From NCBI RefSeq assembly GCF_000183135.1, contig NC_014734.1:1736001-1800000 (forward strand): a stretch of 64,000 bases of DNA. The letters are read 5' to 3'. Position 1 is the first letter of the stretch. Every line of letters begins with the position of its first letter. Origin of the DNA: Paludibacter propionicigenes WB4. GTDB taxonomy: Bacteria > Bacteroidota > Bacteroidia > Bacteroidales > Paludibacteraceae. Position numbers and translations under genes: made by a program. This document shows positions 1 through 64,000 of this stretch, in pieces. Below the pieces are notes generated by a model. The model was not told where the DNA came from. It saw nothing but the letters and a program-made list of their open reading frames with translations, and ran no database searches.

Positions 1-1
1 A

Positions 2-109
2 GAAATAGTCGAAGCAGCATGGTTTAGCAGAGACAATTTACCCAGTCATCCCACCAACGCCAGTGTTGGAGGTGAGTTGATTGAAAAATTCATGAACGGA
101 GAAATATAA
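2..109 (+). CDS. nudC: NAD(+) diphosphatase (NudC-like), C-terminal fragment
   Basis: The window opens inside a plus-strand gene that ends with TAA at 107-109. The 35 visible residues begin EIVEAAWFSRDNLP and continue through SVGGELIEKF. This resembles the extreme C-terminus of NudC-type Nudix enzymes, where an acidic residue, a Trp-Phe pair and a DxLP turn are followed by an Ile/Leu-rich helix. NudC hydrolyses NADH/NAD+ to NMN(H) and AMP. The Nudix box and zinc ribbon lie outside the window, so the assignment rests only on this tail. Another Nudix hydrolase is possible. Confidence 0.5.
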   Translation, partial: EIVEAAWFSRDNLPSHPTNASVGGELIEKFMNGEI

Positions 110-189
110 ACTACGACCAATCAACCAACTCATCGAATCAGGACATACTCAGGTATTTATGCCTGAATATTCCCTGGAAATTATCTAGA

Positions 190-387
190 TTATTTAGTCG
201 CACATCCACACGTTGAGGGATTTTTTGATGGAGTTTTGCTGTTTTTCAAAATTTCTTTCTTAACATCACACCCATTACAATCGCCACAGGGCGATGTGTC
301 TTTTTTGCGTATATTTTTCAGCACTGCATACACTGAATAGATTATTGCAAATACTATAATTATCAAAACTATTATATTCTGTGTCAT
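190..387 (-). CDS. FeoB-associated Cys-rich membrane protein
   Basis: A 65-residue protein with one N-terminal membrane segment (about residues 4-22) followed by a short cytoplasmic tail. The tail carries Cys34-x2-Cys37-x2-Cys40 and Cys60-x-Cys62. This is the architecture of the small FeoB-associated Cys-rich proteins found beside ferrous iron transporters. It starts with ATG 72 bases after the stop of the FeoAB gene on the same strand, so co-transcription is likely. The cysteines could bind iron or sense redox state near the FeoB pore; that role is inferred from context and family. Confidence 0.85.
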   Translation of the reverse strand: MTQNIIVLIIIVFAIIYSVYAVLKNIRKKDTSPCGDCNGCDVKKEILKNSKTPSKNPSTCGCATK

Positions 388-459
388 TACATTCGTTTTA
401 TTTGGAGATTATCATTTAATCAAACACTCCAACATGTTAGCCTACAATTAAAGTTCGTT

Positions 460-2943
460 TTATATAAACAAACTTCCTATCTGATATGTTGCAAAAGCCA
501 CCAACCAGGCCATGGCAGTAGTATAAACCATGGTAAATACAGCCCATCCCCAACTGGATTCTTTTTTTATAGCCGCTATAACAGCTACACAAGGGAAATA
601 GATCAACACGAAAAGCATAAAAGCAAAACTTACCAAAGGCGTGAAAACCTTTTGCCCTTTCAGCTCTCCACTGTTATGAGTCTGTGCCCGCAATTCATCT
701 TTCAGAGAATTCGAATTCTCATCAGCTTTTAAGTCTGCTTGATAAAGAATACCCATAGAACTAACCACAATCTCTTTTGCAGCCAATCCAGTAATAATAC
801 TCACACCCATTTTCCAGTCAAATCCCAATGGACTTATTACAGGCTCGATAGCATGTCCTAATTGACCTATATAAGATTTTTCCTGACGTTCAGACTCTTT
901 ACTTACTTCTAATTGTCGGACAGCCTTATCCTTTTGATCAGGCTTCAACCCACTATTCGACTGAACTTGTTGAATCTTCGAATCATAATCTGTTGTATAG
1001 ACTATATGACGTGGAAAATATCCTAAAGCCCAGATTAATATGGAAGCCAACAAAATAACATTCCCCATTTTCTTCAGATATTGCTGACCTTTATGCCACA
1101 TGTGCAGACTTGTGTTTTTCAACGTTGGAATCCTATAGGGCGGCAATTCCATCACAAAAGGCACTTCTTTTTTGGCAAATGCTATCCTCTTCATCACCAA
1201 AGCTGTTAGAATTGCCAACACTATTCCAACCAGATAAATTGTAAAAAGAACAAGCCCCTGATTAGCCGGAAATATAGCCGATATAAGCAATACGTACACC
1301 GGTAACCGGGCGCTACAGGACATAAAAGGGGTGATAATCATCGTCAGAATACGGTCCTTTTTGTTATCCAGCGTACGAGTCGCCATTATGGCCGGCACAT
1401 TACAACCAAAACCCATCACCAGTGGAATGAACGACTTACCATGCAAGCCAATTTTATGCATCAACTTATCCATGATAAACGAAGCTCGAGCCATGTAGCC
1501 GGTATCTTCCATCAATGAAATAAAGAAAAATAATATCAAAATATTAGGAAGAAAAACGATCACTCCTCCTACTCCACCGATTATTCCATCAACCAGCAAA
1601 TCGCGTAAAGCTCCCGGAGACATGGTCGTCTGAAGCCAATCACTCAGCGATTCAACTCCCGTATTGATCCAGTCCATAGGATAACTACCAAGAGTAAACG
1701 TCGCCTGAAACATCAGCCACATAAAAAACAAAAATATAGGGAATCCCAGAAACCTGTGTGTCAGCAAATCATCAAGTTCCCGCTTACTTTCCCTTTTGTC
1801 TTTTTTGACCTCCTTATACGTTTCTTTCAATGCACCATCAATAAACCCATATTTGGCATCGGTTATAATCGTTTCAGAACGTTCACCATATTCTTTCTCA
1901 AGCTGCGCAATAGTTTGTTTTGCTACAGATTTAATTTCCTCATAATTAGCAAATTTCTCAAGCTGAGCTAGCGTACTTTTATCAGTTTCCAATAATTTGA
2001 TCGCAACATACCTTGACGATAATTTATCTGTTATAGACGGATTTTTCCAAATTTCATGTTGAATATCATGGATTGCTTTTTCTATTTGAGCTCCATAATT
2101 TATATGAATATGACGCACACTCGGATCCCGGTCTTCATACACATCGATGAGTTTCTCGAATAATTCGTCTACGCCTTTCCCTTTCGATGCTACAGTCGGT
2201 ATAATCGGAATACCAATCATTTCGCCTAAGCTCACATAATCAAACTTTGCTCCCTTCTTTTCCAACTCATCATACATATTCAAAGCCACTACAACCTTGA
2301 TATTCATATCAATAAGCTGGGTGGTCAGAAACATATTACGTACAAGGTTGGACGAATCAATTACATTGACTACAATGTCAGGCATCTTTTCGGTAATGTG
2401 CATCCTCACGTACAGTTCTTCGGGCGAATACTCTGTTATAGAGTATGTTCCGGGCAAATCGACAATTTTAAAAGTATAGCCATCTTTCTTCATGATGGCT
2501 TCTTTAGCATCTACCGTGACACCACTATAATTTCCAACACGCTCATGAGAGCCCGAAGCATAATTAAACAGAGTTGTTTTTCCGCAATTAGGATTCCCCA
2601 CCAATGCCACATTTATTACTTTCCCTTTCTCAAGCACAGAAACCTTAAGCGATTCTTCATCAATAGTTCCTTCAAATTTCACCTCTGATAAGCCTGCCGC
2701 TTCTTCCAAAGAAACAACTTCAACCAATTCCGCTTCACTTCTCCGAAGTGACACGTTGTATCCCATAATTTCGTACTCCACCGGATCTTGCAAAGGCGCA
2801 TTTTTTATCACCCTCACCTTCTTCCCCTTCACAAATCCCATTTCGGTTATGCGCTTTCTGAACGCTCCATGACCAAGTACTTTTGTGATTATAGCCTCAT
2901 CACCTGTCTTAACATCAGAAAGATATGTGTTGTTAGTTATCAT
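460..2943 (-). CDS. feoB: Ferrous iron transporter, FeoA-FeoB fusion
   Basis: An 827-residue inner-membrane Fe(II) uptake protein. Residues ~1-76 form an SH3-like FeoA domain, separate in E. coli but fused to FeoB in many Bacteroidota. The G domain follows: P-loop GNPNCGKT at 116-123, switch region GVTVD near 141 and DLPG at ~162-165. The C-terminal half (from ~400) holds the Gate motifs and multiple membrane helices, including the conserved MGFGCNVPA segment. GTP hydrolysis is expected to gate Fe(II) import into the cytoplasm. ATG start. It is followed by the Cys-rich accessory protein and preceded by its own short promoter region containing a direct repeat. The length is normal for the fused family, and no defect is visible. 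Confidence 0.97.
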   Translation of the reverse strand: MITNNTYLSDVKTGDEAIITKVLGHGAFRKRITEMGFVKGKKVRVIKNAPLQDPVEYEIMGYNVSLRRSEAELVEVVSLEEAAGLSEVKFEGTIDEESLKVSVLEKGKVINVALVGNPNCGKTTLFNYASGSHERVGNYSGVTVDAKEAIMKKDGYTFKIVDLPGTYSITEYSPEELYVRMHITEKMPDIVVNVIDSSNLVRNMFLTTQLIDMNIKVVVALNMYDELEKKGAKFDYVSLGEMIGIPIIPTVASKGKGVDELFEKLIDVYEDRDPSVRHIHINYGAQIEKAIHDIQHEIWKNPSITDKLSSRYVAIKLLETDKSTLAQLEKFANYEEIKSVAKQTIAQLEKEYGERSETIITDAKYGFIDGALKETYKEVKKDKRESKRELDDLLTHRFLGFPIFLFFMWLMFQATFTLGSYPMDWINTGVESLSDWLQTTMSPGALRDLLVDGIIGGVGGVIVFLPNILILFFFISLMEDTGYMARASFIMDKLMHKIGLHGKSFIPLVMGFGCNVPAIMATRTLDNKKDRILTMIITPFMSCSARLPVYVLLISAIFPANQGLVLFTIYLVGIVLAILTALVMKRIAFAKKEVPFVMELPPYRIPTLKNTSLHMWHKGQQYLKKMGNVILLASILIWALGYFPRHIVYTTDYDSKIQQVQSNSGLKPDQKDKAVRQLEVSKESERQEKSYIGQLGHAIEPVISPLGFDWKMGVSIITGLAAKEIVVSSMGILYQADLKADENSNSLKDELRAQTHNSGELKGQKVFTPLVSFAFMLFVLIYFPCVAVIAAIKKESSWGWAVFTMVYTTAMAWLVAFATYQIGSLFI

Positions 2944-2967
2944 TATATATGCTAATTAATTCATTTT

Positions 2968-3007
2968 TCGGACAAAGAAAATTCTAATTTCATATTTATC
3001 GGACAAA
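2968..3007 (-). promoter_or_regulatory. Direct repeat / probable promoter of feoAB
   Basis: TCGGACAAA occurs twice, at 2968-2976 and 2999-3007, 31 bp apart (three helical turns). Read on the minus strand each copy contributes a TTTG. The upstream copy could serve as the -33 TTTG and the downstream copy as a near-consensus -7 box (TTTCTTTG, one mismatch from TAnnTTTG), 23 nt apart. Alternatively the repeat is an operator for an iron-responsive repressor. It does not look like a canonical Fur box. Confidence 0.4.
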
Positions 3008-3014
3008 CAATAAA

Positions 3015-4139
3015 TTAAATTGTTACTCCAAAACGAATAAACCCTACCAGCGCATTCGCCAACTTTACATCGGTTCCAGCCGGATTTATAATATACTGGA
3101 TATCAGGTTTTATAAAAATATTTTTATTCACCTTAAACTGGTAAGCTAATTCAAGAACGGTTTCATGCTTTACCAAAGCATTATGGAATCCGGCACAAGC
3201 CACAGCAATCCCAAACTGATCATCCGGACGTTTAGCCATCAACCCCCTACAATTAAAACCCAGACTCACATAATAATTATTTCGGTTAATCTTCTCCGGG
3301 CTCAATCCTAGCTGCGAAAAGACAAAAAGTTTATCAGTAATCTGCTGATCTACTACGAAATAGAATCCGCCATTTTTTTGAATGGCTTCAATCGTATCGT
3401 TATGCTGATGATAATAAGCCCCAAATTTGTAGCAACCCGACATTCCTCTTAGCAAACTTTTCTTTAGCTGAAACTCAGTTACAGCCAAAAAACCCTGATT
3501 TTTACTCAGTTTCCAACCCACATTATACGGGTTATTTTCAAAATCGTCCGGTGTTCCATCAAAAATTGCAGCTTCACAAGAAAACGAATTGCTTATATCC
3601 CATTGGACATTAACGCCTAAGGCAGTTAATGGAAAAATTGGAGAAGATATATTATCAGCAATGCTTGAATGAATCCCGAATGAGCTGTTTGTAAACAAAC
3701 ACCCGTTATCGTTAACAGCGAACTTTGCATTTAAATCTTGTAAACCCAATGTTACGCATGCCGTTCCAAAACATTGTTTATACCATAATTCATATAAAAA
3801 AGTAAGATTTCCGGCTTCAATATTAGATACTCCCTGAAAATCACCAATTAAATCAACCGTAGGCTCACCACCGTGTGTATTTCCTATATTTATAAATGCC
3901 TCTCCGCCTTTCCACCATTTACTGGTATAAAAATCGGCTTTTACATTAAGCAAACCCAAATATGCAGTCCCTTTTTTAATTCCACCACGAAAATTTGAAA
4001 CCAGATCTCCGACATAAGATGCAGACAATGAAACCGGAGAATTTGCTTTATCATCCACATCCTGTTGAGCATTGACTTTTGCAGGAAGTAAGACAGATAA
4101 GGTTCCAACAATAAATACTGTTTTGTACACTACTTTCAT
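3015..4139 (-). CDS. Outer-membrane porin, OprB-like
   Basis: A secreted beta-barrel protein of about 374 residues. From the chosen ATG it begins with a signal peptide (MKVVYKTVFIVG..., cleavage near VNAQQ). Features typical of carbohydrate-selective OprB-type porins are the NVKADFYTSKWWKGGEAF segment, alternating hydrophobic strands and a terminal strand ending in FGVTI. The open frame extends upstream to 4235, but that part lacks a signal-like start and contains a TATTTTTG promoter box at 4167-4174, so the start at 4139 is preferred. The gene lies upstream of feoAB but has its own spacing and probably its own transcript. The substrate is unknown. Confidence 0.75.
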   Translation of the reverse strand: MKVVYKTVFIVGTLSVLLPAKVNAQQDVDDKANSPVSLSASYVGDLVSNFRGGIKKGTAYLGLLNVKADFYTSKWWKGGEAFINIGNTHGGEPTVDLIGDFQGVSNIEAGNLTFLYELWYKQCFGTACVTLGLQDLNAKFAVNDNGCLFTNSSFGIHSSIADNISSPIFPLTALGVNVQWDISNSFSCEAAIFDGTPDDFENNPYNVGWKLSKNQGFLAVTEFQLKKSLLRGMSGCYKFGAYYHQHNDTIEAIQKNGGFYFVVDQQITDKLFVFSQLGLSPEKINRNNYYVSLGFNCRGLMAKRPDDQFGIAVACAGFHNALVKHETVLELAYQFKVNKNIFIKPDIQYIINPAGTDVKLANALVGFIRFGVTI

Positions 4140-4166
4140 ACTGAATAGATTGATAATTCTTTTGCA

Positions 4167-4174
4167 CAAAAATA
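4167..4174 (-). promoter_or_regulatory. -7 promoter element for the porin gene
   Basis: TATTTTTG on the minus strand matches the Bacteroidota -7 consensus TAnnTTTG. It lies 27 bp upstream of the ATG at 4139 and inside the longer open frame, so it supports the shorter start. No clear -33 TTTG at 19-20 nt was found. Confidence 0.45.
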
Positions 4175-4299
4175 CTACAGTAATATCAAGCCCTATATCC
4201 CCAATAATGTTGATTATTATTGATGGCATTAGCAACTAGTTGCTATAAAAAAAGTATAAATCATCAAAAAAAACAAATCTTCATTTAAATCTAACAATC

Positions 4300-4905
4300 C
4301 TACACGCTTTTAATCTCATCTATTTCAATGAGTTTATTCATAATAGCATAAACAGTAAGACCCGCAGTACTATGAATCTCCAGTTTTCTGGTAATATTTC
4401 TTCTATGAGAAATCACGGTATGAGTTGACAAAAACAATGTTTGGGCTATTTCTTTATTCGTAAGCCCTTTTACGACACATATAATAATTTCTTTTTCTCT
4501 GGCACTCAGCGTATTTTGTTCATCCAATGCCTGATCAGTATTTGAATCAAAAAGTTTGTCCAGCTTATCCTTTACTTGCTCTACCGAATCATATATGCTT
4601 ATGGTTTCGTCATAATTCTTCAGTAGATTTACATCCATAGCCGAATATACTAAAGCCAGGCACTTAAGCTTAGGATTCGATGTATCTGACTTAATTTTTC
4701 CCACATCAAAATAGCCCCAAAAAGTTGGGTTAATAATCAATATATCAGGTTTATGAATATTCAGAAAATGAATTATAGACTCAACTGAAATAATTTCAAT
4801 AGGCTGTATCCTGTAACCGGGAACCCTTTTGAGTACTACAGAAATACCACTTCGAATAATCACCGAAGGCTCAACGATTGCTATCTTGAGTTGATTATTA
4901 TTCAT
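4300..4905 (-). CDS. LuxR-family regulator with degenerate receiver domain
   Basis: A 201-residue regulator. Residues ~6-115 follow a response-regulator fold (LKIAIVEPSVIIRSG at the start, a hydrophobic beta-3 strand ending INP). The phospho-acceptor Asp is Asn59, and the usual second acidic residue of the first loop is Pro13. A NarL/LuxR helix-turn-helix spans ~133-190 (LSAREKEII, GLTNKEIA, STHTVISH). Phosphorylation control is therefore unlikely; it may respond to a ligand or a partner. Its ATG overlaps the stop of the upstream hemerythrin gene in ATGA, so translation is coupled. It probably regulates nitrosative or oxygen stress together with that protein (inference). Confidence 0.85.
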   Translation of the reverse strand: MNNNQLKIAIVEPSVIIRSGISVVLKRVPGYRIQPIEIISVESIIHFLNIHKPDILIINPTFWGYFDVGKIKSDTSNPKLKCLALVYSAMDVNLLKNYDETISIYDSVEQVKDKLDKLFDSNTDQALDEQNTLSAREKEIIICVVKGLTNKEIAQTLFLSTHTVISHRRNITRKLEIHSTAGLTVYAIMNKLIEIDEIKSV

Positions 4906-5612
4906 TTTGTTTTGCTTTGATGTTCAAGTGCTTCTACAGTCGGAACAAACAAATAATCTTCAACCTGATTGTGCGAAGCTAAATCTATTTCGCACGACAA
5001 AATATCAAACAAAACTTCAGTCAGAAAGTAGTTATTCCCTTTTGCCGGATAATATTTAATCAGAATATTCTTCAACTCTATTAGCTTCGAATCTATTTCA
5101 TTATGTCTTCCCTGAAATACCGAAATACTGTAACGTGAATCGCGCTTACCATTCACTAACTTCAAAGCATAGGGGAAAACTACCTTATTCTCGTATTCCA
5201 TATGCTTGGTCACTTCCATAACATACTCATCGAAAAACTTAAGAAAGATAGATTCGTAAGGAATGTTCTCACCCTGACTCTTAACAGCGTCTATCAGCTT
5301 TTTCCTAATAATAGGCAACTTAAAGTCCAAAAAGTAGGCATGGGCATTTTTCAAATACTGAATAATTGAAACAACCGATATATCATCGGCATTATGATCA
5401 ACCTCAAAATTTGCTTCCGATAAAAAATTCACCACCACCAGAAATGTCTTGCAGTCAATATTGTTTGATTCGCACACCTCTTTAACCGTATGGTTACCAA
5501 ACCCTAACGACAATCCAAAACGACTAATAACCAACAACAATGAGTGATTTTCATTTATCAAATCACTCATCTTATCATTTTCAGAAAACTTCTGTGGTGA
5601 TGACATAGGCAT
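4902..5612 (-). CDS. Hemerythrin-domain protein, RIC/ScdA-like
   Basis: A soluble protein of about 236 residues. An N-terminal segment (~12-60) resembles the ScdA_N domain but lacks its CCGG motif. A four-helix hemerythrin domain follows, with likely di-iron ligands His91, His137 with Glu141, His170, and His204 with Glu208. Relatives of RIC/YtfE repair iron centres after NO or oxygen damage; other hemerythrins sense oxygen or iron. The open frame can start with TTG at 5636, but ATG at 5612 (or 5606) is more likely. Its last codon overlaps the regulator gene by 4 bases. A promoter box lies ~150 bp upstream. Confidence 0.82.
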   Translation of the reverse strand: MPMSSPQKFSENDKMSDLINENHSLLLVISRFGLSLGFGNHTVKEVCESNNIDCKTFLVVVNFLSEANFEVDHNADDISVVSIIQYLKNAHAYFLDFKLPIIRKKLIDAVKSQGENIPYESIFLKFFDEYVMEVTKHMEYENKVVFPYALKLVNGKRDSRYSISVFQGRHNEIDSKLIELKNILIKYYPAKGNNYFLTEVLFDILSCEIDLASHNQVEDYLFVPTVEALEHQSKTK

Positions 5613-5763
5613 TGTTTTATAATTCTCTGAATACAAGAACAGAGATGTTTCATTCGTTTATTACAGACAAACAATCAATTCATCAATACGACATAAAAAC
5701 ATCTGCTGCTCGTTTATGGTAGAGAGAATAATTACTAAATTTAACAATATCTCTACTTAATTG

Positions 5764-5771
5764 CAAAGATA
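5764..5771 (-). promoter_or_regulatory. -7 promoter element for the hemerythrin-luxR operon
   Basis: TATCTTTG on the minus strand is an exact Bacteroidota -7 box. It would give a 5' leader of roughly 140 bases before the ATG at 5612. The 319-base gap 5637-5955 otherwise holds only this box and the terminator of the next gene. Confidence 0.5.
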
Positions 5772-5902
5772 CTTATTTATAATGATTCTAAAGACTGATT
5801 GTTCAAAAACATTGTAAATTTCAGTTCTATTTAACCCTGACAACAAGGATCCAAGGCACATCTACTTCAAAACAGAAAGAACAACTTAAGCTCTGGTGAA
5901 AC

Positions 5903-5932
5903 AAAAAATGCCCCGCAAAAGAGCGAGGCATT
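5903..5932 (-). terminator. Intrinsic terminator of the DUF4403 gene
   Basis: On the minus strand, AATGCCTCGC, a loop TCTTTT and GCGGGGCATT form a 10-bp stem (one G-U pair) followed directly by a run of T. It lies 23 bases beyond the DUF4403 stop codon. Confidence 0.85.
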
Positions 5933-5955
5933 ATTCTATTCATTTCCAATTTCTT

Positions 5956-7347
5956 TTAAAACTTCAGTTCCTGAATTTTGAGCGCCACATTCCCTTTTAC
6001 ATTGGCCTGAATACGCACAGCTCCTGGTACCAGACTTAAGCTTGTCACAGATAAATTGTTCAATTTTCCCTGAAGCGAAACACCATCCATCACGGTATAA
6101 TTTCCAATCATTTTATTTACCTGAGTTTTCATTGATTCCAAATCAGTTTTTACCGGATAAGTCAGATAGGGAGTCAACTGCTTCAAAATCATACCGTGCA
6201 ACAACCAGCTTGCTGACTTCACCAATACATTCGACGTTTTCACACTAAATTCAGGATTTGTTATTTCCATTGCTATCTTTTCTGCATTATAAACCATGTT
6301 GCCGGTGAAGTAGATTCTACCCTTGAATGAACCTATCACATCAGCCACAAATACTGCTTTACCTTCACTTCCAAAGATAGACAAATCTGTGATTGTAATT
6401 TTCTTATTTCCCTCCGAAAAAGTTTTATTAAGTAATTGCTTTTTAGCCAGATCGGAAATTTTATCAAAAGTAACATCTCCACCAATATTCAGATTAAATT
6501 GCTGCGCAGGTCTGTTTACATATTTAAAAGCAGGCAGGGGCGTAACCGGATTAGCAGCAGGCTGAGCTCCCAGAAATGACTCTATCTGAGCATAAAGTGC
6601 CACCGCAAGATTTAATTTATTACCCGTACTGGTAAAAGGGGATACGTAAACATCTTTAGGAGTTATCCTTATCCAAAGATTGTTTTCAGGGTTAACTTCC
6701 CGCGGTTTTTGGACTTCTGCCCAGGCCTGGCTTACATATTTCTTCAAATCAATAGACTCGGATAATGATTTATCTATCTGAGCTGTTATCAATTTATCAC
6801 ACTGACTGAGCGCCAGATTGGCTATTGGTGTAACCGGAACATTCACACCCACCACGTTGAGCCTTGGAGTTTGAAGCCACTCATATCCCGCACCAATTGT
6901 TTTTGACACCAGCTTCCAGTTTTTATCAAAACTTATTGTGGTCTTATAAGTCAGAGCTATAGCACCGTTAGCCTCATAATTATCCCCTACAGCGTAACCA
7001 AACTTCTCAACCTTCCAGGCAAAACGAGACCACACCTTCAACGGAACCCTGTATTCAATCACATTGTTATTAATAGTGAAAGTAAAGTTTTGAGCTTTTT
7101 CAACCCTGATTTTCAAATCCTTGTTGGATATATTAGAACCCTCGTAAATTACCCCCGTCATCTTTTTATTTATTGATGACTCCAGTTTTTTTACATCAAG
7201 TTCAACCTGCAAAGGCAATTCCGACAATGCCGGCGCTAGATTCGATGGCAGATACGACTCATTAGGCTTTTCTATCTGCATTGTTTTACATGCTGTTGCC
7301 AATAAACCAACTATGGCTATCGACATAAAAATCATTTGTTTCTTCAC
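5956..7347 (-). CDS. DUF4403 family lipoprotein
   Basis: About 463 residues from a GTG start. GTG is preferred because it yields MKKQ before the hydrophobic run IFMSIAIVGLLATAC, a proper lipoprotein signal with Cys20 in the lipobox; ATG at 7335 would lose the lysines, and the longest frame begins with TTG. The body matches DUF4403: a repeated beta-rich unit with VPLKVWSRFAWKVEKFG near the N-terminal third and WLQTPRLNVVGVNVPV later. Such proteins may be envelope lipid-binding or barrel-like proteins, but the function is unknown. It is monocistronic, with a terminator on its 3' side. Confidence 0.8.
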   Translation of the reverse strand: MKKQMIFMSIAIVGLLATACKTMQIEKPNESYLPSNLAPALSELPLQVELDVKKLESSINKKMTGVIYEGSNISNKDLKIRVEKAQNFTFTINNNVIEYRVPLKVWSRFAWKVEKFGYAVGDNYEANGAIALTYKTTISFDKNWKLVSKTIGAGYEWLQTPRLNVVGVNVPVTPIANLALSQCDKLITAQIDKSLSESIDLKKYVSQAWAEVQKPREVNPENNLWIRITPKDVYVSPFTSTGNKLNLAVALYAQIESFLGAQPAANPVTPLPAFKYVNRPAQQFNLNIGGDVTFDKISDLAKKQLLNKTFSEGNKKITITDLSIFGSEGKAVFVADVIGSFKGRIYFTGNMVYNAEKIAMEITNPEFSVKTSNVLVKSASWLLHGMILKQLTPYLTYPVKTDLESMKTQVNKMIGNYTVMDGVSLQGKLNNLSVTSLSLVPGAVRIQANVKGNVALKIQELKF

Positions 7348-7502
7348 TTCTGTAATTTTTAAATTTTCACACAATGATAATGAGTGGCAAAATTAACCAT
7401 TTCTATCGACATAACAACAATTTTACGCATCAGAAATTTGAATAAATTTCTTCTTCCAGTTCAATAACAACATTTCACATATCAATCTAACACCTTTATA
7501 TG

Positions 7503-7540
7503 ACAAAACAGTTGCAAGAATAACCCTGCAACTGTTTTGT
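7503..7540 (-). terminator. Intrinsic terminator of lon
   Basis: A perfect 14-bp inverted repeat, ACAAAACAGTTGCA (7503-7516) with TGCAACTGTTTTGT (7527-7540), loop of 10. It starts 38 bases past the lon stop codon. The T-run lies within the stem rather than after it, so termination could be partly bidirectional. Confidence 0.7.
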
Positions 7541-7577
7541 AAATAAATATTATCAACCTGTATCTGCCTGATTTCTA

Positions 7578-9992
7578 TTATTTCAGCAAAGCAAAATCTA
7601 TTACTTCCATAATATCATTCACATAATGGAACTTCAACCCCTTCAAATAAACCGGCTTGATTTCGTCAATATCTTTCTGATTATCTGCACATAGTATAAT
7701 GTCTGTTATCCCTGCACGCTTCGCAGCCAGTATTTTTTCTTTGATGCCACCTACCGGAAGAACCTTACCACGCAGTGTTATTTCACCCGTCATAGCCAGA
7801 TTTTTACGCACTTTTCTTTTTGTGAAAGCAGATGTAAGAGATGTTATCATTGTCACCCCTGCCGAAGGTCCATCTTTTGGGATAGCGCCCTCCGGTACAT
7901 GTACATGAACGTTCCAATCATCGAACATCTGGTTATCAATCCCGAGCTTTTCCGCATGAGCTTTAATATATTCCAAAGCCAGCATGGCTGACTCCTTCAT
8001 TACATCTCCCAAATTACCTGTCAGCGTAAGCTTTGGAGACTTACTTTTACTCAGACTTGACTCAACATACAAAATTTCGCCGCCTACCTGAGTCCAGGCT
8101 AAACCTGTAACCACTCCGGGGTATTCATTACCCTGATATTTATCTCGACTATAGCGAGCAGCACCTAGGTATGTTTTTAAATCTTCAATCGATAATTCAG
8201 GATTATACTTCTCGTTAGTTGCAACCCTCTTAGCCACTTTACGCATAAGCGAAGCAACTTGCCTGTTTAGCTCACGCACACCCGATTCTCTTGTATAAGA
8301 CTCAATCAGTTGATTAATGACAGGCTTGGTCAGGATAAAATCCGTTTCTTTCAATCCATGATTTTCCAATTCCTTCGTCATCAAGTGCCGACAAACTATT
8401 TCTACTTTTTCTTCCTGAGTATAACCACTCACTTCAATTAACTCCATACGGTCTAATAACGGACGAGGAATTGTACTCAAATTATTAGCAGTAGCAATAA
8501 ACAACACTTTGGACAAATCAAAATCAACATCCAGATAATTATCATGGAAAGCCGTGTTTTGTTCCGGATCAAGGACTTCAAGCAACGCTGAAGATGGATC
8601 GCCTTTATAATCGGCGGTTACTTTATCTATTTCATCCAACACGAATACAGGATTTGCAGACTCAGCCTTCTGTACACTTTGCATTATTCGACCGGGTAAA
8701 GCCCCGATATAAGTTCTGCGATGTCCCCGTATTTCCGCCTCATCATGCAATCCGCCTAAGGAAACGCGGACGTATTTTCTATTCAACGCCGATGCCACCG
8801 ATTTTCCTAATGAAGTTTTACCAACTCCCGGAGGGCCATACAGACATATTATTGGCGACTTCATATCTCCCTTAAGTTTCAGTACCGCCAAATGTTCAAT
8901 AATACGATCTTTTACCGTATCCATACCAAAGTGATCCTTATCAAGAACCTTCTTGGCATTTTTCAAATTAAAATTGTCTTTGGTGTACTCATTCCATGGC
9001 AACTCCAGCATTGTCTCTATATAATTCAGCTGCGTTGAATAATCCGGTGAATGCTGACTCATGCGTTCAAGCTTTTTCAGCTCTTTATCAAACACTTTGG
9101 CAGTTGCGTCACCCCATTTTTTATCAAGTGCTCTCGTCTTAAAATCTGCAACTTCTTGCTCTACCGAACTTCCACCCAACTCATTTTGAATGGTTTTCAT
9201 TTGTTGTTGCAAGAAATACTCGCGTTGTTGCTGGTCAATTCCTTCTTTTGCTTTATTCTGGATTGACATTTTAATTTCCAGCAACTGCGATTCTTTGTTG
9301 AGTAATTCAAGTAACTGATAACCGCGCTCCATGATCTCGTCAATCTCAAGCAGTCGCTGCTTTTCCTTGACATTAAGTCCGAAGTTCACGCAAACGTAAT
9401 TAATCAAAAAAACCGGGTTCTCAATATTTCTGATAGCAAAAGCCATTTCGGGTGAAATAGCCCCGGAATCATTGATTATATTTATTGCCAAATCTTTAAT
9501 GGATGAAACTAAAGCCACGAAAGATCCATCGCCCGACTCGGGAGCAATATCATCCATCAAATGAACTTTGGCTTTCATGTAGGGTTTAACGCCCTCCAAA
9601 TCACCTAATCTAAAACGCATTTTCCCTTCCAGAATAACGGTTGTAGAGTTATCCGGCATCTCCAGTATACGCACTACACTGGCCACTGTTCCCAATGGAA
9701 ATAACTGATCAATTGTCGGATCGTCTAACTTCTTATCTATTTGAGAACAAACTCCAATAAGTAAATCATTTTCGTGCGCTGCTCTTACCAGTTTCAACGA
9801 CTTTGAACGCGCCACCGACACAGGTAATAAGACCCCCGGATAAAGCACCATGTTGCGCAACGGAAGAATAGGAAGTACATCACCGGAATTGATGTTCAAA
9901 TCATAGGTGCGCTCATCCAACGAAATAATAGGGAACATATCTGCTGAACCCAACATATCATCAGTGAACAGTTTATCAAATTGATTACTCAT
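7578..9992 (-). CDS. lon: ATP-dependent Lon protease
   Basis: An 804-residue LonA protease that degrades misfolded and regulatory proteins in the cytoplasm as a hexamer. Domains in order: substrate-binding LAN domain (~30-240), coiled-coil region with IQNELGG, AAA+ domain with Walker [12 protein letters not shown], Walker [11 protein letters not shown], then the serine-lysine peptidase. The catalytic pair is about Ser710 (in KDGPSAG) and Lys753 (in GGIKEK). The longest frame begins with TTG at 10016; the ATG at 9992 (MSNQFDKLF) is the better start. It stands alone between a terminator and a divergent intergenic region. Confidence 0.97.
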
Positions 9993-10190
9993 TTTTTCAA
10001 ATATTTTTACTGCCAATATGGCACAAAAGCATAATTATTTTTCCTGTAAAGAAATAATTGCAAATTAAAGCACTAATGCATAACATTATACCTCAACACA
10101 CAATATTTATATTGTTTTTGATTCAATAGCCATGCCAAAAGAAAATAGCTGACATTTTGGTTGAAAAGTAAACCCGATAAACAATTCAGC

Positions 10191-10673
10191 TTAGCCGCGG
10201 TGATTCTTAAAGTTCTGCCCGAAAGACTTTGCCGTCATTTCATCTACTTTTACTCTCCACACTTTTACATTTGCCAAAGCAGGCTTTGAATATTTGAAGG
10301 GTCTATCAGTATAATTCTTCATTGTTACGTTTAAAGCCAATTCCTTTTCTGACAAATCTTCAATAAAAGTAACACTGCCTTTGCAAACCACACTTTTTGC
10401 CTGCATGCTATAGCTGCAAGCCACATCGGGGTGTTGATAAACCAGCTTTTTATCAGAACAAAAGGTGACACAAACACGATTATTCAACTCCAACAATCTC
10501 AAATGCTTACCTTCGGGAGCTGAATGCAGAATAATCTCGTCATTAGAATAGCCAAAATTCATTGGTATCACATACGGCGTACCATCTGCCTCAATGATGC
10601 CCACAAAACACACATCACAATGAGTTATAATATCTTCTATTTCAACTTTACTTGTTATAAAACTAGTTCTCAT
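10191..10673 (-). CDS. Pyridoxamine 5'-phosphate oxidase-like FMN-binding protein
   Basis: About 160 residues with the split-barrel fold of the PNPOx-like/NimA family. It shows an N-terminal helix, VCFVGIIEADGTPYVIPMNFGY, and a SAPEGKHLRLLELNNRVCVTF stretch that normally lines the FMN site. Related Bacteroidota proteins bind FMN or heme and reduce small substrates; true pyridoxine phosphate oxidase activity is unlikely at this length. The open frame extends to 10745, but a TATATTTG promoter box at 10693-10700 lies inside that extension, so ATG at 10673 is used. Confidence 0.8.
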   Translation of the reverse strand: MRTSFITSKVEIEDIITHCDVCFVGIIEADGTPYVIPMNFGYSNDEIILHSAPEGKHLRLLELNNRVCVTFCSDKKLVYQHPDVACSYSMQAKSVVCKGSVTFIEDLSEKELALNVTMKNYTDRPFKYSKPALANVKVWRVKVDEMTAKSFGQNFKNHRG

Positions 10674-10692
10674 AATCTTTTTTATTAATGTA

Positions 10693-10700
10693 CAAATATA
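10693..10700 (-). promoter_or_regulatory. -7 promoter element for the FMN-binding protein gene
   Basis: TATATTTG on the minus strand matches TAnnTTTG and sits 20 bp before the chosen ATG, so it decides that start. Confidence 0.5.
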
Positions 10701-10810
10701 GGCAAAACACAACATATAGGAAAGAAGCATTTTCATTAAATACAAGTCTTACAATTCTTACAAAAAAACCTTATTGCTGCACATATCACTTATTTTTGTG
10801 CAAAAAGTTC

Positions 10811-10818
10811 TATCTTTG
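10811..10818 (+). promoter_or_regulatory. -7 promoter element for the DUF2147 gene
   Basis: TATCTTTG, an exact -7 box, lies 29 bp before the ATG at 10847. No good -33 TTTG is found 19-20 nt upstream. Confidence 0.5.
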
Positions 10819-10846
10819 CAAAAAAAACAATTAATACATTGTCAAT

Positions 10847-11284
10847 ATGAAGAAAACATTTTTATTACTTGCAGTAGCATTTGCATTTAGCTTATCCGCA
10901 TTTGCTCAGGCCGACAAAATTGTAGGGAAATGGAAAACCATCGATGATAAAGATGGAAGTGCTAAATCAATAGTATACATTTTTAAAGCTACCAATGGCA
11001 AATACTATGGAAAAATAGAAAAACTGTTTAAAGACGCTGAAAAACTCTGTACCGAATGCGAAGGCAGTAACAAGGATCAACCAATACAAGGAATGCAGAT
11101 AATCAACAACATGATAGAAAAAGATGGCAAACTGACCGATGGAACTATTCTGGATCCAAAAACAGGTAAAATATACAAATGCAATATTACCCTTGACAAA
11201 TCAGGCGAGAAACTCAATGTACGGGGATCGCTGGACAAAGGAGGCTGGATAGGAAGGTCACAAACTTGGATTCGAGTGAAATAA
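10847..11284 (+). CDS. DUF2147 secreted protein
   Basis: A 145-residue exported protein. The signal peptide MKKTFLLLAVAFAFSLSAFAQ is clear, with cleavage after AFA. The mature part is a small lipocalin-like beta domain of the DUF2147 family: VGKWKTIDDKDG at the start, a Cys-x2-Cys pair (LCTEC), GMQIINNM, and the closing WIGRSQTWIRV. DUF2147 proteins are periplasmic or outer-membrane-associated and of unknown function. It is monocistronic, with a -7 box close upstream and a candidate small RNA behind it. Confidence 0.88.
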   Translation: MKKTFLLLAVAFAFSLSAFAQADKIVGKWKTIDDKDGSAKSIVYIFKATNGKYYGKIEKLFKDAEKLCTECEGSNKDQPIQGMQIINNMIEKDGKLTDGTILDPKTGKIYKCNITLDKSGEKLNVRGSLDKGGWIGRSQTWIRVK

Positions 11285-11391
11285 TTGCTTTAAATCAATA
11301 ATATCAGAAGAAGCACATCCTCCAAGAACCAAGCAAAGTGAGCAATTTGAGTTAATTGTTGTTAATCAGGCAAAAATTCTTTCGTTTTATG

Positions 11392-11422
11392 TTGTACAAC
11401 ATAAAAATATGCTTTACTTTTG
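11392..11422 (+). promoter_or_regulatory. Promoter of the candidate small RNA
   Basis: TTG (11392-11394), 20 nt spacing, then TACTTTTG (11415-11422). Spacing and both boxes fit the Bacteroidota housekeeping promoter, and no open reading frame follows within reach. Confidence 0.65.
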
Positions 11423-11427
11423 CAATG

Positions 11428-11497
11428 TGTTTTTCATGGTATTAGATTTAAGGTTAACTAAAAGATTGGGTTGTCGTGAGACAACCTTTCTTGTTTT
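11428..11497 (+). ncRNA. Candidate small RNA with its own promoter and terminator
   Basis: A ~70-base transcript is predicted between a good promoter (11392-11422) and an intrinsic terminator. The terminator is GGTTGTC (11469-11475), tetraloop GTGA, GACAACC (11480-11486), then a U-rich run to 11497. No start codon with a usable frame lies inside, and the next gene has its own promoter at 11679-11709. The body (ATGGTATTAGATTTAAGG near 11436) resembles leaders I associate with Bacteroidales cold-shock genes, but that is unverified recall. The start point is estimated from the -7 box. The 338-base gap 11285-11622 contains nothing else recognised. Confidence 0.5.
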
Positions 11498-11678
11498 ATA
11501 TAAATCCCGCTCCCACCCACTAATTAATCAAGCATCGCACACTTCTTTTACCAACTTCTGATAATTAAACATCCGCTTAATTAATTGATTAAGTAGAATA
11601 GAGGGCAAAAACGAAAACTTGCTTGAAGTATATTTCAAAAAAATTCACTTTAATCGATAAATTCCTTCTACGACTGTA

Positions 11679-11709
11679 TTGTAAACTTCTAAACAATTCA
11701 TTATCTTTG
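11679..11709 (+). promoter_or_regulatory. Promoter of the TetR-family gene
   Basis: TTG (11679-11681), 20 nt, TATCTTTG (11702-11709). It lies within the longer open frame that begins at 11623, so translation must start downstream, at 11737 or 11749. Confidence 0.65.
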
Positions 11710-11736
11710 CAAAAGAAAGTAAATTTTATAGCTCAA

Positions 11737-12327
11737 ATGCCGAATAAAATGTCTAATACAAAAAAAATGCTCATCGAGGTTGCCCGACAACTTTTTGCTG
11801 CAAGCGGAAAAAAAGAGGTAACCATGAATGACATTGCGGAAGCTTCAAAAAAGGGAAGACGCACCTTGTATACCTATTTCAACAATAAAGAAGATATATA
11901 TAAAGCGGTTATTGACAAAGAATTAGATTCAATATTAGAAAAGCTCACTATCGTTTCTGCACAAAATACAGAACCCGATGTAAAGCTTACAAATCACATA
12001 TTGGCGCATCTTGATGCAGTAAAAGATGTGGTAAACAGAAACGGTTCGCTTCGAGCGGACTTTTTCCACGACATATACGAGGTTGAGCGCAAACGCCGAA
12101 AAATTGATGTTTTGGAAATTGCACTAATTCGTTCAATAATTGCCGAAGGTATTGAAAAAAATATTTTCAACAGAATGGATCCCGATTTATCATCGATCAT
12201 AATATTCTATTCTATCAAAGGATTGGAAGTTCCATACATCCGCCAAAATATAAGCTCTCAATTTGAAAAAAACAAGAACAGCATAGTTGAGTTTGTATTT
12301 ATGGGAATAAGAAAGAAGCGTTCCTGA
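11737..12327 (+). CDS. TetR/AcrR-family transcriptional regulator
   Basis: About 196 residues from ATG at 11737 (ATG at 11749 is also possible). A TetR helix-turn-helix occupies roughly residues 8-55: ARQLFAASGKKEVTMNDIAE, then GRRTLYTYFNNKEDIYKAVI. The C-terminal two thirds are helical and would bind a ligand and mediate dimerisation; they are not recognisable further. The start was chosen because a strong promoter lies inside the longer frame. The regulator is not adjacent to an obvious efflux or enzyme target, so it may act on itself or at a distance. It is followed by a strong terminator shared with the convergent gene. Confidence 0.88.
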   Translation: MPNKMSNTKKMLIEVARQLFAASGKKEVTMNDIAEASKKGRRTLYTYFNNKEDIYKAVIDKELDSILEKLTIVSAQNTEPDVKLTNHILAHLDAVKDVVNRNGSLRADFFHDIYEVERKRRKIDVLEIALIRSIIAEGIEKNIFNRMDPDLSSIIIFYSIKGLEVPYIRQNISSQFEKNKNSIVEFVFMGIRKKRS

Positions 12328-12353
12328 ATACGCACAAAGCTCACTTAAATTAC

Positions 12354-12402
12354 AAATGTCCATACAACTATTTCTAAATAATTGTATGGACATTTAGTTT
12401 TT
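12354..12402. terminator. Bidirectional terminator between convergent genes
   Basis: A perfect 14-bp inverted repeat, AAATGTCCATACAA (12354-12367) with TTGTATGGACATTT (12382-12395), followed on the plus side by a T-run. It separates the TetR gene from the membrane-Nudix gene. Confidence 0.8.
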
Positions 12403-12433
12403 TCAGGAAGGAGTTAAGTAGAAACAACTTTTA

Positions 12434-13594
12434 TCAAACTCTTCTAAAAGCACTTGACTGATTATAAATGGCCTCTTTTAATCTGCAATTACAATGACAT
12501 TTACCAGTCTCAAGCAAACCGCTTCGCTGCAACAAATCAAACTCCGTTACAAAATTATCAGTAAAAATACCGGAAGTCAAATTATCCTCTATTTGTTTTT
12601 GAGTCCACCACTTTGTTTGTTCTGAGAAAGTTGGACTCAGATCATACTCAACCTGCTGACAACTTACAAATAAAAAGGCATATTGTTTCTCTCTTTTACA
12701 TTCTATCGTATAGTTGGACAAGTACATGTATTTAAAATTTTCTAACGAAAACTTATCAACAGCAATCTGTTCCACACAACGTTCAATAGTCTCATCCATT
12801 TGCACATGACCAGAAACTGTAGTATCCCATAACCCTGGAAAATCAGCATCGTCAGAATCGCATTTACGCAAAAGAACCATGCTTTTGTCTATAAATAAAA
12901 CACGAACAACGGGATGCATATATTTTTTCTCATCATTCAGGCTAGTCATCTGCTGAATACTACCTACTATCTTGCCTTGAGTATTTACTATCGGCCACCA
13001 CTCTTCTCTGAATAATTTTGAGCGTATTATTTGCACTCTCAATAGCTCGTACAATACCAGAAAGATTACGATACTGATATATACATACTGCAACATTTGC
13101 TGGTAAGAAACAGCATCGCTATGCAAATGTTGAAGGACTAAAAAGCCGGAAGAGTATAGTAAAAGAACCGAGAAGAATATCCAGCTAACCCGAAACAACT
13201 CATTAAAATTATTAGTCATGGGGATTAACCCTGAAACAACCTTCTGGATTGACTTCTGAATTTTCTTTCTGAAAAGAAGAAACGCAAGAAGAAAGGCGAC
13301 TAAGACTAGCTCATAAATAATTTCATGACTAATGATAGATTCCGGCAACAAAGCTGCTATCGTGGCAAGAAAACTTACCCCCAAATAAAATATTGTAAAT
13401 ATTAAATGCCAATTAAAAATCCGGCTATAAACATAATAGACATAAACCAAAAGAGCCAGAGAAATAGGAAACGACACCTTCCAGGCTACATCCATGCCCC
13501 AAAAATCATCTGCAACCAAAAAAAGGATCAGTGGTAAAAAATGAAGGATTGGATTAAAAAACGACTCTCTTATTTGCTTTCTCAGCTTTTCCAT
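12434..13594 (-). CDS. Membrane protein with C-terminal degenerate Nudix domain
   Basis: A 386-residue protein. The N-terminal ~200 residues hold about six membrane helices. The C-terminal part (~205-360) has a Nudix fold: HPVVRVLFIDKSMVLLRK, then FPGLWDTTVSGHV. The Nudix box GX5EX7REUXEEXGU is broken: after GHVQMDE the REUXEE block reads QIAVDK, so the metal-binding glutamates are missing and hydrolysis is unlikely. It may bind a nucleotide or a prenyl diphosphate as a sensor. A Cys-rich tail (CHCNC) near the end is odd. ATG at 13594 is preferred over the TTG at 13600. No operon partner. Confidence 0.7.
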   Translation of the reverse strand: MEKLRKQIRESFFNPILHFLPLILFLVADDFWGMDVAWKVSFPISLALLVYVYYVYSRIFNWHLIFTIFYLGVSFLATIAALLPESIISHEIIYELVLVAFLLAFLLFRKKIQKSIQKVVSGLIPMTNNFNELFRVSWIFFSVLLLYSSGFLVLQHLHSDAVSYQQMLQYVYISIVIFLVLYELLRVQIIRSKLFREEWWPIVNTQGKIVGSIQQMTSLNDEKKYMHPVVRVLFIDKSMVLLRKCDSDDADFPGLWDTTVSGHVQMDETIERCVEQIAVDKFSLENFKYMYLSNYTIECKREKQYAFLFVSCQQVEYDLSPTFSEQTKWWTQKQIEDNLTSGIFTDNFVTEFDLLQRSGLLETGKCHCNCRLKEAIYNQSSAFRRV

Positions 13595-13677
13595 AATCAA
13601 ATAACTATATCATCTGCTTACTAACAATCGCAACCAAGATATAGTTTGTTTGTATGCTAAAAATCTAGTTTTATCCT

Positions 13678-14277
13678 CTAAAATGCCATCATTCGGCTAA
13701 CATATTTACCTATTATGTCAAATTCAAGGTTAATAACTGTACCAACTTTTATTTGATGAAAATTAGTATGCTCGTAAGTATAAGGAATTATAGCAACCTG
13801 AAAACTGTTATCGGTAGGATTACAAACAGTCAGACTCACACCGTTTACAGTCACAGAACCTTTATCCACTGTCATGTATCCGCGCTTAGCCATTTCTTTA
13901 TCAAAAGGATATTCGAAAGTGAAATACCAACTTCCATCAGCTTCTTTGACTTCAGTACAAGTGGCCGTCTGATCAACATGCCCCTGAACAATATGTCCAT
14001 CCAACCTGCCATTCATTATCATGCTACGCTCTAAGTTAACCTTACTCCCGGGCACAAGCAAACCAAGATTCGATCTTTCGAGGGTTTCTTTAATGGCTGT
14101 GACGGTATAAGTATCGTCGGTTTTAGATACCACTGTCAGACACACACCATTATGAGCTACACTCTGATCAATTTTCAGCTCATGGGTAAACGAGCACGAC
14201 ATGGTTATATGCAGGTTCTCCTGATCTTTTTTTAATGCAACAACCTCAGCTGCTTCTTCTATTATTCCTGAAAACAT
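13678..14277 (-). CDS. ribE: Riboflavin synthase, alpha subunit
   Basis: A 199-residue enzyme that dismutates two molecules of 6,7-dimethyl-8-ribityllumazine into riboflavin and the ribityl-aminopyrimidine. It shows the expected tandem lumazine-binding domains: MFSGIIEE at the N-terminus, HNGVCLTV in the first repeat, GHIVQGHVDQ, and VNGVSLTVC in the second. The length is normal and the start is ATG. It is the last step of flavin synthesis and acts as a trimer in the cytoplasm. No FMN riboswitch is visible upstream; other rib genes are not in the window. Confidence 0.96.
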   Translation of the reverse strand: MFSGIIEEAAEVVALKKDQENLHITMSCSFTHELKIDQSVAHNGVCLTVVSKTDDTYTVTAIKETLERSNLGLLVPGSKVNLERSMIMNGRLDGHIVQGHVDQTATCTEVKEADGSWYFTFEYPFDKEMAKRGYMTVDKGSVTVNGVSLTVCNPTDNSFQVAIIPYTYEHTNFHQIKVGTVINLEFDIIGKYVSRMMAF

Positions 14278-14379
14278 TTTCTCTGTATTTTAAAACTCTT
14301 CAATCATTTATCCTGATTAAAAAGCCTGATTTTATTTATAAATATATTATTTGCTTTATTACACGACGTTATAAAGAAA

Positions 14380-16566
14380 CTATGACCTTGATACATTCTT
14401 AACCCCTTTCACCACCTGAATTTTCTTCACAATGGCTTCAAGATCTTTCGTGTCGTTTACCATAATTGTCAGATTACCCTGAAATAGCCCCGCATTAGAA
14501 TCAATTGATATTGAGCGCAAAGAGATATTCTTCTCTTTAGAAATCAACGAAGTAATATTGGTCACAATTCCAATATCATCATGCCCCACAATTCTCAGGG
14601 TGATTGGATACTGCGAACCGACCGACTTACCCGACCAACGTGCCTTTACAATACGATAACCGAAACGAGCTATCATTTGCGGAGCATTGGGACAATCCGT
14701 TTTGTGAATTTTTATACCTCCAGCCACAGCCACAAATCCAAAAACATCATCACCATAAATCGGATTGCAGCATTTAGCCAACTTGAAATCAACACCCTTT
14801 AAGTCCGCACCGATAACCAATACATCATCCTTATTGGAAGCCGTAACCAACTCGGGCTCTTTCGAGAATGCATCTGCTCTGCGGGTCTCCGGTTGTTCGG
14901 TTATAGTAGGTTTATCGAGGTCAAGATAGGCATCACGCAATACGTGCACGTCCAGATTTTCACGAGCTATTTCCTGATAAAAATCACTTACAGTTTTGAA
15001 ACCCTTTTTCTTCGCCAATCGGGATATTTTACCATCTTCGAGTTCTATTTTCCAGTTTTTGAACCGGCGAACCAACGTTTCGCGTCCAATTTCAGCATCT
15101 TTAAATTCAACCTCTTTCAGCGCCTGACGAATCTTGGTTTTGGCGCGCGATGTAGTTACCACGTTCAGCCATGCCGGATTTGGTTTTTGAGTGGGAGAAG
15201 TTAGAACTTCCACCTGATCGCCGTTATTAAGCACGTACTTTATGGGCATGTTTTTGCCGTTTACTTTCGCGCCAACACACTTGCATCCTATGTTTGAATG
15301 AATCGAAAAGGCAAAATCCAGCGCCGTAGCACCTTTAGGTAATTTATGCAGATCGCCGCTGGGAGTAAACACAAAAACCTCTTTGTCGTACAAATTCAGC
15401 TTGAATTCATCCATAAAGTCTACTGCATTCAACTCCGGATTTTCCAATATCTCGCGAATGCTGGTCAACCATTCGTCCATGCCGGACTCACTTTTAATTC
15501 CCTTGTATTTCCAATGCGCAGCCAAACCTTTTTCAGCCACTTCATCCATGCGTACGGTACGAATTTGCACTTCCACCCATTTACCTTCCGGTCCCAGCAC
15601 CGTTGTGTGCAAACTCTCGTAACCATTAGTTTTGGGAATTGACAACCAGTCACGAAGTCTCTTGGGATTAGGCTGATACATGTCAGCTACGATAGAATAA
15701 GCCTGCCAACATGCGGCTTTTTCTTTATCGAGCGGCACATCGAATATAATGCGAATAGCGAATAAATCGTATATATTTTCGAAACTTGTATTTTGCTTCT
15801 TTATCTTTGAATAAATGGAATTGATCGATTTTGTACGCCCTTTAATGGTAAATTGAAAACCCAATTCACTCATTTTTTCTTTTAAAGGGGCAATAAAATC
15901 AGCAATAAACTTATCACGCTCGCGTTTGGTATCGCTCAGTTTATAAGCTATTTCGTTATAAATTTCCCGGTTGGTATATTTAAGTGACAAATCTTCCAAC
16001 TCAGTCTTTACGGCGTACAGCCCCATACGGTGAGCCAAAGGAGCATACAGAAATGATGCTTCGCGGGCTATATTTTGTCTCTTATCTTCGGGGAATAAAT
16101 GCAGGGTGCGCATAATCTGAAGATGCTCGGCTATGATAATTAAAATCACCCTGACATCTTCGGCAAATGTGAGAAACAGTTTACGGAAATTTTCCGTTTC
16201 AAGCGAAGCATTTCGGGCATAAAGCTCCTCTACACGCATCATCCCATTAATAATAGACGAAACCTGCGTATTGAATTTCGATTCAATATCAGCAACGCTG
16301 AGATGTTGCTTTTCTACCAGTTCGTGAAACAAAACACTCAGTACAGCTGCTTTTCCCAAGCCAATTTCATCCAACAGAACCTCTACTATCTGAATTTTAT
16401 CAGCGATAGATTTTCCGGGTGCGACCCCTTCTGCCGGAAACATGGCGAAATACTCACGCAGAATGATTCTTATCTGATTTCTTTCTTCAAAACTAAAAAT
16501 GCCTGCATGCGAATGAAGAAATTTATGATATTGCTTTCGAAACGATATGTTGTTTTTATGCGTCAT
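14380..16566 (-). CDS. RelA/SpoT-family (p)ppGpp synthetase with inactive hydrolase domain
   Basis: A 728-residue RSH protein. The synthetase is intact: GRTKSINSIYSKI (~243), catalytic-type Asp267 in YDLFAIR, NGYESLHT (~314) and Glu332 in EVQIRT. A basic RLRD motif (304-307) replaces the RelA-type acidic ExDD. TGS (~390-455), a CC zinc-finger-like region and a C-terminal ACT domain follow. The HD hydrolase is degenerate: the HD pair is His81-Glu82, the following ED is EK, the first metal His is absent, and the ADRLHN motif reads AEHLQI (146-151). It should make but not degrade (p)ppGpp, so a second RSH enzyme elsewhere must hydrolyse it. Confidence 0.93.
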   Translation of the reverse strand: MTHKNNISFRKQYHKFLHSHAGIFSFEERNQIRIILREYFAMFPAEGVAPGKSIADKIQIVEVLLDEIGLGKAAVLSVLFHELVEKQHLSVADIESKFNTQVSSIINGMMRVEELYARNASLETENFRKLFLTFAEDVRVILIIIAEHLQIMRTLHLFPEDKRQNIAREASFLYAPLAHRMGLYAVKTELEDLSLKYTNREIYNEIAYKLSDTKRERDKFIADFIAPLKEKMSELGFQFTIKGRTKSINSIYSKIKKQNTSFENIYDLFAIRIIFDVPLDKEKAACWQAYSIVADMYQPNPKRLRDWLSIPKTNGYESLHTTVLGPEGKWVEVQIRTVRMDEVAEKGLAAHWKYKGIKSESGMDEWLTSIREILENPELNAVDFMDEFKLNLYDKEVFVFTPSGDLHKLPKGATALDFAFSIHSNIGCKCVGAKVNGKNMPIKYVLNNGDQVEVLTSPTQKPNPAWLNVVTTSRAKTKIRQALKEVEFKDAEIGRETLVRRFKNWKIELEDGKISRLAKKKGFKTVSDFYQEIARENLDVHVLRDAYLDLDKPTITEQPETRRADAFSKEPELVTASNKDDVLVIGADLKGVDFKLAKCCNPIYGDDVFGFVAVAGGIKIHKTDCPNAPQMIARFGYRIVKARWSGKSVGSQYPITLRIVGHDDIGIVTNITSLISKEKNISLRSISIDSNAGLFQGNLTIMVNDTKDLEAIVKKIQVVKGVKNVSRS

Positions 16567-16689
16567 AATACAAAACAGTTTTCAGTGAAAAAGTTGATCA
16601 ATCGGCAGTGGTTGTGTGTGCAGAAAGACTGAAAATCTCTCTTTTACTGCCGGTATCGACACTTTGGGTTTGGTTCATTTTCTCAAATG

Positions 16690-16697
16690 CAAAGATA
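16690..16697 (-). promoter_or_regulatory. -7 promoter element for the rel gene
   Basis: TATCTTTG on the minus strand, about 125 bp before the ATG at 16566. A TTTG lies 22 nt further upstream (16720-16723), within the tolerated spacing. Confidence 0.5.
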
Positions 16698-16814
16698 CGA
16701 CACAAAGTTCAAGAACCTTCAAAATAGAGTTAGAAAAATATTGTAATATCAGACAGATAATAAAAAAATCAAATAAAGTTATCGTCCGACCTAAGAGTTT
16801 TGGATTTTCTTGCT

Positions 16815-16822
16815 TAAATTTG
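16815..16822 (+). promoter_or_regulatory. -7 promoter element for DUF3822-rsmD
   Basis: TAAATTTG matches TAnnTTTG and lies 50 bp before the ATG at 16872. Together with the rel box it makes 16567-16871 a divergent promoter region. Confidence 0.45.
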
Positions 16823-16871
16823 CATGCGACGAAAACAGCATTTTTACCTTTGAAACCCGATTATTTACAGT

Positions 16872-17585
16872 ATGGAACTACACACCGATTCAACAACCAG
16901 CCATCAATATAGTTTGTCCATTCGAATTACTTTGGATGGATTTTCTTTGTCAATTGCTGACGGTGCGGATTCGCTGATTTCGTCCAAAACGATACCTACC
17001 ATCTGGAACTCATTATCTGTAGACGAGATTACACAGCTGGTAAAAAGAGAAACACAGTTAAACTACCGAAACATACGACTCATTTACGAATCTGATTTTT
17101 ACACATTTGTACCGGCTCCAATATTTCGTTCCAATGAAGCTGAACAACATTTGAATTTTCAGGAACAAAAGACCCTGAAAAATGACATAGTTTTGTACAA
17201 CTACCTGCCGGTATGGGACACGGTAAGTATCTTTGCAATACCAAAAACTATTCAGGTTGCACTGAGCCAGCTATTTCCGAACACGATTATTGAGCATCAC
17301 ACCAGCTATTTTTTATCCGCCAAAGTGAAAACACAGCACGAAAATGCAATATTCATCTGGACGCGTCAGAAGAAAATGGATGTAATAACCTTTAAAAACG
17401 GAAAACTATATCTGCTGAACAGCTACAGTTACCAAACTGCCGAAGATTTCACTTATCACACACTCAACATTATTGATAAGCTGTCTATTGATACCGATAA
17501 GTGCAAAGTATATCTGTTCAATGCCGAAAAGAAGCAGGAATTAAAGAATACCTTAGAAAAATACCTGGATGTAAACGGCCAATAA
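16872..17585 (+). CDS. DUF3822 family protein
   Basis: A 237-residue protein matching the DUF3822 family, whose members sit next to rsmD in many Bacteroidota. Visible features are an N-terminal YSLSIRITLDGFSLSI strand pair, a central VLYNYLPVWDTVSIFAIP segment and alternating beta/alpha structure suggestive of an actin-like (ASKHA) ATPase fold. No clear phosphate-binding signature could be read. Function unknown; the persistent pairing with the 16S rRNA methylase suggests a linked role or simple co-transcription. rsmD starts 34 bases downstream on the same strand. Confidence 0.82.
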   Translation: MELHTDSTTSHQYSLSIRITLDGFSLSIADGADSLISSKTIPTIWNSLSVDEITQLVKRETQLNYRNIRLIYESDFYTFVPAPIFRSNEAEQHLNFQEQKTLKNDIVLYNYLPVWDTVSIFAIPKTIQVALSQLFPNTIIEHHTSYFLSAKVKTQHENAIFIWTRQKKMDVITFKNGKLYLLNSYSYQTAEDFTYHTLNIIDKLSIDTDKCKVYLFNAEKKQELKNTLEKYLDVNGQ

Positions 17586-17619
17586 TAACAGAAGCCGAGA
17601 AAAACTAAAAACTAAATTA

Positions 17620-18159
17620 ATGCGAATAATAAGCGGGAAATATAAGGGACGAAGAATAAGTGCGCCAAGCAATATAACTGCGCGCCCTACAACTGATTTT
17701 GCTAAGGAAGGACTATTCAATCTGCTGAACAACAGAATGGATTTCGAAGGAATTGATGTCCTCGATTTATTTGCCGGTACGGGTGGTATCAGTATCGAGT
17801 TTGTATCGCGCGACTGCAAAAGCGTTATCAGCATCGAGCAAAACGACCGCCATTGTGCCTTTATCCGTAAAGTGTGTGCCGAACTTAAGATAGACAACCT
17901 ATCGTTATTAAAGACCGATGTTTTTAAATTCATCAACAGTTGTCACACTCAGTTCGATATGATTTTTGCCGATCCGCCTTATGAACTGAACAGAATTGAA
18001 GAAATACCCGATTTGATTTTCAGTCATAATCTATTAAAGGAAGATGGACTTTTTGTTTTAGAACATTCGGCTAAAACCATATTCACGAACCATCCGAATT
18101 TCGTCGATCACAGAAACTACGGAAACGTCAATTTCAGCTTTTTCGAGGTCAAAAAATAA
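17620..18159 (+). CDS. rsmD: 16S rRNA (guanine966-N2)-methyltransferase
   Basis: A 179-residue SAM-dependent methylase that modifies G966 of 16S rRNA in the 30S subunit. It begins MRIISGKYKGRRI, then RPTTDFAKEGLFNLL, the SAM-binding DVLDLFAGTGGISIEFVSR (~48-66), and the catalytic DPPY (~113-116) characteristic of N2-guanine methylases. Length and order match the family. ATG start; it follows DUF3822 with a 34-base gap and ends before a strong terminator shared with the convergent glgB. Confidence 0.95.
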   Translation: MRIISGKYKGRRISAPSNITARPTTDFAKEGLFNLLNNRMDFEGIDVLDLFAGTGGISIEFVSRDCKSVISIEQNDRHCAFIRKVCAELKIDNLSLLKTDVFKFINSCHTQFDMIFADPPYELNRIEEIPDLIFSHNLLKEDGLFVLEHSAKTIFTNHPNFVDHRNYGNVNFSFFEVKK

Positions 18160-18178
18160 TTACAGCGAAGAATTAATA

Positions 18179-18219
18179 AAAAGCAGGCTAACTCCCGAAT
18201 CTGGAGTTAGCCTGCTTTT
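18179..18219. terminator. Bidirectional terminator between rsmD and glgB
   Basis: A perfect 17-bp stem: AAAAGCAGGCTAACTCC (18179-18195) pairs with GGAGTTAGCCTGCTTTT (18203-18219), loop of 7. It has A-run and T-run flanks, so it can serve both convergent genes. Confidence 0.9.
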
Positions 18220-18254
18220 ATATTATGCTTAGTGATTACTCAATACGTATTTTA

Positions 18255-20261
18255 TCAATCAGCCTTTTTCTTGAGCACAAATGCTGTACGTGCTGGAATA
18301 TATAGCTTCAACCATTCTCGTCCTGAAGGATCACGTGGGTAAGGCGTAGTAACATGCACTACAGATTCATCGATTAAATCAAATCCACCAAAAACAGAAT
18401 TGTCGGTATTGAGTACTATCTCATAACTACCCTGATCGGCCAGGATTCCATAATCTGTAAACGATTTCAATCCATTGAAATTAAACACAAATACCATATC
18501 TTCACGCTGAAAAGCCAGCACCTGATCTCCTTCTTTATCCCAAAGTTGCTGAATGGCGGTTTTATTAAACTCCGGAACCGAGTTTATCAGTTCAATCATG
18601 GAGCGGTCAAACTCGCCCAACGCATTATAAAGATATTTTTCGTTATCTACCAGTTCCCACTGGCGACGGGCATATTTGTATGACCAGCCGTTACCTTCGC
18701 GCGGAAAATCTATCCATTCGGGATGTCCGAATTCATTTCCCATAAAGTTCAGGTAACCTCCGTTGATGGTGGTGGCGGTAATAAGCCTGATCATTTTATG
18801 CAGAGCTACCCCTCTGTCTACCACCAGCGTACTGTCGCCGCGCTGCATGTGCCAGTACATTTCCGAATCAATCAGACGGAAAATAATAGTTTTATCGCCT
18901 ACCAAAGCCTGATCGTGGCTTTCGGCATAATTAATGGTTTTTTCTTCAACTCTACGGTTGGTCAATTCCCACAAGATATTGCCCACTTTCCAGTCTTCAT
19001 CTTTTATCTCCTTTATCTGTTTAATCCAGAAATCCGGGATTCCCATGGCCATTCGATAATCGAAACCAATACCACCATCTTCTACCCTGGTAGCCAAACC
19101 AGGCATACCGCTGACCTCTTCAGCCACCGTTATAGCATAAGGATTTACCTGATGAATCAATTTGTTAGCCAGCGTAAGGTAACAAATGGCATCACCATCC
19201 TGGTTCATGTTATAGTATGATTCGTACCCTGAAAAATCCTCGCCCAGTCCGTGACTACGATAAAGCATAGAAGTAACCCCATCAAAGCGGAAACCGTCAA
19301 ATTTATATTCCTCCAGCCAGAACTTACAGTTTGATAATAAAAAGTGAAGTACCGACGGCTTGGCATAATCGAAGCAGAGCGAATCCCACGCCGGATGCTC
19401 GCGGCGCGAACCGCCATGAAAATACTGATAAGGAGTTCCGTCGAAACGACCCAGTCCCTCAACTTCATTCCTTACGGCGTGCGAATGCACAATATCCATA
19501 ATAACCGAAATGCCCAGTCCGTGCGCATCATCAATTAAATGTTTCAGCTCATCGGGTGTCCCGAAACGCGACGAAGCAGCAAAAAAACTGGACACATGGT
19601 AGCCAAAAGACCCGTAATACGGATGCTCCTGAATGGCCATTATCTGAATACAATTGTACCCGTCGCGATGAATGCGGGGCAAAACTGTGGTGCGAAATTC
19701 TTCGTAAGTAGAAACCTTCTCCTGCGAACTCGACATGCCAATATGGCATTCATAGATCAACAACGGGTCGGTAGTCGGTTTGAATTTGGTATTTTTGAAT
19801 ACGTAAGGCTGAAACGGACTCCAAACCTGCGCACTGAAAATTTTAGTAGTATCGTCTTGCACTACTCTGCGCGCCCATGCCGGAATACGTTCGCCGCTTC
19901 CGCCCTCCCACTCCACGAGCAGTTTGTATAACTGAGTATGTGCAATGGCATAATCGGGCAAGCGAATTTCCCAGTTGCCGTTTTGGATTCTCTTTAACTG
20001 ATAGTCGGGATGTCGTTGCCAGTTATTAAAATCGCCTATCAGGAATATTGCCGAAGCATTGGGTGCCCACTCCCGAAACACCCAGCCATCAGAAAGCCGG
20101 TGCAGCCCGAAATATAAATAACCGGTAGCAAAATTAGACAGGGTTTGCCCTTCGGGCACCAGTTTTTTTTCAATGCTTTCGAAATACTCATATCGCCCGT
20201 TTATGGCATTGGCATAAGGAGCCAATAGTGAGTCGGATTTTAATATTGCAAGTTCTTCCAT
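18255..20261 (-). CDS. glgB: 1,4-alpha-glucan (glycogen) branching enzyme
   Basis: A 668-residue GH13 enzyme that makes alpha-1,6 branches in glycogen in the cytoplasm. An N-terminal CBM48-like domain (~60-150; GWVFREWAPNA, IFLIGDFNNW) precedes the catalytic barrel. The three GH13 acids are visible: Asp nucleophile in FRFDGVTSM, Glu acid/base in VAEEVSGMP, and Asp stabiliser in ESHDQ. A C-terminal beta domain closes the protein. The length fits the shorter eukaryote-like branching enzymes common in Bacteroidota rather than the ~730-residue E. coli form. No other glycogen genes are adjacent. Confidence 0.95.
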   Translation of the reverse strand: MEELAILKSDSLLAPYANAINGRYEYFESIEKKLVPEGQTLSNFATGYLYFGLHRLSDGWVFREWAPNASAIFLIGDFNNWQRHPDYQLKRIQNGNWEIRLPDYAIAHTQLYKLLVEWEGGSGERIPAWARRVVQDDTTKIFSAQVWSPFQPYVFKNTKFKPTTDPLLIYECHIGMSSSQEKVSTYEEFRTTVLPRIHRDGYNCIQIMAIQEHPYYGSFGYHVSSFFAASSRFGTPDELKHLIDDAHGLGISVIMDIVHSHAVRNEVEGLGRFDGTPYQYFHGGSRREHPAWDSLCFDYAKPSVLHFLLSNCKFWLEEYKFDGFRFDGVTSMLYRSHGLGEDFSGYESYYNMNQDGDAICYLTLANKLIHQVNPYAITVAEEVSGMPGLATRVEDGGIGFDYRMAMGIPDFWIKQIKEIKDEDWKVGNILWELTNRRVEEKTINYAESHDQALVGDKTIIFRLIDSEMYWHMQRGDSTLVVDRGVALHKMIRLITATTINGGYLNFMGNEFGHPEWIDFPREGNGWSYKYARRQWELVDNEKYLYNALGEFDRSMIELINSVPEFNKTAIQQLWDKEGDQVLAFQREDMVFVFNFNGLKSFTDYGILADQGSYEIVLNTDNSVFGGFDLIDESVVHVTTPYPRDPSGREWLKLYIPARTAFVLKKKAD

Positions 20262-20432
20262 ACATTCAAGTTTTTAACCTGCTTATTTCATGTTTATTTA
20301 ATCAGCAGGCAACATTTAGGAAATTGAATCGTATTAATAATTCAGGTTTTCAAAAAAATAATTCGTCCACAAACGGTGAATATTTTTTCATAGTTCGGTC
20401 GAAACCAAAAACAGCTTACGACAGGGAAAAGA

Positions 20433-20879
20433 TCAGGCTAGAATCTTTACTATTACTTTCTTATAGTTTCCGCTTCCGATACCGGGTTGATGCCCATCGG
20501 TAGGGAAAAACACCACAAACTCGTATGGTTGAACCAGTATCAGATTCGATGCTTTATCGGCGAAAAAAGTAATATCTTTCTCAGCATTATATGCTGTTGA
20601 AACTTCTTTCAGTTGATTGGCTGCAATCCAACCCATCGTTTCGGCTGCATCAATTGGAATTTGTATGTCAATGTATCGATTATGAGTTTCAACCTTTGCC
20701 ATATCAACGGTTTTTCCGGTCATCTCCACTACATTTACCACCAGATTCTGACCTTCCAATTCGATTTTTCCTATCGGAAGAGCAGCTAAATCTGTGCTGC
20801 GTAAATACTCAAAAGCTTTCTTTAAACGCGGGTGGACTGACTCATACAGTCCTGAATTTTCAAGAGAATCTAAAATCAT
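20433..20879 (-). CDS. YhcH/YjgK/YiaL family protein
   Basis: A 148-residue cupin-like protein of the YhcH/YjgK/YiaL (DUF386, EbgC-type) family. It shows the conserved VETHNRYIDIQIPIDA segment with metal-type His and acidic residues, and VVFFPTDGHQPGIG near the C-terminus, where the second His belongs. E. coli relatives affect beta-galactosidase (EbgC), sialic acid use and biofilm formation; a sugar anomerase or isomerase role is suspected. ATG start, 34 bases downstream of the DUF2461 stop on the same strand, so likely co-transcribed with it. The specific substrate is unknown. Confidence 0.9.
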   Translation of the reverse strand: MILDSLENSGLYESVHPRLKKAFEYLRSTDLAALPIGKIELEGQNLVVNVVEMTGKTVDMAKVETHNRYIDIQIPIDAAETMGWIAANQLKEVSTAYNAEKDITFFADKASNLILVQPYEFVVFFPTDGHQPGIGSGNYKKVIVKILA

Positions 20880-20913
20880 TTTTATTCTAAGTTATTAATA
20901 TTTTAATTACACA

Positions 20914-21588
20914 TCAAGGATTTACTTCATCCACCGTGTAATTCAAAAACTGATTGAGCGGGTAAGCACATTTCAGTATTTCACCCAGACGCGGAATAAA
21001 ATCAGCTGCGCTCAGCATACTTTCATCGAGCTTATACTCTACCAGGTAATGTTTCAGTTTGAGCAGTTCGGCATCCGGAAAATCTTTCGGAAATCCGCGA
21101 GGAACGGTTTTAAGCTTATCCTCTTCAAAAAAAGAATTGAAGTACTTAGAAAACTCCTTACTGTGGCGTATTTCATTCAGTTCTTCAATATTATCGTATA
21201 CACTCTGGCGCAAGGCTTTCAGTACATCAGGTTGTGGGCACCAAACTCCCACCGCCACAAAACAGCCTGCAGGATCCAGATGCAGATAGTATCCGCCCCG
21301 CTGACTTTTTCGTCCGCCGGCAGTAGCAATATACACACCGAAGTGCGTTTTATACGGCGTCTTATCGTGCGAAAAACGGGTGTCGCGGTAAATTCTGAAC
21401 ACACAGTCTTTTACTTCCACATGTTTTATCTCTTCGTCAAACCGGGAGATTTCTACAATCAGGTTTTTGCTTAGTTGTTCAAAGTCAGCACGGGTCTGAT
21501 CATACCATTTTTTATTCTCGGCAAACCATTCGCGGTTATTGTTCTGGCTGAGTTCCGTCAAGAATCGAAGGATATTTTCAATATTCAT
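20914..21588 (-). CDS. DUF2461 domain protein
   Basis: A 224-residue DUF2461 protein. Signature stretches are FLTELSQNNNREWFAENK at the N-terminus, VFRIYRDTRFSHDKTPYKTH in the middle, and GGYYLHLDPAGCFVAVGVW with paired aromatic residues. The family is widespread and has no established function. It begins with ATG. A TATATTTG box at 21794-21801 (minus strand) could be its promoter, which would leave a long leader of about 200 bases. The YhcH-family gene follows closely. Confidence 0.9.
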   Translation of the reverse strand: MNIENILRFLTELSQNNNREWFAENKKWYDQTRADFEQLSKNLIVEISRFDEEIKHVEVKDCVFRIYRDTRFSHDKTPYKTHFGVYIATAGGRKSQRGGYYLHLDPAGCFVAVGVWCPQPDVLKALRQSVYDNIEELNEIRHSKEFSKYFNSFFEEDKLKTVPRGFPKDFPDAELLKLKHYLVEYKLDESMLSAADFIPRLGEILKCAYPLNQFLNYTVDEVNP

Positions 21589-21994
21589 ATATAAAACAGA
21601 GGTTTAAAAAAACATAGCATTCAGACCCATATCAGACTGTCCGCATCAGCTTCAGGTCTGCACTGGTATCTGACTATACTACCGGTTTCAGGGTTTAACT
21701 TACATCAACAACACATCTCAGCACAAATTCGTTCTTTCATTCGGTCACGCCTTTGCATCCGATAGTTTCGGAGCAAATTTGCTTTGCGTTTGACAAATAT
21801 AAGGCAAAATTCAGACAAAAAACGATTTGCCGTCCTTTTTTTTTATACGCATCCCATTTTTACGGAGAGAGGATAAACTTTTGGCAAAAAATGATTACTT
21901 TTGCAACCTTATTGACAAACAGAATAGCCTATCAATGAATCGGTAAAACGCTGACAGCAGATAGGTTTTATTCCACAAACAGAGTAAAGACAAA
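21589..21994. promoter_or_regulatory. Divergent intergenic region of DUF2461 and pheS
   Basis: A 406-base gap. It contains TATATTTG on the minus strand (21794-21801), likely for DUF2461, and TACTTTTG on the plus strand (21896-21903), likely for pheS. That leaves leaders of about 200 and 90 bases. A small palindrome GCAAATTTGC lies at 21773-21782. No open frame, T-box or attenuator peptide was recognised. Confidence 0.45.
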
Positions 21995-23014
21995 ATGAAG
22001 AATCGGATTAAACAATTACTGGAGGAAATAAACCAGTTGGCTGCTGGCAACCAGGAAGAACTGGAAGCACTTCGTATAAAATACCTGAGCAAAAAGGGTG
22101 AAATATCTACACTTTTCAACGATTTCAGAAATGTAGCTAACGAAGAAAAACGCGATGTAGGTCAATTGTTGAACGAACTGAAAAACTCCGCTCAAGATAA
22201 AATAAACGAACTGAAAGATGCTTTCGGTGCTACTACCAATACAGAAAATAAACCGGATTTAACCCGCAGTGCCGACCCTGTAAAACTGGGAACCCGTCAT
22301 CCACTGTCGTTGGTGAAACACGAAATTGTGGATATTTTTTCACGCATTGGTTTTACCGTGGCCGAGGGTCCCGAAATTGAGGACGACTGGCATGTGTTTG
22401 GTGCACTGAACTTTCCGCCCGAACATCCGGCGCGCGACATGCAAGACACATTCTTTATTGAACAAAACCCCGATGTATTGCTTCGTACGCACACCTCATC
22501 CGTACAGTCGCACGTGATGGCAACCCAAAAACCGCCTATCCGTATGCTGTTTCCGGGACGTGTTTACCGCAACGAAGCCATCTCTTACCGCGCACACTGC
22601 TTCTTCCATCAGGTAGAAGGCTTGTATATCGACAAGGATGTATCGTTTGCCGATCTGAAACAAGCGCTGATGTATTTTGCCAAAGAAATGTTCGGCGAAA
22701 ATACCGAAATCCGCTTGCGTCCGTCGTATTTCCCATTCACCGAGCCAAGTGCCGAAATGGATATCTCTTGTAATATCTGCGGTGGCAAAGGCTGTCCGTT
22801 CTGCAAACACACCGGTTGGGTAGAAATTCTGGGCTGTGGCATGGTTGACCCCAATGTGTTGGAAAACTGCGGTATCGACTCCAAAGTATATTCTGGCTAT
22901 GCCTTCGGTATGGGCGTGGAGCGCATCACCAACCTGAAATATCAGGTAAAAGACCTCCGCATGTTCTCCGAAAACGATGTGCGATTCCTGCAGCAGTTTG
23001 AATCGGCTTATTAA
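21995..23014 (+). CDS. pheS: Phenylalanine--tRNA ligase alpha subunit
   Basis: A 339-residue class II aminoacyl-tRNA synthetase subunit that, with PheT, charges tRNA-Phe. An N-terminal coiled-coil (~1-90) binds tRNA. The catalytic core shows HPLSLVKHEIVDIFSRIGF (motif 1 region), FHQVEGLYID with phenylalanine-pocket residues, and GMGVERI of motif 3 near the end. A CxxC...CxxC knuckle (CNICGGKGCPFCKHTG) occurs before motif 3. pheT is not adjacent. ATG start, preceded by a -7 box and followed by a strong terminator. Confidence 0.97.
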   Translation: MKNRIKQLLEEINQLAAGNQEELEALRIKYLSKKGEISTLFNDFRNVANEEKRDVGQLLNELKNSAQDKINELKDAFGATTNTENKPDLTRSADPVKLGTRHPLSLVKHEIVDIFSRIGFTVAEGPEIEDDWHVFGALNFPPEHPARDMQDTFFIEQNPDVLLRTHTSSVQSHVMATQKPPIRMLFPGRVYRNEAISYRAHCFFHQVEGLYIDKDVSFADLKQALMYFAKEMFGENTEIRLRPSYFPFTEPSAEMDISCNICGGKGCPFCKHTGWVEILGCGMVDPNVLENCGIDSKVYSGYAFGMGVERITNLKYQVKDLRMFSENDVRFLQQFESAY

Positions 23015-23032
23015 AAAAGAGAAACCAAAATA

Positions 23033-23073
23033 AAAAACAGGGCTTGTTGCATAATGCAATAAGCCCTGTTTTT
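23033..23073 (+). terminator. Intrinsic terminator of pheS
   Basis: AAAAACAGGGCTT (23033-23045) pairs perfectly with AAGCCCTGTTTTT (23061-23073), with an extra inner TTGCAT/ATGCAA stem and a T-run. It starts 18 bases past the stop. Confidence 0.9.
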
Positions 23074-23084
23074 GTTATTACCCA

Positions 23085-23272
23085 AACCCCTCCGCTGCGC
23101 TCGTCCCCTTTCGTAAAGGGGACAGGCAAGAAGTGCGAAGTTTCTCTCAATTATCATATTTAGTTCTAAACCAAATTCTGTGTTTTCAAACAGTTTCAAA
23201 CGAGCTTGCAAATTCTAGCACCCGATACTCTTCCCTTTCCTAAAGAAAAGTACCCAACGGGGAAAGGGTTTA
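23085..23272. repeat. MITE-like repeat, copy A
   Basis: A ~188-bp element starting AACCCCTCCGCTGCGCTCG and ending in a degenerate GGGGAAAGGGTTT. Near the left end a palindrome pairs CCCCTTT with AAAGGGG. It shares long interior stretches (TTCTGTGTTTTCAAACAG at ~23177) with copy B. The 3' hairpin arm is eroded, so it looks older than copy B. No open frame inside. Confidence 0.75.
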
Positions 23273-23282
23273 ATACTATAAA

Positions 23283-23325
23283 AAACAAGAAGAGATAAAG
23301 CCAACAGCCTTATCTCTTCTTGTTT
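23283..23325 (-). terminator. Intrinsic terminator of the 42-residue gene
   Basis: A 16-bp stem, AAACAAGAAGAGATAA (23283-23298) with TTATCTCTTCTTGTTT (23310-23325). On the minus strand it is followed by a T-run. It begins about 19 bases beyond the small gene's stop codon, which supports that gene being real. Confidence 0.8.
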
Positions 23326-23343
23326 AATTAATCACGTAAGTAA

Positions 23344-23472
23344 TCATTTCTTCTTTTTCAAAGCCTCGAAATCGGGTTTTGCACTTTCCGTTTCCGCCTG
23401 ATACGATGGTACGTGTTTGACGTGTTTACCTGTTTTCTCTTTTTTAGGCTTTTTGTTACCTGCTGCTCCCAT
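23344..23472 (-). CDS. Small basic protein, 42 residues
   Basis: A short gene lying in the gap between pheS and the TPR-DUF2971 locus. The product begins MGAAGNKKPKKEKTGKHV and ends in four lysines; it is strongly basic, with no membrane segment or cysteines. Two things make it credible. A perfect GGAGG (23480-23484 complement) lies 7 bases before the ATG, rare in this genome where most genes lack one. A 16-bp hairpin with a T-run sits just past the stop. I do not recognise the family. A nucleic-acid-binding or ribosome-associated role would fit the composition but is a guess. Confidence 0.6.
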   Translation of the reverse strand: MGAAGNKKPKKEKTGKHVKHVPSYQAETESAKPDFEALKKKK

Positions 23473-23663
23473 AGTAGAACCTCCAATTTAATTAAGTAAA
23501 ACTTATAAATTAATATTGAGTCGTGTTCGGTTATGAATCATAGCTGGACTGCTCTGTTTTAGGTTCAACAATAAACGAGCCATAGTGCAAAACAAACCGA
23601 AAAAGTCAGTAAATAAGTCAAAGTGACATTATTACTGACAGGTAAATGGCAGGATAATTCTTT

Positions 23664-23849
23664 AACCCCTCCGCTGCGCTCGTCCCCTTATGATAAGGGG
23701 ACAGACGAGAAGTGCGAGGGTTCTTTCAATTATAATTTTTAGCTACAAACCAAGTTCTGTGTTTTCAAACAGTTTCAAACGGGCATACAAACTCCAGCAC
23801 CCAACAATCTCCCCTTCTAAAGGGGAGTACCCGAAAGGGGGAGGGGTTT
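23664..23849. repeat. MITE-like repeat, copy B
   Basis: The best-preserved copy, ~186 bp, bounded by inverted ends AACCCCTCC and GGAGGGGTT. Left hairpin: GTCCCCTTATGATAAGGGGAC. Right hairpin: CTCCCCTTCTAAAGGGGAG. The interior matches copy A over much of its length. No coding capacity, so any movement would need a transposase supplied elsewhere. Confidence 0.8.
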
Positions 23850-23864
23850 CACTGCTACTTATCA

Positions 23865-24033
23865 AACCCCGCCGCTGCGCTCGTCCCCTTATGATAAGGG
23901 GACAAATGAGAAGTGCAGTACTCTTTACAAAACAGAACTTTTCCGGCTACTTAATTCCACACATCCCTTTAATTCTCAAAACTCCGCACCCAACAATCTC
24001 CCCTTCTAAAGGGGAGTACCCAGAGGGGGAGGA
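23865..24033. repeat. MITE-like repeat, copy C
   Basis: About 169 bp in the same orientation as A and B, 15 bases after copy B. It keeps both hairpins but has a shortened, diverged interior. Its right end degenerates into GGGGGAGGATG and abuts the stop codon (24036-24038) of the TPR-DUF2971 gene. Confidence 0.75.
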
Positions 24034-24035
24034 TG

Positions 24036-25936
24036 TTACTGAAATTTACATTCAGATTTTATTATTTCAATATTTGATGGATTTACATTTGTCATTCCTT
24101 CTTTTACACGTTGACGAATTTCGTAATCCAAATATAAACTCCATCGTTGGTAATGTTCTACTTTAGGTCCTAAGTATATTTTCTTTATGTAAGGCAGAAT
24201 GTCATTGTACGATTCAATATAAAATTGTTTGCGCGGTAAATTCGATTCGTTTACTTCTCTAAATTTAATATTATCACTATTACGTGGTATATAAGTAATT
24301 ACTCTTACTTCATGTTCATAATTATAATCAGCAGATTTAAATAGATAACTTATAGTGGAGAGACGTTTAAATATTGAGTTTTCAATCTCTCTGTAAAAAT
24401 CATCCTTTTTTTGATATTTATTTCTTAGCTGAATTAACTCTAGTAATTTATCCTTCAATTGAGCTATAGCCGGTTCAATTTTATCTTTATTGTCATTGGT
24501 TATCTCTTTACTCGATTTTAACTTCTTTATGTAAACAACATTCAAAAGCTCTTCTTCATTATCGCTCATTGAAATTGATTTTTCTTCTAGCGAAGAATTA
24601 AGTTTAAAAAAATCACTGCTAATAACGACATTGCACCCCGAAGCCTCTTTTCCATTTTCATCTTTTCCATAAGTTCGCCACATGACTAATTCATCTTCGT
24701 GTGAAACTTCCCCTTCATTTTCTTCTGCTGGCAAAAATGAACCCAAGTAAACACTTGTTTCGGTTCGCTTTTCTCCACTTACATATGCTTTAGTGATTTC
24801 TTCGTTATCTAAATAATCAAAAAACACTTTACCTTCCATCGGATCATTCATGTAAATAGCATTACTATAATGCATCTTTACATTTATTTCTTTTACATAT
24901 ATATCTGCAACTGATAGTTTTGTATAATGTGCAACCATCTTTACTTTTGATTTAGCAGCATCACGAATTGATTCAATTATATTTTCAATTTCATTTTCTA
25001 ATTTGCTTTTTTCAACCTTATCTTCTTCTTCAACATTACTTTCATTAAATTGTCTTTGCTCATTTATTTTCTCTTGAGCTAATTTTATTTTATCTTCTAG
25101 AAACTTAAATCCTTCATCTAAACTAATTGCTTTTTGAAAATTCTCAATGGCATTATCATAATTACCTATTTTGAAATATAATATACCTCTGTTCCGATAT
25201 GCGTTTGCAAAATTACTGTCTAACTCTATTGCTTTATTATAATCTTTTAAAGCCTTATCTATTTCGCCTAATTTTAGCCATAAGTTTCCACGGTTATTAT
25301 ATGTAAATACATAATTGCTATCTAATTCAAGAGTTCTGTTGTAATCTACCATCGCTTTTTCATCTTCATCCAATTTTGTCCACGCAATTCCTCTATTATT
25401 GTATATATAAGCAGAATTAGGCTTTAGCTCAACAGCTTTATCGAAGTCTTCAATTGCTTTTTCACATTGTTTTAAATCCGTAAAAAATACACCTCTAGCA
25501 TTATATGCATTAACATAATTTGGATCTAAATCAATAGCTTTTTTGAACTCAACCTCCGCCTTCTCATTTTCCCCTCTTTTTACAAATACTCTAGCCCTGA
25601 GGTTGTATGCATATGCATTATTTGAGTTTAATTCTATTGCTTTAGAAGCATCTTCAAATGCTTTTTCAAATTGATCTTCTTGAAAATAAGCTCCTCCACG
25701 TTGCAAATAACCAAATGAATTATATGGATCAATACTAATAGATTTTTCAGCCAGCAGAAATGCTTTTTGCAAATCTTTATTTTTTCTTTCAAAAATACCC
25801 AAGCAGCCCAAGCATATAAATCTGAGTTATTCTGCGTAGACAATAATTCATCTGATAATAATTCAATTATCTCATCATATTTCTCTTCTTCGAATAAATC
25901 TTCTACCAACTTCAATAATTCTTGTGACTCCGCCAT
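24036..25936 (-). pseudogene. TPR-repeat protein with DUF2971 domain, frameshifted
   Basis: Two overlapping frames encode one protein. The first starts with ATG at 25936 (MAESQELLKLVEDLF...) and reads in frame to about YAWAAWVFLKEK. The second continues from NKDLQKAFLLAEKSI to the stop at 24036. Adding one A to the A6 run (T6 at 25780-25785) joins them exactly, giving ~633 residues. The product would have at least six 34-residue TPRs (YNNRGNLWLKLGEIDKALKDY is typical), an acidic linker, then a C-terminal DUF2971 domain (HYTKLSVADIYV, NDPMEG, VMWRTYG, HEVRVITYIPR). Function unknown. Base composition is more AT-rich than the flanks. A sequencing error, slippage or true inactivation are all possible. 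Confidence 0.75.
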
Positions 25937-25983
25937 AACATAAATTTTACTAATAATTTATTAATCGTTATAATTCATGTCTG

Positions 25984-25991
25984 CAAATATA
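25984..25991 (-). promoter_or_regulatory. -7 promoter element for the TPR-DUF2971 gene
   Basis: TATATTTG on the minus strand lies 47 bp upstream of the ATG at 25936. It supports that ATG as the true start of the joined reading frame. Confidence 0.45.
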
Positions 25992-26056
25992 AACCTTTAT
26001 TTTCACACTTAACACATCTTACCCCACTAATTTCAACCAAGTTATCGACAAACATA

Positions 26057-26266
26057 TTAAGTTTTGATCAAGCGGTACAATCATTTGCACGTTCATACCA
26101 AAACTTTGCCCCGATGGGGTAATCGTTTGCTCCCAATGAGCAAAACTTTAGAGATGAAGAGCAAAACTTTGCTCTGTCGGGGCAAAGTTTTACCCAAAGT
26201 TGGCAAAGTTTTGCCCCTCGACAGCAAAACTTTGCCATGAAGGAGCAAAACTCGCTTGCCCAACAG
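26057..26266. repeat. 21-bp tandem repeat array, about ten units
   Basis: Ten consecutive 21-bp units can be aligned without gaps. The clearest start at 26099, 26141, 26162, 26183, 26204, 26225 and 26246. The core is CAAAACTTTGC in most units and its complement-like form CAAAGTTTTGC in the units at 26183 and 26204, so neighbouring units can pair into hairpins. Outer units (26057, 26078, 26120) are diverged. Since 21 is a multiple of three, two frames stay open and read as 7-residue repeats (AKFCxxx on the minus strand). The array lies immediately downstream of the terminator of the 156-residue gene. Confidence 0.85.
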
Positions 26267-26274
26267 GATAAAAT

Positions 26275-26305
26275 AAAAGCCGGAGACATAAGTCTCACGG
26301 CTTTT
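26275..26305 (-). terminator. Intrinsic terminator of the 156-residue gene
   Basis: AAAAGCCGGAGAC (26275-26287), loop ATAA, then GTCTC, one bulged A, and CGGCTTTT (26298-26305). On the minus strand it ends in a T-rich run. It is 29 bases past the stop at 26335. Confidence 0.85.
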
Positions 26306-26334
26306 CCATTCACTTTAAAGGTTCACTTAAACAT

Positions 26335-26805
26335 TTACTTTTTTGATTCGGTAGTTTTACCTGTTCTAGGGAAATACGATTTCAGGTCATCGTAGATAGC
26401 CTTTGCACCCGGCAAGTTAACCGAAGCTGCCTGCTGCACATTACCATAATAAAACAAGGATGCTGCATAAGCCTCGCTGCGCGCTGCCAGTTTTGTATCG
26501 TCGAAGTAGTTGTACAGTTGATTGATCAACGATACTACGTCCACATGTCCACCTGCATCCTGAAAGTCAACATCGAATTCTCTCATATTCATGTAGCCTG
26601 GTATAAACTCAGGATTAGTTTTTGTATAGGCAAATACCTTGGTAATAAAGGTAAATGTTTTATCGCCTACTTTAAGCGCCGATGCACGATCGTCGGCTGT
26701 CATTACTACCGAATAGGGTTTAACAAGCTGAATTGCTTCATCTATTTTACTTCTCACCTGGTCGAGCACTTCCTGAGGAATGCTCTGGTTATGTATATTA
26801 TTCAT
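26335..26805 (-). CDS. Conserved hypothetical protein, 156 residues
   Basis: A soluble, mostly helical protein without signal peptide or membrane segment. Distinct stretches are MTADDRASALKVGDKTF, AYTKTNPEFIPGYM, and a C-terminal LAARSEAYAASLFYYGNV followed by NLPGAKAIYDDLKSYFP. I recall similar Bacteroidota hypotheticals with a GDKT...NPE...SEAY...PGAKAIYDDL pattern, but I know of no assigned function; this recall is unverified. It has its own terminator, and the 21-bp repeat array lies directly behind it. The association may be meaningful. ATG start. Confidence 0.8.
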   Translation of the reverse strand: MNNIHNQSIPQEVLDQVRSKIDEAIQLVKPYSVVMTADDRASALKVGDKTFTFITKVFAYTKTNPEFIPGYMNMREFDVDFQDAGGHVDVVSLINQLYNYFDDTKLAARSEAYAASLFYYGNVQQAASVNLPGAKAIYDDLKSYFPRTGKTTESKK

Positions 26806-26840
26806 TTTTTTGATTATTTTTTTTGTAAAACATGTAACAG

Positions 26841-26936
26841 ATAACGGGTTTTCGCTTCGCCCGTTATTTTTCAGACAAAGAGTAGATTCATTTCCCCGCT
26901 ACCTGCTGTCTGAAAAAGAAACTGTGCAGGGCGGGG
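26841..26936. other. Structured region with nested inverted repeats in a 472-base gap
   Basis: The gap 26806-27277 has no convincing gene. It holds a hairpin ATAACGGG (26841-26848) / CCCGTTAT (26860-26867). Then come two interleaved stems: TTTTTCAGAC (26867-26876) with GTCTGAAAAA (26908-26917), and CCCCGC (26894-26899) with GCGGGG (26931-26936). The order is that of an H-type pseudoknot. A 51-residue open frame (26939-27094, plus) has no ribosome site or recognisable motif. Confidence 0.35.
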
Positions 26937-27245
26937 CGATGTCTCGAAGACGAGTGGATGCGTATGAATTTCTGCCCGAAAGGGAGAAAAAGAGGTGGAT
27001 ATGGGATGTTCCGAAACGGAAATTACCGACGTGGGTAACAGATTATCAGCATACATACGTAGTTAAGGCGTATCAGAGGTTAATGAGTAAGTGAGTAACA
27101 AACATTGCAAATTTATAACTCGAAAATAAAAAGTCAAACTTAATTTTTATGTTATAAAACATATTTCATTAACAGAACTAAGCATTTGCCGGGCATTGCT
27201 TTTAAATGAATTATCGGCAAACCTGCTTTTTTCTACAAATTATAC

Positions 27246-27253
27246 TATTTTTG
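27246..27253 (+). promoter_or_regulatory. -7 promoter element for the acetyltransferase-like gene
   Basis: TATTTTTG matches TAnnTTTG and lies 25 bp before the ATG at 27278. No clear -33 element. Confidence 0.45.
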
Positions 27254-27277
27254 TTGTCATATAAACACTAACTTATC

Positions 27278-28426
27278 ATGACTAAATCACCTTCTGCTGA
27301 CGCCGCAGCCATTTCGCGCTTTACGGCGCTGGATATTTTTCGCGGAATGACCGTGTGTTTTATGATTATCGTAAATACGTCGGGCAACGGCGCCACCACT
27401 TACTGGCCGCTGATGCATGCCGACTGGAACGGATTTACCCCCACCGACCTGGTTTTCCCTTCTTTTTTATTTGCCGTGGGAAATGCTTTGGGTTTTGCCA
27501 TGAAACGCTGGGACACGATGAAGCAATCGGATGTGCTGCTGAAGATATTCAAACGCACGGCGCTTATCTTCCTGATTGGTTACCTGATGTATTGGTTTCC
27601 GTTTTTCAGGCTGAACGCCGAGTCGCACCTTATCCTTTCTCCCATTTCGCAAACCCGCATTATGGGTGTATTGCAACGTATTGCTTTGTGCTACGGCATC
27701 ACGGCGCTGCTGGTGTATTACCTGGGAACAAAGCGGACTATTTGGGTGGGCGTCGTTTCGTTGCTGGCTTACTGGGTGCTGTTACTTGCGTTTGGCGAAG
27801 CGGGTGCTGAGTTTAGCAAAACCGGAAATGCGGTACTGCGCCTGGACATCTGGTTACTCGGTACCCATCATTTGTACGGCGGCGAGGGTTTTCCGTTCGA
27901 CCCCGAAGGCGTGCTGAGCACCTTGCCTGCCCTGTTTAATGTTATAGCCGGATTTGCGGTTGGGCGATACCTGCAACAACAGAAGGGTAAAAGCTACGAA
28001 AGCCTTGCCAAATTATTGCTGGTGGGCATAGGCTTGCTGGTGCTGGCGTATTGCTGGAATTCGTGGATGCCCATCAACAAGAAGCTGTGGACAAGCTCGT
28101 ATGCCGTACTCACCGTCGGGCTGGACTGTTTGCTGCTGAGTGTGATTATCTATTTCACCGATTTCCTTGGCAAAACCAAGGGTTCGCATTTCTTTATTAT
28201 TGCAGGCAAAAACCCGCTGTTTATCTACCTGATGAGCGAACTGGGCGTTACCGTAATGTGGTTGGTAAAGATTGGCAACGAACCCGTTTTCAGTTGGCTG
28301 TACAACCACATTTTCAGCCGGGCAGGCGATTACTTCGGTGCCTTCCTGTTTGCCGTGTGGTGGATGCTAACGTGCTGGTTTGTGGGTTATGTGCTGGACA
28401 AAAAGAAGATTTATATAAAGTTGTAA
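27278..28426 (+). CDS. Heparan-alpha-glucosaminide N-acetyltransferase-like membrane protein
   Basis: A 382-residue integral membrane protein with about ten helices, of the DUF5009/HGSNAT (YeiB-like) acyltransferase superfamily. The first helix shows RFTALDIFRGMTVCFMI, followed by DWNGFTPTDLVFPSFLFAVG, where a conserved Asp pair and Pro-Ser-Phe are typical. Further along are KRTALIFLIGY, RIMGVLQRIALCYG and AGKNPLFIYLMSE. Human HGSNAT moves an acetyl group from cytoplasmic acetyl-CoA across the membrane onto terminal glucosamine. The convergent neighbour encodes an alpha-N-acetylglucosaminidase, the next enzyme of that pathway. Base composition is more GC-rich than the flanks. Confidence 0.85.
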   Translation: MTKSPSADAAAISRFTALDIFRGMTVCFMIIVNTSGNGATTYWPLMHADWNGFTPTDLVFPSFLFAVGNALGFAMKRWDTMKQSDVLLKIFKRTALIFLIGYLMYWFPFFRLNAESHLILSPISQTRIMGVLQRIALCYGITALLVYYLGTKRTIWVGVVSLLAYWVLLLAFGEAGAEFSKTGNAVLRLDIWLLGTHHLYGGEGFPFDPEGVLSTLPALFNVIAGFAVGRYLQQQKGKSYESLAKLLLVGIGLLVLAYCWNSWMPINKKLWTSSYAVLTVGLDCLLLSVIIYFTDFLGKTKGSHFFIIAGKNPLFIYLMSELGVTVMWLVKIGNEPVFSWLYNHIFSRAGDYFGAFLFAVWWMLTCWFVGYVLDKKKIYIKL

Positions 28427-28440
28427 GAAGCAACCCCCAA

Positions 28441-28454
28441 CCCCCTAAAGGGGG
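28441..28454. repeat. Short CCCCC-TAAA-GGGGG palindrome
   Basis: A hairpin 15 bases after the acetyltransferase stop, preceded by CAACCCCCAA. It resembles the hairpin arms of the 23-24 kb repeats and may act as a bidirectional terminator between the convergent genes. Confidence 0.6.
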
Positions 28455-28544
28455 CTACCTTAATTGGAAGATTGTAAAAATCATATATATTTTGCACAAT
28501 GCCAAAACTCCATTTTTTTTTGTGGGGTAGCATCTTAGCAATCA

Positions 28545-30761
28545 TCACCGTTCAAGCATCTGCTGCTTGTATTTTCCAAAAAGCTCAAAAGCCATTTTCA
28601 CGGCGTCGCCCGTCTCAGTATCCGAATAAGCTGACGAAGGGCTATCCACCCAATGCTGCTCGAAGGCAGAGCACCACGCTGCAAAAGCTTTGTCGTCATA
28701 ATCTTTTCCTGTAGATAGCGACGTGTCCAAACGGTTAATGAATTCTTTCCAACGGGGCAGATAATAACTTCGCAAGAGTCCGTTCCATTGTCGGTTAGAG
28801 TAGTCGGTCAGACCGCCACCAGCCTTGTGCCAGGTGGTGATTATCTCACGGGCATTGCGCTCATAATAGGCTTTTTCGGCCGGAGTAGTGCCCCAACTAC
28901 GGGCGTCCGCCAACCATTTCCCCAGTAAAAATTCATGACGGGTAGCCAGCAGGCCGTCTATTTCCTGTCCCAGTTGTAGAAATTCGCCGGAATATTTACG
29001 AAAATCAATCAGGTTCTTTCGGCTGTAAGCTTCCATCATTTTGTGGTACAATACCGTGCCGTAATTTCCCAACGCCTGACGTGTCAGATTTACCACATCG
29101 AACCGATAAGCATCCGTTTTCTTGGAATTAGCACTAGCCTGAAACATCCGATTGAGCGCAATGGCTAAATCGACATTCCGATACGGAATCTTGGGGTTTG
29201 TTGCCCAGAAAGCCCGGGTCAAATCCGTCACGGGTGACACCTGAAATACCACACAATGATTCCAAATGCCCACAGCCGTATCTACCAATACGTGTTGCCT
29301 GAGTAGTTGCCAGGCTTCTATTACGGCTTTATCTCTTGCTCCGGCCCTGCGTTCGGCATAATGACGGATCAGGGTGTCGGCAGTCACCGTTTCATCAGCC
29401 CGCCACGGCATTTCGAGCACTGTCTCGTAAATTTCCGGGTTTACATTTATTCCTTCGAGGGTTGACCCTACTCCCACACAAGCACTGCCATAAGTCAATT
29501 TTCCCAATCGGTTCACTACCTTGTTCAGAGGTGCTACCAGATGCGTATTTGCACCAAAATTACCCAGATAACACCAAATAAAAGGAGCTCCGTAGAAATT
29601 GTCCGACTTTCGGAAAAACTCTTCTTCCTCGCAGTTATAATCCAAAAAAAACAGTTTACCCTGAGGCACGGCATGTATCATGGCCGAAAGGCGCGGACGC
29701 GTCCAGTGTGTGGGATCGTTATAGAAAGTCCAGGACATCTGATACCAAATGGCCTCTTTATCCACTTGCGACATAGTTTCATAAATGGTCTTGCCCACGT
29801 TGGCTAAATAATCGGGTTCCCAGCTCGGAGGTGTAATTTCGTTGAACGGATCGGCAGAATACAGATGGTCGGTTCCGTAAAGCTTCTGCTGCACTGTCAG
29901 AAAACGTTTCTGAATTTCGCCAAACAAATTGTCGGTAGGATCCAGAAAATAAGTAGTATATTCTGCTGCCATACCACCCCAACCGGGCTCTATCCGGGTT
30001 ATCTTGGCCGATGGACGTAACGTTTTCAACTGCTCGGGCACATGACCTGCAAATGCGGAAAGAATAGGTTTCATGCCCAATGCCCGCGAACGCTGCAAGA
30101 TGTGTTGTTGAAGTTTCTTTTGTCCCTCAATATACGAAATGGGTAGCGGACCGCCCCATTTATCCATATTGGCCATCCGGTGCCAGGGCAAATGTGCCGG
30201 ACCCGAAAAATAAGAGCGAACCGCCGTATCCGTCATGCCAAACGATTTCCACACTTCCTGCCAAACCGCTTCCTGTCCTGCGAGCATCAATGGGCGGTTT
30301 ACGCCATTCATAGCCATCCAGTCAATAAATCGTTGCCATTGCCCCCAGTTCCAAAAAGCAAAAGTATATCCAAAAGTGCAGGTGTTATTGAAAAACCGCT
30401 GCTGAGCGGCACAAGTCTTGCGAATTTTTGCAGCAGGCAAAGGCAAATTTCCCGAAATAGTAAGCGGTTTAATAGCCTGCCAGTCGTAACTCAGATGCGC
30501 GGTTTCTTTCAGGTACCAGTTGAAGGCCGTAGCGATGGAAACTCCGTTATTTCCACGCAGCACTATCTTCCCATTTTGTGCTTCCACTTCGAATACATCC
30601 AAGCCCTTTTCGGACGAAATCTCTTTCACTACAAAATCATCGGCATGCCCTGCCAGCACCCTACGGATCAAAGCTTTCGATTCCTGAACCGTTTTAGACT
30701 CCAAACCAAAGGCAGTAGCGAACGGAAATAAAAGAATCAATACACAAAATTTTATTTTCAT
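28545..30761 (-). CDS. Alpha-N-acetylglucosaminidase (NAGLU family, GH89)
   Basis: A 738-residue exported glycosidase. A signal peptide (MKIKFCVLILLFPFATAFG) precedes a small NAGLU N-terminal domain, the central TIM barrel and a helical C-terminal domain. Family markers are FAFWNWGQWQRFIDWMAMNG, RPLMLAGQEAVW, FSGPAHLPWHRMANM with GGPLP, and YSADPFNEITPP with a probable catalytic Glu. GH89 enzymes release terminal alpha-linked GlcNAc from heparan-type glycans or mucin. It is a likely periplasmic enzyme, facing the acetyltransferase-like gene tail to tail. The GC content is above the window average, as in that neighbour. Not in an obvious SusCD locus. Confidence 0.92.
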   Translation of the reverse strand: MKIKFCVLILLFPFATAFGLESKTVQESKALIRRVLAGHADDFVVKEISSEKGLDVFEVEAQNGKIVLRGNNGVSIATAFNWYLKETAHLSYDWQAIKPLTISGNLPLPAAKIRKTCAAQQRFFNNTCTFGYTFAFWNWGQWQRFIDWMAMNGVNRPLMLAGQEAVWQEVWKSFGMTDTAVRSYFSGPAHLPWHRMANMDKWGGPLPISYIEGQKKLQQHILQRSRALGMKPILSAFAGHVPEQLKTLRPSAKITRIEPGWGGMAAEYTTYFLDPTDNLFGEIQKRFLTVQQKLYGTDHLYSADPFNEITPPSWEPDYLANVGKTIYETMSQVDKEAIWYQMSWTFYNDPTHWTRPRLSAMIHAVPQGKLFFLDYNCEEEEFFRKSDNFYGAPFIWCYLGNFGANTHLVAPLNKVVNRLGKLTYGSACVGVGSTLEGINVNPEIYETVLEMPWRADETVTADTLIRHYAERRAGARDKAVIEAWQLLRQHVLVDTAVGIWNHCVVFQVSPVTDLTRAFWATNPKIPYRNVDLAIALNRMFQASANSKKTDAYRFDVVNLTRQALGNYGTVLYHKMMEAYSRKNLIDFRKYSGEFLQLGQEIDGLLATRHEFLLGKWLADARSWGTTPAEKAYYERNAREIITTWHKAGGGLTDYSNRQWNGLLRSYYLPRWKEFINRLDTSLSTGKDYDDKAFAAWCSAFEQHWVDSPSSAYSDTETGDAVKMAFELFGKYKQQMLER

Positions 30762-30781
30762 AACCGGAATATTTATGCATA

Positions 30782-30789
30782 CAAAAATA
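30782..30789 (-). promoter_or_regulatory. -7 promoter element for the NAGLU gene
   Basis: TATTTTTG on the minus strand, 20 bp before the ATG at 30761. Confidence 0.4.
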
Positions 30790-30838
30790 GCATTTATTTT
30801 GTATCCTCCTATTCTTAGCGCTGAAACTATATGATTGT

Positions 30839-30900
30839 GTCTCGCGATTTCTAATCGCGTATATCTAACTGCAAGTATTCGCGATTATAAATCGCAAGAC
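30839..30900. repeat. REP-like double palindrome
   Basis: Two 21-bp arms, 30839-30859 and 30880-30900, are inverted repeats of each other with two or three mismatches and a 20-base spacer. Each arm is itself a hairpin (TCGCGATTTCTAATCGCG in the first, CGCGATTATAAATCGC in the second). The structure resembles paired repetitive extragenic palindromes. Confidence 0.7.
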
Positions 30901-30921
30901 CCGATCCAGCATTAAACAAAA

Positions 30922-30950
30922 AATCCGATATCATTATCTGACATCGGATT
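30922..30950 (-). terminator. Intrinsic terminator of pdxA
   Basis: AATCCGAT (30922-30929) pairs with ATCGGATT (30943-30950), extended inward by TCA/TGA after one mismatch. On the minus strand the stem runs into a T-rich stretch. It lies about 75 bases past the pdxA stop. Confidence 0.75.
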
Positions 30951-31025
30951 CTTCTATTATGTTTTATATATCTTATTACCAACACTGATAACTGTTTACT
31001 GTAAACTGTTCACTGATTACTGTAT

Positions 31026-32096
31026 CTACTCCACCCTGCCGCCACGCTCAAAGCGTTGTTCTGTTTTCAGGGGATTGGCGCTTATTTCTTCGTTCCATTT
31101 TCGGTTTTGGTACACATCGTAAGCCAGGTAAAGTGCCTGACGGAACGACTCCTCGGAAGCCAAGTTTTTTCCGGCGATATCGTAAGCCGTACCGTGGTCG
31201 GGCGAAGTGCGTATAACGGGCAGTCCGGCTGTATAATTCACACCTGTATCCATCGACACGGTTTTGAAAGCAATAAGTCCCTGATCGTGGTACATGGCCA
31301 GCACGGCATCAAACCTACTGAAATTGCCAGCGCCAAAGAAACCATCGGCAGGATACGGACCGGCACATACTATGCCCTGCGCTTCGGCTTTTTTCATGGC
31401 CGGAATGATCACCGTGTTTTCTTCATTACCAATCACTCCTTCGTCGCCTGCATGAGGGTTGAGCCCCAGCACAGCTATGCGCGGACGATCGATATTGAAA
31501 TCTTTTTTCAGCGAAGCATTGAGCACCGTCAGTTTATCCACTATTAGTTTTTCGGTCAGCTCAGCGACTATGTTGTTTACCGGAATATGACCCGTAACCA
31601 CAGCCACGCGCATCACGTCGTTCACCAGCATCATCAACGCAGGCGTTGTCGATCCGAATTTCTGCTCAAGGTATTCCGTGTGTCCGGGAAACTTAAACGT
31701 ACCCGATTGTATATTTTTTTTGTTGATAGGCGCAGTTACCAGCGCTTGCAGGGCACCGCTTTGTAAATCCTCGGTGGCACGTTCCAAGGCTATAAGAGCT
31801 GCTTTTCCGGCCTCTTCGGTGGAGGTTCCGAGCTCTACCTTAATTTCGTCGTCCACACAGTTTACGATGTTTACACGTTTAAGGTTAATCTCCTCTATAG
31901 AGTTTACCACATTCAGGTTCAAACCCTGAATATCGAGATTTTTACGGTGGTACGCAGCCACTTTTGACGACCCGTAAATTACAGGAACAAAAGTTTCGAG
32001 CATGCGGTTATCGGCCAGAGTCTTAAGCATAACTTCATACCCTATACCATTGATATCACCGTGAGTAATGCCAATAATTATTTTTTCTGCTTCCAT
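31026..32096 (-). CDS. pdxA: 4-hydroxythreonine-4-phosphate dehydrogenase
   Basis: A 356-residue NAD-dependent oxidoreductase of pyridoxal phosphate synthesis; it oxidises 4-phosphohydroxy-L-threonine in the DXP-dependent route. Visible family motifs are GITHGDINGIGYEV at the N-terminus, TAPINKK, FPGHTEYLEQKFG with a metal His, LNPHAGDEGVIGNEE, and AMYHDQGLIAFK with another metal His. It acts as a cytoplasmic homodimer. ATG start. The 60-base gap to the amidase-like gene upstream on the same strand allows co-transcription, and a terminator follows. Confidence 0.95.
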   Translation of the reverse strand: MEAEKIIIGITHGDINGIGYEVMLKTLADNRMLETFVPVIYGSSKVAAYHRKNLDIQGLNLNVVNSIEEINLKRVNIVNCVDDEIKVELGTSTEEAGKAALIALERATEDLQSGALQALVTAPINKKNIQSGTFKFPGHTEYLEQKFGSTTPALMMLVNDVMRVAVVTGHIPVNNIVAELTEKLIVDKLTVLNASLKKDFNIDRPRIAVLGLNPHAGDEGVIGNEENTVIIPAMKKAEAQGIVCAGPYPADGFFGAGNFSRFDAVLAMYHDQGLIAFKTVSMDTGVNYTAGLPVIRTSPDHGTAYDIAGKNLASEESFRQALYLAYDVYQNRKWNEEISANPLKTEQRFERGGRVE

Positions 32097-32156
32097 ATTA
32101 TTCTATTGTCTCGATAGTTTGATACTTACAACTTTATTAGTCTTATATGCTCTTTA

Positions 32157-35100
32157 TTATTTTTTTACCGTGCCGGGCGTGCCTGCGAAAAACGACAATA
32201 CCGACTCCATTAATTCTGTCCGGTCTCTCTCCAACTGAATGGTTTCCAGCGGAAATCCAAAGCAACAGGTTTTGTATGCTCCCGAATAGGCTACAGCTGC
32301 GCTTGAATTATTCTCGGCATAACGGCAAATGGTATAACTGCCTTCGCCAAGCGGATCGATAGCATCGGGCGACTCCACATAATACGATGTAGCATTGGGC
32401 TCATCAAAATAAGTCAAATCGTCTTTCTTAAATGACTTATAGGGCGAATTGACGATGCGTACATTGCCGCACACACTTGCCTGCGAAGTGCGGAACTTGA
32501 ATTTCAATACATTTTCCATAAACGACACATCCTCACGTAGCGGATGTAACGCCTCGCCCATGTCCGATCCGATATAAGCCCCGCTCACCAGCAGGTTTCC
32601 GCCCCGTACGCAGAACGTCTGTAATGATTGCTGCAAAGCTAATGGAAAAGTTTTAAAATCGGGTGCTTTTTTAGCATTTCCTACGAAAGTTTGCTTTTGT
32701 TTACCCAATATCAAATCTACCACTTTATATTGTGTCAAATCAATATCAGAGTTTAATACTGATTTTTCGGAACAAGATACAAAGGAATAACCTGCCGCCT
32801 TGATGGCTTTGCCGTGTAAATAAGGGTAATCGAAGGTATTACCCGCTATCACCTTGCCTTCGTAGTTGGCATGACTGGCACCAAAACCCGGAGCATCGTC
32901 CGTCACCCACGGACTGGTACGTTTAAAATCGTATTGGCTACCCACATACGATATTTCTGATTGGTAAGGCACACCTGCATCCCGTTCGTTTCTAAATCCG
33001 GCACAGGTATCCGACCGAAAACTCTCCGGGCCGCTTACTCTGTCAAAACCGTTTACTATCATTACCTCGCCCTTTTCGTTGGGTGCTCGGTAAGCCGACA
33101 ATATTTCGGAAGGAAAACTTTCGCCACCTTTATTTACTGCCGTTACCTTAAAACTGTATATTTTACCTGAAGGGATGGTAATATTCAGTCTGTCGGAGTT
33201 AACCAACACTCCATTGTCGAAATCGCCATTGTCCACCCGGGTGTAAATCACATACTGGTCGGGCTTGGCCGTTGGTTCAAGGCTGTCGGTAGCTGCCACC
33301 CAGTGCACTTCCAGCTTATTATGTTCCACAAAACGGCAACTGAACTGCTCCACAGGAAGCGGTTGCACCACGTAATCGGTATGATTAGTCAGCGAGAGGA
33401 ACCTGAGCAAGCCTTTATACACCGACCGACTAACGGTGAATCGAAAGCGCGGATCGAGTCCGTAACGCATATCGGCAAAATTCTGATGAGACAAAAGCTC
33501 CAGCAGCATGGTGGGCACTTCGGGCACACGCGATTCGCTGTAGGATTTATTCCACATATCCCTGCGCACCCATTCAGGTGCAAATTTTCTGCGGATATCG
33601 TTCACTATCTGGGTTTGTACAATGTCGGTCAAATCGCGCGATGTCCATCGCGACACTCCGTTTTCGAAAGTCGTTTTTCCTTGCGAGTTCTGAACGGTGT
33701 AAATACCCAATGTGCCGATAATAGAGTCTTTGAGCGACACACCCGCATCGCTGTGAAATGCCAGTGCCAGATCGATGGGCACATTCAATCCTTTTCTATC
33801 GGGGGCTACCTTAGAACCGCCCGCCAGATAATTCACCCAGAAACCCCGCGACTGAAAATCGTCCGAGTAATCATTTTGTCCACCCGTGCGGCTGTAAATA
33901 CTGTCCGGAATACCTGCCCACTGTAACCAGTAACGCGCCCCCTCCGTGAACCGCGGATAACGGCTTATTTCGGGCTCATAAACCACCGGTGGTTTCACAG
34001 CAGAAAGACTATCCCCTGTAACAGATGCTACCACTGGCACGAAAGGGCTTCGGGCTATATTGCCCATTCCCCCGCCAAATTTTACGGCATCGGCTGTTAC
34101 CACTTTGCCTTCTTCCGAGCTGAGGTTAGCGAGCACCACACGGTCGTCATTACTCCTGCCTTTGTCGAAATTAAAATGCCCAAGGTATAACCACGTTCCG
34201 CCATTCATGGTCTGATTAACCACAAATTCGGTTTTACCTCCCTTATGATAAACCGTATAATGAGCATCGGCTGCACTATTGGAGAGTGTTTTATACGAAA
34301 CATACACAGCATAGCGCCCTTCCTGAGGAATATTAGGCACCCACTCCACACGACTTACATCATCGGCATTGTGCACAACGGGTGCTTCCCTGAAAGTTCC
34401 CAGTCTGAACGGATTTTCGCCTTGAGAATAAACATCCTTGGTGTTGGCAAAACCGGTTCCATCGCCTTTCTTCCAACGCTTTTGGTCATTCTGCTCCCTG
34501 TAGCGCGAAAGTCCATCCCTGATATCGTTGTCAACAATCACTTCATTAGTCTGTGTATCTCGCTCTCGCGGCAACAACACGTTAGCCCCGGCATTTTCGA
34601 GCATGGGAACCAGATAAGGTAATACGTACGATTGGGTGTATAAATCTTCCACCACCTGAAAAACCCGGGCACGTTGCCACACCCATCGGGATTGTTTCTG
34701 GTCGAAATACTTGCCATGGCTCTGCCACAAGGCTATATGACGGTTTTGTAAGCCCTCCGATATATTAAACGGACGAGACATGTTCCGTACTAAAGGTGAA
34801 GAAAGTACAGGAGCAGAAAATAAGCGAGCCGAATCGAGTAACTCGGGTTTATAAAAATTGGGAATAAGATCTTCTATTTTTCTATTGTCAATCTGACATA
34901 CTATGGTATAATCGGGGTATTTCTTCGCCACAACTTTGGAGATTGCGTTATAAATTCGCTTTACATTATCGGGTCTGAAAGGCACATAGCCGAACTTATC
35001 ATTTACAACTACATGAATGGTACTCGTTTTGGCATTGGCATAGAAATCCAACACATTGATACGCCCAATGCGTATGTAACTGTTGGCAATTAGAGTCAAC

Positions 35101-35204
35101 GAATCGGCAATCTGAACTTCCGGTTTTTTTTGTCCGTAGGATATACTGAGTGCTTCTAAAAAAAAGAACAGAACGATGCAAATGCTTTTTAAATATTGTC
35201 TCAT
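32157..35204 (-). CDS. Secreted amidase-like protein with golvesin-type domain
   Basis: A 1015-residue exported protein, sometimes annotated as xanthan lyase in Bacteroidota. A signal peptide (~1-24) leads into an amidase_3-like part: WQSHGKYFD with a metal His, a VLLPRERDTQ region and LALAFHSDAGVS with the second His. Inserted at ~290-385 is a golvesin C-terminal-like beta domain (GRYAVYVSYKT, GTWLYLGHFNFDKG). A fibronectin III-like stretch (KPDQYVIYTRVDNG... YSFKVTAVNKGGESFPSE) and a long C-terminal domain follow. It probably cleaves N-acetylmuramoyl-L-alanine bonds or another envelope polymer in the periplasm; the true substrate is unproven. ATG start. Confidence 0.8.
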   Translation of the reverse strand: MRQYLKSICIVLFFFLEALSISYGQKKPEVQIADSLTLIANSYIRIGRINVLDFYANAKTSTIHVVVNDKFGYVPFRPDNVKRIYNAISKVVAKKYPDYTIVCQIDNRKIEDLIPNFYKPELLDSARLFSAPVLSSPLVRNMSRPFNISEGLQNRHIALWQSHGKYFDQKQSRWVWQRARVFQVVEDLYTQSYVLPYLVPMLENAGANVLLPRERDTQTNEVIVDNDIRDGLSRYREQNDQKRWKKGDGTGFANTKDVYSQGENPFRLGTFREAPVVHNADDVSRVEWVPNIPQEGRYAVYVSYKTLSNSAADAHYTVYHKGGKTEFVVNQTMNGGTWLYLGHFNFDKGRSNDDRVVLANLSSEEGKVVTADAVKFGGGMGNIARSPFVPVVASVTGDSLSAVKPPVVYEPEISRYPRFTEGARYWLQWAGIPDSIYSRTGGQNDYSDDFQSRGFWVNYLAGGSKVAPDRKGLNVPIDLALAFHSDAGVSLKDSIIGTLGIYTVQNSQGKTTFENGVSRWTSRDLTDIVQTQIVNDIRRKFAPEWVRRDMWNKSYSESRVPEVPTMLLELLSHQNFADMRYGLDPRFRFTVSRSVYKGLLRFLSLTNHTDYVVQPLPVEQFSCRFVEHNKLEVHWVAATDSLEPTAKPDQYVIYTRVDNGDFDNGVLVNSDRLNITIPSGKIYSFKVTAVNKGGESFPSEILSAYRAPNEKGEVMIVNGFDRVSGPESFRSDTCAGFRNERDAGVPYQSEISYVGSQYDFKRTSPWVTDDAPGFGASHANYEGKVIAGNTFDYPYLHGKAIKAAGYSFVSCSEKSVLNSDIDLTQYKVVDLILGKQKQTFVGNAKKAPDFKTFPLALQQSLQTFCVRGGNLLVSGAYIGSDMGEALHPLREDVSFMENVLKFKFRTSQASVCGNVRIVNSPYKSFKKDDLTYFDEPNATSYYVESPDAIDPLGEGSYTICRYAENNSSAAVAYSGAYKTCCFGFPLETIQLERDRTELMESVLSFFAGTPGTVKK

Positions 35205-35273
35205 ATTTTTTAATTACGAGTTTATACGTGTACCTGAAAAATAGTTAGCCGAAAGAATTGGACTCAGAAAGAT

Positions 35274-36311
35274 TTACTGCTGTGCCTCTTCTTTCTCCTT
35301 TTCCAGTGTGGAAAGCATACCGCAAGCAGCAAAAATATCTTCACCCCGCGACCTACGGATGGTAGAGGTAACTCCATTACTGGTCAGATAATCGCGGAAA
35401 AATGTCATTTTCTCGGGAGTAGAGCTTTTCAAATCAATACCAGGAATGGCGTGAAAGCGAATCAGATTGACACGACAATCAATTCCTCTGAGCAGCTTCA
35501 CCAACTCTACGGCATGGCGCATACTGTCATTCACCCCATCGAACAGAATATACTCAAACGATACCCTACGCTGATGACTAAAATCATGTTTGCGAATTTC
35601 GTCGAGCACCTTGGCTATCGGAAATGATTTCTCAATCGGCATCAACTTCAGACGTTCTTCCGAAAACGGCGAGTGCAGACTGATGGCTAAATGACAATTC
35701 GAACGTTCCAAAAATACTTTCATCCCCGGAATCAACCCTATCGACGACACGGTTATCCGTCTCGGGCTCCAACCGTAACCGTAGTCGGCTGTAAGTATTT
35801 CCAACGACCGAAGCATAGCCAGTGTATTGTCAAACGGCTCGCCCATCCCCATAAATACCAGGTTGGTCAGCGTTTCTGCTTCGGGTATCGACATAATCTG
35901 GTTCAGAATTTCCGTAGTGGTGAGCTGAGCTGTAAAGCTCTGCTTACCCGTCATGCAAAACATACAGCCCATCTTACAGCCCACCTGCGACGACACACAC
36001 AGTGTTGCTCTGTCTTCGTCCGGAATATAAACCGACTCTATAAAATGTCCACCTTCTGTACGGAAAAGGTATTTTTTTGTCCCATCCGTCGACTCCACCG
36101 CCTGCACAGGCAATGAACGACCGACATCATATTTTGCGGCCAGCAGAGCCCTGTTTTTAGCCGAGATATTAGTCATTTCGTCCAGACTAAAAACACGTTT
36201 CTTATAAAGCCACTCCGATATCTGTTTAGCTGTAAAAGCAGGCATCCCCAGTTCGGACACTATGTCTTTTAATTCGTCAATGTTTTTACCTACAAGCGCT
36301 ATCTTATCCAT
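35274..36311 (-). CDS. rlmN: 23S rRNA (adenine2503-C2)-methyltransferase
   Basis: A 345-residue radical SAM enzyme that methylates A2503 of 23S rRNA and A37 of some tRNAs, through a methyl-Cys intermediate. The cluster motif CKMGCMFC is present near the middle. GEPFDN, a conserved GMGE segment, and RHAIPGIDLKSS with FAACGML (the catalytic Cys loop) are all seen. ATG start. A TAACTTTG box lies ~65 bp upstream. It is 69 bases upstream of the amidase-like gene, on the same strand. Confidence 0.96.
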   Translation of the reverse strand: MDKIALVGKNIDELKDIVSELGMPAFTAKQISEWLYKKRVFSLDEMTNISAKNRALLAAKYDVGRSLPVQAVESTDGTKKYLFRTEGGHFIESVYIPDEDRATLCVSSQVGCKMGCMFCMTGKQSFTAQLTTTEILNQIMSIPEAETLTNLVFMGMGEPFDNTLAMLRSLEILTADYGYGWSPRRITVSSIGLIPGMKVFLERSNCHLAISLHSPFSEERLKLMPIEKSFPIAKVLDEIRKHDFSHQRRVSFEYILFDGVNDSMRHAVELVKLLRGIDCRVNLIRFHAIPGIDLKSSTPEKMTFFRDYLTSNGVTSTIRRSRGEDIFAACGMLSTLEKEKEEAQQ

Positions 36312-36375
36312 TCTTATTATTTCTATTTCTAAAATAAAAGAGCGTAATACGGGCTATCCGTAAAGCTCTTCTGTG

Positions 36376-36383
36376 CAAAGTTA
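36376..36383 (-). promoter_or_regulatory. -7 promoter element for rlmN
   Basis: TAACTTTG on the minus strand matches TAnnTTTG; ~65 bp before the ATG. Confidence 0.45.
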
Positions 36384-36404
36384 CACAAACTTGATGACAA
36401 AAAG

Positions 36405-36434
36405 AAAACGGAATGAAATTACTCATCCCGTTTT
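36405..36434 (-). terminator. Intrinsic terminator of the PpiD-like gene
   Basis: AAAACGGAATGA (36405-36416) pairs with TCATCCCGTTTT (36423-36434) apart from one mismatch. It is 29 bases past the stop at 36463. Confidence 0.8.
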
Positions 36435-36462
36435 CGGCATTTTCAATTATAAATTTCTTTCT

Positions 36463-38577
36463 TTAAAAGAAGTTCAAGCGATTATCTGTGATATCAGCTT
36501 TTTCTTTCATATCCTGAAAAAGTGTATATGACAGCGAGTAGCTCAAACGAGCATTTAATTGCATTTTTTCCAATTGTGCGTTGAATGCTTGTGGGTTTAC
36601 TTGTTTGTTTGAAGTACGTACAACATAAACACCTGCATTCCCTTTTATCGGAGTAGAAACTTTGCCTAAAGCTGTTTTGGTAACTTTACCTATCACTGCC
36701 GGTTCAAATCCTGCAGTACCCAACTGGTAAGAAGCAAAGTTTACGGCCGGAGCAGTTTTTACCGAATCTTTCAGCAAAGAAGCCAATCCTTCAAGCGAAC
36801 CGGTTTTGCTCAATTCTGCGCTCAGGTTCTTAATCATTGATTCAGCTTTCTTGTCTTTAATAATTTCAGCTTTCAATTGATCCGAAACTTTCTCCAATGA
36901 GCGGTATCCTTTTTTATTCAACTCGGTTGTCATTGCAACTACAAATTTTGTTCCACAGTCAAACACATCCGAAACGTCGTTTTTGCTGCTATTGAATACC
37001 CAACGAATAATTTGTCTTGATTGGTTGATATCGGCAATTTTTTCGGTAGAACGCAATACTTCAGCAGCAGGGCGAACGATATAACCTTTTTCTTTAGCTT
37101 TTTTATCAAAATTGTCAGCCGACAAATCTACTGCAAATTGTTTAGCATCATTGTAGATTTTGCTATATGATTTGCTGCTAGGAACTATTTTGCGTTCAAG
37201 AATTGCCAGTTTCACTTTTCTGCGAGCCGGAGTTTTGTCCATTACCTGGAAAATTTGAACTCCCTGTTCATCTTTAATAGTAAAAATATCGTTTTTAGAT
37301 TTGCTGAAAGCCTGTGAAGTAATCTCTTTCTCTGGACCCTGAGTAGCTTCCTGCATCCAACCGATTTCGCCACCATTAGCAGCAGTTTGTTTTACGGCTG
37401 AATATTTTTTAGCCAATGCTCCAAAATCAGCACCACCTTTAATGGCAGATACCAAGCTGTCTGCTTTCGTTGCATCTTTAGCCAATAAAAATATGTGACG
37501 TAGTTTTACTGAGTCAGATTGCATAATACCACCTTGCATAACACGAGCCATGGTGTAGGTATCATTTACAAATGAAGGACCGTAAACTGCACCTGTTGCG
37601 CTACCAAAAGCAAAGTCTTTGAGCAAAGCAGGAACGGTTCTCTCTGAGTAGTTACGTCCATCGTACATAACATCAGAATTAGAGTTAACCAAAGCTGCAA
37701 CATCAGCAGTAGTTTTAAACTCACCTTCCAGTTTTTTCATCCAAGCTTCACCTTCTTTATAATCTTCGGGTAATGGCTTGATATCAAAAGCTACATAACT
37801 GAAAGAGCAATTGGCATCTTGTTTAAATTGTTCTTTTTTCTTGTTGTACAAGTCTTTGATTTCACTGCTGCTTACTTTGATGTCAGCATCCGGAACTGCA
37901 AAATAAGGTTGAACCACATAGGCCACATCAACACTTGTTTTCTTATCTTCAAAACTCATTTTGGCATCAAGGCTGTTAGCACAAACAGATTTTGATATCA
38001 ATGCGTTATATTTTTCTTGTAAAATACTATTTTTTACGGTTTTTTCCCAGAAATTCCAATAGTTTTTTGCTTGTGCAATTTGTTGTTTCATTTCCTCATT
38101 AGCAGGAGCCTGCTCCAAACTACTCAAAAACTGCACTAAAGCCGGACGGCTAAACTGACCATTCTCACCAGCAAACGTACGGCGTTGCATAATCAATGGG
38201 TGAATGTTATTACCAATCAATCTATCAGAAAGCTCATCGGCACTAACGGCAAGACCTAATTTTTTAGCCTCTGCGTTCAATATTTTTTCGCTCATCATGC
38301 TTTCCCAAACAGACTGACGAATCTGAGTAGTCATTTCTTCATTCAATTCTGCTCTTCCGGTTTCAATTTTATAAACCTCAGTCATTTGTTCAATGGCAGC
38401 TGTATATTCCTTGATATTGATATCATCTCCAGCAACTTTTCCAACTATTTCTTTTGATTTATTAAAGAAAGTTGACCCCTCTTTAAGGAAATCGCCTACA
38501 ATAAAGGCTAATAACGCAAGACCTACTACTGCAACAAGTAAAACTCCCTTGCTTCTAATTCTATCTAATACTGCCAT
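36463..38577 (-). CDS. Peptidyl-prolyl isomerase, PpiD/SurA-like
   Basis: A 704-residue periplasmic chaperone anchored to the inner membrane. One N-terminal membrane segment (VLLVAVVGLALLAFIVGDFL, ~12-32) is followed by a SurA_N-type helical chaperone region (~40-230). A parvulin domain lies at ~345-450 (VKLRHIFLLAKDATKADSL, GGADFGALAKKYSA, GGEIGWMQEA), with a second, diverged PPIase-like region behind it. It helps outer-membrane and secreted proteins fold. In Bacteroidota this gene commonly follows gldE, as here, 131 bases downstream. ATG start and its own terminator. Confidence 0.92.
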   Translation of the reverse strand: MAVLDRIRSKGVLLVAVVGLALLAFIVGDFLKEGSTFFNKSKEIVGKVAGDDINIKEYTAAIEQMTEVYKIETGRAELNEEMTTQIRQSVWESMMSEKILNAEAKKLGLAVSADELSDRLIGNNIHPLIMQRRTFAGENGQFSRPALVQFLSSLEQAPANEEMKQQIAQAKNYWNFWEKTVKNSILQEKYNALISKSVCANSLDAKMSFEDKKTSVDVAYVVQPYFAVPDADIKVSSSEIKDLYNKKKEQFKQDANCSFSYVAFDIKPLPEDYKEGEAWMKKLEGEFKTTADVAALVNSNSDVMYDGRNYSERTVPALLKDFAFGSATGAVYGPSFVNDTYTMARVMQGGIMQSDSVKLRHIFLLAKDATKADSLVSAIKGGADFGALAKKYSAVKQTAANGGEIGWMQEATQGPEKEITSQAFSKSKNDIFTIKDEQGVQIFQVMDKTPARRKVKLAILERKIVPSSKSYSKIYNDAKQFAVDLSADNFDKKAKEKGYIVRPAAEVLRSTEKIADINQSRQIIRWVFNSSKNDVSDVFDCGTKFVVAMTTELNKKGYRSLEKVSDQLKAEIIKDKKAESMIKNLSAELSKTGSLEGLASLLKDSVKTAPAVNFASYQLGTAGFEPAVIGKVTKTALGKVSTPIKGNAGVYVVRTSNKQVNPQAFNAQLEKMQLNARLSYSLSYTLFQDMKEKADITDNRLNFF

Positions 38578-38708
38578 TTCTTTGAAATTAATTTATATTT
38601 TATTTTTTTGCTTTTCATCAAATTTGAGGGCACGAATATACAAAAAAAAAGTTTACGCTGCTGCAATTTCTAAATTTTTCTGTATTTTTTATCGAAAAAT
38701 GATAGGGA

Positions 38709-39950
38709 TTAATCCGCCGTCGCAACCTTTACCAATTCAATTCGGTTATTCGTCACTTTCACACACTTTATGGTAAATCTGTCAATTCTTATGATTTCAT
38801 TCAATTTTGGAAAGTGCTGATGATTGTGTAAAATGAACCCTGCAATGGTTTCGTACGAATCCGATTCAGGGATATTCAGGTTAAACTGCGCATTAATAGC
38901 CTCTACTTCCAGTCTCCCCGAAAAAATGTATTCATTCTCACCGGTCTGTTCGGCCACATAATCACGCGTATCATGTTCATCCTCTATTTCTCCGAAAATT
39001 TCTTCCATGATGTCTTCGAGTGTTACTATTCCGGCCGTTCCGCCAAATTCATCCACCACCACAGCTATACTTTTCTTTTGAAGCATAAATATCTTCATCA
39101 GTTTTTGTGCAGCCATGTTTTCAGGCACTATCGGTATCTGGTTTATTCTTTTCTTCCAGTCCACTTGGTGTTCAAACATCTCGGAAGAATGAATGTAACC
39201 GACAATATTATCTATATCTCCTTTGTAAATAGGTATTTTGGATAATCCTGTTTCGATAAATGTTTCTTTCAGCACATCGACACTTACTTCATATTCCAGC
39301 GCAATAATATCAGTACGCGGCACAGAGCAGTCGCGCAACTTTACTTTAGAAAAATCAAGTGCATTCTGAAAAATTTTCACCTCGTTTTCCAATTCTTTCT
39401 CACTCTCCACATTTTCAAAACTTTCCTGAATTAAAAAATTCAAATCAATACGCGAAAAAACATTCTCCTGCGTAGTCTGAGATATGTTCACCCTGCAAAG
39501 TCTCAGAATTCCAACAGAAACCCAGGTGCTAAAACGCGTAATGGGGTATAATACGACGTAGAATGCAAGCAACAACCACGAAAAGACCCTCATCCACAGA
39601 TTCGGATTAATTCTGAAAATTGTTTTTGGGAGAAATTCACCCGTAATAAGCACTATAGCGGTTGCCAACACGGTCTGAACAAAAGTTATTACAAAAGGGT
39701 TTCCAATGGGAGTTAACCAAGGCGTGAGTACTTCTGCCATTAATAAGCCGTAAATAACCAGACAGATGTTATTCCCGACCAGCATGGTAGATATAAACTG
39801 CTGAGGATTGCGGTAAAAAACGGAAAGGATGGACGATGTCAGATTACGTTGCTTTTTATCCAACTCAAAACGAAGTCTGTTGGAAGTTACAAAAGCAATC
39901 TCCAGGCCCGAAAAAAAAGCGGATAAAAGCAGTGTTAGCAGAATGAACAT
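38709..39950 (-). CDS. gldE: GldE-like CorC/HlyC transporter-family protein
   Basis: A 413-residue inner-membrane protein. The DUF21/CNNM membrane domain spans ~1-190 (LLLSAFFSGLEIAFVTSNRLR, VGNNICLVIYGLLMA). Two CBS repeats follow (~205-330; VPRTDIIALEYEV, VVVDEFGGTAGIVTLEDIMEEIFG), then a C-terminal CorC_HlyC domain. The family handles Mg2+/Co2+; the Bacteroidota branch is called GldE for its link to gliding in flavobacteria, though non-gliding Bacteroidales have it too. ATG at 39950 is chosen over TTG at 39962. A TATCTTTG box is 50 bp upstream. Confidence 0.9.
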   Translation of the reverse strand: MFILLTLLLSAFFSGLEIAFVTSNRLRFELDKKQRNLTSSILSVFYRNPQQFISTMLVGNNICLVIYGLLMAEVLTPWLTPIGNPFVITFVQTVLATAIVLITGEFLPKTIFRINPNLWMRVFSWLLLAFYVVLYPITRFSTWVSVGILRLCRVNISQTTQENVFSRIDLNFLIQESFENVESEKELENEVKIFQNALDFSKVKLRDCSVPRTDIIALEYEVSVDVLKETFIETGLSKIPIYKGDIDNIVGYIHSSEMFEHQVDWKKRINQIPIVPENMAAQKLMKIFMLQKKSIAVVVDEFGGTAGIVTLEDIMEEIFGEIEDEHDTRDYVAEQTGENEYIFSGRLEVEAINAQFNLNIPESDSYETIAGFILHNHQHFPKLNEIIRIDRFTIKCVKVTNNRIELVKVATAD

Positions 39951-39999
39951 ATCACTGTACAAGATTTGATTTTCTTCCTATTTTCAATATCCATGACTG

Positions 40000-40007
40000 C
40001 AAAGATA
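40000..40007 (-). promoter_or_regulatory. -7 promoter element for gldE
   Basis: TATCTTTG on the minus strand, 50 bp before the ATG at 39950. The rest of the region up to 40206 holds nothing recognised. Confidence 0.5.
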
Positions 40008-40206
40008 CAATTATTTACATAGTTTATGGTAGATTTTGCAGCTATTTTGTAAATATCCGGACGATAATTCTGCTCTAAAATACATTCAAAACAGAAGCAG
40101 AAGAGAAAAACCCTGTAAAATCAAAGTTTTCTTCGTTTGTAATTATTTATGTATCTGAATTTTGCAATTTACACCAGAAATAATAATCCATTTCATCCAC
40201 AGAGCA

Positions 40207-40237
40207 TTTGTGGTTTTGAAAAAAAACCGTATCTTTG
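40207..40237 (+). promoter_or_regulatory. Promoter of the tRNA-Lys pair
   Basis: TTTG (40207-40210), 19 nt, TATCTTTG (40230-40237): an exact Bacteroidota promoter ending 18 bases before the first tRNA. It is the best promoter in the window and a useful standard for the others. Confidence 0.8.
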
Positions 40238-40255
40238 CAACCGCTTTTGAAAAAC

Positions 40256-40328
40256 GATCTAGTAGCTCAGCAGGTAGAGCACATCCCTTTTAAGGATGGG
40301 GTCCTGGGTTCGAGCCCCAGCTGGATCA
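40256..40328 (+). tRNA. tRNA-Lys (anticodon TTT), copy 1
   Basis: A complete 73-base cloverleaf. The acceptor GATCTAG pairs with CTGGATC (one G-U). D-stem GCTC/GAGC, anticodon stem CATCC/GGATG with loop CTTTTAA, and T-stem CTGGG/CCCAG with TTCGAGC are all intact. Discriminator A. CCA is not encoded. Confidence 0.98.
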
Positions 40329-40360
40329 CTCGTTACTAAAAGCAGCATACAAAGTTTGAT

Positions 40361-40433
40361 GATCTAGTAGCTCAGCAGGTAGAGCACATCCCTTTTAAGG
40401 ATGGGGTCCTGGGTTCGAGCCCCAGCTGGATCA
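40361..40433 (+). tRNA. tRNA-Lys (anticodon TTT), copy 2
   Basis: Identical in all 73 bases to the first copy, 32 bases downstream and in the same orientation. It has no promoter of its own, so both probably come from one transcript that ends at the hairpin at 40442-40475. Confidence 0.98.
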
Positions 40434-40441
40434 CACAATTC

Positions 40442-40475
40442 AAAGCCTTTCGATTAGTTTCGGAAGGCTTTTTTT
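40442..40475 (+). terminator. Intrinsic terminator of the tRNA-Lys operon
   Basis: AAAGCCTT (40442-40449) and AAGGCTTT (40464-40471) form the stem, followed by a T-run. It starts 8 bases after the second tRNA. Confidence 0.85.
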
Positions 40476-40502
40476 GTACAACATATCAACTGATAAAGAA
40501 AA

Positions 40503-40533
40503 ACCTCAAAAGCTATTGTCTAACTTTTGAGGT
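40503..40533 (-). terminator. Intrinsic terminator at the end of the dcw-yqeY unit
   Basis: ACCTCAAAAG (40503-40512) pairs perfectly with CTTTTGAGGT (40524-40533). It lies 39 bases past the stop of the YqeY-family gene and closes the long minus-strand cluster. Confidence 0.75.
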
Positions 40534-40572
40534 ATAGGTTTGAAATCAGAAATCTGTTATTTCCGTATTCTT

Positions 40573-41028
40573 TTATCTAGCAAGAAGCGCCTTCACTTTT
40601 TCGGAGATCAATCGACCTTCGGTTTTTCCGGCAAGCTGTTTACTGGCCACTCCCATTACTTTTCCCATATCCTGAGGTCCGACCGCTCCAACCTGCGCTA
40701 TAATGGCTGATACTGCCGCTTCAAGCTCAGCATCGGTCAGCTGAACAGGCAGGTATTTTTCAAGCACAGCAGCCTCAGCAAGCTCGTTCTCGGCCAATTC
40801 AGGACGAGATTGTTCGATATAAATCTGAGCCGATTCTTTGCGCTGTTTCACCATCTTCTGAACAATCTTCACGGCCGCATCGTCAGACAAATGACCATCA
40901 GACCCCTTGGCGGTTTTAGCTTCCAGAAACTCTTTCTTCATCCCTCGCAATGCCTCTAAAGCCACTTTATCGCGTGCCAACATGGCAGTTTTAATATCGC
41001 TACTTACTCTATCAAATAGTTCGTCCAT
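40573..41028 (-). CDS. GatB/YqeY domain protein
   Basis: A 151-residue YqeY-family protein. It is all-helical, resembling the tRNA-binding tail of GatB: EALRGMKKEFLEAKTAKG, VQKMVKQRKESAQIYIEQ, ELAEAAVLEKYLP, and DMGKVMGVASKQLAGKTEG near the end. It may act in tRNA amidation or tRNA recognition, but the free-standing form has no proven role. ATG start, 99 bases after ftsZ on the same strand; this position behind ftsZ is common in Bacteroidota. Confidence 0.92.
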   Translation of the reverse strand: MDELFDRVSSDIKTAMLARDKVALEALRGMKKEFLEAKTAKGSDGHLSDDAAVKIVQKMVKQRKESAQIYIEQSRPELAENELAEAAVLEKYLPVQLTDAELEAAVSAIIAQVGAVGPQDMGKVMGVASKQLAGKTEGRLISEKVKALLAR

Positions 41029-41127
41029 TTTATTGATTTATTTATTAGTCAATAGTTGTTTAATGCATTAAGTCCAACCTGTAAAATTTCATTTTACACC
41101 TCACCAACGCATTATCAAATCAACACA

Positions 41128-42432
41128 TTATTTCATTAATCTTCTCTTCCAGGCAGGAATATTCTCCACATTTTTTAATGTCTTTTCATCTTCCAAATCG
41201 TCCAGCGTAAATACCGGTAATTCAGGTTCCGGTTCAACTTGCTGTTCTGTTCCTGTTTGAGCAGCATTGCCATAATATTGCTCGTAGGTTTTCTCTATAT
41301 TGAGTTTTACAGGCTCCAGTTCAACTTCTTCTACCGGCTGTGGTTCAGGAACAACTTCCGGTTTAGGAGTATCAAAAAACCTTGATGCTTCGGCACTCAT
41401 AGCCGGTTTGGCAGCGTAAGCTTTAGCCACATTAGCCGGCATACCCGGTATATCACTGACATCAAATCCGGTAGCTATAAGCGTTATTTTTACTTTATCT
41501 TGCAGTTCATCATCAAAGCTTGCACCCCATATAACCTGAACATTTTCACCTACCTTCGACATAAATTCATGTATCTGCTCCACCTCTTCCATTCTGATCT
41601 GGTCGGTAGTTGAACAATACAAACTCAACAATATTTTGCTGGCACCGCTTACATCATTTGTATTCAACAACGGCGAATTCAAGGCATCTTCAATTGCTTT
41701 AGTAATACGGTTCTCGCCCGAAGCATAACCGGTATTCATAATAGCCACATTGCCATCTTTCATGATGCTGTACACATCGGCAAAGTCAGTGTTTATATAT
41801 CCGGGAACGGTTATGATCTCAGCAATGGCTTTAGCAGCGTTCGTCAACACATCATCCGCTTTGGCAAAAGCATTAGAAAGCTCTAAGTCAGGATAAATTT
41901 GTTTTAATTTTTCATTATTGATAACCAAAATCGCATCTACATGCTCACTTAAAGCAGCTACACCTTCGAGCGCCTGACGTATCTTCATATTTCCTTCGAA
42001 AGCAAACGGTATAGTAACAATACCTACAGTCAGAATCCCCAGGTCGTGAGCAGCTTTTGCTACCACAGGCGATGCTCCGGTTCCCGTTCCACCACCCATA
42101 CCGGCAGTAATAAAAACCATTTTAGTATTATCTTTCAGCAATTCCTGAATGCGATCTATTGATTCCTCGGCTGCCTGACGTGCAACTTCGGGCTTTCCAC
42201 CGGCACCCAGACCTTCGGTAGTATCTACTCCCAATTGTATTTTTGTTGGAACAGGCGATTTAACCAATGCCTGATTATCAGTATTACAAACGACAAAAGA
42301 TACGTCTGTAATTCCCTGACGATACATGTGATTAACAGCATTTCCACCGCCACCACCAACGCCAATAACTTTAATAATTGAACTGTCAACCAGTGGCAAT
42401 TCTAAAGGTAAACTATCGTCTAAATATCCCAT
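41128..42432 (-). CDS. ftsZ: Cell division protein FtsZ
   Basis: A 434-residue tubulin-like GTPase that polymerises into the Z ring. The tubulin signature GGGTGTGASP, the N-terminal GVGGGGGNAVNHM and the T7-type NTDFADVYSIM loop are intact. A long, acidic, proline-rich linker (~330-415) leads to a C-terminal peptide ending IPAWKRRLMK, the usual FtsA-binding tail. The ATG at 42432 (MGYLDDSLPLE) is preferred over the TTG at 42447. It is preceded by ftsA with a 50-base gap. Confidence 0.97.
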   Translation of the reverse strand: MGYLDDSLPLELPLVDSSIIKVIGVGGGGGNAVNHMYRQGITDVSFVVCNTDNQALVKSPVPTKIQLGVDTTEGLGAGGKPEVARQAAEESIDRIQELLKDNTKMVFITAGMGGGTGTGASPVVAKAAHDLGILTVGIVTIPFAFEGNMKIRQALEGVAALSEHVDAILVINNEKLKQIYPDLELSNAFAKADDVLTNAAKAIAEIITVPGYINTDFADVYSIMKDGNVAIMNTGYASGENRITKAIEDALNSPLLNTNDVSGASKILLSLYCSTTDQIRMEEVEQIHEFMSKVGENVQVIWGASFDDELQDKVKITLIATGFDVSDIPGMPANVAKAYAAKPAMSAEASRFFDTPKPEVVPEPQPVEEVELEPVKLNIEKTYEQYYGNAAQTGTEQQVEPEPELPVFTLDDLEDEKTLKNVENIPAWKRRLMK

Positions 42433-42482
42433 ATATATTGAATTCAAAAATTATTTACAAATTTATCTTTATCAGCATCAAA

Positions 42483-43751
42483 CTAATTCAGCTTATTGTC
42501 ATCATTGAAAAAATTGATAAACCCATCGGCAATCTTATCCCTAAGCTTTTTCCTTGGAATTTTGGGTTCCTTAGCGGGTGTACTGACAGCCACTTCCACC
42601 GGATGTGCTTTTCTGTACTCATTGGTAAGCAATATCGTTCCTATCAGCTGAGCATATTTAGGATCATGATATTTTTCGGGGGTATTATCGGCCAGCCACT
42701 CTGAGTGCCCACCAAAGCGGGGATAAATACCCGTCTTTTCGGCAATGAATTCTATTAAACCATTCAATTTTGCTCCTCCACCCGTAATCACTATACCTGC
42801 TTCAAGCGCAAACGGCAGATTGTCTAAGGCATCGAATATCGGTTGGGTAATCTCTTCCAAACGCGCTTCTATAATTGTCGCCAGAAACTTTGTTGAAATT
42901 TTCACCGAAGGGTCTGTTTCTTCAACAGCATTTATCTGAATATAAACCGGCTCATCAACCAGCGATTCCAACGCACTACCCTTCAGACATTTAAGTCTTT
43001 CAGCATTCGTTTCATTAATTCCAAGCTCCTGAATATCTTTGGTAATGTTTTTCGCCCCAAGAGGCACTACCAACAAATTTTGTAAAATATCATTCTGGTA
43101 AACCGCCAAAGTTGTGGTAGTTGCTCCAAAATTTATCAACGCACAACCATCTTCACGCTCCTGCTCTTCAAGCACTACAGTAGACAAAGACTCGACAGCC
43201 AACGGACTGTATTCCAGCACAATTCCTGTTCGGTCAAAACACCGTTCGAGCTCCGATTTGATAACTGAGCTACCAAAAACGACATTATAGCTGGCTGTTA
43301 TCTGAGCGGCAGTCTGACCAACCGGATCATCCATCATTTCACCATCGAGCACATACGAAACCGGAATAACATCAAAAACAGTTATATCAGGTCGTTGAGA
43401 TTTTCGCTCGCATTCATTCATCATCTCAGTCAATAAATCCTCAGTGATAACATTAGATTTACCAACGAATCTACTCACTGAAGCGGGCGCAAGTTTCATG
43501 GTTTTTGCGCCAACACTTACCGATACCTGAGAAATATCAGGCATTTTAGCACTGTTCTTCAACAATTTGAGTAATTCACTCACTTTAAACGATGCTCCTG
43601 ATGGTTTCTCAACAATACCCCATCTAACATCGTCGGATATTTTAGATTCTTCGGATAGAATTTTTACTGCACCGTTATCAAGTATTTCCGCAGCCATGGC
43701 CGAAATATTTGCACTACCAAAATCTATCGCTATAAGTTTGTTTGAGGTCAT
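42483..43751 (-). CDS. ftsA: Cell division protein FtsA
   Basis: A 422-residue actin-like ATPase that tethers FtsZ to the membrane. The phosphate-1 loop AIDFGSANISAM, the SHS2-type 1C domain (~85-165), the phosphate-2 region CALINFGATTTTLAVYQ and GIVITGGGAKLNGL of the adenosine loop are present. A basic/hydrophobic C-terminal helix (KLRDKIADGFINFF) would serve as the membrane anchor. Its ATG overlaps the ftsQ stop by 4 bases, so translation is coupled. Confidence 0.95.
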   Translation of the reverse strand: MTSNKLIAIDFGSANISAMAAEILDNGAVKILSEESKISDDVRWGIVEKPSGASFKVSELLKLLKNSAKMPDISQVSVSVGAKTMKLAPASVSRFVGKSNVITEDLLTEMMNECERKSQRPDITVFDVIPVSYVLDGEMMDDPVGQTAAQITASYNVVFGSSVIKSELERCFDRTGIVLEYSPLAVESLSTVVLEEQEREDGCALINFGATTTTLAVYQNDILQNLLVVPLGAKNITKDIQELGINETNAERLKCLKGSALESLVDEPVYIQINAVEETDPSVKISTKFLATIIEARLEEITQPIFDALDNLPFALEAGIVITGGGAKLNGLIEFIAEKTGIYPRFGGHSEWLADNTPEKYHDPKYAQLIGTILLTNEYRKAHPVEVAVSTPAKEPKIPRKKLRDKIADGFINFFNDDNKLN

Positions 43752-44554
43752 AATCTACTGGCAATAATACTATCTTTTTTTTGTTCGGTCGCTACAACTG
43801 GTTTTATGGTTTCCTGACCGACTTTGCTGCAAACCACCTGATCTTTATATTGTAAATCAATAAGCTTATATTTATTCCAACCAACTACATTAAATCCATT
43901 AACGTAGAGTTTCCGTAACTTCTCTAGTTTTGACTGGTAATTATCCAATGTTCCTAACAGGATAATGGCTTCGCCTACACGGGGAACAAGCTCTATCTTG
44001 AGATCATCCCTGATAAATATCTGTTCGATCTGTGCATTCCAAAATGGATTATCTTCTAAAAATGTCACAAAATCAAACATTTTGGTTGTCATAGACGAAA
44101 CATAAGCTCTACCCGAAACTACCGGCACATAAGCGGCATAATTTTTCGAAATCGGCATTACTTTTCTATCGGTATCGATATAATAACTGCCATAACCTAC
44201 CACCCTAAATTTCGGACAACGCTGCGAGATGCGAATATGCACAATTCCGGTTGGAGTTTTGTAACATTCCGCCACTTTTATCATCGGATTCTTGTGTAAA
44301 GTTTCTTCAATTGACTCGGTGTGAATGTTTTTTATCGATTTTCCTATCGGATTTAAATCATTCTCTTCAAGTATTTGAGCAACCTCAGTTTTAGTCACCA
44401 ACTGATGCCCGTTACTCTCCGTCATGACAATTTCGAGTTTTCTACAGACACTATCTTTTCCCCGTCCGGAAAAATACCAAATTGAAAATGCCAAATACCC
44501 CAAAACCAATGTGGTAAAGAAAGTAATCAACACATATTTCCAAATGGGTTTCAT
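43748..44554 (-). CDS. ftsQ: Cell division protein FtsQ
   Basis: A 268-residue bitopic membrane protein of the divisome. The N-terminal membrane segment (YVLITFFTTLVLGYLAFSIW, ~6-26) is followed by a POTRA-like region (KTEVAQILEENDLNPIGKSI, IKVAECYKTPTGIVHIRISQ) and the beta domain with VVSGRAYV and FVTFLEDNPFWNAQIEQIFI. Sequence identity to E. coli FtsQ is low, as usual for Bacteroidota, so position between murC and ftsA is part of the evidence. ATG start; 63-base gap after murC. Confidence 0.9.
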   Translation of the reverse strand: MKPIWKYVLITFFTTLVLGYLAFSIWYFSGRGKDSVCRKLEIVMTESNGHQLVTKTEVAQILEENDLNPIGKSIKNIHTESIEETLHKNPMIKVAECYKTPTGIVHIRISQRCPKFRVVGYGSYYIDTDRKVMPISKNYAAYVPVVSGRAYVSSMTTKMFDFVTFLEDNPFWNAQIEQIFIRDDLKIELVPRVGEAIILLGTLDNYQSKLEKLRKLYVNGFNVVGWNKYKLIDLQYKDQVVCSKVGQETIKPVVATEQKKDSIIASRL

Positions 44555-44617
44555 ATATAATTTTCAGTTTAAAGACTTCCAATTCTCATCAAATAATACA
44601 CATTGGAAATCAGAGCA

Positions 44618-46057
44618 TTATTTCACTGACGATTGTTTTAACTGATCTTTAATAAGTGGTACTAACTTATCAATATCTCCGGCACCAAAAGTCACTAAAA
44701 CATCTAACTCTTTTTCTTTGAGCAAAGGTAATAGATTTTCCTTGCTGCACAAAGTTTTGTTTTTTAGTTTAACATCGCGCAAAATCAAGTCAGAATCAAC
44801 ACCTTCTATGGGCAATTCGCGCGCCGGATAAATGTCCAGCAGAATCAATTCGTCAAGCTGCGATAAGGCCTCAGCAAAGGCTGTAGCGAAATCACGGGTT
44901 CGTGTATAAAGGTGCGGTTGAAAAACCCCTGTAATCTTTCTGTTCGGGTATAAATTACGAATAGAAGCAATGCTGGCTTTCAACTCGCTGGGGTGGTGAG
45001 CGTAATCATCCATGTACACTATCTTGTCTGATTTATACACCACATTAAATCGGCGATATATCCCCGAGAATGAAGATATTCCGGTCCTCAACTCATCAAA
45101 ACTAACTCCATTCAACCAGGCTAGAGCCATAGCCGCCACACTGTTTTCAACATTTATCTGAACCGGAACACCCAATCGGACATCGGACAAACGATCGTTG
45201 GGAGTAACAAAATCAAAATGTATTTCACCATTGACCGTTCTGATGTTTTCAGCGGTAAAGTCACCTCCATCATTCATTGAGTAAGTATAAAGCTTCACCC
45301 CTTTTTGTAACTGAGGTACGATGTCTATTCCTTTACGCATTACCAGAGCTCCACCAGGACGAATCAGCGACGTAAAATGTTCGAAACTTTCGCGAAATGC
45401 GTCTGCCGTCTCATAAATATCCAAATGATCCGGATCGGCCGATGTTATTACCGCCATATAGGGCGAAAGTTGATGAAACGAACGATCGTATTCATCTGCC
45501 TCAATAACCACCAGATTGCTCTCGGCCGAAAGCAGTAAATTTGTGTTGTAATTATTGGCAATTCCACCCAGAAAAGCATTGCATGACACCTGCGACTGAT
45601 ACAGAAGATGCGCCGCAATAGTTGATGTTGTGGTTTTTCCATGCGTACCGGCAATACAAATGCCTTTGCTCTGACGCGTAATGTCGCCTAAAACCTGAGC
45701 ACGTTTCTGAATGCTATAGTTATTTGCCTGAAAGTATTTCAACTGTGGGTGATTAGCAGGAATAGCCGGAGTCAAAATCACCAGCGTATTTTCCGGTTTT
45801 GTATAAACAAACGGAATTTCAGACACATTCTCATTAAAACTCACAGTAATTCCCTCTGCCTGAAGTTCCTTGGTAAGCTTGGTTTCGGTACGGTCATAGC
45901 CGGCTACCTGAAAGCCTTTCGTATGGAAATAACGAGCCAAAGCACTCATTCCAATGCCACCTATCCCTAAAAAATAGTATTTAGTAAAAGCCCCACCTAA
46001 TCTTCCCGAAGGAGAAGAACTTACGCTTGCATCTTTTTTCATTTCTTGGTTTATCAT
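44618..46057 (-). CDS. murC: UDP-N-acetylmuramate--L-alanine ligase
   Basis: A 479-residue cytoplasmic Mur ligase that adds L-Ala to UDP-MurNAc. The N-terminal UDP domain starts at YYFLGIGGIGMSALARYF. The ATP loop GTHGKTTTSTIAAH, the EADEYDRSF motif and YAHHPSELKA follow in order. Odd feature: about 26 residues precede the usual start, including SSSPSGRLGGAF. The underlying DNA (45991-46017) resembles the CCC/GGG palindromic repeats found between genes here, so the N-terminus seems to have absorbed a repeat. No later ATG precedes the core, so it must be translated from M1 or M6. Confidence 0.96.
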   Translation of the reverse strand: MINQEMKKDASVSSSPSGRLGGAFTKYYFLGIGGIGMSALARYFHTKGFQVAGYDRTETKLTKELQAEGITVSFNENVSEIPFVYTKPENTLVILTPAIPANHPQLKYFQANNYSIQKRAQVLGDITRQSKGICIAGTHGKTTTSTIAAHLLYQSQVSCNAFLGGIANNYNTNLLLSAESNLVVIEADEYDRSFHQLSPYMAVITSADPDHLDIYETADAFRESFEHFTSLIRPGGALVMRKGIDIVPQLQKGVKLYTYSMNDGGDFTAENIRTVNGEIHFDFVTPNDRLSDVRLGVPVQINVENSVAAMALAWLNGVSFDELRTGISSFSGIYRRFNVVYKSDKIVYMDDYAHHPSELKASIASIRNLYPNRKITGVFQPHLYTRTRDFATAFAEALSQLDELILLDIYPARELPIEGVDSDLILRDVKLKNKTLCSKENLLPLLKEKELDVLVTFGAGDIDKLVPLIKDQLKQSSVK

Positions 46058-46091
46058 AAAACGATCTCTTTACATCATCATTCAGTAACAT

Positions 46092-47192
46092 TTACAACGC
46101 TACCAGTTTTAAAATCTCTTCGGCTATTCTGTCTGCCGAATCTTTTTCTGCCAGTTGAAGTATGTTCTTACTCAGCTTATTTAGTTGAGCTTCATCTTCA
46201 ATGACTTCCATCATCTTGTCTACCAGTTGCGCTTTAGAATCAGTATCCTTTATCATAATGGCAGCATCTTTGCGTACTAAAGCAAGTGCATTCTGAGTTT
46301 GATGATCTTCTGCAACATTGGGCGATGGAATCAGAATCACCGGTTTTGCCAGCAAGCACAATTCTGAAATAGAACTTGCTCCGGCACGCGAAACCACCAA
46401 ATCGGCAATGGAATAAGCCATATCCATGCGCGAAACAAAATCGGTCACCAGTAAATTGGGCGAGATGAAAGGTTCTGCCGCCTTGCGCGCATCTTCTATA
46501 TAAAACTTGCCCGTCTGCCAAATTATCTGCACATCGGTTTCAGCTAATTTATCCAGTCCTGCAATTATACTTTGATTTATGGTTCGGGCTCCAAGGCTTC
46601 CACCAACCACCAAAATAGTCTTCTTTTTAGGATCGAAATTGAAAAACTTATAAGCTTCCTCAGTTTTAGATCCAACTGAAAATAAATCCTGACGAACAGG
46701 GTTTCCTGTCAATATCACTTTCTCCTTAGGAAAGAAACGATCCATGCCATCGTATGCAACACAAATGCGTTTAGCTTTTTTGGCCAGCAACTTATTGGTT
46801 ACACCGGCATACGAGTTCTGCTCTTGTATCACAGTAGGAACACCCAATGCCGAGGCAGCACGAAGCGTAGGCGCGCTGGCATATCCGCCAACACCGATAG
46901 CGACATTCGGCTTAAAACGGCTTATAATGCGACGAGCCAACACCAGACTACGTAGCAGATTCCAAACCACCTTGATATTGCGAAGCATATTTTTACGGTC
47001 GAAACCACTGATAGGCAATCCTTCAATAGGATAACCGGCCGCCGGAACGCGTTCCATTTCCATCCTCCCAAGTGCTCCCACAAAAAGAATATCTGCATCA
47101 GGAAGTCTTTTTTTCAAGGCATTGGCAATACTGATTGCCGGAAAAATATGTCCACCGGTTCCTCCACCGCTGATAATGAATTTATATTTCAT
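46092..47192 (-). CDS. murG: UDP-GlcNAc:lipid I N-acetylglucosaminyltransferase
   Basis: A 366-residue peripheral membrane glycosyltransferase (GT28) that converts lipid I to lipid II. The N-terminal GGTGGHIFPAISIA loop, the IGVGGYASAPTLRAA segment, the VVGGSLGAR hinge and the UDP-GlcNAc site VSRAGASSISELCLLAKP are all intact. The length is standard. ATG start. It follows ftsW by 83 bases and precedes murC by 34. Confidence 0.97.
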   Translation of the reverse strand: MKYKFIISGGGTGGHIFPAISIANALKKRLPDADILFVGALGRMEMERVPAAGYPIEGLPISGFDRKNMLRNIKVVWNLLRSLVLARRIISRFKPNVAIGVGGYASAPTLRAASALGVPTVIQEQNSYAGVTNKLLAKKAKRICVAYDGMDRFFPKEKVILTGNPVRQDLFSVGSKTEEAYKFFNFDPKKKTILVVGGSLGARTINQSIIAGLDKLAETDVQIIWQTGKFYIEDARKAAEPFISPNLLVTDFVSRMDMAYSIADLVVSRAGASSISELCLLAKPVILIPSPNVAEDHQTQNALALVRKDAAIMIKDTDSKAQLVDKMMEVIEDEAQLNKLSKNILQLAEKDSADRIAEEILKLVAL

Positions 47193-47275
47193 GATTGTAA
47201 GATATTGAACGCAAATTACACAAAATAAAGTGACTTATAAAACTTTCCACTTATTATATTGATTAACCTGAAGAT

Positions 47276-48502
47276 TTACAAGCTTTCCAACTCCACCACA
47301 GGCATGGTATCCTCAGGCATCTCGGGAGCTTCTTCTTCCACCGGCAATTCTTCCTTAATCTGACGCGTGATCCCTAAAATTATTCCAAAATAAATACAGG
47401 TAATCAAAATTGAAGTTCCTCCGCGGCTAATCAATGGCAAAGGCTGACCGGTTACAGGAATTAAACTTGTTGCTACCGACATGTTTATATAAGTCTGAAT
47501 AACAATCATAAGACAAAGCCCGATTACCAGAATGGCAGGAAACACAGAAGAGCATTTCGTGGCAATCTGCCCCGCTCGAAAGAGTAAAATGAGGTAAAGA
47601 ATTATAACCAATATTCCACCAATCAAACCCATTTCTTCAACAATAATGGAATAAATAAAATCGGAATAGGCTTGAGGCAAATAATCGCGTTCAACACTAT
47701 TACCCGGCAAAACACCAAAAACTCCGCCACGGGCTATGGCAATCTGACCGTATATTTCCTGACGGTTTTTATCTGTGATTACATACTTGCTGGCTTTTTC
47801 ATTCTTATCAGAGTGCCTTTCTATACGAGCCACCCAAGTATATGCCCGTTTGAACATATGAGGCATTGAATCTTCAGGAATTGCTTTTACGGCACCATAT
47901 CCTATAAACAATGAAACAAGTAAAATACCGGCCATTGAGCCCAGGTATTTCATGGATATTCTACCAATAAACATCATGATAAATACCACCACGAACAAAA
48001 TGAACGCAGTGGAAAAGTTTTCCAAAAGAATGAGTCCGCAAACTCCGAGCAACATGATGACTGTATTCCTGAAGTAAATCCATTCGTCTTTCTTATTATC
48101 CCTGATTCTCGATATTAAATCGGCCGCAACGATAATCACTGAAAGTTTAGCCAATTCTGATGGTTGAAACTGAACTCCTCCTATAACCAACCAACGTGCT
48201 GCATCATTTTCGCTGTGCCCTTTAAACAAAACAAAAACCAATAAAGCCGCTGAAATGATAAGCCCGACATAAGATATAATGCGAATGTATTTGTAAGGCA
48301 CAAGATGTACCGCGAAAGCAATAAGAACACCTCCGGTAAGGAAACCCACATGACGAAGTAACGGTGCTGTATGATTTGAAGCTTTGTAAGCCAAAGTACT
48401 TGATGCACTGTACATTTCAATAATCGAAAGAATGCACAATGCTATAAATACAATCCATAAAGTTGTATCACCTTTCAAATATTTTCTGAATAATGTTTCC
48501 AT
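47276..48502 (-). CDS. ftsW: Septal peptidoglycan polymerase FtsW
   Basis: A 408-residue SEDS-family membrane protein with about ten helices. It polymerises lipid II together with the FtsI-type PBP at the septum. Conserved regions include WLVIGGVQFQPSELAKLSVI (the FQPSE motif), LLENFSTAFILF and TGQPLPLISRGGTSIL near the C-terminus. The C-terminal tail is acidic (EEEAPEMPED). ATG start; a 116-base gap after murD is the largest in the cluster, with nothing recognised in it. Confidence 0.95.
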   Translation of the reverse strand: METLFRKYLKGDTTLWIVFIALCILSIIEMYSASSTLAYKASNHTAPLLRHVGFLTGGVLIAFAVHLVPYKYIRIISYVGLIISAALLVFVLFKGHSENDAARWLVIGGVQFQPSELAKLSVIIVAADLISRIRDNKKDEWIYFRNTVIMLLGVCGLILLENFSTAFILFVVVFIMMFIGRISMKYLGSMAGILLVSLFIGYGAVKAIPEDSMPHMFKRAYTWVARIERHSDKNEKASKYVITDKNRQEIYGQIAIARGGVFGVLPGNSVERDYLPQAYSDFIYSIIVEEMGLIGGILVIILYLILLFRAGQIATKCSSVFPAILVIGLCLMIVIQTYINMSVATSLIPVTGQPLPLISRGGTSILITCIYFGIILGITRQIKEELPVEEEAPEMPEDTMPVVELESL

Positions 48503-48618
48503 ATTATTTATCCCAACAAGGAATTACTTTAAACATGTTTTGTACACCAAACCGTTCATATCCCGAGTTCAATTAGCCTCTTCTTCAAAAAGAAATCTCT
48601 TTTCTCAGAGTAATTTTA

Positions 48619-49953
48619 TCAGAGATTTCTCACACAACTTTTAAATTGTTGTCCTCTATCTTCGTAGTTCTTGAACAAATCAAAGCTCGCACAACATGGA
48701 GAAAGAAGAACCGTATCACCGCTCTCAGCTAATCCGTATGCTTCTTTTACTGCATCTTCCATCGATTGAACATCAACAATACGTTCTATTTTTCCGTCAA
48801 AGAATTTATGCAGCGGCGAATTATCCAGCCCCATAAAAATCAAAGCCTTTACATTAGCCTTTACCAATTCTTCTATTTCCGAATAATCATTTCCTTTATC
48901 CGTCCCTCCCAAAATAAGCACCACAGGCGTTTTCATACTCTGAAGCGCATACCAGCAGGAGTTTACATTGGTTGCCTTTGAATCGTTTACAAAACGTATA
49001 TTCTTTACGGTTGCTACATATTCCAACCGGTGTTCAACTCCTTGGAAATCCTGTAACGACTGTCTGATACTCTCTTTACGAACATTCACAATCGATGCTG
49101 CGAGACCCGCAGCCATGGAATTGTAGGTATTATGCATACCTTGCAAAGCTAAATCTGTTGTAGGCATAGTAAATAGAGTTTTTAATGTTTTTATTATCAA
49201 TTCATCTTGTTCGATAAATGCTTTTGTTCTTTCGGATCTTTCAATGGAAAACGGATACATGGTAGACTGAATTTTACGCTTTGCCAATTCGGCTTTGATA
49301 ACCGGATCGTTTTCCCAGAAAATAAATGAATCTTCTTCTGTCTGATTTTGGGTGATACGAAACTTGGAATCTACATAGTTCTGAAAATTATATTCATATC
49401 TATCCAAATGATCCGGCGTAATATTCAGCAAGATAGCTATATCAGCTTTAAATTCCGTCATTCCATCCAACTGAAAGCTACTCAACTCAACTACATAATA
49501 ATCAAAAGTATCTGTTGCGACCTGTAATGCCAGACTTTGTCCTACATTTCCGGCCAAACCCACTTTTAATCCCGCATTTTTGAGAATATGATACACCAGC
49601 ATGGTCGTAGTGGTTTTACCATTACTTCCGGTGATACATATCATTTTAGCTTTTGTATAACGGCCTGCAAATTCAATCTCGGAAATAACAGAAGTGCCAA
49701 GTTCGTGAAGTTTCTTCACCAGCGGAGCTTTTTCCGGAATGCCCGGGCTCTTAATTACTTCATCTGCATTAAGTATCAGGTTTTCGGTGTGCTGCTTTTC
49801 TTCCCATTGTATCTCGTACTGATCCAACAAGGATTTATATTCAGGTTTTATTGCCGATAAATCGGAAAGAAAAACATCGAACCCTTGCTTTTTGGCCAAA
49901 ACGGCTGCACCGGCACCACTCTCACCTCCACCTAAAACTACAATTCTTTTCAT
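48619..49953 (-). CDS. murD: UDP-N-acetylmuramoylalanine--D-glutamate ligase
   Basis: A 444-residue Mur ligase adding D-Glu to UDP-MurNAc-L-Ala. The N-terminal Rossmann-like domain VVLGGGESGAGAAVLAKKQG, the ATP loop ITGSNGKTTTTMLV, LNITPDHLDRYEYNFQNY with substrate residues, and FVNDSKATNVNS (the KATN motif) are present. ATG start, 4 bases after the mraY stop, so the two are tightly coupled. Confidence 0.97.
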   Translation of the reverse strand: MKRIVVLGGGESGAGAAVLAKKQGFDVFLSDLSAIKPEYKSLLDQYEIQWEEKQHTENLILNADEVIKSPGIPEKAPLVKKLHELGTSVISEIEFAGRYTKAKMICITGSNGKTTTTMLVYHILKNAGLKVGLAGNVGQSLALQVATDTFDYYVVELSSFQLDGMTEFKADIAILLNITPDHLDRYEYNFQNYVDSKFRITQNQTEEDSFIFWENDPVIKAELAKRKIQSTMYPFSIERSERTKAFIEQDELIIKTLKTLFTMPTTDLALQGMHNTYNSMAAGLAASIVNVRKESIRQSLQDFQGVEHRLEYVATVKNIRFVNDSKATNVNSCWYALQSMKTPVVLILGGTDKGNDYSEIEELVKANVKALIFMGLDNSPLHKFFDGKIERIVDVQSMEDAVKEAYGLAESGDTVLLSPCCASFDLFKNYEDRGQQFKSCVRNL

Positions 49954-49957
49954 AAGA

Positions 49958-51223
49958 CTATCTGATCTTCAATGTAATAATCGTTATTGCTGCCAAAATA
50001 ATTCCCACAATCCAAAAACGGATTACAATCCTCGATTCCGGCATTGCGTTTATCGGACGTTGGAATAAAGATACTATGCCCGCATTTCCGGGCTTCTGAT
50101 AATGGTGATGAAGCGGAGCCATTTTGAACATGCGTCGTCCTTCTCCAAACCGGCGTTTTGTATATTTGAAATAACCTACCTGCAACACCACTGACAGATT
50201 TTCTATGATGAAAACTCCACACAAAATAGGAATCAACAACTCTTTACGAATAGCAATAGCAAATACCGCTATAATTCCGCCCAGAGTCAAACTTCCGGTA
50301 TCACCCATAAATACCTGAGCCGGATACGCGTTGTACCAAAGAAAACCAATGGTAGCACCGATAAATGCTCCGGCAAAAATCAACATCTCACCGGTTCCGG
50401 GCAAGTACATGATATTGAGATATCCGGCGTAGTTCACATTACCCGAGACATAGGCCAATATACCGAGAATAACCCCTATAATGGCGGAAGATCCTGTTGC
50501 CAATCCATCCAAACCGTCTGTAAGATTGGCACCATTCGAAATTGCCGTAACAATAAAAATTGCCACTAGAACGAATAAAATCCAACCGTATCGTTGAGCA
50601 TTAACCCCAGCCCATCTAAAAGCATCAGCATAATTCAGGTTATTATTCTTGACAAATGGAATGGTGGTTTTAGTCGATTTAGTGTCGTGTTTTGAATAAA
50701 TCACATTCTCCACGCGCTGAGTTTTTCCTTTAACCTCTATATTTTCACGAATTACCACATCAGAACTCAAATACATTGTCATCCCCACTATCAATCCTAA
50801 ACCAACCTGACCGACAATTTTGAACCGTCCGCTAAGGCCTTCCTTGTTTTTCAAAAACACCTTGATATAATCATCCAAAAAACCTATCAGACCCAGCCAA
50901 ACCGTTGTAATCAGCATAAGAATTACATAGGTATTAGTCAAACTAGCCAACAAAAGCGTAGGCACCAGAATAGCAATAATGATGATAACGCCTCCCATTG
51001 TTGGAGTACCTTTTTTGCTCATTTGACCTTCCAGTCCTAAATCGCGAATAGTTTCCCCTATTTGTTTCTTTTGCAAATAATCAATAATACGGCGACCAAG
51101 CATAGTCGATAGCAAAAGAGCCAGAATAAACGCTAAACCCGTTCTGAACGAGATATAATTAAACAAGTGAGCTCCGGGAAAAACGTATATACTTTCTAAG
51201 AATTGAAATAGATGATATAACAT
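49958..51223 (-). CDS. mraY: Phospho-N-acetylmuramoyl-pentapeptide transferase
   Basis: A 421-residue, ten-helix inner-membrane enzyme that makes lipid I from UDP-MurNAc-pentapeptide and undecaprenyl phosphate. Key segments are [25 protein letters not shown] with the metal Asp pair, [12 protein letters not shown] and [12 protein letters not shown]. Compared with the ~360-residue E. coli enzyme it carries an extra hydrophilic insertion (about residues 150-195), which I regard as usual for Bacteroidota. ATG start, 33 bases after murE. Confidence 0.97.
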
Positions 51224-51256
51224 AATCGTGTATATTAATTATGATTTATAATTTGA

Positions 51257-52702
51257 TTAAAAGCATTTTCGAACTTCTTCTCTGTCGTCGAAATGGTGTT
51301 TTACACCTTGTATTATTTGATAATCTTCGTGTCCTTTGCCTGCAACCAGTACTACATCGCCGGCCTGAGCCAGCGCACATGCCGTTTTGATTGCCTCTCT
51401 CCTATCAACAATAGTCAGGCTTTTCGCTTTTTCAACCACATCGAGTCCGGCCAACATATCATTTAATATTTCCTGAGGTTCTTCAAAACGAGGATTGTCA
51501 GAGGTTAATATCGCCTTCCAACTACCATTTACTGCCTCGCGAGCCATCATCGGACGTTTTCCTTTATCACGATTTCCTCCACATCCCACAACGGTTATCA
51601 ATCTACCATTGCCTTGAAGAATTTGATTTATAGTGCCGATGACGTTCACCAACGCATCGGGAGTATGAGCATAATCCACAATAGCTGTGTAGCCTGCAGG
51701 AGAATGTAAGGTTTCGAATCGGCCTGATACCGAATGCAATGAACTGATTATGCGCAACACCTCCAGTTCATCTTGTCCGAGCAACACAGCAGCACCAAAC
51801 ACAGCCGACAGATTACTGGCATTAAATTTTCCGATAAATGACACATTCACTTCTTTATCATTCATATCCAGCAACATGCCTTCAAAACCATGTTCCAAAA
51901 TACGGGTTTTAAAATCGGCCATTCCGCGCAACGAATAAGTATATTTCTTCGCTTTCGAGTTCTGAAGCATTACCAAACCGTTCTTGTCATCTGCGTTAGT
52001 CAGAGCAAATGCATCAGTCGACAAATTATCGAAAAATTGCTTTTTAGCTTTCAGATAATTCTCGAAAGTAAGGTGATAGTCAATATGATCACGGGTAATG
52101 TTCGTAAAAATAGCACCATCAAATTCCAAACCCGAAATACGGTGTTGGTCTATTGAATGCGAACTGACCTCCATAAATGCATATTCACATCCGGCATCAA
52201 CCATCTGAGCAAGCAAAGCATTCAAAGCCAATGCATCCGGTGTGGTGTGAGTTGCTTCTACAGCCAAGTCGTTTACATAATTGCAAACGGTGGATAATAA
52301 ACCTGATTTATGTCCCAGTTCACGAAACAGCTGATACAATAGGGTAGCAATAGTGGTTTTCCCGTTTGTACCGGTCACACCCACCAAAGTCATTTTTGTT
52401 GATGGGAAATCGTACCACGCTGAAGCCATTTTTCCTAACGCATCGGAACTGTCCTCCACTTTTACATAGGTTATATTTGGATTTATCTCTGAAGGCAATT
52501 CTTCACAAACAATCGCTACCGCTCCGTTCTCAATGGCAGTGGCAATGTACTGATGACCATCCGATGCAGTTCCCCGCGTGGCAACAAAAACATTTTCCGC
52601 TTCCACTTTTCGCGAATCAAATTGAATTCCCGAAACATTAATATCAATATTTCCTATAGTTTTCAGCAAAATTACATTTTGCAATATATCGTCCAGCATC
52701 AT
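51257..52702 (-). CDS. murE: UDP-MurNAc-L-Ala-D-Glu--2,6-diaminopimelate ligase
   Basis: A 481-residue Mur ligase that adds the third stem residue. ATP loop [18 protein letters not shown] and [13 protein letters not shown] are intact. The substrate motif DNPR (in [11 protein letters not shown]) indicates meso-diaminopimelate, not lysine, so the organism should have a DAP-type peptidoglycan. This agrees with dapB at 62 kb. MurE starts with two ATGs in a row; the first is used. 34 bases separate it from ftsI upstream. Confidence 0.96.
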
Positions 52703-52736
52703 GTTTGTTTTCTTTATTGATTTATAGCAAATTAAT

Positions 52737-54872
52737 TTATTGCAGGTTGATTAAAATCAAACTTCCTTTTCTTGCCACTGTACCGGGTTTGATATTTTGA
52801 GAAAAAACCTTTCCACGACCCTGAACCTGAACATTCAATCCTAAATTTTCCAGAACATAAACAGCATCTTTCAGCCCCATCCCTATCAGATTCGGCACTG
52901 CATTTTTGGTCACAGCTATGGGTTCTACACGAGTCTGTTTCTCTGTGGCTATCGGCTTAACCCAGTCCTTTGAATGATTATCCAATGGTAACTTAAGCGC
53001 GTTCATCACTGTTTGTATTGCCTTATAGTAACCAACTTTAGTTTTGGGCATAAAGTCATTTTCTACGATTGAATCCGTATCCACATGCGACGGTTTTCTA
53101 TTCGAATTAAGAGCTATAACACGCTCTGCAATATTCTTAAAAACAGAACCTGTCATGGTTCCACCCGAAGCGTAGCCAATACCCGGTTCACGCATAACCA
53201 CAATACAAGAATACGTCGGATTTTCATAAGGGAAATATCCGCAGAATGCAACCTGATGTTTTGTTCCACCGGCTTTGTAACCACCTTTACCCTGCGATAT
53301 TTGTGCAGTTCCTGATTTCCCTGCTATTCTTACATATTCAGAATGAACGCATTGAGCTGTACCCAATTTATCTTCCACAACCCCCAAAAGTGTATACCTG
53401 ATATCTCTTAGTGTGGTGGGTTTGCAAATAGAAGGATTAATCACTTCAGTCGTAAATTCCTTTATTATCTGTCCATTTTTGCTTACCGATTTCACAAAAA
53501 ACGGACGAATCAACTTTCCATCATTTGCTATGGCATTATAAAATGCCAACGTATAAATTGGCGGAATCTGAGTTTCGTAACCTACAGACATCCAAGGCAA
53601 TGTAGTGCTCGACCATTCGTGTGACTTATCGTTAGGATGACGAATAAACGGAGCAGCAGCACCCGGTATCTCGATATTCATTTTTTCATTCAATTTCATT
53701 TCGTAGAGCTTATTGACAAACGCCGCAGGGTTATGCCCATAGGCTTTTACAATTGCCCTTGAAATTCCGATATTGGATGAGCCGTAAATCGCTTGTGCCA
53801 AAGTTATTCTATGATATCCTCCATGATTTGCATTGTGATCTGTCATAGTTCTGTCGCCAAACTTAAATTGACCATTATATGTATCAACCGTGTCTGTGAT
53901 TCTCACTTTTCCATCATCCAAAGCTGCCATCAGCGAAGCTACTTTAAATGTAGAGCCGGGCTCAACCATGTCCGAAACAGCTCCATTTCTATTTTCAGTA
54001 TACGAACCATCTTTATTCCGTTGCATATTGACAATAGCTTTTACTTCGCCGGTCTTCACTTCCATCAAGATAGCATAACCCACTGCTGCATCAAACTTCT
54101 TAACTCCATCGAGCAACGCGCTTTCGGCTATATCCTGTAAATCAATATCGATAGTGGTTGTTATATCCATCCCATCTACTGGCTCAACCTGCACAGTCTC
54201 CATGTACTTATTTGCAACTTTCTGGCGAATCGAAACACCCGGTGTGCCCCGCAGATTAACATTGAAACTCATTTCAATACCATTCTTACCTCCTTTGGAC
54301 TCATCGGCATAAATATCTCCGATGGTTCTCGAAGCAAGCGAGCCAAATGGCCTTACCCGCCTGAAAAGCTCTTTCGTTATCAATCCACTTTTATTTCTCC
54401 CCAAGCGGAAAAGCGGCAAAGTTTTGAGCAGTTTTAGTTGCTCGTATGATATCCGGTTAGGAAACAGCTTAAATTCGCCATCCCCCTGCCTGTATGCTCT
54501 CGTCAGTTCTGCTTTATATTGATATGGGCTTCTGTCTCTGAAAAAGCTCGACAAATACATTGACAAAGAATCGATATTACTTTTAAAAAGTATGCCGTTC
54601 TTTTCGTGTAATGCAGGAACCCGTAAATCCATATAGACATAATATGTGGGGATAGAGCTGGCCATCAAACGACCATCGCAAGCATAAATGTTACCCCTGT
54701 TTGGTTTCACAACTATGTTTGATTTTACGTTCTTTGCGGCCAAAGCCATCCATTTATCCCGTTCTACAAATTGAATAACAATAATTCTGTATAAAACAAG
54801 AAAAAACGAAAGGCATATAATAATGTAAACTATGCCAAAACGTAGTACAATATTTTTACGTTTATCGGTCAT
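52737..54872 (-). CDS. ftsI: Septal penicillin-binding protein (FtsI/PBP3-like) with PASTA domain
   Basis: A 711-residue class B PBP. One N-terminal membrane helix (~12-30), a dimerisation/pedestal domain with [15 protein letters not shown], then the transpeptidase. SxxK lies in EPGSTFKVA, SxN in GSSNIG, and the KTG-type triad is KSGTA. A single C-terminal PASTA domain (~655-711, [20 protein letters not shown]) is appended; E. coli FtsI lacks it. It crosslinks septal peptidoglycan in the periplasm with FtsW. Its ATG immediately follows the ftsL stop with no gap. Confidence 0.95.
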
Positions 54873-55259
54873 TTATTTTGTAGGTATACTGTCCTCAATT
54901 ACAATGGGAGGAGTGGTCGATTCAACAAGCGGCAACCCACTCTCATTCACTTTCTTCATCACATTCGATTGCCTGCTAATCTCCATTAATTCGGCAGAAA
55001 TCGTAAGCGATTCGTACTTCACATCCTGTATCTTTTTTTTCAACTCTATCTCTCTGGCTTGCTGATTCTCACACTGATATCGATTATCCACATACAAAAA
55101 GAGCAGAACTGCTATCATGATTATCAAGCCGTATTGCTTCTGAAAAAACTTCTTTGTCAGAATATTACCGTTCAGAATATCACGAACTGTGCTCGATTTT
55201 ATATCAGAAAAATCTTCACTTCCGCGTACGGCATCTACTATTTTCTTAAACCACGACAT
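54873..55259 (-). CDS. ftsL: FtsL-like cell division protein
   Basis: A 128-residue bitopic protein in the ftsL position. A short cytoplasmic part is followed by one membrane helix (YGLIIMIAVLLFLYVDNRY, ~42-60) and a periplasmic coiled coil (REIELKKKIQDVKYESLTIS...). It would scaffold FtsQ and the FtsW-FtsI pair. Sequence similarity to proteobacterial FtsL is weak; the call relies on topology, coiled coil and position. ATG at 55259 is chosen over TTG at 55268. The next gene begins at the following base. Confidence 0.85.
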   Translation of the reverse strand: MSWFKKIVDAVRGSEDFSDIKSSTVRDILNGNILTKKFFQKQYGLIIMIAVLLFLYVDNRYQCENQQAREIELKKKIQDVKYESLTISAELMEISRQSNVMKKVNESGLPLVESTTPPIVIEDSIPTK

Positions 55260-55274
55260 AAATTCCAATTCACG

Positions 55275-56234
55275 TTATGAATTTATCAATTCTGCTACTC
55301 TCAATTTCGCACTTCTTGCACGCGGGTTTCTCGCTACTTCAGCCTCGTCAGCCACTATTACTTTCGTATTTACAGCTTTCAACGGTGCCAATATATTTCC
55401 GTAGAAGTCCTTCTCCAGCTTTCCTTCAAAATTTCCACTACGAATGAAGTTTTTCACCAATCTGTCTTCCAGCGAATGATAAGTCAACACGGCCAATCGC
55501 CCTTGCGGATTTAAAACTTCTATACTTTGATCCAGCAAGGCTTTAAGCACATCCATTTCTTTATTCACCTCTATGCGCAAAGCCTGAAATACCCTTGCCA
55601 TATCTTTCTTTTCTTTTTCTCTACCAAAGAATGGCTTTAAAACCTCTATAAATGGAAAAATCCGGTCAAACGGCGCACTGTTTCGTGCAGCAACAATAGT
55701 TCTGGCTATTTTACGGGAATTATGCAACTCTCCGTACAAATAAAACACATCGGCCAGTTGTTCTTCTGTGTAAGTATTTAATAATGCCGCAGCAGTAAAT
55801 GATGATTTCGTATTCATCCGCATATCAAGCGCACCATCAAACCGAAAAGAGAAACCTCGTTCAGCTTCATCAAAATGGTGAGACGACACACCCAAATCGG
55901 CCAAAATTCCATCAACTTTATCAATTCCATGATATTTCAGAAAATTCTTCATATACCTGAAATTGCTTCGCACAAATATAAAACGTGGATCATCTATTGT
56001 ATTTTTTATTGCATCCTCATCCTGATCAAAACCAAGCAGTTTACCATCAGCTCCCAGATGTTTCAAAATCTCGCGTGAGTGTCCACCACCCCCAAATGTA
56101 ACGTCAACATAAACGCCATTCGGCTTAATATTCAAACCAGTAATAGTTTCATCCAGCAAGGCGGGTATGTGATATGCTATCTCCTCCGCTCCCGAAGTAC
56201 TTACTGCATCAATATTTTTCTTTTTTATTTTCAT
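55275..56234 (-). CDS. rsmH: 16S rRNA (cytosine1402-N4)-methyltransferase
   Basis: A 319-residue SAM-dependent methylase (MraW) acting on C1402 of 16S rRNA. It shows YHIPALLDETI, the SAM loop VDVTFGGGGHSREIL, GILADLGVSSHHFDEAERGFSFR and the C-terminal LTYHSLEDRLVKNFI. Residues ~1-20 form a short lysine-rich extension. ATG start. It is second in the dcw cluster, 60 bases after mraZ and 15 before ftsL. Confidence 0.97.
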   Translation of the reverse strand: MKIKKKNIDAVSTSGAEEIAYHIPALLDETITGLNIKPNGVYVDVTFGGGGHSREILKHLGADGKLLGFDQDEDAIKNTIDDPRFIFVRSNFRYMKNFLKYHGIDKVDGILADLGVSSHHFDEAERGFSFRFDGALDMRMNTKSSFTAAALLNTYTEEQLADVFYLYGELHNSRKIARTIVAARNSAPFDRIFPFIEVLKPFFGREKEKKDMARVFQALRIEVNKEMDVLKALLDQSIEVLNPQGRLAVLTYHSLEDRLVKNFIRSGNFEGKLEKDFYGNILAPLKAVNTKVIVADEAEVARNPRARSAKLRVAELINS

Positions 56235-56294
56235 TTCACCGGTTCTTAGTAGATTCTTAAATCCAGACTGAAAGCCTATTCAAAAATGGAACTT

Positions 56295-56756
56295 CTATTT
56301 CTCAAGAGGTTTCATCATGCGCTCTTTCAGCAAAGCTGCAAAATCTGCAGAGGATAGCTTCGCTTGCTCATAACGTGTTTTGCTCCAAATAGCAAAACGA
56401 TCTATCATACCTACAAACAACACTTCGGCATTTTCAACACCAATCGCCTGTAAATTTTTCTTCGATATTAAAACCCTTCCCTGCGAATCGATATCCAACC
56501 ATTCTGCATCAGACACGAATTGCATTAGCAAAAGCTGATCAACAGGATTCCATTCATCCAGTTTCGACTTAAAATCTTCTACCTTTTCGGTCCAAACATG
56601 CTCCGGAAAAAGAATCATGCAATCATTTTCAGCATCCTTTCTCATCACAACACGCTCTCTCTCGCCATTAGGCAACAATTTTCGATAAGCGGAAGGAATG
56701 AATATTCTCCCCTTTACATCGGCTTTTGCTTCGTATTTACCTATAAATGTTGACAT
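56295..56756 (-). CDS. mraZ: Transcriptional regulator MraZ
   Basis: A 153-residue protein with two AbrB-like SpoVT domains (residues ~5-50 and ~78-125). The first shows YEAKADVKGRIFIPSAYRK; the second DIDSQGRVLISKKNLQAIG. MraZ forms rings, binds GTGGG-type repeats in front of its own gene and controls the dcw cluster. Matching repeats are present in the upstream region (56811-56825 and 56985-56990), which supports autoregulation. First gene of the cluster; ATG start. Confidence 0.96.
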   Translation of the reverse strand: MSTFIGKYEAKADVKGRIFIPSAYRKLLPNGERERVVMRKDAENDCMILFPEHVWTEKVEDFKSKLDEWNPVDQLLLMQFVSDAEWLDIDSQGRVLISKKNLQAIGVENAEVLFVGMIDRFAIWSKTRYEQAKLSSADFAALLKERMMKPLEK

Positions 56757-56810
56757 AATTAATCGAGTTCACTTTTTCAACGGTAAAAGTAAAGAATTAA
56801 TTTCATATCC

Positions 56811-56990
56811 CCCACAATTCCCCACGAAAAAATTATCAACATGTTTTATCCCGTGATTAACCTGATTTAAACAAGTTATCAACAGCTTGTCAACAGCCAA
56901 ACCACTCATCCATAAATCAGATAACTATCTAATAAAAAGAAAATTATCAACAAAAGAACAAATATTACTTTTCTATATAAAAAAGTGGGG
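56811..56990 (-). promoter_or_regulatory. MraZ-box-like repeats upstream of mraZ
   Basis: On the minus strand GTGGG occurs at 56811-56815 and 56821-56825, exactly 10 bp apart with a 5-bp spacer, and a GTGGGG on the plus strand lies at 56985-56990. E. coli MraZ recognises TGGGN repeats spaced 5 bp apart. A TACTTTTA near-consensus -7 box for mraZ lies at 56784-56791, just downstream of the pair, so binding could block RNA polymerase. Confidence 0.6.
56833..56952 (+). promoter_or_regulatory. Four DnaA-box-like sites
   Basis: TTATCAACA occurs at 56833-56841, 56876-56884 and 56944-56952, and TTGTCAACA at 56887-56895, all in one direction. They differ from the E. coli box TTATCCACA by one or two bases. 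An AT-rich stretch follows. They could bind DnaA to regulate mraZ or be a minor origin-like element; the function is unproven. Confidence 0.35.
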
Positions 56991-57078
56991 AGAAATAGTC
57001 AAATAAGACTCATTTTTTCAACTCCACTTTAAATCAACAATATCAATTTGCAGAATTTCTGAAACAAACCATTTTTTG

Positions 57079-57086
57079 TACATTTG
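57079..57086 (+). promoter_or_regulatory. -7 promoter element for the acyltransferase gene
   Basis: TACATTTG matches TAnnTTTG; it lies 26 bp before the ATG at 57112. It completes the divergent region 56757-57111. Confidence 0.5.
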
Positions 57087-57111
57087 CAGTTATTCGAAAA
57101 TTTAAAACAAT

Positions 57112-57933
57112 ATGAGCAAAGAAGCACTTATAAAAATTGATATAGATAAAGTCGTAAAAGAAAAAGCCCCAAATACAAAAGTACCCAGATTTATAATCAA
57201 TTATTTGCGACGGATAGTTCATGAAAAGGAACTGAATGAATTCTTTATCAATTACCCCGGATTAAGAAACCTGGAATTTATCGAAGCCGCTTTCGAATAT
57301 CTGAATATTTCGTTTAAAGTCGAAGGAAAAGAAAATCTTCCTAAGGGCGGTAAATATATCTTTGCCGGAAATCATCCGCTTGGTGGACTCGACGGCATAA
57401 CCACCGGATATATACTTGGGAAAGAGTACGATGGAAAAATTCGTTTTTTTTCGAATGACATACTTTTAAACCTTGAACCAATGCGCGAAATGTTTGTCCC
57501 CGTCAACAAGGTAGGCTCGCAAAGCAAAAACCACGCAGCCCTAATGCAAGAGCTTTACGAATCGGACAACAACCTACTGACTTACCCTGCAGGAATGTGC
57601 TCACGTAAAGTGAATGGCAAGATTATAGACCTGGAATGGAAGAAAAATTTCATCTCTAAGTCAATTGAATACAAACGTGATGTAGTGCCGATTTACTTTG
57701 AAGGCCGGAATTCCAATTTCTTCTACAACCTGGCCAACTTACGGAAATTCTTCAGAATCAAAGTCAACATCGAAATGATGTATCTGGTCGATGAACTGTA
57801 CAAGCAACAAGGCAAATGCTTCACCGTTAGAATTGGCAAACCTATTCCGTGGCAAACATTCGACAAAACAAAAAGCCAGTCCCAATGGGCAGCATGGGTA
57901 AAGGATATCGTATATTCGATGGAAAAGAAATAA
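57112..57933 (+). CDS. PlsC-like lysophospholipid acyltransferase family protein
   Basis: A 273-residue peripheral membrane acyltransferase. The acyl-transfer motif reads NHPLGGLDG, with the His and Asp separated by five residues instead of the usual four. GSQSKNHAALMQEL and the LLTYPAGMCSRK block (the phosphate-binding PEGTRS-like region) follow, then VVPIYFEGRNSNFFYNLA. Bacteroidales proteins of this type include GlsA, the O-acyltransferase of glycine lipid synthesis; that is one possible role, and the 1-acyl-glycerol-phosphate route is another. A GNAT gene follows after 8 bases. Confidence 0.82.
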   Translation: MSKEALIKIDIDKVVKEKAPNTKVPRFIINYLRRIVHEKELNEFFINYPGLRNLEFIEAAFEYLNISFKVEGKENLPKGGKYIFAGNHPLGGLDGITTGYILGKEYDGKIRFFSNDILLNLEPMREMFVPVNKVGSQSKNHAALMQELYESDNNLLTYPAGMCSRKVNGKIIDLEWKKNFISKSIEYKRDVVPIYFEGRNSNFFYNLANLRKFFRIKVNIEMMYLVDELYKQQGKCFTVRIGKPIPWQTFDKTKSQSQWAAWVKDIVYSMEKK

Positions 57934-57941
57934 AATTTATC

Positions 57942-58385
57942 ATGAATCCCAAAACTACTCACCAACCCGCCATAAGGAAAGCGGAAACGACGGATATTGA
58001 TACTATCCACAATATACTGGACATGGAACCATTCAAGTACGATGATAAGATTCCGTATGAAAGATCATGGATAGAGCAATTGATCACCAATGAACGGTGT
58101 CTGACTCTCGTCTACGAAAGTGACGGACTAATAAGAGGCTTTATCAGTGGAGAAAAAATGGTGAGTGGCGCTATAATGATTTGGCTTTGCGCTGTAAGAA
58201 AAGAATTTCAGAACAATATAGTAGGAATAAAGCTCTATCATGAATTTGAAAGAATATGCAAAGAGACAGGGGTAAATGCTATTCTTGCTTACGGATACAA
58301 AACTTCGGCAGGAATGCTTGACAGACTGAATTATTTCTCAAACGAAAATACCTACAGAGAGTTTTACAAGCCATTAGCAGAGTAA
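57942..58385 (+). CDS. GNAT-family N-acetyltransferase
   Basis: A 147-residue GNAT protein: PAIRKAETTDIDTIHNIL at the start (beta-1/alpha-1), LVYESDGLIRGFISG, then VRKEFQNNIVGIKLYHEFERI over the acetyl-CoA loop. The usual R/Q-x-x-G-x-G/A loop is weakly conserved (FQNNIVG). The longest frame begins at 57849 inside the acyltransferase gene; the ATG at 57942, 8 bases after that gene's stop, is more sensible. Too short to be the GlsB acyltransferase. Substrate unknown; probably co-transcribed with the lipid acyltransferase. Confidence 0.8.
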   Translation: MNPKTTHQPAIRKAETTDIDTIHNILDMEPFKYDDKIPYERSWIEQLITNERCLTLVYESDGLIRGFISGEKMVSGAIMIWLCAVRKEFQNNIVGIKLYHEFERICKETGVNAILAYGYKTSAGMLDRLNYFSNENTYREFYKPLAE

Positions 58386-58405
58386 AACGTCTCATTCAGG
58401 TAAAA

Positions 58406-58924
58406 TCATAAGTCCAGTAAACCTTCCGGCAATCTCACGTAGATTATTTTCTTTTCGTGATCAATATCTTCAATATACTCTTCACCTGCTGGTATCAGTA
58501 GTTCATCATCCTTTGTAGGGATTACAAAAAGCACATTCTCTGTAGTTTGATCAACCTCCGAGATAACGCCAAGCAAGCCCTTCTCAGCATCCACCAAACT
58601 AAATCCCGCAAAGTAATCAAGCTCTATTTCGGCTGTTTCAACCTTCTCTAAAAACTTCTTTGGCAGATAAATCGTCAACCCATAAAAGCCTCGCGCTTGC
58701 TCTTCAGTAGTCACACCCTCTAACTTCAACAGACCCGTGGTACTTCCTTTGAAGCGATATTCTTCCAGAAAAAAAGGTACAAGAATTCCCTGAATTTCGA
58801 ACACAAAATAAGGAACAGCCTCCCTGTCAAAAATATCGGATGTAAACGAAAAAGACATTTCTCCATTCACACCGTGAGGCTTATTTACCTGACCAATAGG
58901 AAATACGGAAGATTTTAATATCAT
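58406..58924 (-). CDS. rimM: Ribosome maturation factor RimM
   Basis: A 172-residue 16S rRNA processing factor needed for 30S head assembly. The N-terminal RimM domain shows FPIGQVNKPHGVNGEMSFSF; the C-terminal PRC-barrel part shows DYFAGFSLVDAEKGLLG and LIPAGEEYIEDIDHEKK. Both are needed to bind S19. The expected FPIGQVxxPHGVxGE signature is clear. ATG start. The product ends 21 bases from the GNAT gene, in convergent orientation. Confidence 0.94.
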   Translation of the reverse strand: MILKSSVFPIGQVNKPHGVNGEMSFSFTSDIFDREAVPYFVFEIQGILVPFFLEEYRFKGSTTGLLKLEGVTTEEQARGFYGLTIYLPKKFLEKVETAEIELDYFAGFSLVDAEKGLLGVISEVDQTTENVLFVIPTKDDELLIPAGEEYIEDIDHEKKIIYVRLPEGLLDL

Positions 58925-58942
58925 AAGAAGAGTTGCGCCTCA

Positions 58943-58958
58943 CTCCCCCGAAGGGGAG
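58943..58958. repeat. Short CTCCCC/GGGGAG palindrome
   Basis: CTCCCC (58943-58948) and GGGGAG (58953-58958) with a CGAA loop, in the 100-base gap between ilvE and rimM. It resembles the right hairpin of the 23-24 kb repeats and the sequence inside murC. Confidence 0.55.
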
Positions 58959-59024
58959 ACTCGAAGGCTTTTGCTGAATATAAATTTATTCGAAAATAAG
59001 CTCCTTTAAAAGAATGCTGGCAGT

Positions 59025-60044
59025 TTATTCCACTACAGTTACCCAACCGTGCGTATCAGGTTCATCTCCATACTGAATTCCACGAAGTTTATGATACAAC
59101 TTTTCGCTTATTGGACCCGGTTTACCATCATGCGAGAAAACATACGATTTCTTTTCATCGAAATCATCAATTCGCTCTATCGGGCTAATCACTGCAGCTG
59201 TACCACAAGCACCTGCTTCTTCAAAAGTTGAAAGTTCTTCTACCGGAATAGCTCTCTGCTCCACCTTTAAACCCAAATCATCCGCCAACACCATCAAACT
59301 TTTGTTGGTTATCGAAGGCAAAATAGAGGTAGACTTAGGAGTTATATAAGTATTGTTCTTTATTCCAAAAAAATTGGCTGCACCACATTCATCTATATAT
59401 TTCTTTTCCCGCGCATCCAGATAGAAAATATTAGAATAACCCATATCATGTGCTCGCTGTCCGGCGACTAAGCTGGCAGCATAATTTCCGCCTACTTTAT
59501 ACTTACCCATTCCCAACGGCGCAGAACGATCATATTCACGCATAATTACAAACGGCGTTGTCTGAAAACCACCTTTAAAATAAGGCCCCACAGGAGTAAC
59601 AAATACAATAAACATATATTCTGTTGCAGGCTTTACACCTACCTGAGCTCCGCTTCCAAAGAGTACCGGACGAATATACAATGATGCTCCTGACTCATAA
59701 GGCGGCACGAAACGTTCATTGAGCTTTACAGCTTTCAACACAGCCTCTTCAAACACTTCTACCGGAACTTTAGCCATCATAGTCCCTTCGCTGGAATCCT
59801 GCATACGCAATGCATTATCCTTCATCCTGAAAATGCGAATTTTACCATCCTTGCCACGAAAAGCTTTTAAACCTTCGAAAGACTCCTGACCATAATGTAG
59901 GCTGGTAGCAGCCATATGCAAACTCAGGTATTCGCTTTCGTGAACTTCCAACTCTCCCCATTTGCCCGCACTGTACGTACAACGGATATTAAAATCGGTT
60001 TTCATATAACCGAATCCTATATTACCCCAATCTATCTGTTCCAT
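59025..60044 (-). CDS. ilvE: Branched-chain amino acid aminotransferase
   Basis: A 339-residue class IV PLP-dependent transaminase acting on Leu, Ile and Val or their keto acids. It shows ALRMQDSSEGTMMAKVPVE, GASLYIRPVLFGSG, MGKYKVGGNYAASL with the probable PLP Lys, and FYLDAREKKYIDECGAANFF. ATG start. Located 26 bases after the WbqC-like gene on the same strand. The length is in the BCAT-I range. Confidence 0.94.
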   Translation of the reverse strand: MEQIDWGNIGFGYMKTDFNIRCTYSAGKWGELEVHESEYLSLHMAATSLHYGQESFEGLKAFRGKDGKIRIFRMKDNALRMQDSSEGTMMAKVPVEVFEEAVLKAVKLNERFVPPYESGASLYIRPVLFGSGAQVGVKPATEYMFIVFVTPVGPYFKGGFQTTPFVIMREYDRSAPLGMGKYKVGGNYAASLVAGQRAHDMGYSNIFYLDAREKKYIDECGAANFFGIKNNTYITPKSTSILPSITNKSLMVLADDLGLKVEQRAIPVEELSTFEEAGACGTAAVISPIERIDDFDEKKSYVFSHDGKPGPISEKLYHKLRGIQYGDEPDTHGWVTVVE

Positions 60045-60070
60045 ATCGATGTAGTTTGTTATATTGTTCT

Positions 60071-60721
60071 TTATTTTATCAACGTAAGTATTGACTCATT
60101 ACCCATATTGAAAAGCAAATCTATAATGCTCAGATTAGGCAAAAAACCATTTTTTTTCTCAAAAACCTGATAATACGGATTATGATTTTCTATCAGATTT
60201 GCTTTTTTCGGGTGAATACTGTCCCGTAAATCCTGAATGCCTACCAAATCCGGTTGATACTCGTCCGTAAACCGAATCACCGGATTTATATCAAGCAATT
60301 CAAGCAGTTTAGTCTGTAGTTCCAGATTCAAGTCCCACAAAAAAGTCCACCTTTTCTCATAAAAAGGGAGTAAATCATCTTTGTAGTATTCAAAGAAAGG
60401 AGTCGATCTGTAGGCAGATTCTATGGACTTCCAATGATTCATCTGCCAATCAGCATGCTCCGAAATTCGGATATCACGTATTGTAGCTTTTGCCTTATCC
60501 GTTTTTTCAACCGGAATACTTAAAGCCATCAATCCGTTTGCCGCAGCTATATGGCAACGATTTCTGTATGTTTGTTTTATATAATAATCGCAACATTCCA
60601 AATAAACCATTTCTGCCTTAGCAAGAGCTGCATAATACTCCACCGGAGCCAGGTATGCCGAAGACAAACAAACTCTTAAGTCCCCTTGAGAAGATTCAGG
60701 GGTCGTATTATCGTTCAGCAT
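60071..60721 (-). CDS. WbqC family protein
   Basis: A 216-residue WbqC-like protein. It begins after a short tail with LSSAYLAPVEYYAALAKAEMVYLE, then YIKQTYRNRCHIAAANGLMALSIPVEK, and WKSIESAYRSTPFFEYY near the middle. Family members occur in polysaccharide loci and near lepB in Bacteroidota; the activity is unknown. Its ATG lies 14 bases inside the lepB gene, so translation is probably coupled. ATG start. Confidence 0.88.
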   Translation of the reverse strand: MLNDNTTPESSQGDLRVCLSSAYLAPVEYYAALAKAEMVYLECCDYYIKQTYRNRCHIAAANGLMALSIPVEKTDKAKATIRDIRISEHADWQMNHWKSIESAYRSTPFFEYYKDDLLPFYEKRWTFLWDLNLELQTKLLELLDINPVIRFTDEYQPDLVGIQDLRDSIHPKKANLIENHNPYYQVFEKKNGFLPNLSIIDLLFNMGNESILTLIK

Positions 60722-62129
60722 TTTTAAAGAATCTATTCCAACGGATTTTTCCGCTAAACCAACCCTTATCTTTATCCAAAGATAACCATACCATCACCGG
60801 ACGACCTACAATATGATCCTCAGGCACAAAGCCCCAGTAACGTGAATCTGCCGAATTATGGCGATTATCTCCCATCATCCAATAATAATCCATTTTAAAC
60901 GTGTAGGTTTTTGTTGGTTTCCCGTTCAAATAATACACGCCATCTTTCACTTCCAGTTTATTATTTTCATACACCCGGATAGCTCGTTCGTAAATTGGGA
61001 AATTGTATGAATTCAAAGCAAGTGTAGCTCCCTTTTTCGGCATCCAAATTGGTCCGTAATTATCGCGCGTCCAGGTTTTATGCCCTCCCAACGGGAACAC
61101 ATCAAACACTTTTGACTGCTCAATTTTTATTTTAGTTACACCGGTAATCTTTTTTAGTTTATCGTAGGTCTCCTCATTCAAAGGTAAACGATAAATCGGG
61201 AACTTAGGATCAAATCCTGAATCTACAATTTGATATTGAGCCTGCTCTGCTAATTGCTGATTTGGTTGAGGATCAGTCAACAGGCTACGGTCATCAACAC
61301 TTATATTTAATTTATCAAACAAATCAGCTGTAAGTCGGGTTCCATCCGTCTGAACATAATAATTAAACTGAATACCCGGTATTTTCGCTTGTTTCTGTCC
61401 GTTTACATAAATCTGATTGTCTTTTATCTGGAGCCAATCACCCGCAATAGCAACGCAACGTTTCACAAAGTTCTCACGACGATCAACCGGACGATAAACA
61501 ATATCTCCAAAAATATCTTTTCTTGAATTTACCATATCACGACCATAACCATAACAAGACGTGTAATAATCAGGATTGGTTACCTTCAAAGTTACTGTAT
61601 CTCCAGCCGGGAAATTAAACACCACGATATCATCACGTTTAACGCTATCAAAGCCTTTCAGTCTGTGATATTCCCATTGTGGTTTTTCAATAAAAGATTT
61701 ACAATTCAATAATGGGAAAGTATGCTGAACCAATGGAAACGAAAGCGGAGTATTAGGAACACGTGGTCCGTAACTAGCCTTGCTCACAAACAAAAAATCG
61801 CCAACCAACAAGCTCTTTTCCAACGAAGAACTTGGTATTTGATAATTTTGGAACAAATATGTGTTGATAAAATAGACTGCAACCAGTGCAAACACGATAG
61901 CATCTACCCAACCCATGATACCCAGCAAAGCCTTATTCTTTGTTTTTTTCCACCATGTCCAGGGAACGTAATGGCTAATGAAGGCATCAAAGATAAGCGG
62001 CAACAAGATAAGCCACCAAAAGTTACCAACCCAAACAATGAATAAAATGTAAATTAAGCTCCAAACGCTGCATTTAATCCATTGTTTCAGCGGTTGTTGA
62101 AAACGCGATGTTTGTTTGTCTGCACTCAT
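60708..62129 (-). CDS. lepB: Signal peptidase I
   Basis: A 473-residue inner-membrane protease that removes signal peptides on the periplasmic side. Two or three N-terminal membrane helices (~20-85) precede the Ser-Lys catalytic domain. The catalytic Ser region is QIPSSSLEKSLLVGD, the Lys region RRENFVKRCVAIAGD, and the C-terminal box is MMGDNRHNSADSRYWGFV. It is much longer than E. coli LepB (324), with a large insertion between the Lys region and the last box, as in other Bacteroidota. ATG start. Confidence 0.95.
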   Translation of the reverse strand: MSADKQTSRFQQPLKQWIKCSVWSLIYILFIVWVGNFWWLILLPLIFDAFISHYVPWTWWKKTKNKALLGIMGWVDAIVFALVAVYFINTYLFQNYQIPSSSLEKSLLVGDFLFVSKASYGPRVPNTPLSFPLVQHTFPLLNCKSFIEKPQWEYHRLKGFDSVKRDDIVVFNFPAGDTVTLKVTNPDYYTSCYGYGRDMVNSRKDIFGDIVYRPVDRRENFVKRCVAIAGDWLQIKDNQIYVNGQKQAKIPGIQFNYYVQTDGTRLTADLFDKLNISVDDRSLLTDPQPNQQLAEQAQYQIVDSGFDPKFPIYRLPLNEETYDKLKKITGVTKIKIEQSKVFDVFPLGGHKTWTRDNYGPIWMPKKGATLALNSYNFPIYERAIRVYENNKLEVKDGVYYLNGKPTKTYTFKMDYYWMMGDNRHNSADSRYWGFVPEDHIVGRPVMVWLSLDKDKGWFSGKIRWNRFFKNAER

Positions 62130-62155
62130 TTTCTTTGAGATTTTAAATTTATAGA

Positions 62156-62872
62156 TTAAAATTTCAGCATGTCACCCATACCAAGTAATCCTTTTTTGCC
62201 GGCTGTAAATTCAGCGGCAACTACAGCCCCTAACGCAAATCCTTCTCTGCTCTTAGCATCGTGGGTTATCTCTATTGAATCAACCTCCGACTCATAGCGA
62301 ATTGTATGAATGCCCGGAACCTGTCCTTCACGAATTGATTTAATAGCCATTTCTTCCGGTTTGGTTTCCGTTTCTTTTACCCAACCGGTTTTTCTGTTCA
62401 GATTCTCTAAAATACCATCGGCCAGTGTAATAGCAGTTCCACTAGGCGCATCAAGCTTTTGAGTGTGATGTACTTCAGTCATTTCTACATTATAATTCGG
62501 GAACTGATTCATTATAGCTGCAAGATATTTATTCACCGCCATAAAAATATTCACCCCTAAGCTAAAGTTTGAAGACCAAAACAAAGTCTTCCCTGTTTCG
62601 TCAATTTCTTTTTTAAGTGCAGGCAATTCGTCCGTCCAACCTGTAGTGCCCGACACCACCGCAACACCTGCTGCAAAAGCTCTGCGATAATTGCTTAAAG
62701 CCACTTTTGGCACTGTGAATTCAATGGCAACATCGGCACTTTTAAATGCATCCGATTCAAAATCATCCAAATTATCAATATCTATGACCGACACTATCTC
62801 GTGCCCACGTTCCAATGCAATTCGCTCGATGGTTTTACCCATCTTTCCATATCCAATTAATGCTATTTTCAT
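62156..62872 (-). CDS. dapB: 4-hydroxy-tetrahydrodipicolinate reductase
   Basis: A 238-residue NAD(P)H-dependent enzyme of lysine and diaminopimelate synthesis. The Rossmann loop IALIGYGKMGKTIE is at the N-terminus; VVSGTTGWTD, SSNFSLGVNIFMAV and EVHHTQKLDAPSGTAITLAD hold the substrate-site residues. It supplies meso-DAP for MurE in this same window. ATG at 62872 is chosen over the TTG at 62875. 26 bases upstream of lepB on the same strand. Confidence 0.96.
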   Translation of the reverse strand: MKIALIGYGKMGKTIERIALERGHEIVSVIDIDNLDDFESDAFKSADVAIEFTVPKVALSNYRRAFAAGVAVVSGTTGWTDELPALKKEIDETGKTLFWSSNFSLGVNIFMAVNKYLAAIMNQFPNYNVEMTEVHHTQKLDAPSGTAITLADGILENLNRKTGWVKETETKPEEMAIKSIREGQVPGIHTIRYESEVDSIEITHDAKSREGFALGAVVAAEFTAGKKGLLGMGDMLKF

Positions 62873-62955
62873 CAAATTATTAGTTTCTGAAGCCTCGTCC
62901 TACCATTGAGGTAGACTCAGCAAACAAGCTTTTGTTTTATTCTATTCGCCGGTTT

Positions 62956-63315
62956 TTAGTATTGCCCTGTTTTAAGCATCACCAATGTACAAGCTTCTTC
63001 TACATGTATATCATTCTGAATCAGTAATTCTTCGAATTCAGGATTTTCTGTTCCGGGATTAAAAATAACTCGTCTCGGATTCAAAGAAACTACATACTTG
63101 TAATACTCCGGCTGAAATTTGTCAGAAATATACAAGGTTACGGTATCAATATCTTCAAAATCCTTTTTCTGAGTTTCTATCTTTTTACCAAAAATCACAT
63201 CCGGTTTCCTGCCTATTAACTCAATTTCATGTCCGTAAGCCAGTAGTTCCTGAGCAGCAAGGTATGAATATCGCCCGGTATCGCTACTAGCTCCAATGAT
63301 CAAAGTTTTACCCAT
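62956..63315 (-). CDS. CoA-binding domain protein (YccU-like)
   Basis: A 119-residue Rossmann-fold protein of the CoA_binding_2 group. It opens GKTLIIGASSDTGRYSYLAA with the dinucleotide-type loop, has HEIELIGRKPDVIFGKK, and ends with NPRRVIFNPGTENPEFEELL and EEACTLVMLKTGQY. E. coli YccU-type proteins bind CoA but have no clear role. ATG start. It follows the aroB gene by 28 bases on the same strand. Confidence 0.88.
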   Translation of the reverse strand: MGKTLIIGASSDTGRYSYLAAQELLAYGHEIELIGRKPDVIFGKKIETQKKDFEDIDTVTLYISDKFQPEYYKYVVSLNPRRVIFNPGTENPEFEELLIQNDIHVEEACTLVMLKTGQY

Positions 63316-63343
63316 ATCTATTTATTGTAATTCTAATCAGAGT

Positions 63344-64000
63344 TTATCCCTCTCTAAAAAAATCAAAACACTCAAATATTTCGTCCTTTGTGGCTGTCTG
63401 ATTGATTCGAATTTCACCAATATCAGCCAGCAGTGTAAAATTAATCTCTTTCGAATCGTTCTTTTTGTCGTGCGTCATCAGTTCAAAAAGCGATTCGTAG
63501 TCATTGCAACTGAATTCAAAAGTTCCATAATACTCTTTCATCAAATACTTCAGTCGAAGCAAATCCTCTTTGGGAAAATTCAGCTTGATAAAAGATAAAT
63601 AGAGTTCGCAAAGCAAGCCCCACATGATGGCATACCCGTGTAAAGCGGGTCTTTGCACCTTATACGACCAACTCTCAAAAGCATGACCAAATGTATGACC
63701 CAGATTTAATGCTTTTCGGATATTAGCCTCGTAAGGATCTTGCTCTACCACACGTTCTTTTATCCGTATGCTTCTATCCAGCAAGACCTTTAATTCGCTG
63801 AAATCAATTTTATCTAAATCATATTTCAATACATTATCCCATTCGGCACGTGTATCTATCAAAGCATGCTTCACCATTTCGGCATAGCCCGAACGCAGAT
63901 TAGCATCGTCCAATGTCCTGAAAAAATCAATATTAATCAAAACAGTTTCGGCCGGAGCAAACACGCCAATTTCATTTTTCAATCCCTGAAAATTAATTCC
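63344..64000 (-). CDS. aroB: 3-dehydroquinate synthase, 5' end outside window
   Basis: The C-terminal ~219 residues of a shikimate-pathway enzyme that converts DAHP to 3-dehydroquinate. Visible: GINFQGLKNEIGVFAP at the window edge, RSGYAEMVKHALI with a metal-binding Glu and substrate Lys, ALNLGHTFGHAFES with the metal His, and LHGYAIMWGL with another His. An ATG-like start is not reached; the frame continues past position 64000. The stop is at 63344-63346. The full protein is normally about 350 residues. Confidence 0.95.
   Translation of the reverse strand, partial: GINFQGLKNEIGVFAPAETVLINIDFFRTLDDANLRSGYAEMVKHALIDTRAEWDNVLKYDLDKIDFSELKVLLDRSIRIKERVVEQDPYEANIRKALNLGHTFGHAFESWSYKVQRPALHGYAIMWGLLCELYLSFIKLNFPKEDLLRLKYLMKEYYGTFEFSCNDYESLFELMTHDKKNDSKEINFTLLADIGEIRINQTATKDEIFECFDFFREG

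Follow-up and report, generated by a model that had tools for sequence, protein, structure and literature searches.

A small helical protein and a phased array of palindromic 21-bp sites form a probable two-part chromosomal cassette in Paludibacter propionicigenes and its relatives

Directly behind a 156-residue gene of Paludibacter propionicigenes WB4 lies a short array of 21-bp tandem repeats. The locus raises the question of whether gene and array belong together and, if so, what the repeats do. The window analysed here is the whole 64,000-nt stretch of DNA (positions 1,736,001 to 1,800,000 of contig NC_014734.1) from a 3.69-Mb genome that consists of a single contig. Its relevant features are the following.

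26052..26261, no strand assigned: array of imperfect 21-bp palindromes, with nine clear units and one weak unit at 26052-26072
26178..26219, no strand assigned: two adjoining units with an inverted core, from direct reading of the sequence
26275..26305, minus strand: terminator-like hairpin in the gap between gene and array, -18.5 kcal/mol
26335..26805, minus strand: open reading frame of 156 codons for an all-helical protein of an unnamed family, from the ORF list, homologues, a structural model (pLDDT 91) and covariation with the array

Elsewhere in the window, positions 24036-25936 encode TPR repeats fused to a DUF2971 domain, apparently frame-shifted near the start into two overlapping ORFs. 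Positions 11427-11500 match the Bacteroidetes FopS small RNA family of Rfam, and two tandem tRNA-Lys(ttt) genes occupy 40256-40434.

The 21-bp array described by the first-pass annotation is real. The nine clear units fill positions 26073-26261 and score 12-22 bits each against a matrix built from the same units. Self-identity at period 21, taken over 168 nt, peaks at 0.54 in the array and stays at or below 0.46 in the rest of the window (mean 0.28, SD 0.04); a Tandem Repeats Finder run with the default score did not list the array. The inverted core reads CAAAGTTTTAC in unit 26178-26198 and CAAAGTTTTGC in unit 26199-26219, and the exact two-core pattern is absent from all others among 150 genomes of the family. 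The terminator-like hairpin of the gene lies 9-14 nt from the array end. The same hairpin is found at locus L008, where the gene DNA is 85% identical to that of the window and the aligned array lacks two 21-bp stretches present in the window array.

Relatives of the 156-residue protein occur in 16 of 150 genomes of its own family and, by profile, in 31 of 392 genomes of its phylum. A scan of GTDB genomes yielded at least 484 encoding stretches, with 79 loci among the matches listed. Many of these loci come from what their names suggest are termite-gut bins, with the labels Treponema, Planctomycetaceae, Fibrimonas or Azoarcus, and mis-binning is possible; in the phylum sample of one Treponema-labelled genome, relatives were present in 3 of 149 genomes, that genome included. 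Plasmid, phage and viral-contig collections gave no match to the family. Several copies can occur per genome, some of them broken (up to 10 matches in one genome, including fragments), and the P. propionicigenes genome holds a decayed gene copy without an array. At one locus (L053, G275:C45:275887-276916) the gene is present as two tandem copies, and the array follows the second of them. A cassette beside a PALP-family gene is present in the genomes of loci L010, L024 and L062 and was not matched next to that gene in the other congeners compared.

The suggestion that gene and array make up a locus type recurring in Bacteroidota is borne out by this collection. Among 131 loci (L007-L137), 128 have the stop codon within the stretch and 113 of these extend at least 500 nt beyond it; an array was called from the strongest period between 12 and 59 at a score of at least 25. 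By this measure an array lies downstream of the gene in 82 of 113 loci, compared with 8 of 115 for the upstream control, the 900 nt before the gene. Four loci were counted twice, from two collections, and the downstream count without duplicates is 78 of 109. The periods are 21 (48 loci), 42 (28), 43 (4), 44 (1) and 26 (1), that is, 21, 42, 43 or 44 in 81 of the 82 arrays. A further 36 loci, three of which (all array-bearing) duplicate earlier ones, contributed 22 arrays of period 21, 42, 43 or 44, together with arrays of period 22 (three), 20 (one) and 41 (one). Homologues without nearby arrays, which had been named as evidence against the association, do exist as a minority: 31 of the 113 loci fall below the threshold, about 30% showing no array at score 25.

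Unit sequences vary between loci, and often also among paralogues within one genome. Common to the loci is a design in which imperfect palindromes recur every 21 bp, equal to two turns of DNA. In 77 tiled arrays, which were preselected for period 21 or 42 and whose tiling favours 21, 922 of 944 gaps measure 21 bp, and an array has a median of 12 units (range 6-40). Two dyad axes lie 10.5 bp apart, with 59 of the 77 arrays passing the joint threshold, and pairing about a dyad axis reaches 0.79, where the mean over all axes is about 0.25. Information peaks about every half turn. When 59 arrays (41 effective) are anchored on the bond axis, a faint common motif appears at the other axis, pyrimidine-T-pyrimidine-N-purine-A-purine, with T at position 8 (0.70) and its mirror A at position 12 (0.68; z about 9), and A..T flanks the bond axis; the units are otherwise unrelated. 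Between orthologues, the pair L007/L008 differs by two 21-bp gaps and the pair L043/L047 mainly by substitutions. The L013 array runs in one orientation in its first part and in the opposite orientation in its second, forming a long inverted repeat.

Array similarity follows protein identity weakly (Mantel rho 0.28, with 0.15 as the largest of 1000 permutations; 75 loci), and proteins about 80% identical can carry unrelated arrays. We compared the difference between two loci at each protein column with the change in the array, after regression on overall identity, in 84 loci (1475 pairs) out of the 86 whose arrays show clear symmetry. For the whole array, column 41 alone stands at the top (z 7.2, next column 3.5). 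Its signal lies at half-site positions 5, 6 and 7, with z values of 9.3, 6.9 and 9.4 (next columns 3.4, 4.4 and 2.5), and rises to 12.9 for the three bases combined, where the next column reaches 3.6. Column 147 ranks first for half-site position 3 (z 5.2; column 28, z 4.3). Column 58 does so for position 4 (z 6.0), and columns 48, 66, 67, 60, 34 and 105 reach z 3.8-4.8 at position 9; both results are past the permutation limit. Since the permutations ignore phylogeny, the contrast between columns is the better control.

The effect of residue 41 is also visible in pairs of proteins that are 60-93% identical. Where two proteins share residue 41 (n=65), the similarity at bases 5-7 is 0.73, and where they differ there (n=98) it is 0.37, at mean identities of 0.70 and 0.67, respectively; for bases 0-4 the corresponding similarities are 0.58 and 0.49. 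Loci with H41 (23) prefer T6 C7, those with Q41 (17) prefer A5 G6 T7, and those with A41 (7, six of them near relatives) prefer C5 T6 C7; R41 and K41 loci show no clear base preference. In the half of the set drawn mainly from the GTDB scan (46 loci), column 41 ranks first at bases 5-7 with z 12.0. In the family and phylum half (38 loci) it has z 1.8-2.2 and rank 4-5, below columns such as 50, 43 and 148, with single-column permutation values of 0.005-0.03. Because residue 41 tracks bases 5-7 and residue 147 tracks base 3, the 156-residue protein probably binds its own array, a conclusion drawn from sequence comparison that lends support to the first-pass guess of a protein-binding array.

No family in Pfam, NCBIfam or PHROG fits the protein. 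An AlphaFold2 model of the monomer is confident (pLDDT 91, pTM 0.68) and consists of five helices (residues 11-31, 37-42, 48-63, 74-128 and 134-142) and no strand, with low confidence from residue 150. No structural relative of the model was recognised, which by itself does not show the fold to be novel. Residue 41 sits in the short helix 37-42, beside the conserved R40. Position 40 is basic in 98% of 86 aligned rows, positions 45, 49 and 56 in 78-94%, position 144 in 79% and positions 149-151 in 51-65%; a basic residue is the rule at R40, K45, K49 and K56 and in parts of the tail. In the model, the basic patch around residue 41 would be expected to be the place of DNA contact. Residue 41, following R40, and the basic tail near residue 147 are the putative DNA-reading positions.

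The association, the phasing, the dyad symmetry and the residue–base covariation are supported by computation. The explanation that we consider probable is a stand-alone, two-part chromosomal cassette, consisting of a small helical protein that binds DNA and, behind its terminator, the array of sites that it recognises. A dimer of the protein would occupy each 21-bp dyad; the model is of a monomer, and we infer the dimerisation. In each half-site, the short helix with R40 and residue 41 would read bases 5-7, and base 3 would be read by the basic tail near residue 147. With one site per two turns of DNA, the dimers would be aligned on one face of the helix, and a cooperative coating could cover the array as a continuous nucleoprotein complex. 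Our best guess is that such a complex acts locally, as a motor-less centromere-like element or an architectural one that anchors, condenses or silences.

An explanation that we regard as rather unlikely makes the array either the binding site of a common host factor or a satellite that transposon ends have dispersed, with the gene as a hitch-hiker or user. It draws on arrays of similar design found away from the 156-residue family. One, at about 3058450-3058650 of the P. propionicigenes genome (C1), lies just upstream of a DUF6261 gene (L241:2951-3227, about 3058450-3058726). Across 16 DUF6261 (PF19775) loci (L274-L289), an upstream array of period 41 or 42 scores at least 25 in 14, with a downstream repeat of any kind in 2; 11 of the 16 are in this same genome, and 3 of 118 genomes have any DUF6261 gene. 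The second line of evidence is a 23-bp motif, TCTGACACAGTTTATTGAATAGA, with at least 49 occurrences. Of the 30 examined (L244-L273, including L243/L263 at genome C1:3173173), 19 are followed within 450 nt by an array of the 21/42 type, and a repeat precedes the motif in 3.

A long ORF common to six of the 30 motif loci encodes what we take to be an IS256-type transposase. Two of the six, in genome G136, bound a single element: they lie 1.3 kb from each other in inverted orientation, with the ORF between them, and the motif is therefore probably a transposon end. The 156-residue family occurs within 1.5 kb of the motif in only 2 of the 30 occurrences, and the solo arrays could be array-spreading elements or arrays whose gene was lost. 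A four-unit array with window-like units (L240:2958-3041, genome C1:2325457-2325540), 0.56 Mb from the window array, adjoins the motif, and no copy of the gene was matched there.

The first-pass annotation had proposed that the same array beside unrelated genes would reduce the association to chance. On this point the evidence is mixed: the four-unit array, away from the gene in the same genome, counts in that direction, and the DUF6261 and solo arrays do so in design. Against a host factor or satellite, however, stands the covariation, as neither would lead one to expect a single residue of the adjacent protein to follow three consecutive array bases. In addition, the 23-bp motif is absent from the window within 4 mismatches.

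The genes around the cassette bear on another explanation, in which the cassette is an anti-phage or genome-conflict element and the array a self-marker or a sink that holds the protein back. We consider this unlikely. In a comparison of 123 loci that excluded ORFs overlapping repeats, the commonest neighbour proved to be a DNA methyltransferase (named from its sequence), located downstream in 8 loci (L019, L071, L073, L075, L079, L080 and two more); the second-largest cluster comprises 4. No neighbour gene is thus common to the loci, and since the neighbours differ, in most places the cassette stands by itself.

Restriction, Cas and abortive-infection-like genes are more visible among neighbour ORFs than among control ORFs, although these are not per-gene counts. 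For 147 neighbour ORFs (of 219 candidates), DNA methylases, Cas1, Cas4, AAA_21 and reverse transcriptase appear among the first 25 Pfam families listed, and none of them does so for 101 control ORFs; these lists comprise the first 25 families only. PADLOC models matched number 291 and 60, respectively. However, the control ORFs also match reverse-transcriptase (DRT) and GajB-like helicase models, a methylase motif occurs in 6 of 147 neighbours and 4 of 101 controls, showing no enrichment, and the 156-residue protein itself has a single weak PADLOC match across 23 members.

The palindromic units also allow a different kind of structure, in which the array exists as RNA or single-stranded DNA, folded into a chain of small hairpins to which the 156-residue protein perhaps binds. 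Every unit is an imperfect palindrome, and the gap between stop codon and array is under 25 nt in 21 of 79 loci, leaving no terminator between them; by contrast, 45 of the 58 loci with a gap of at least 25 nt have a terminator-like hairpin in it. Complementarity of the arms within a unit is nearly equal to that between arms of different units (690 and 691 units; largest excess 0.035). A slight excess (about 0.03, t 2.2-3.0) is confined to three of ten positions at the bond axis, with none at the other axis, and G-T pairs are no more frequent than the comparison between units leads one to expect. The near-equal pairing and the lack of a G-T excess indicate that hairpins are not what is conserved. 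Rfam has no match at the window array. The folding into several hairpins proposed at first is thus possible on paper but is not the conserved feature, and we judge a hairpin chain quite improbable. The units retain their symmetry at the level of the consensus and scarcely through paired bases, which suits dyad sites in duplex DNA, and such sites are what the array units look like.

It is very improbable that the array was once coding or is kept in frame as a heptapeptide repeat: the period is divisible by three, the losses between L007 and L008 are whole 21-bp units, an open frame (81 aa in the window) is found in 51 of 76 arrays with 35 expected, and the L026/L027 substitutions lean to one codon position (6, 10, 15), but the mild scarcity of stop codons extends to all three frames of the gene strand and is not special to one, making an open frame a poor sign of coding, the L043/L047 substitutions have no codon-position bias (9, 8, 11), 20 of 944 spacings are not multiples of three, three arrays have period 22, and coding does not predict palindromy.

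The cassette as we read it has consequences beyond this locus. About a hundred of the tested loci carry the gene and an array of common design, and repeat arrays in bacteria are easily taken for mere satellites. As the sequences of protein and array vary in concert, single residues can be probed for their part in recognition. If the reading is true, it adds a new DNA-binding family with an evolving code, supplies candidate orthogonal protein–site pairs and points to a nucleoprotein element of a new kind on chromosomes. More tentatively, elements of this sort may be widespread on bacterial chromosomes as a class: in each, a small helical protein and its palindromic array phased at 21 bp would co-evolve as a private lock and key, with a readable code of one residue (H41, TC at 6-7; Q41, AGT at 5-7; A41, CTC at 5-7), and would form a motor-less nucleoprotein body. 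DUF6261 and its upstream array could then be a second, unrelated solution of the same design.

The two-part arrangement fits none of the known families tested. The array is not a CRISPR, as its 21-bp units are contiguous and lack spacers; cas1 and cas4 account for 2 ORFs each of the 147 neighbours. Nor is it a plasmid iteron origin: no Rep initiator match above the cut-off was found for the adjacent gene with Pfam (23 members) or NCBIfam (5 members), and there is no plasmid match. DUF6261 genes resemble the cassette in adjoining a tandem array, whose period of 41 or 42 is about twice 21, but there the array lies upstream and its dyad symmetry is less regular. The 156-residue protein is itself not a DUF6261 protein, with no PF19775 match in 23 members and an HHalign probability of 0.4%.

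BrickBuilt of Porphyromonas gingivalis is likewise an intergenic tandem array in a Bacteroidota genome, with a similar unit length (23 nt), and is a miniature element with inverted-repeat ends (PMC4596501). The passages of its description consulted here mention no dedicated protein gene, and the species has a single repeat sequence. A transposon-end-like motif flanks the arrays of some relatives of our cassette, whereas in the window this array-edge motif is absent within 4 mismatches.

A further close likeness is to ParR–parC of the type II plasmid partition system ParMRC, where a DNA-binding protein is encoded near an array of its own sites. ParR of pSK41 is described as binding 20-bp repeats, ParR specificity as deciding which parC is bound, and parC as usually located upstream of parM (PMC9426499). 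In contrast to ParMRC, the cassette has no motor gene (parM) among its common neighbours, the most frequent being the methyltransferase, it has no plasmid match, and its sites are 21-bp palindromes. Its protein is predicted, from the model only, to have five helices and no strand, whereas ParR is a ribbon-helix-helix protein. Thus, although the cassette departs from ParMRC in two defining features, our best reading is that it works like the DNA-binding half of ParR–parC.
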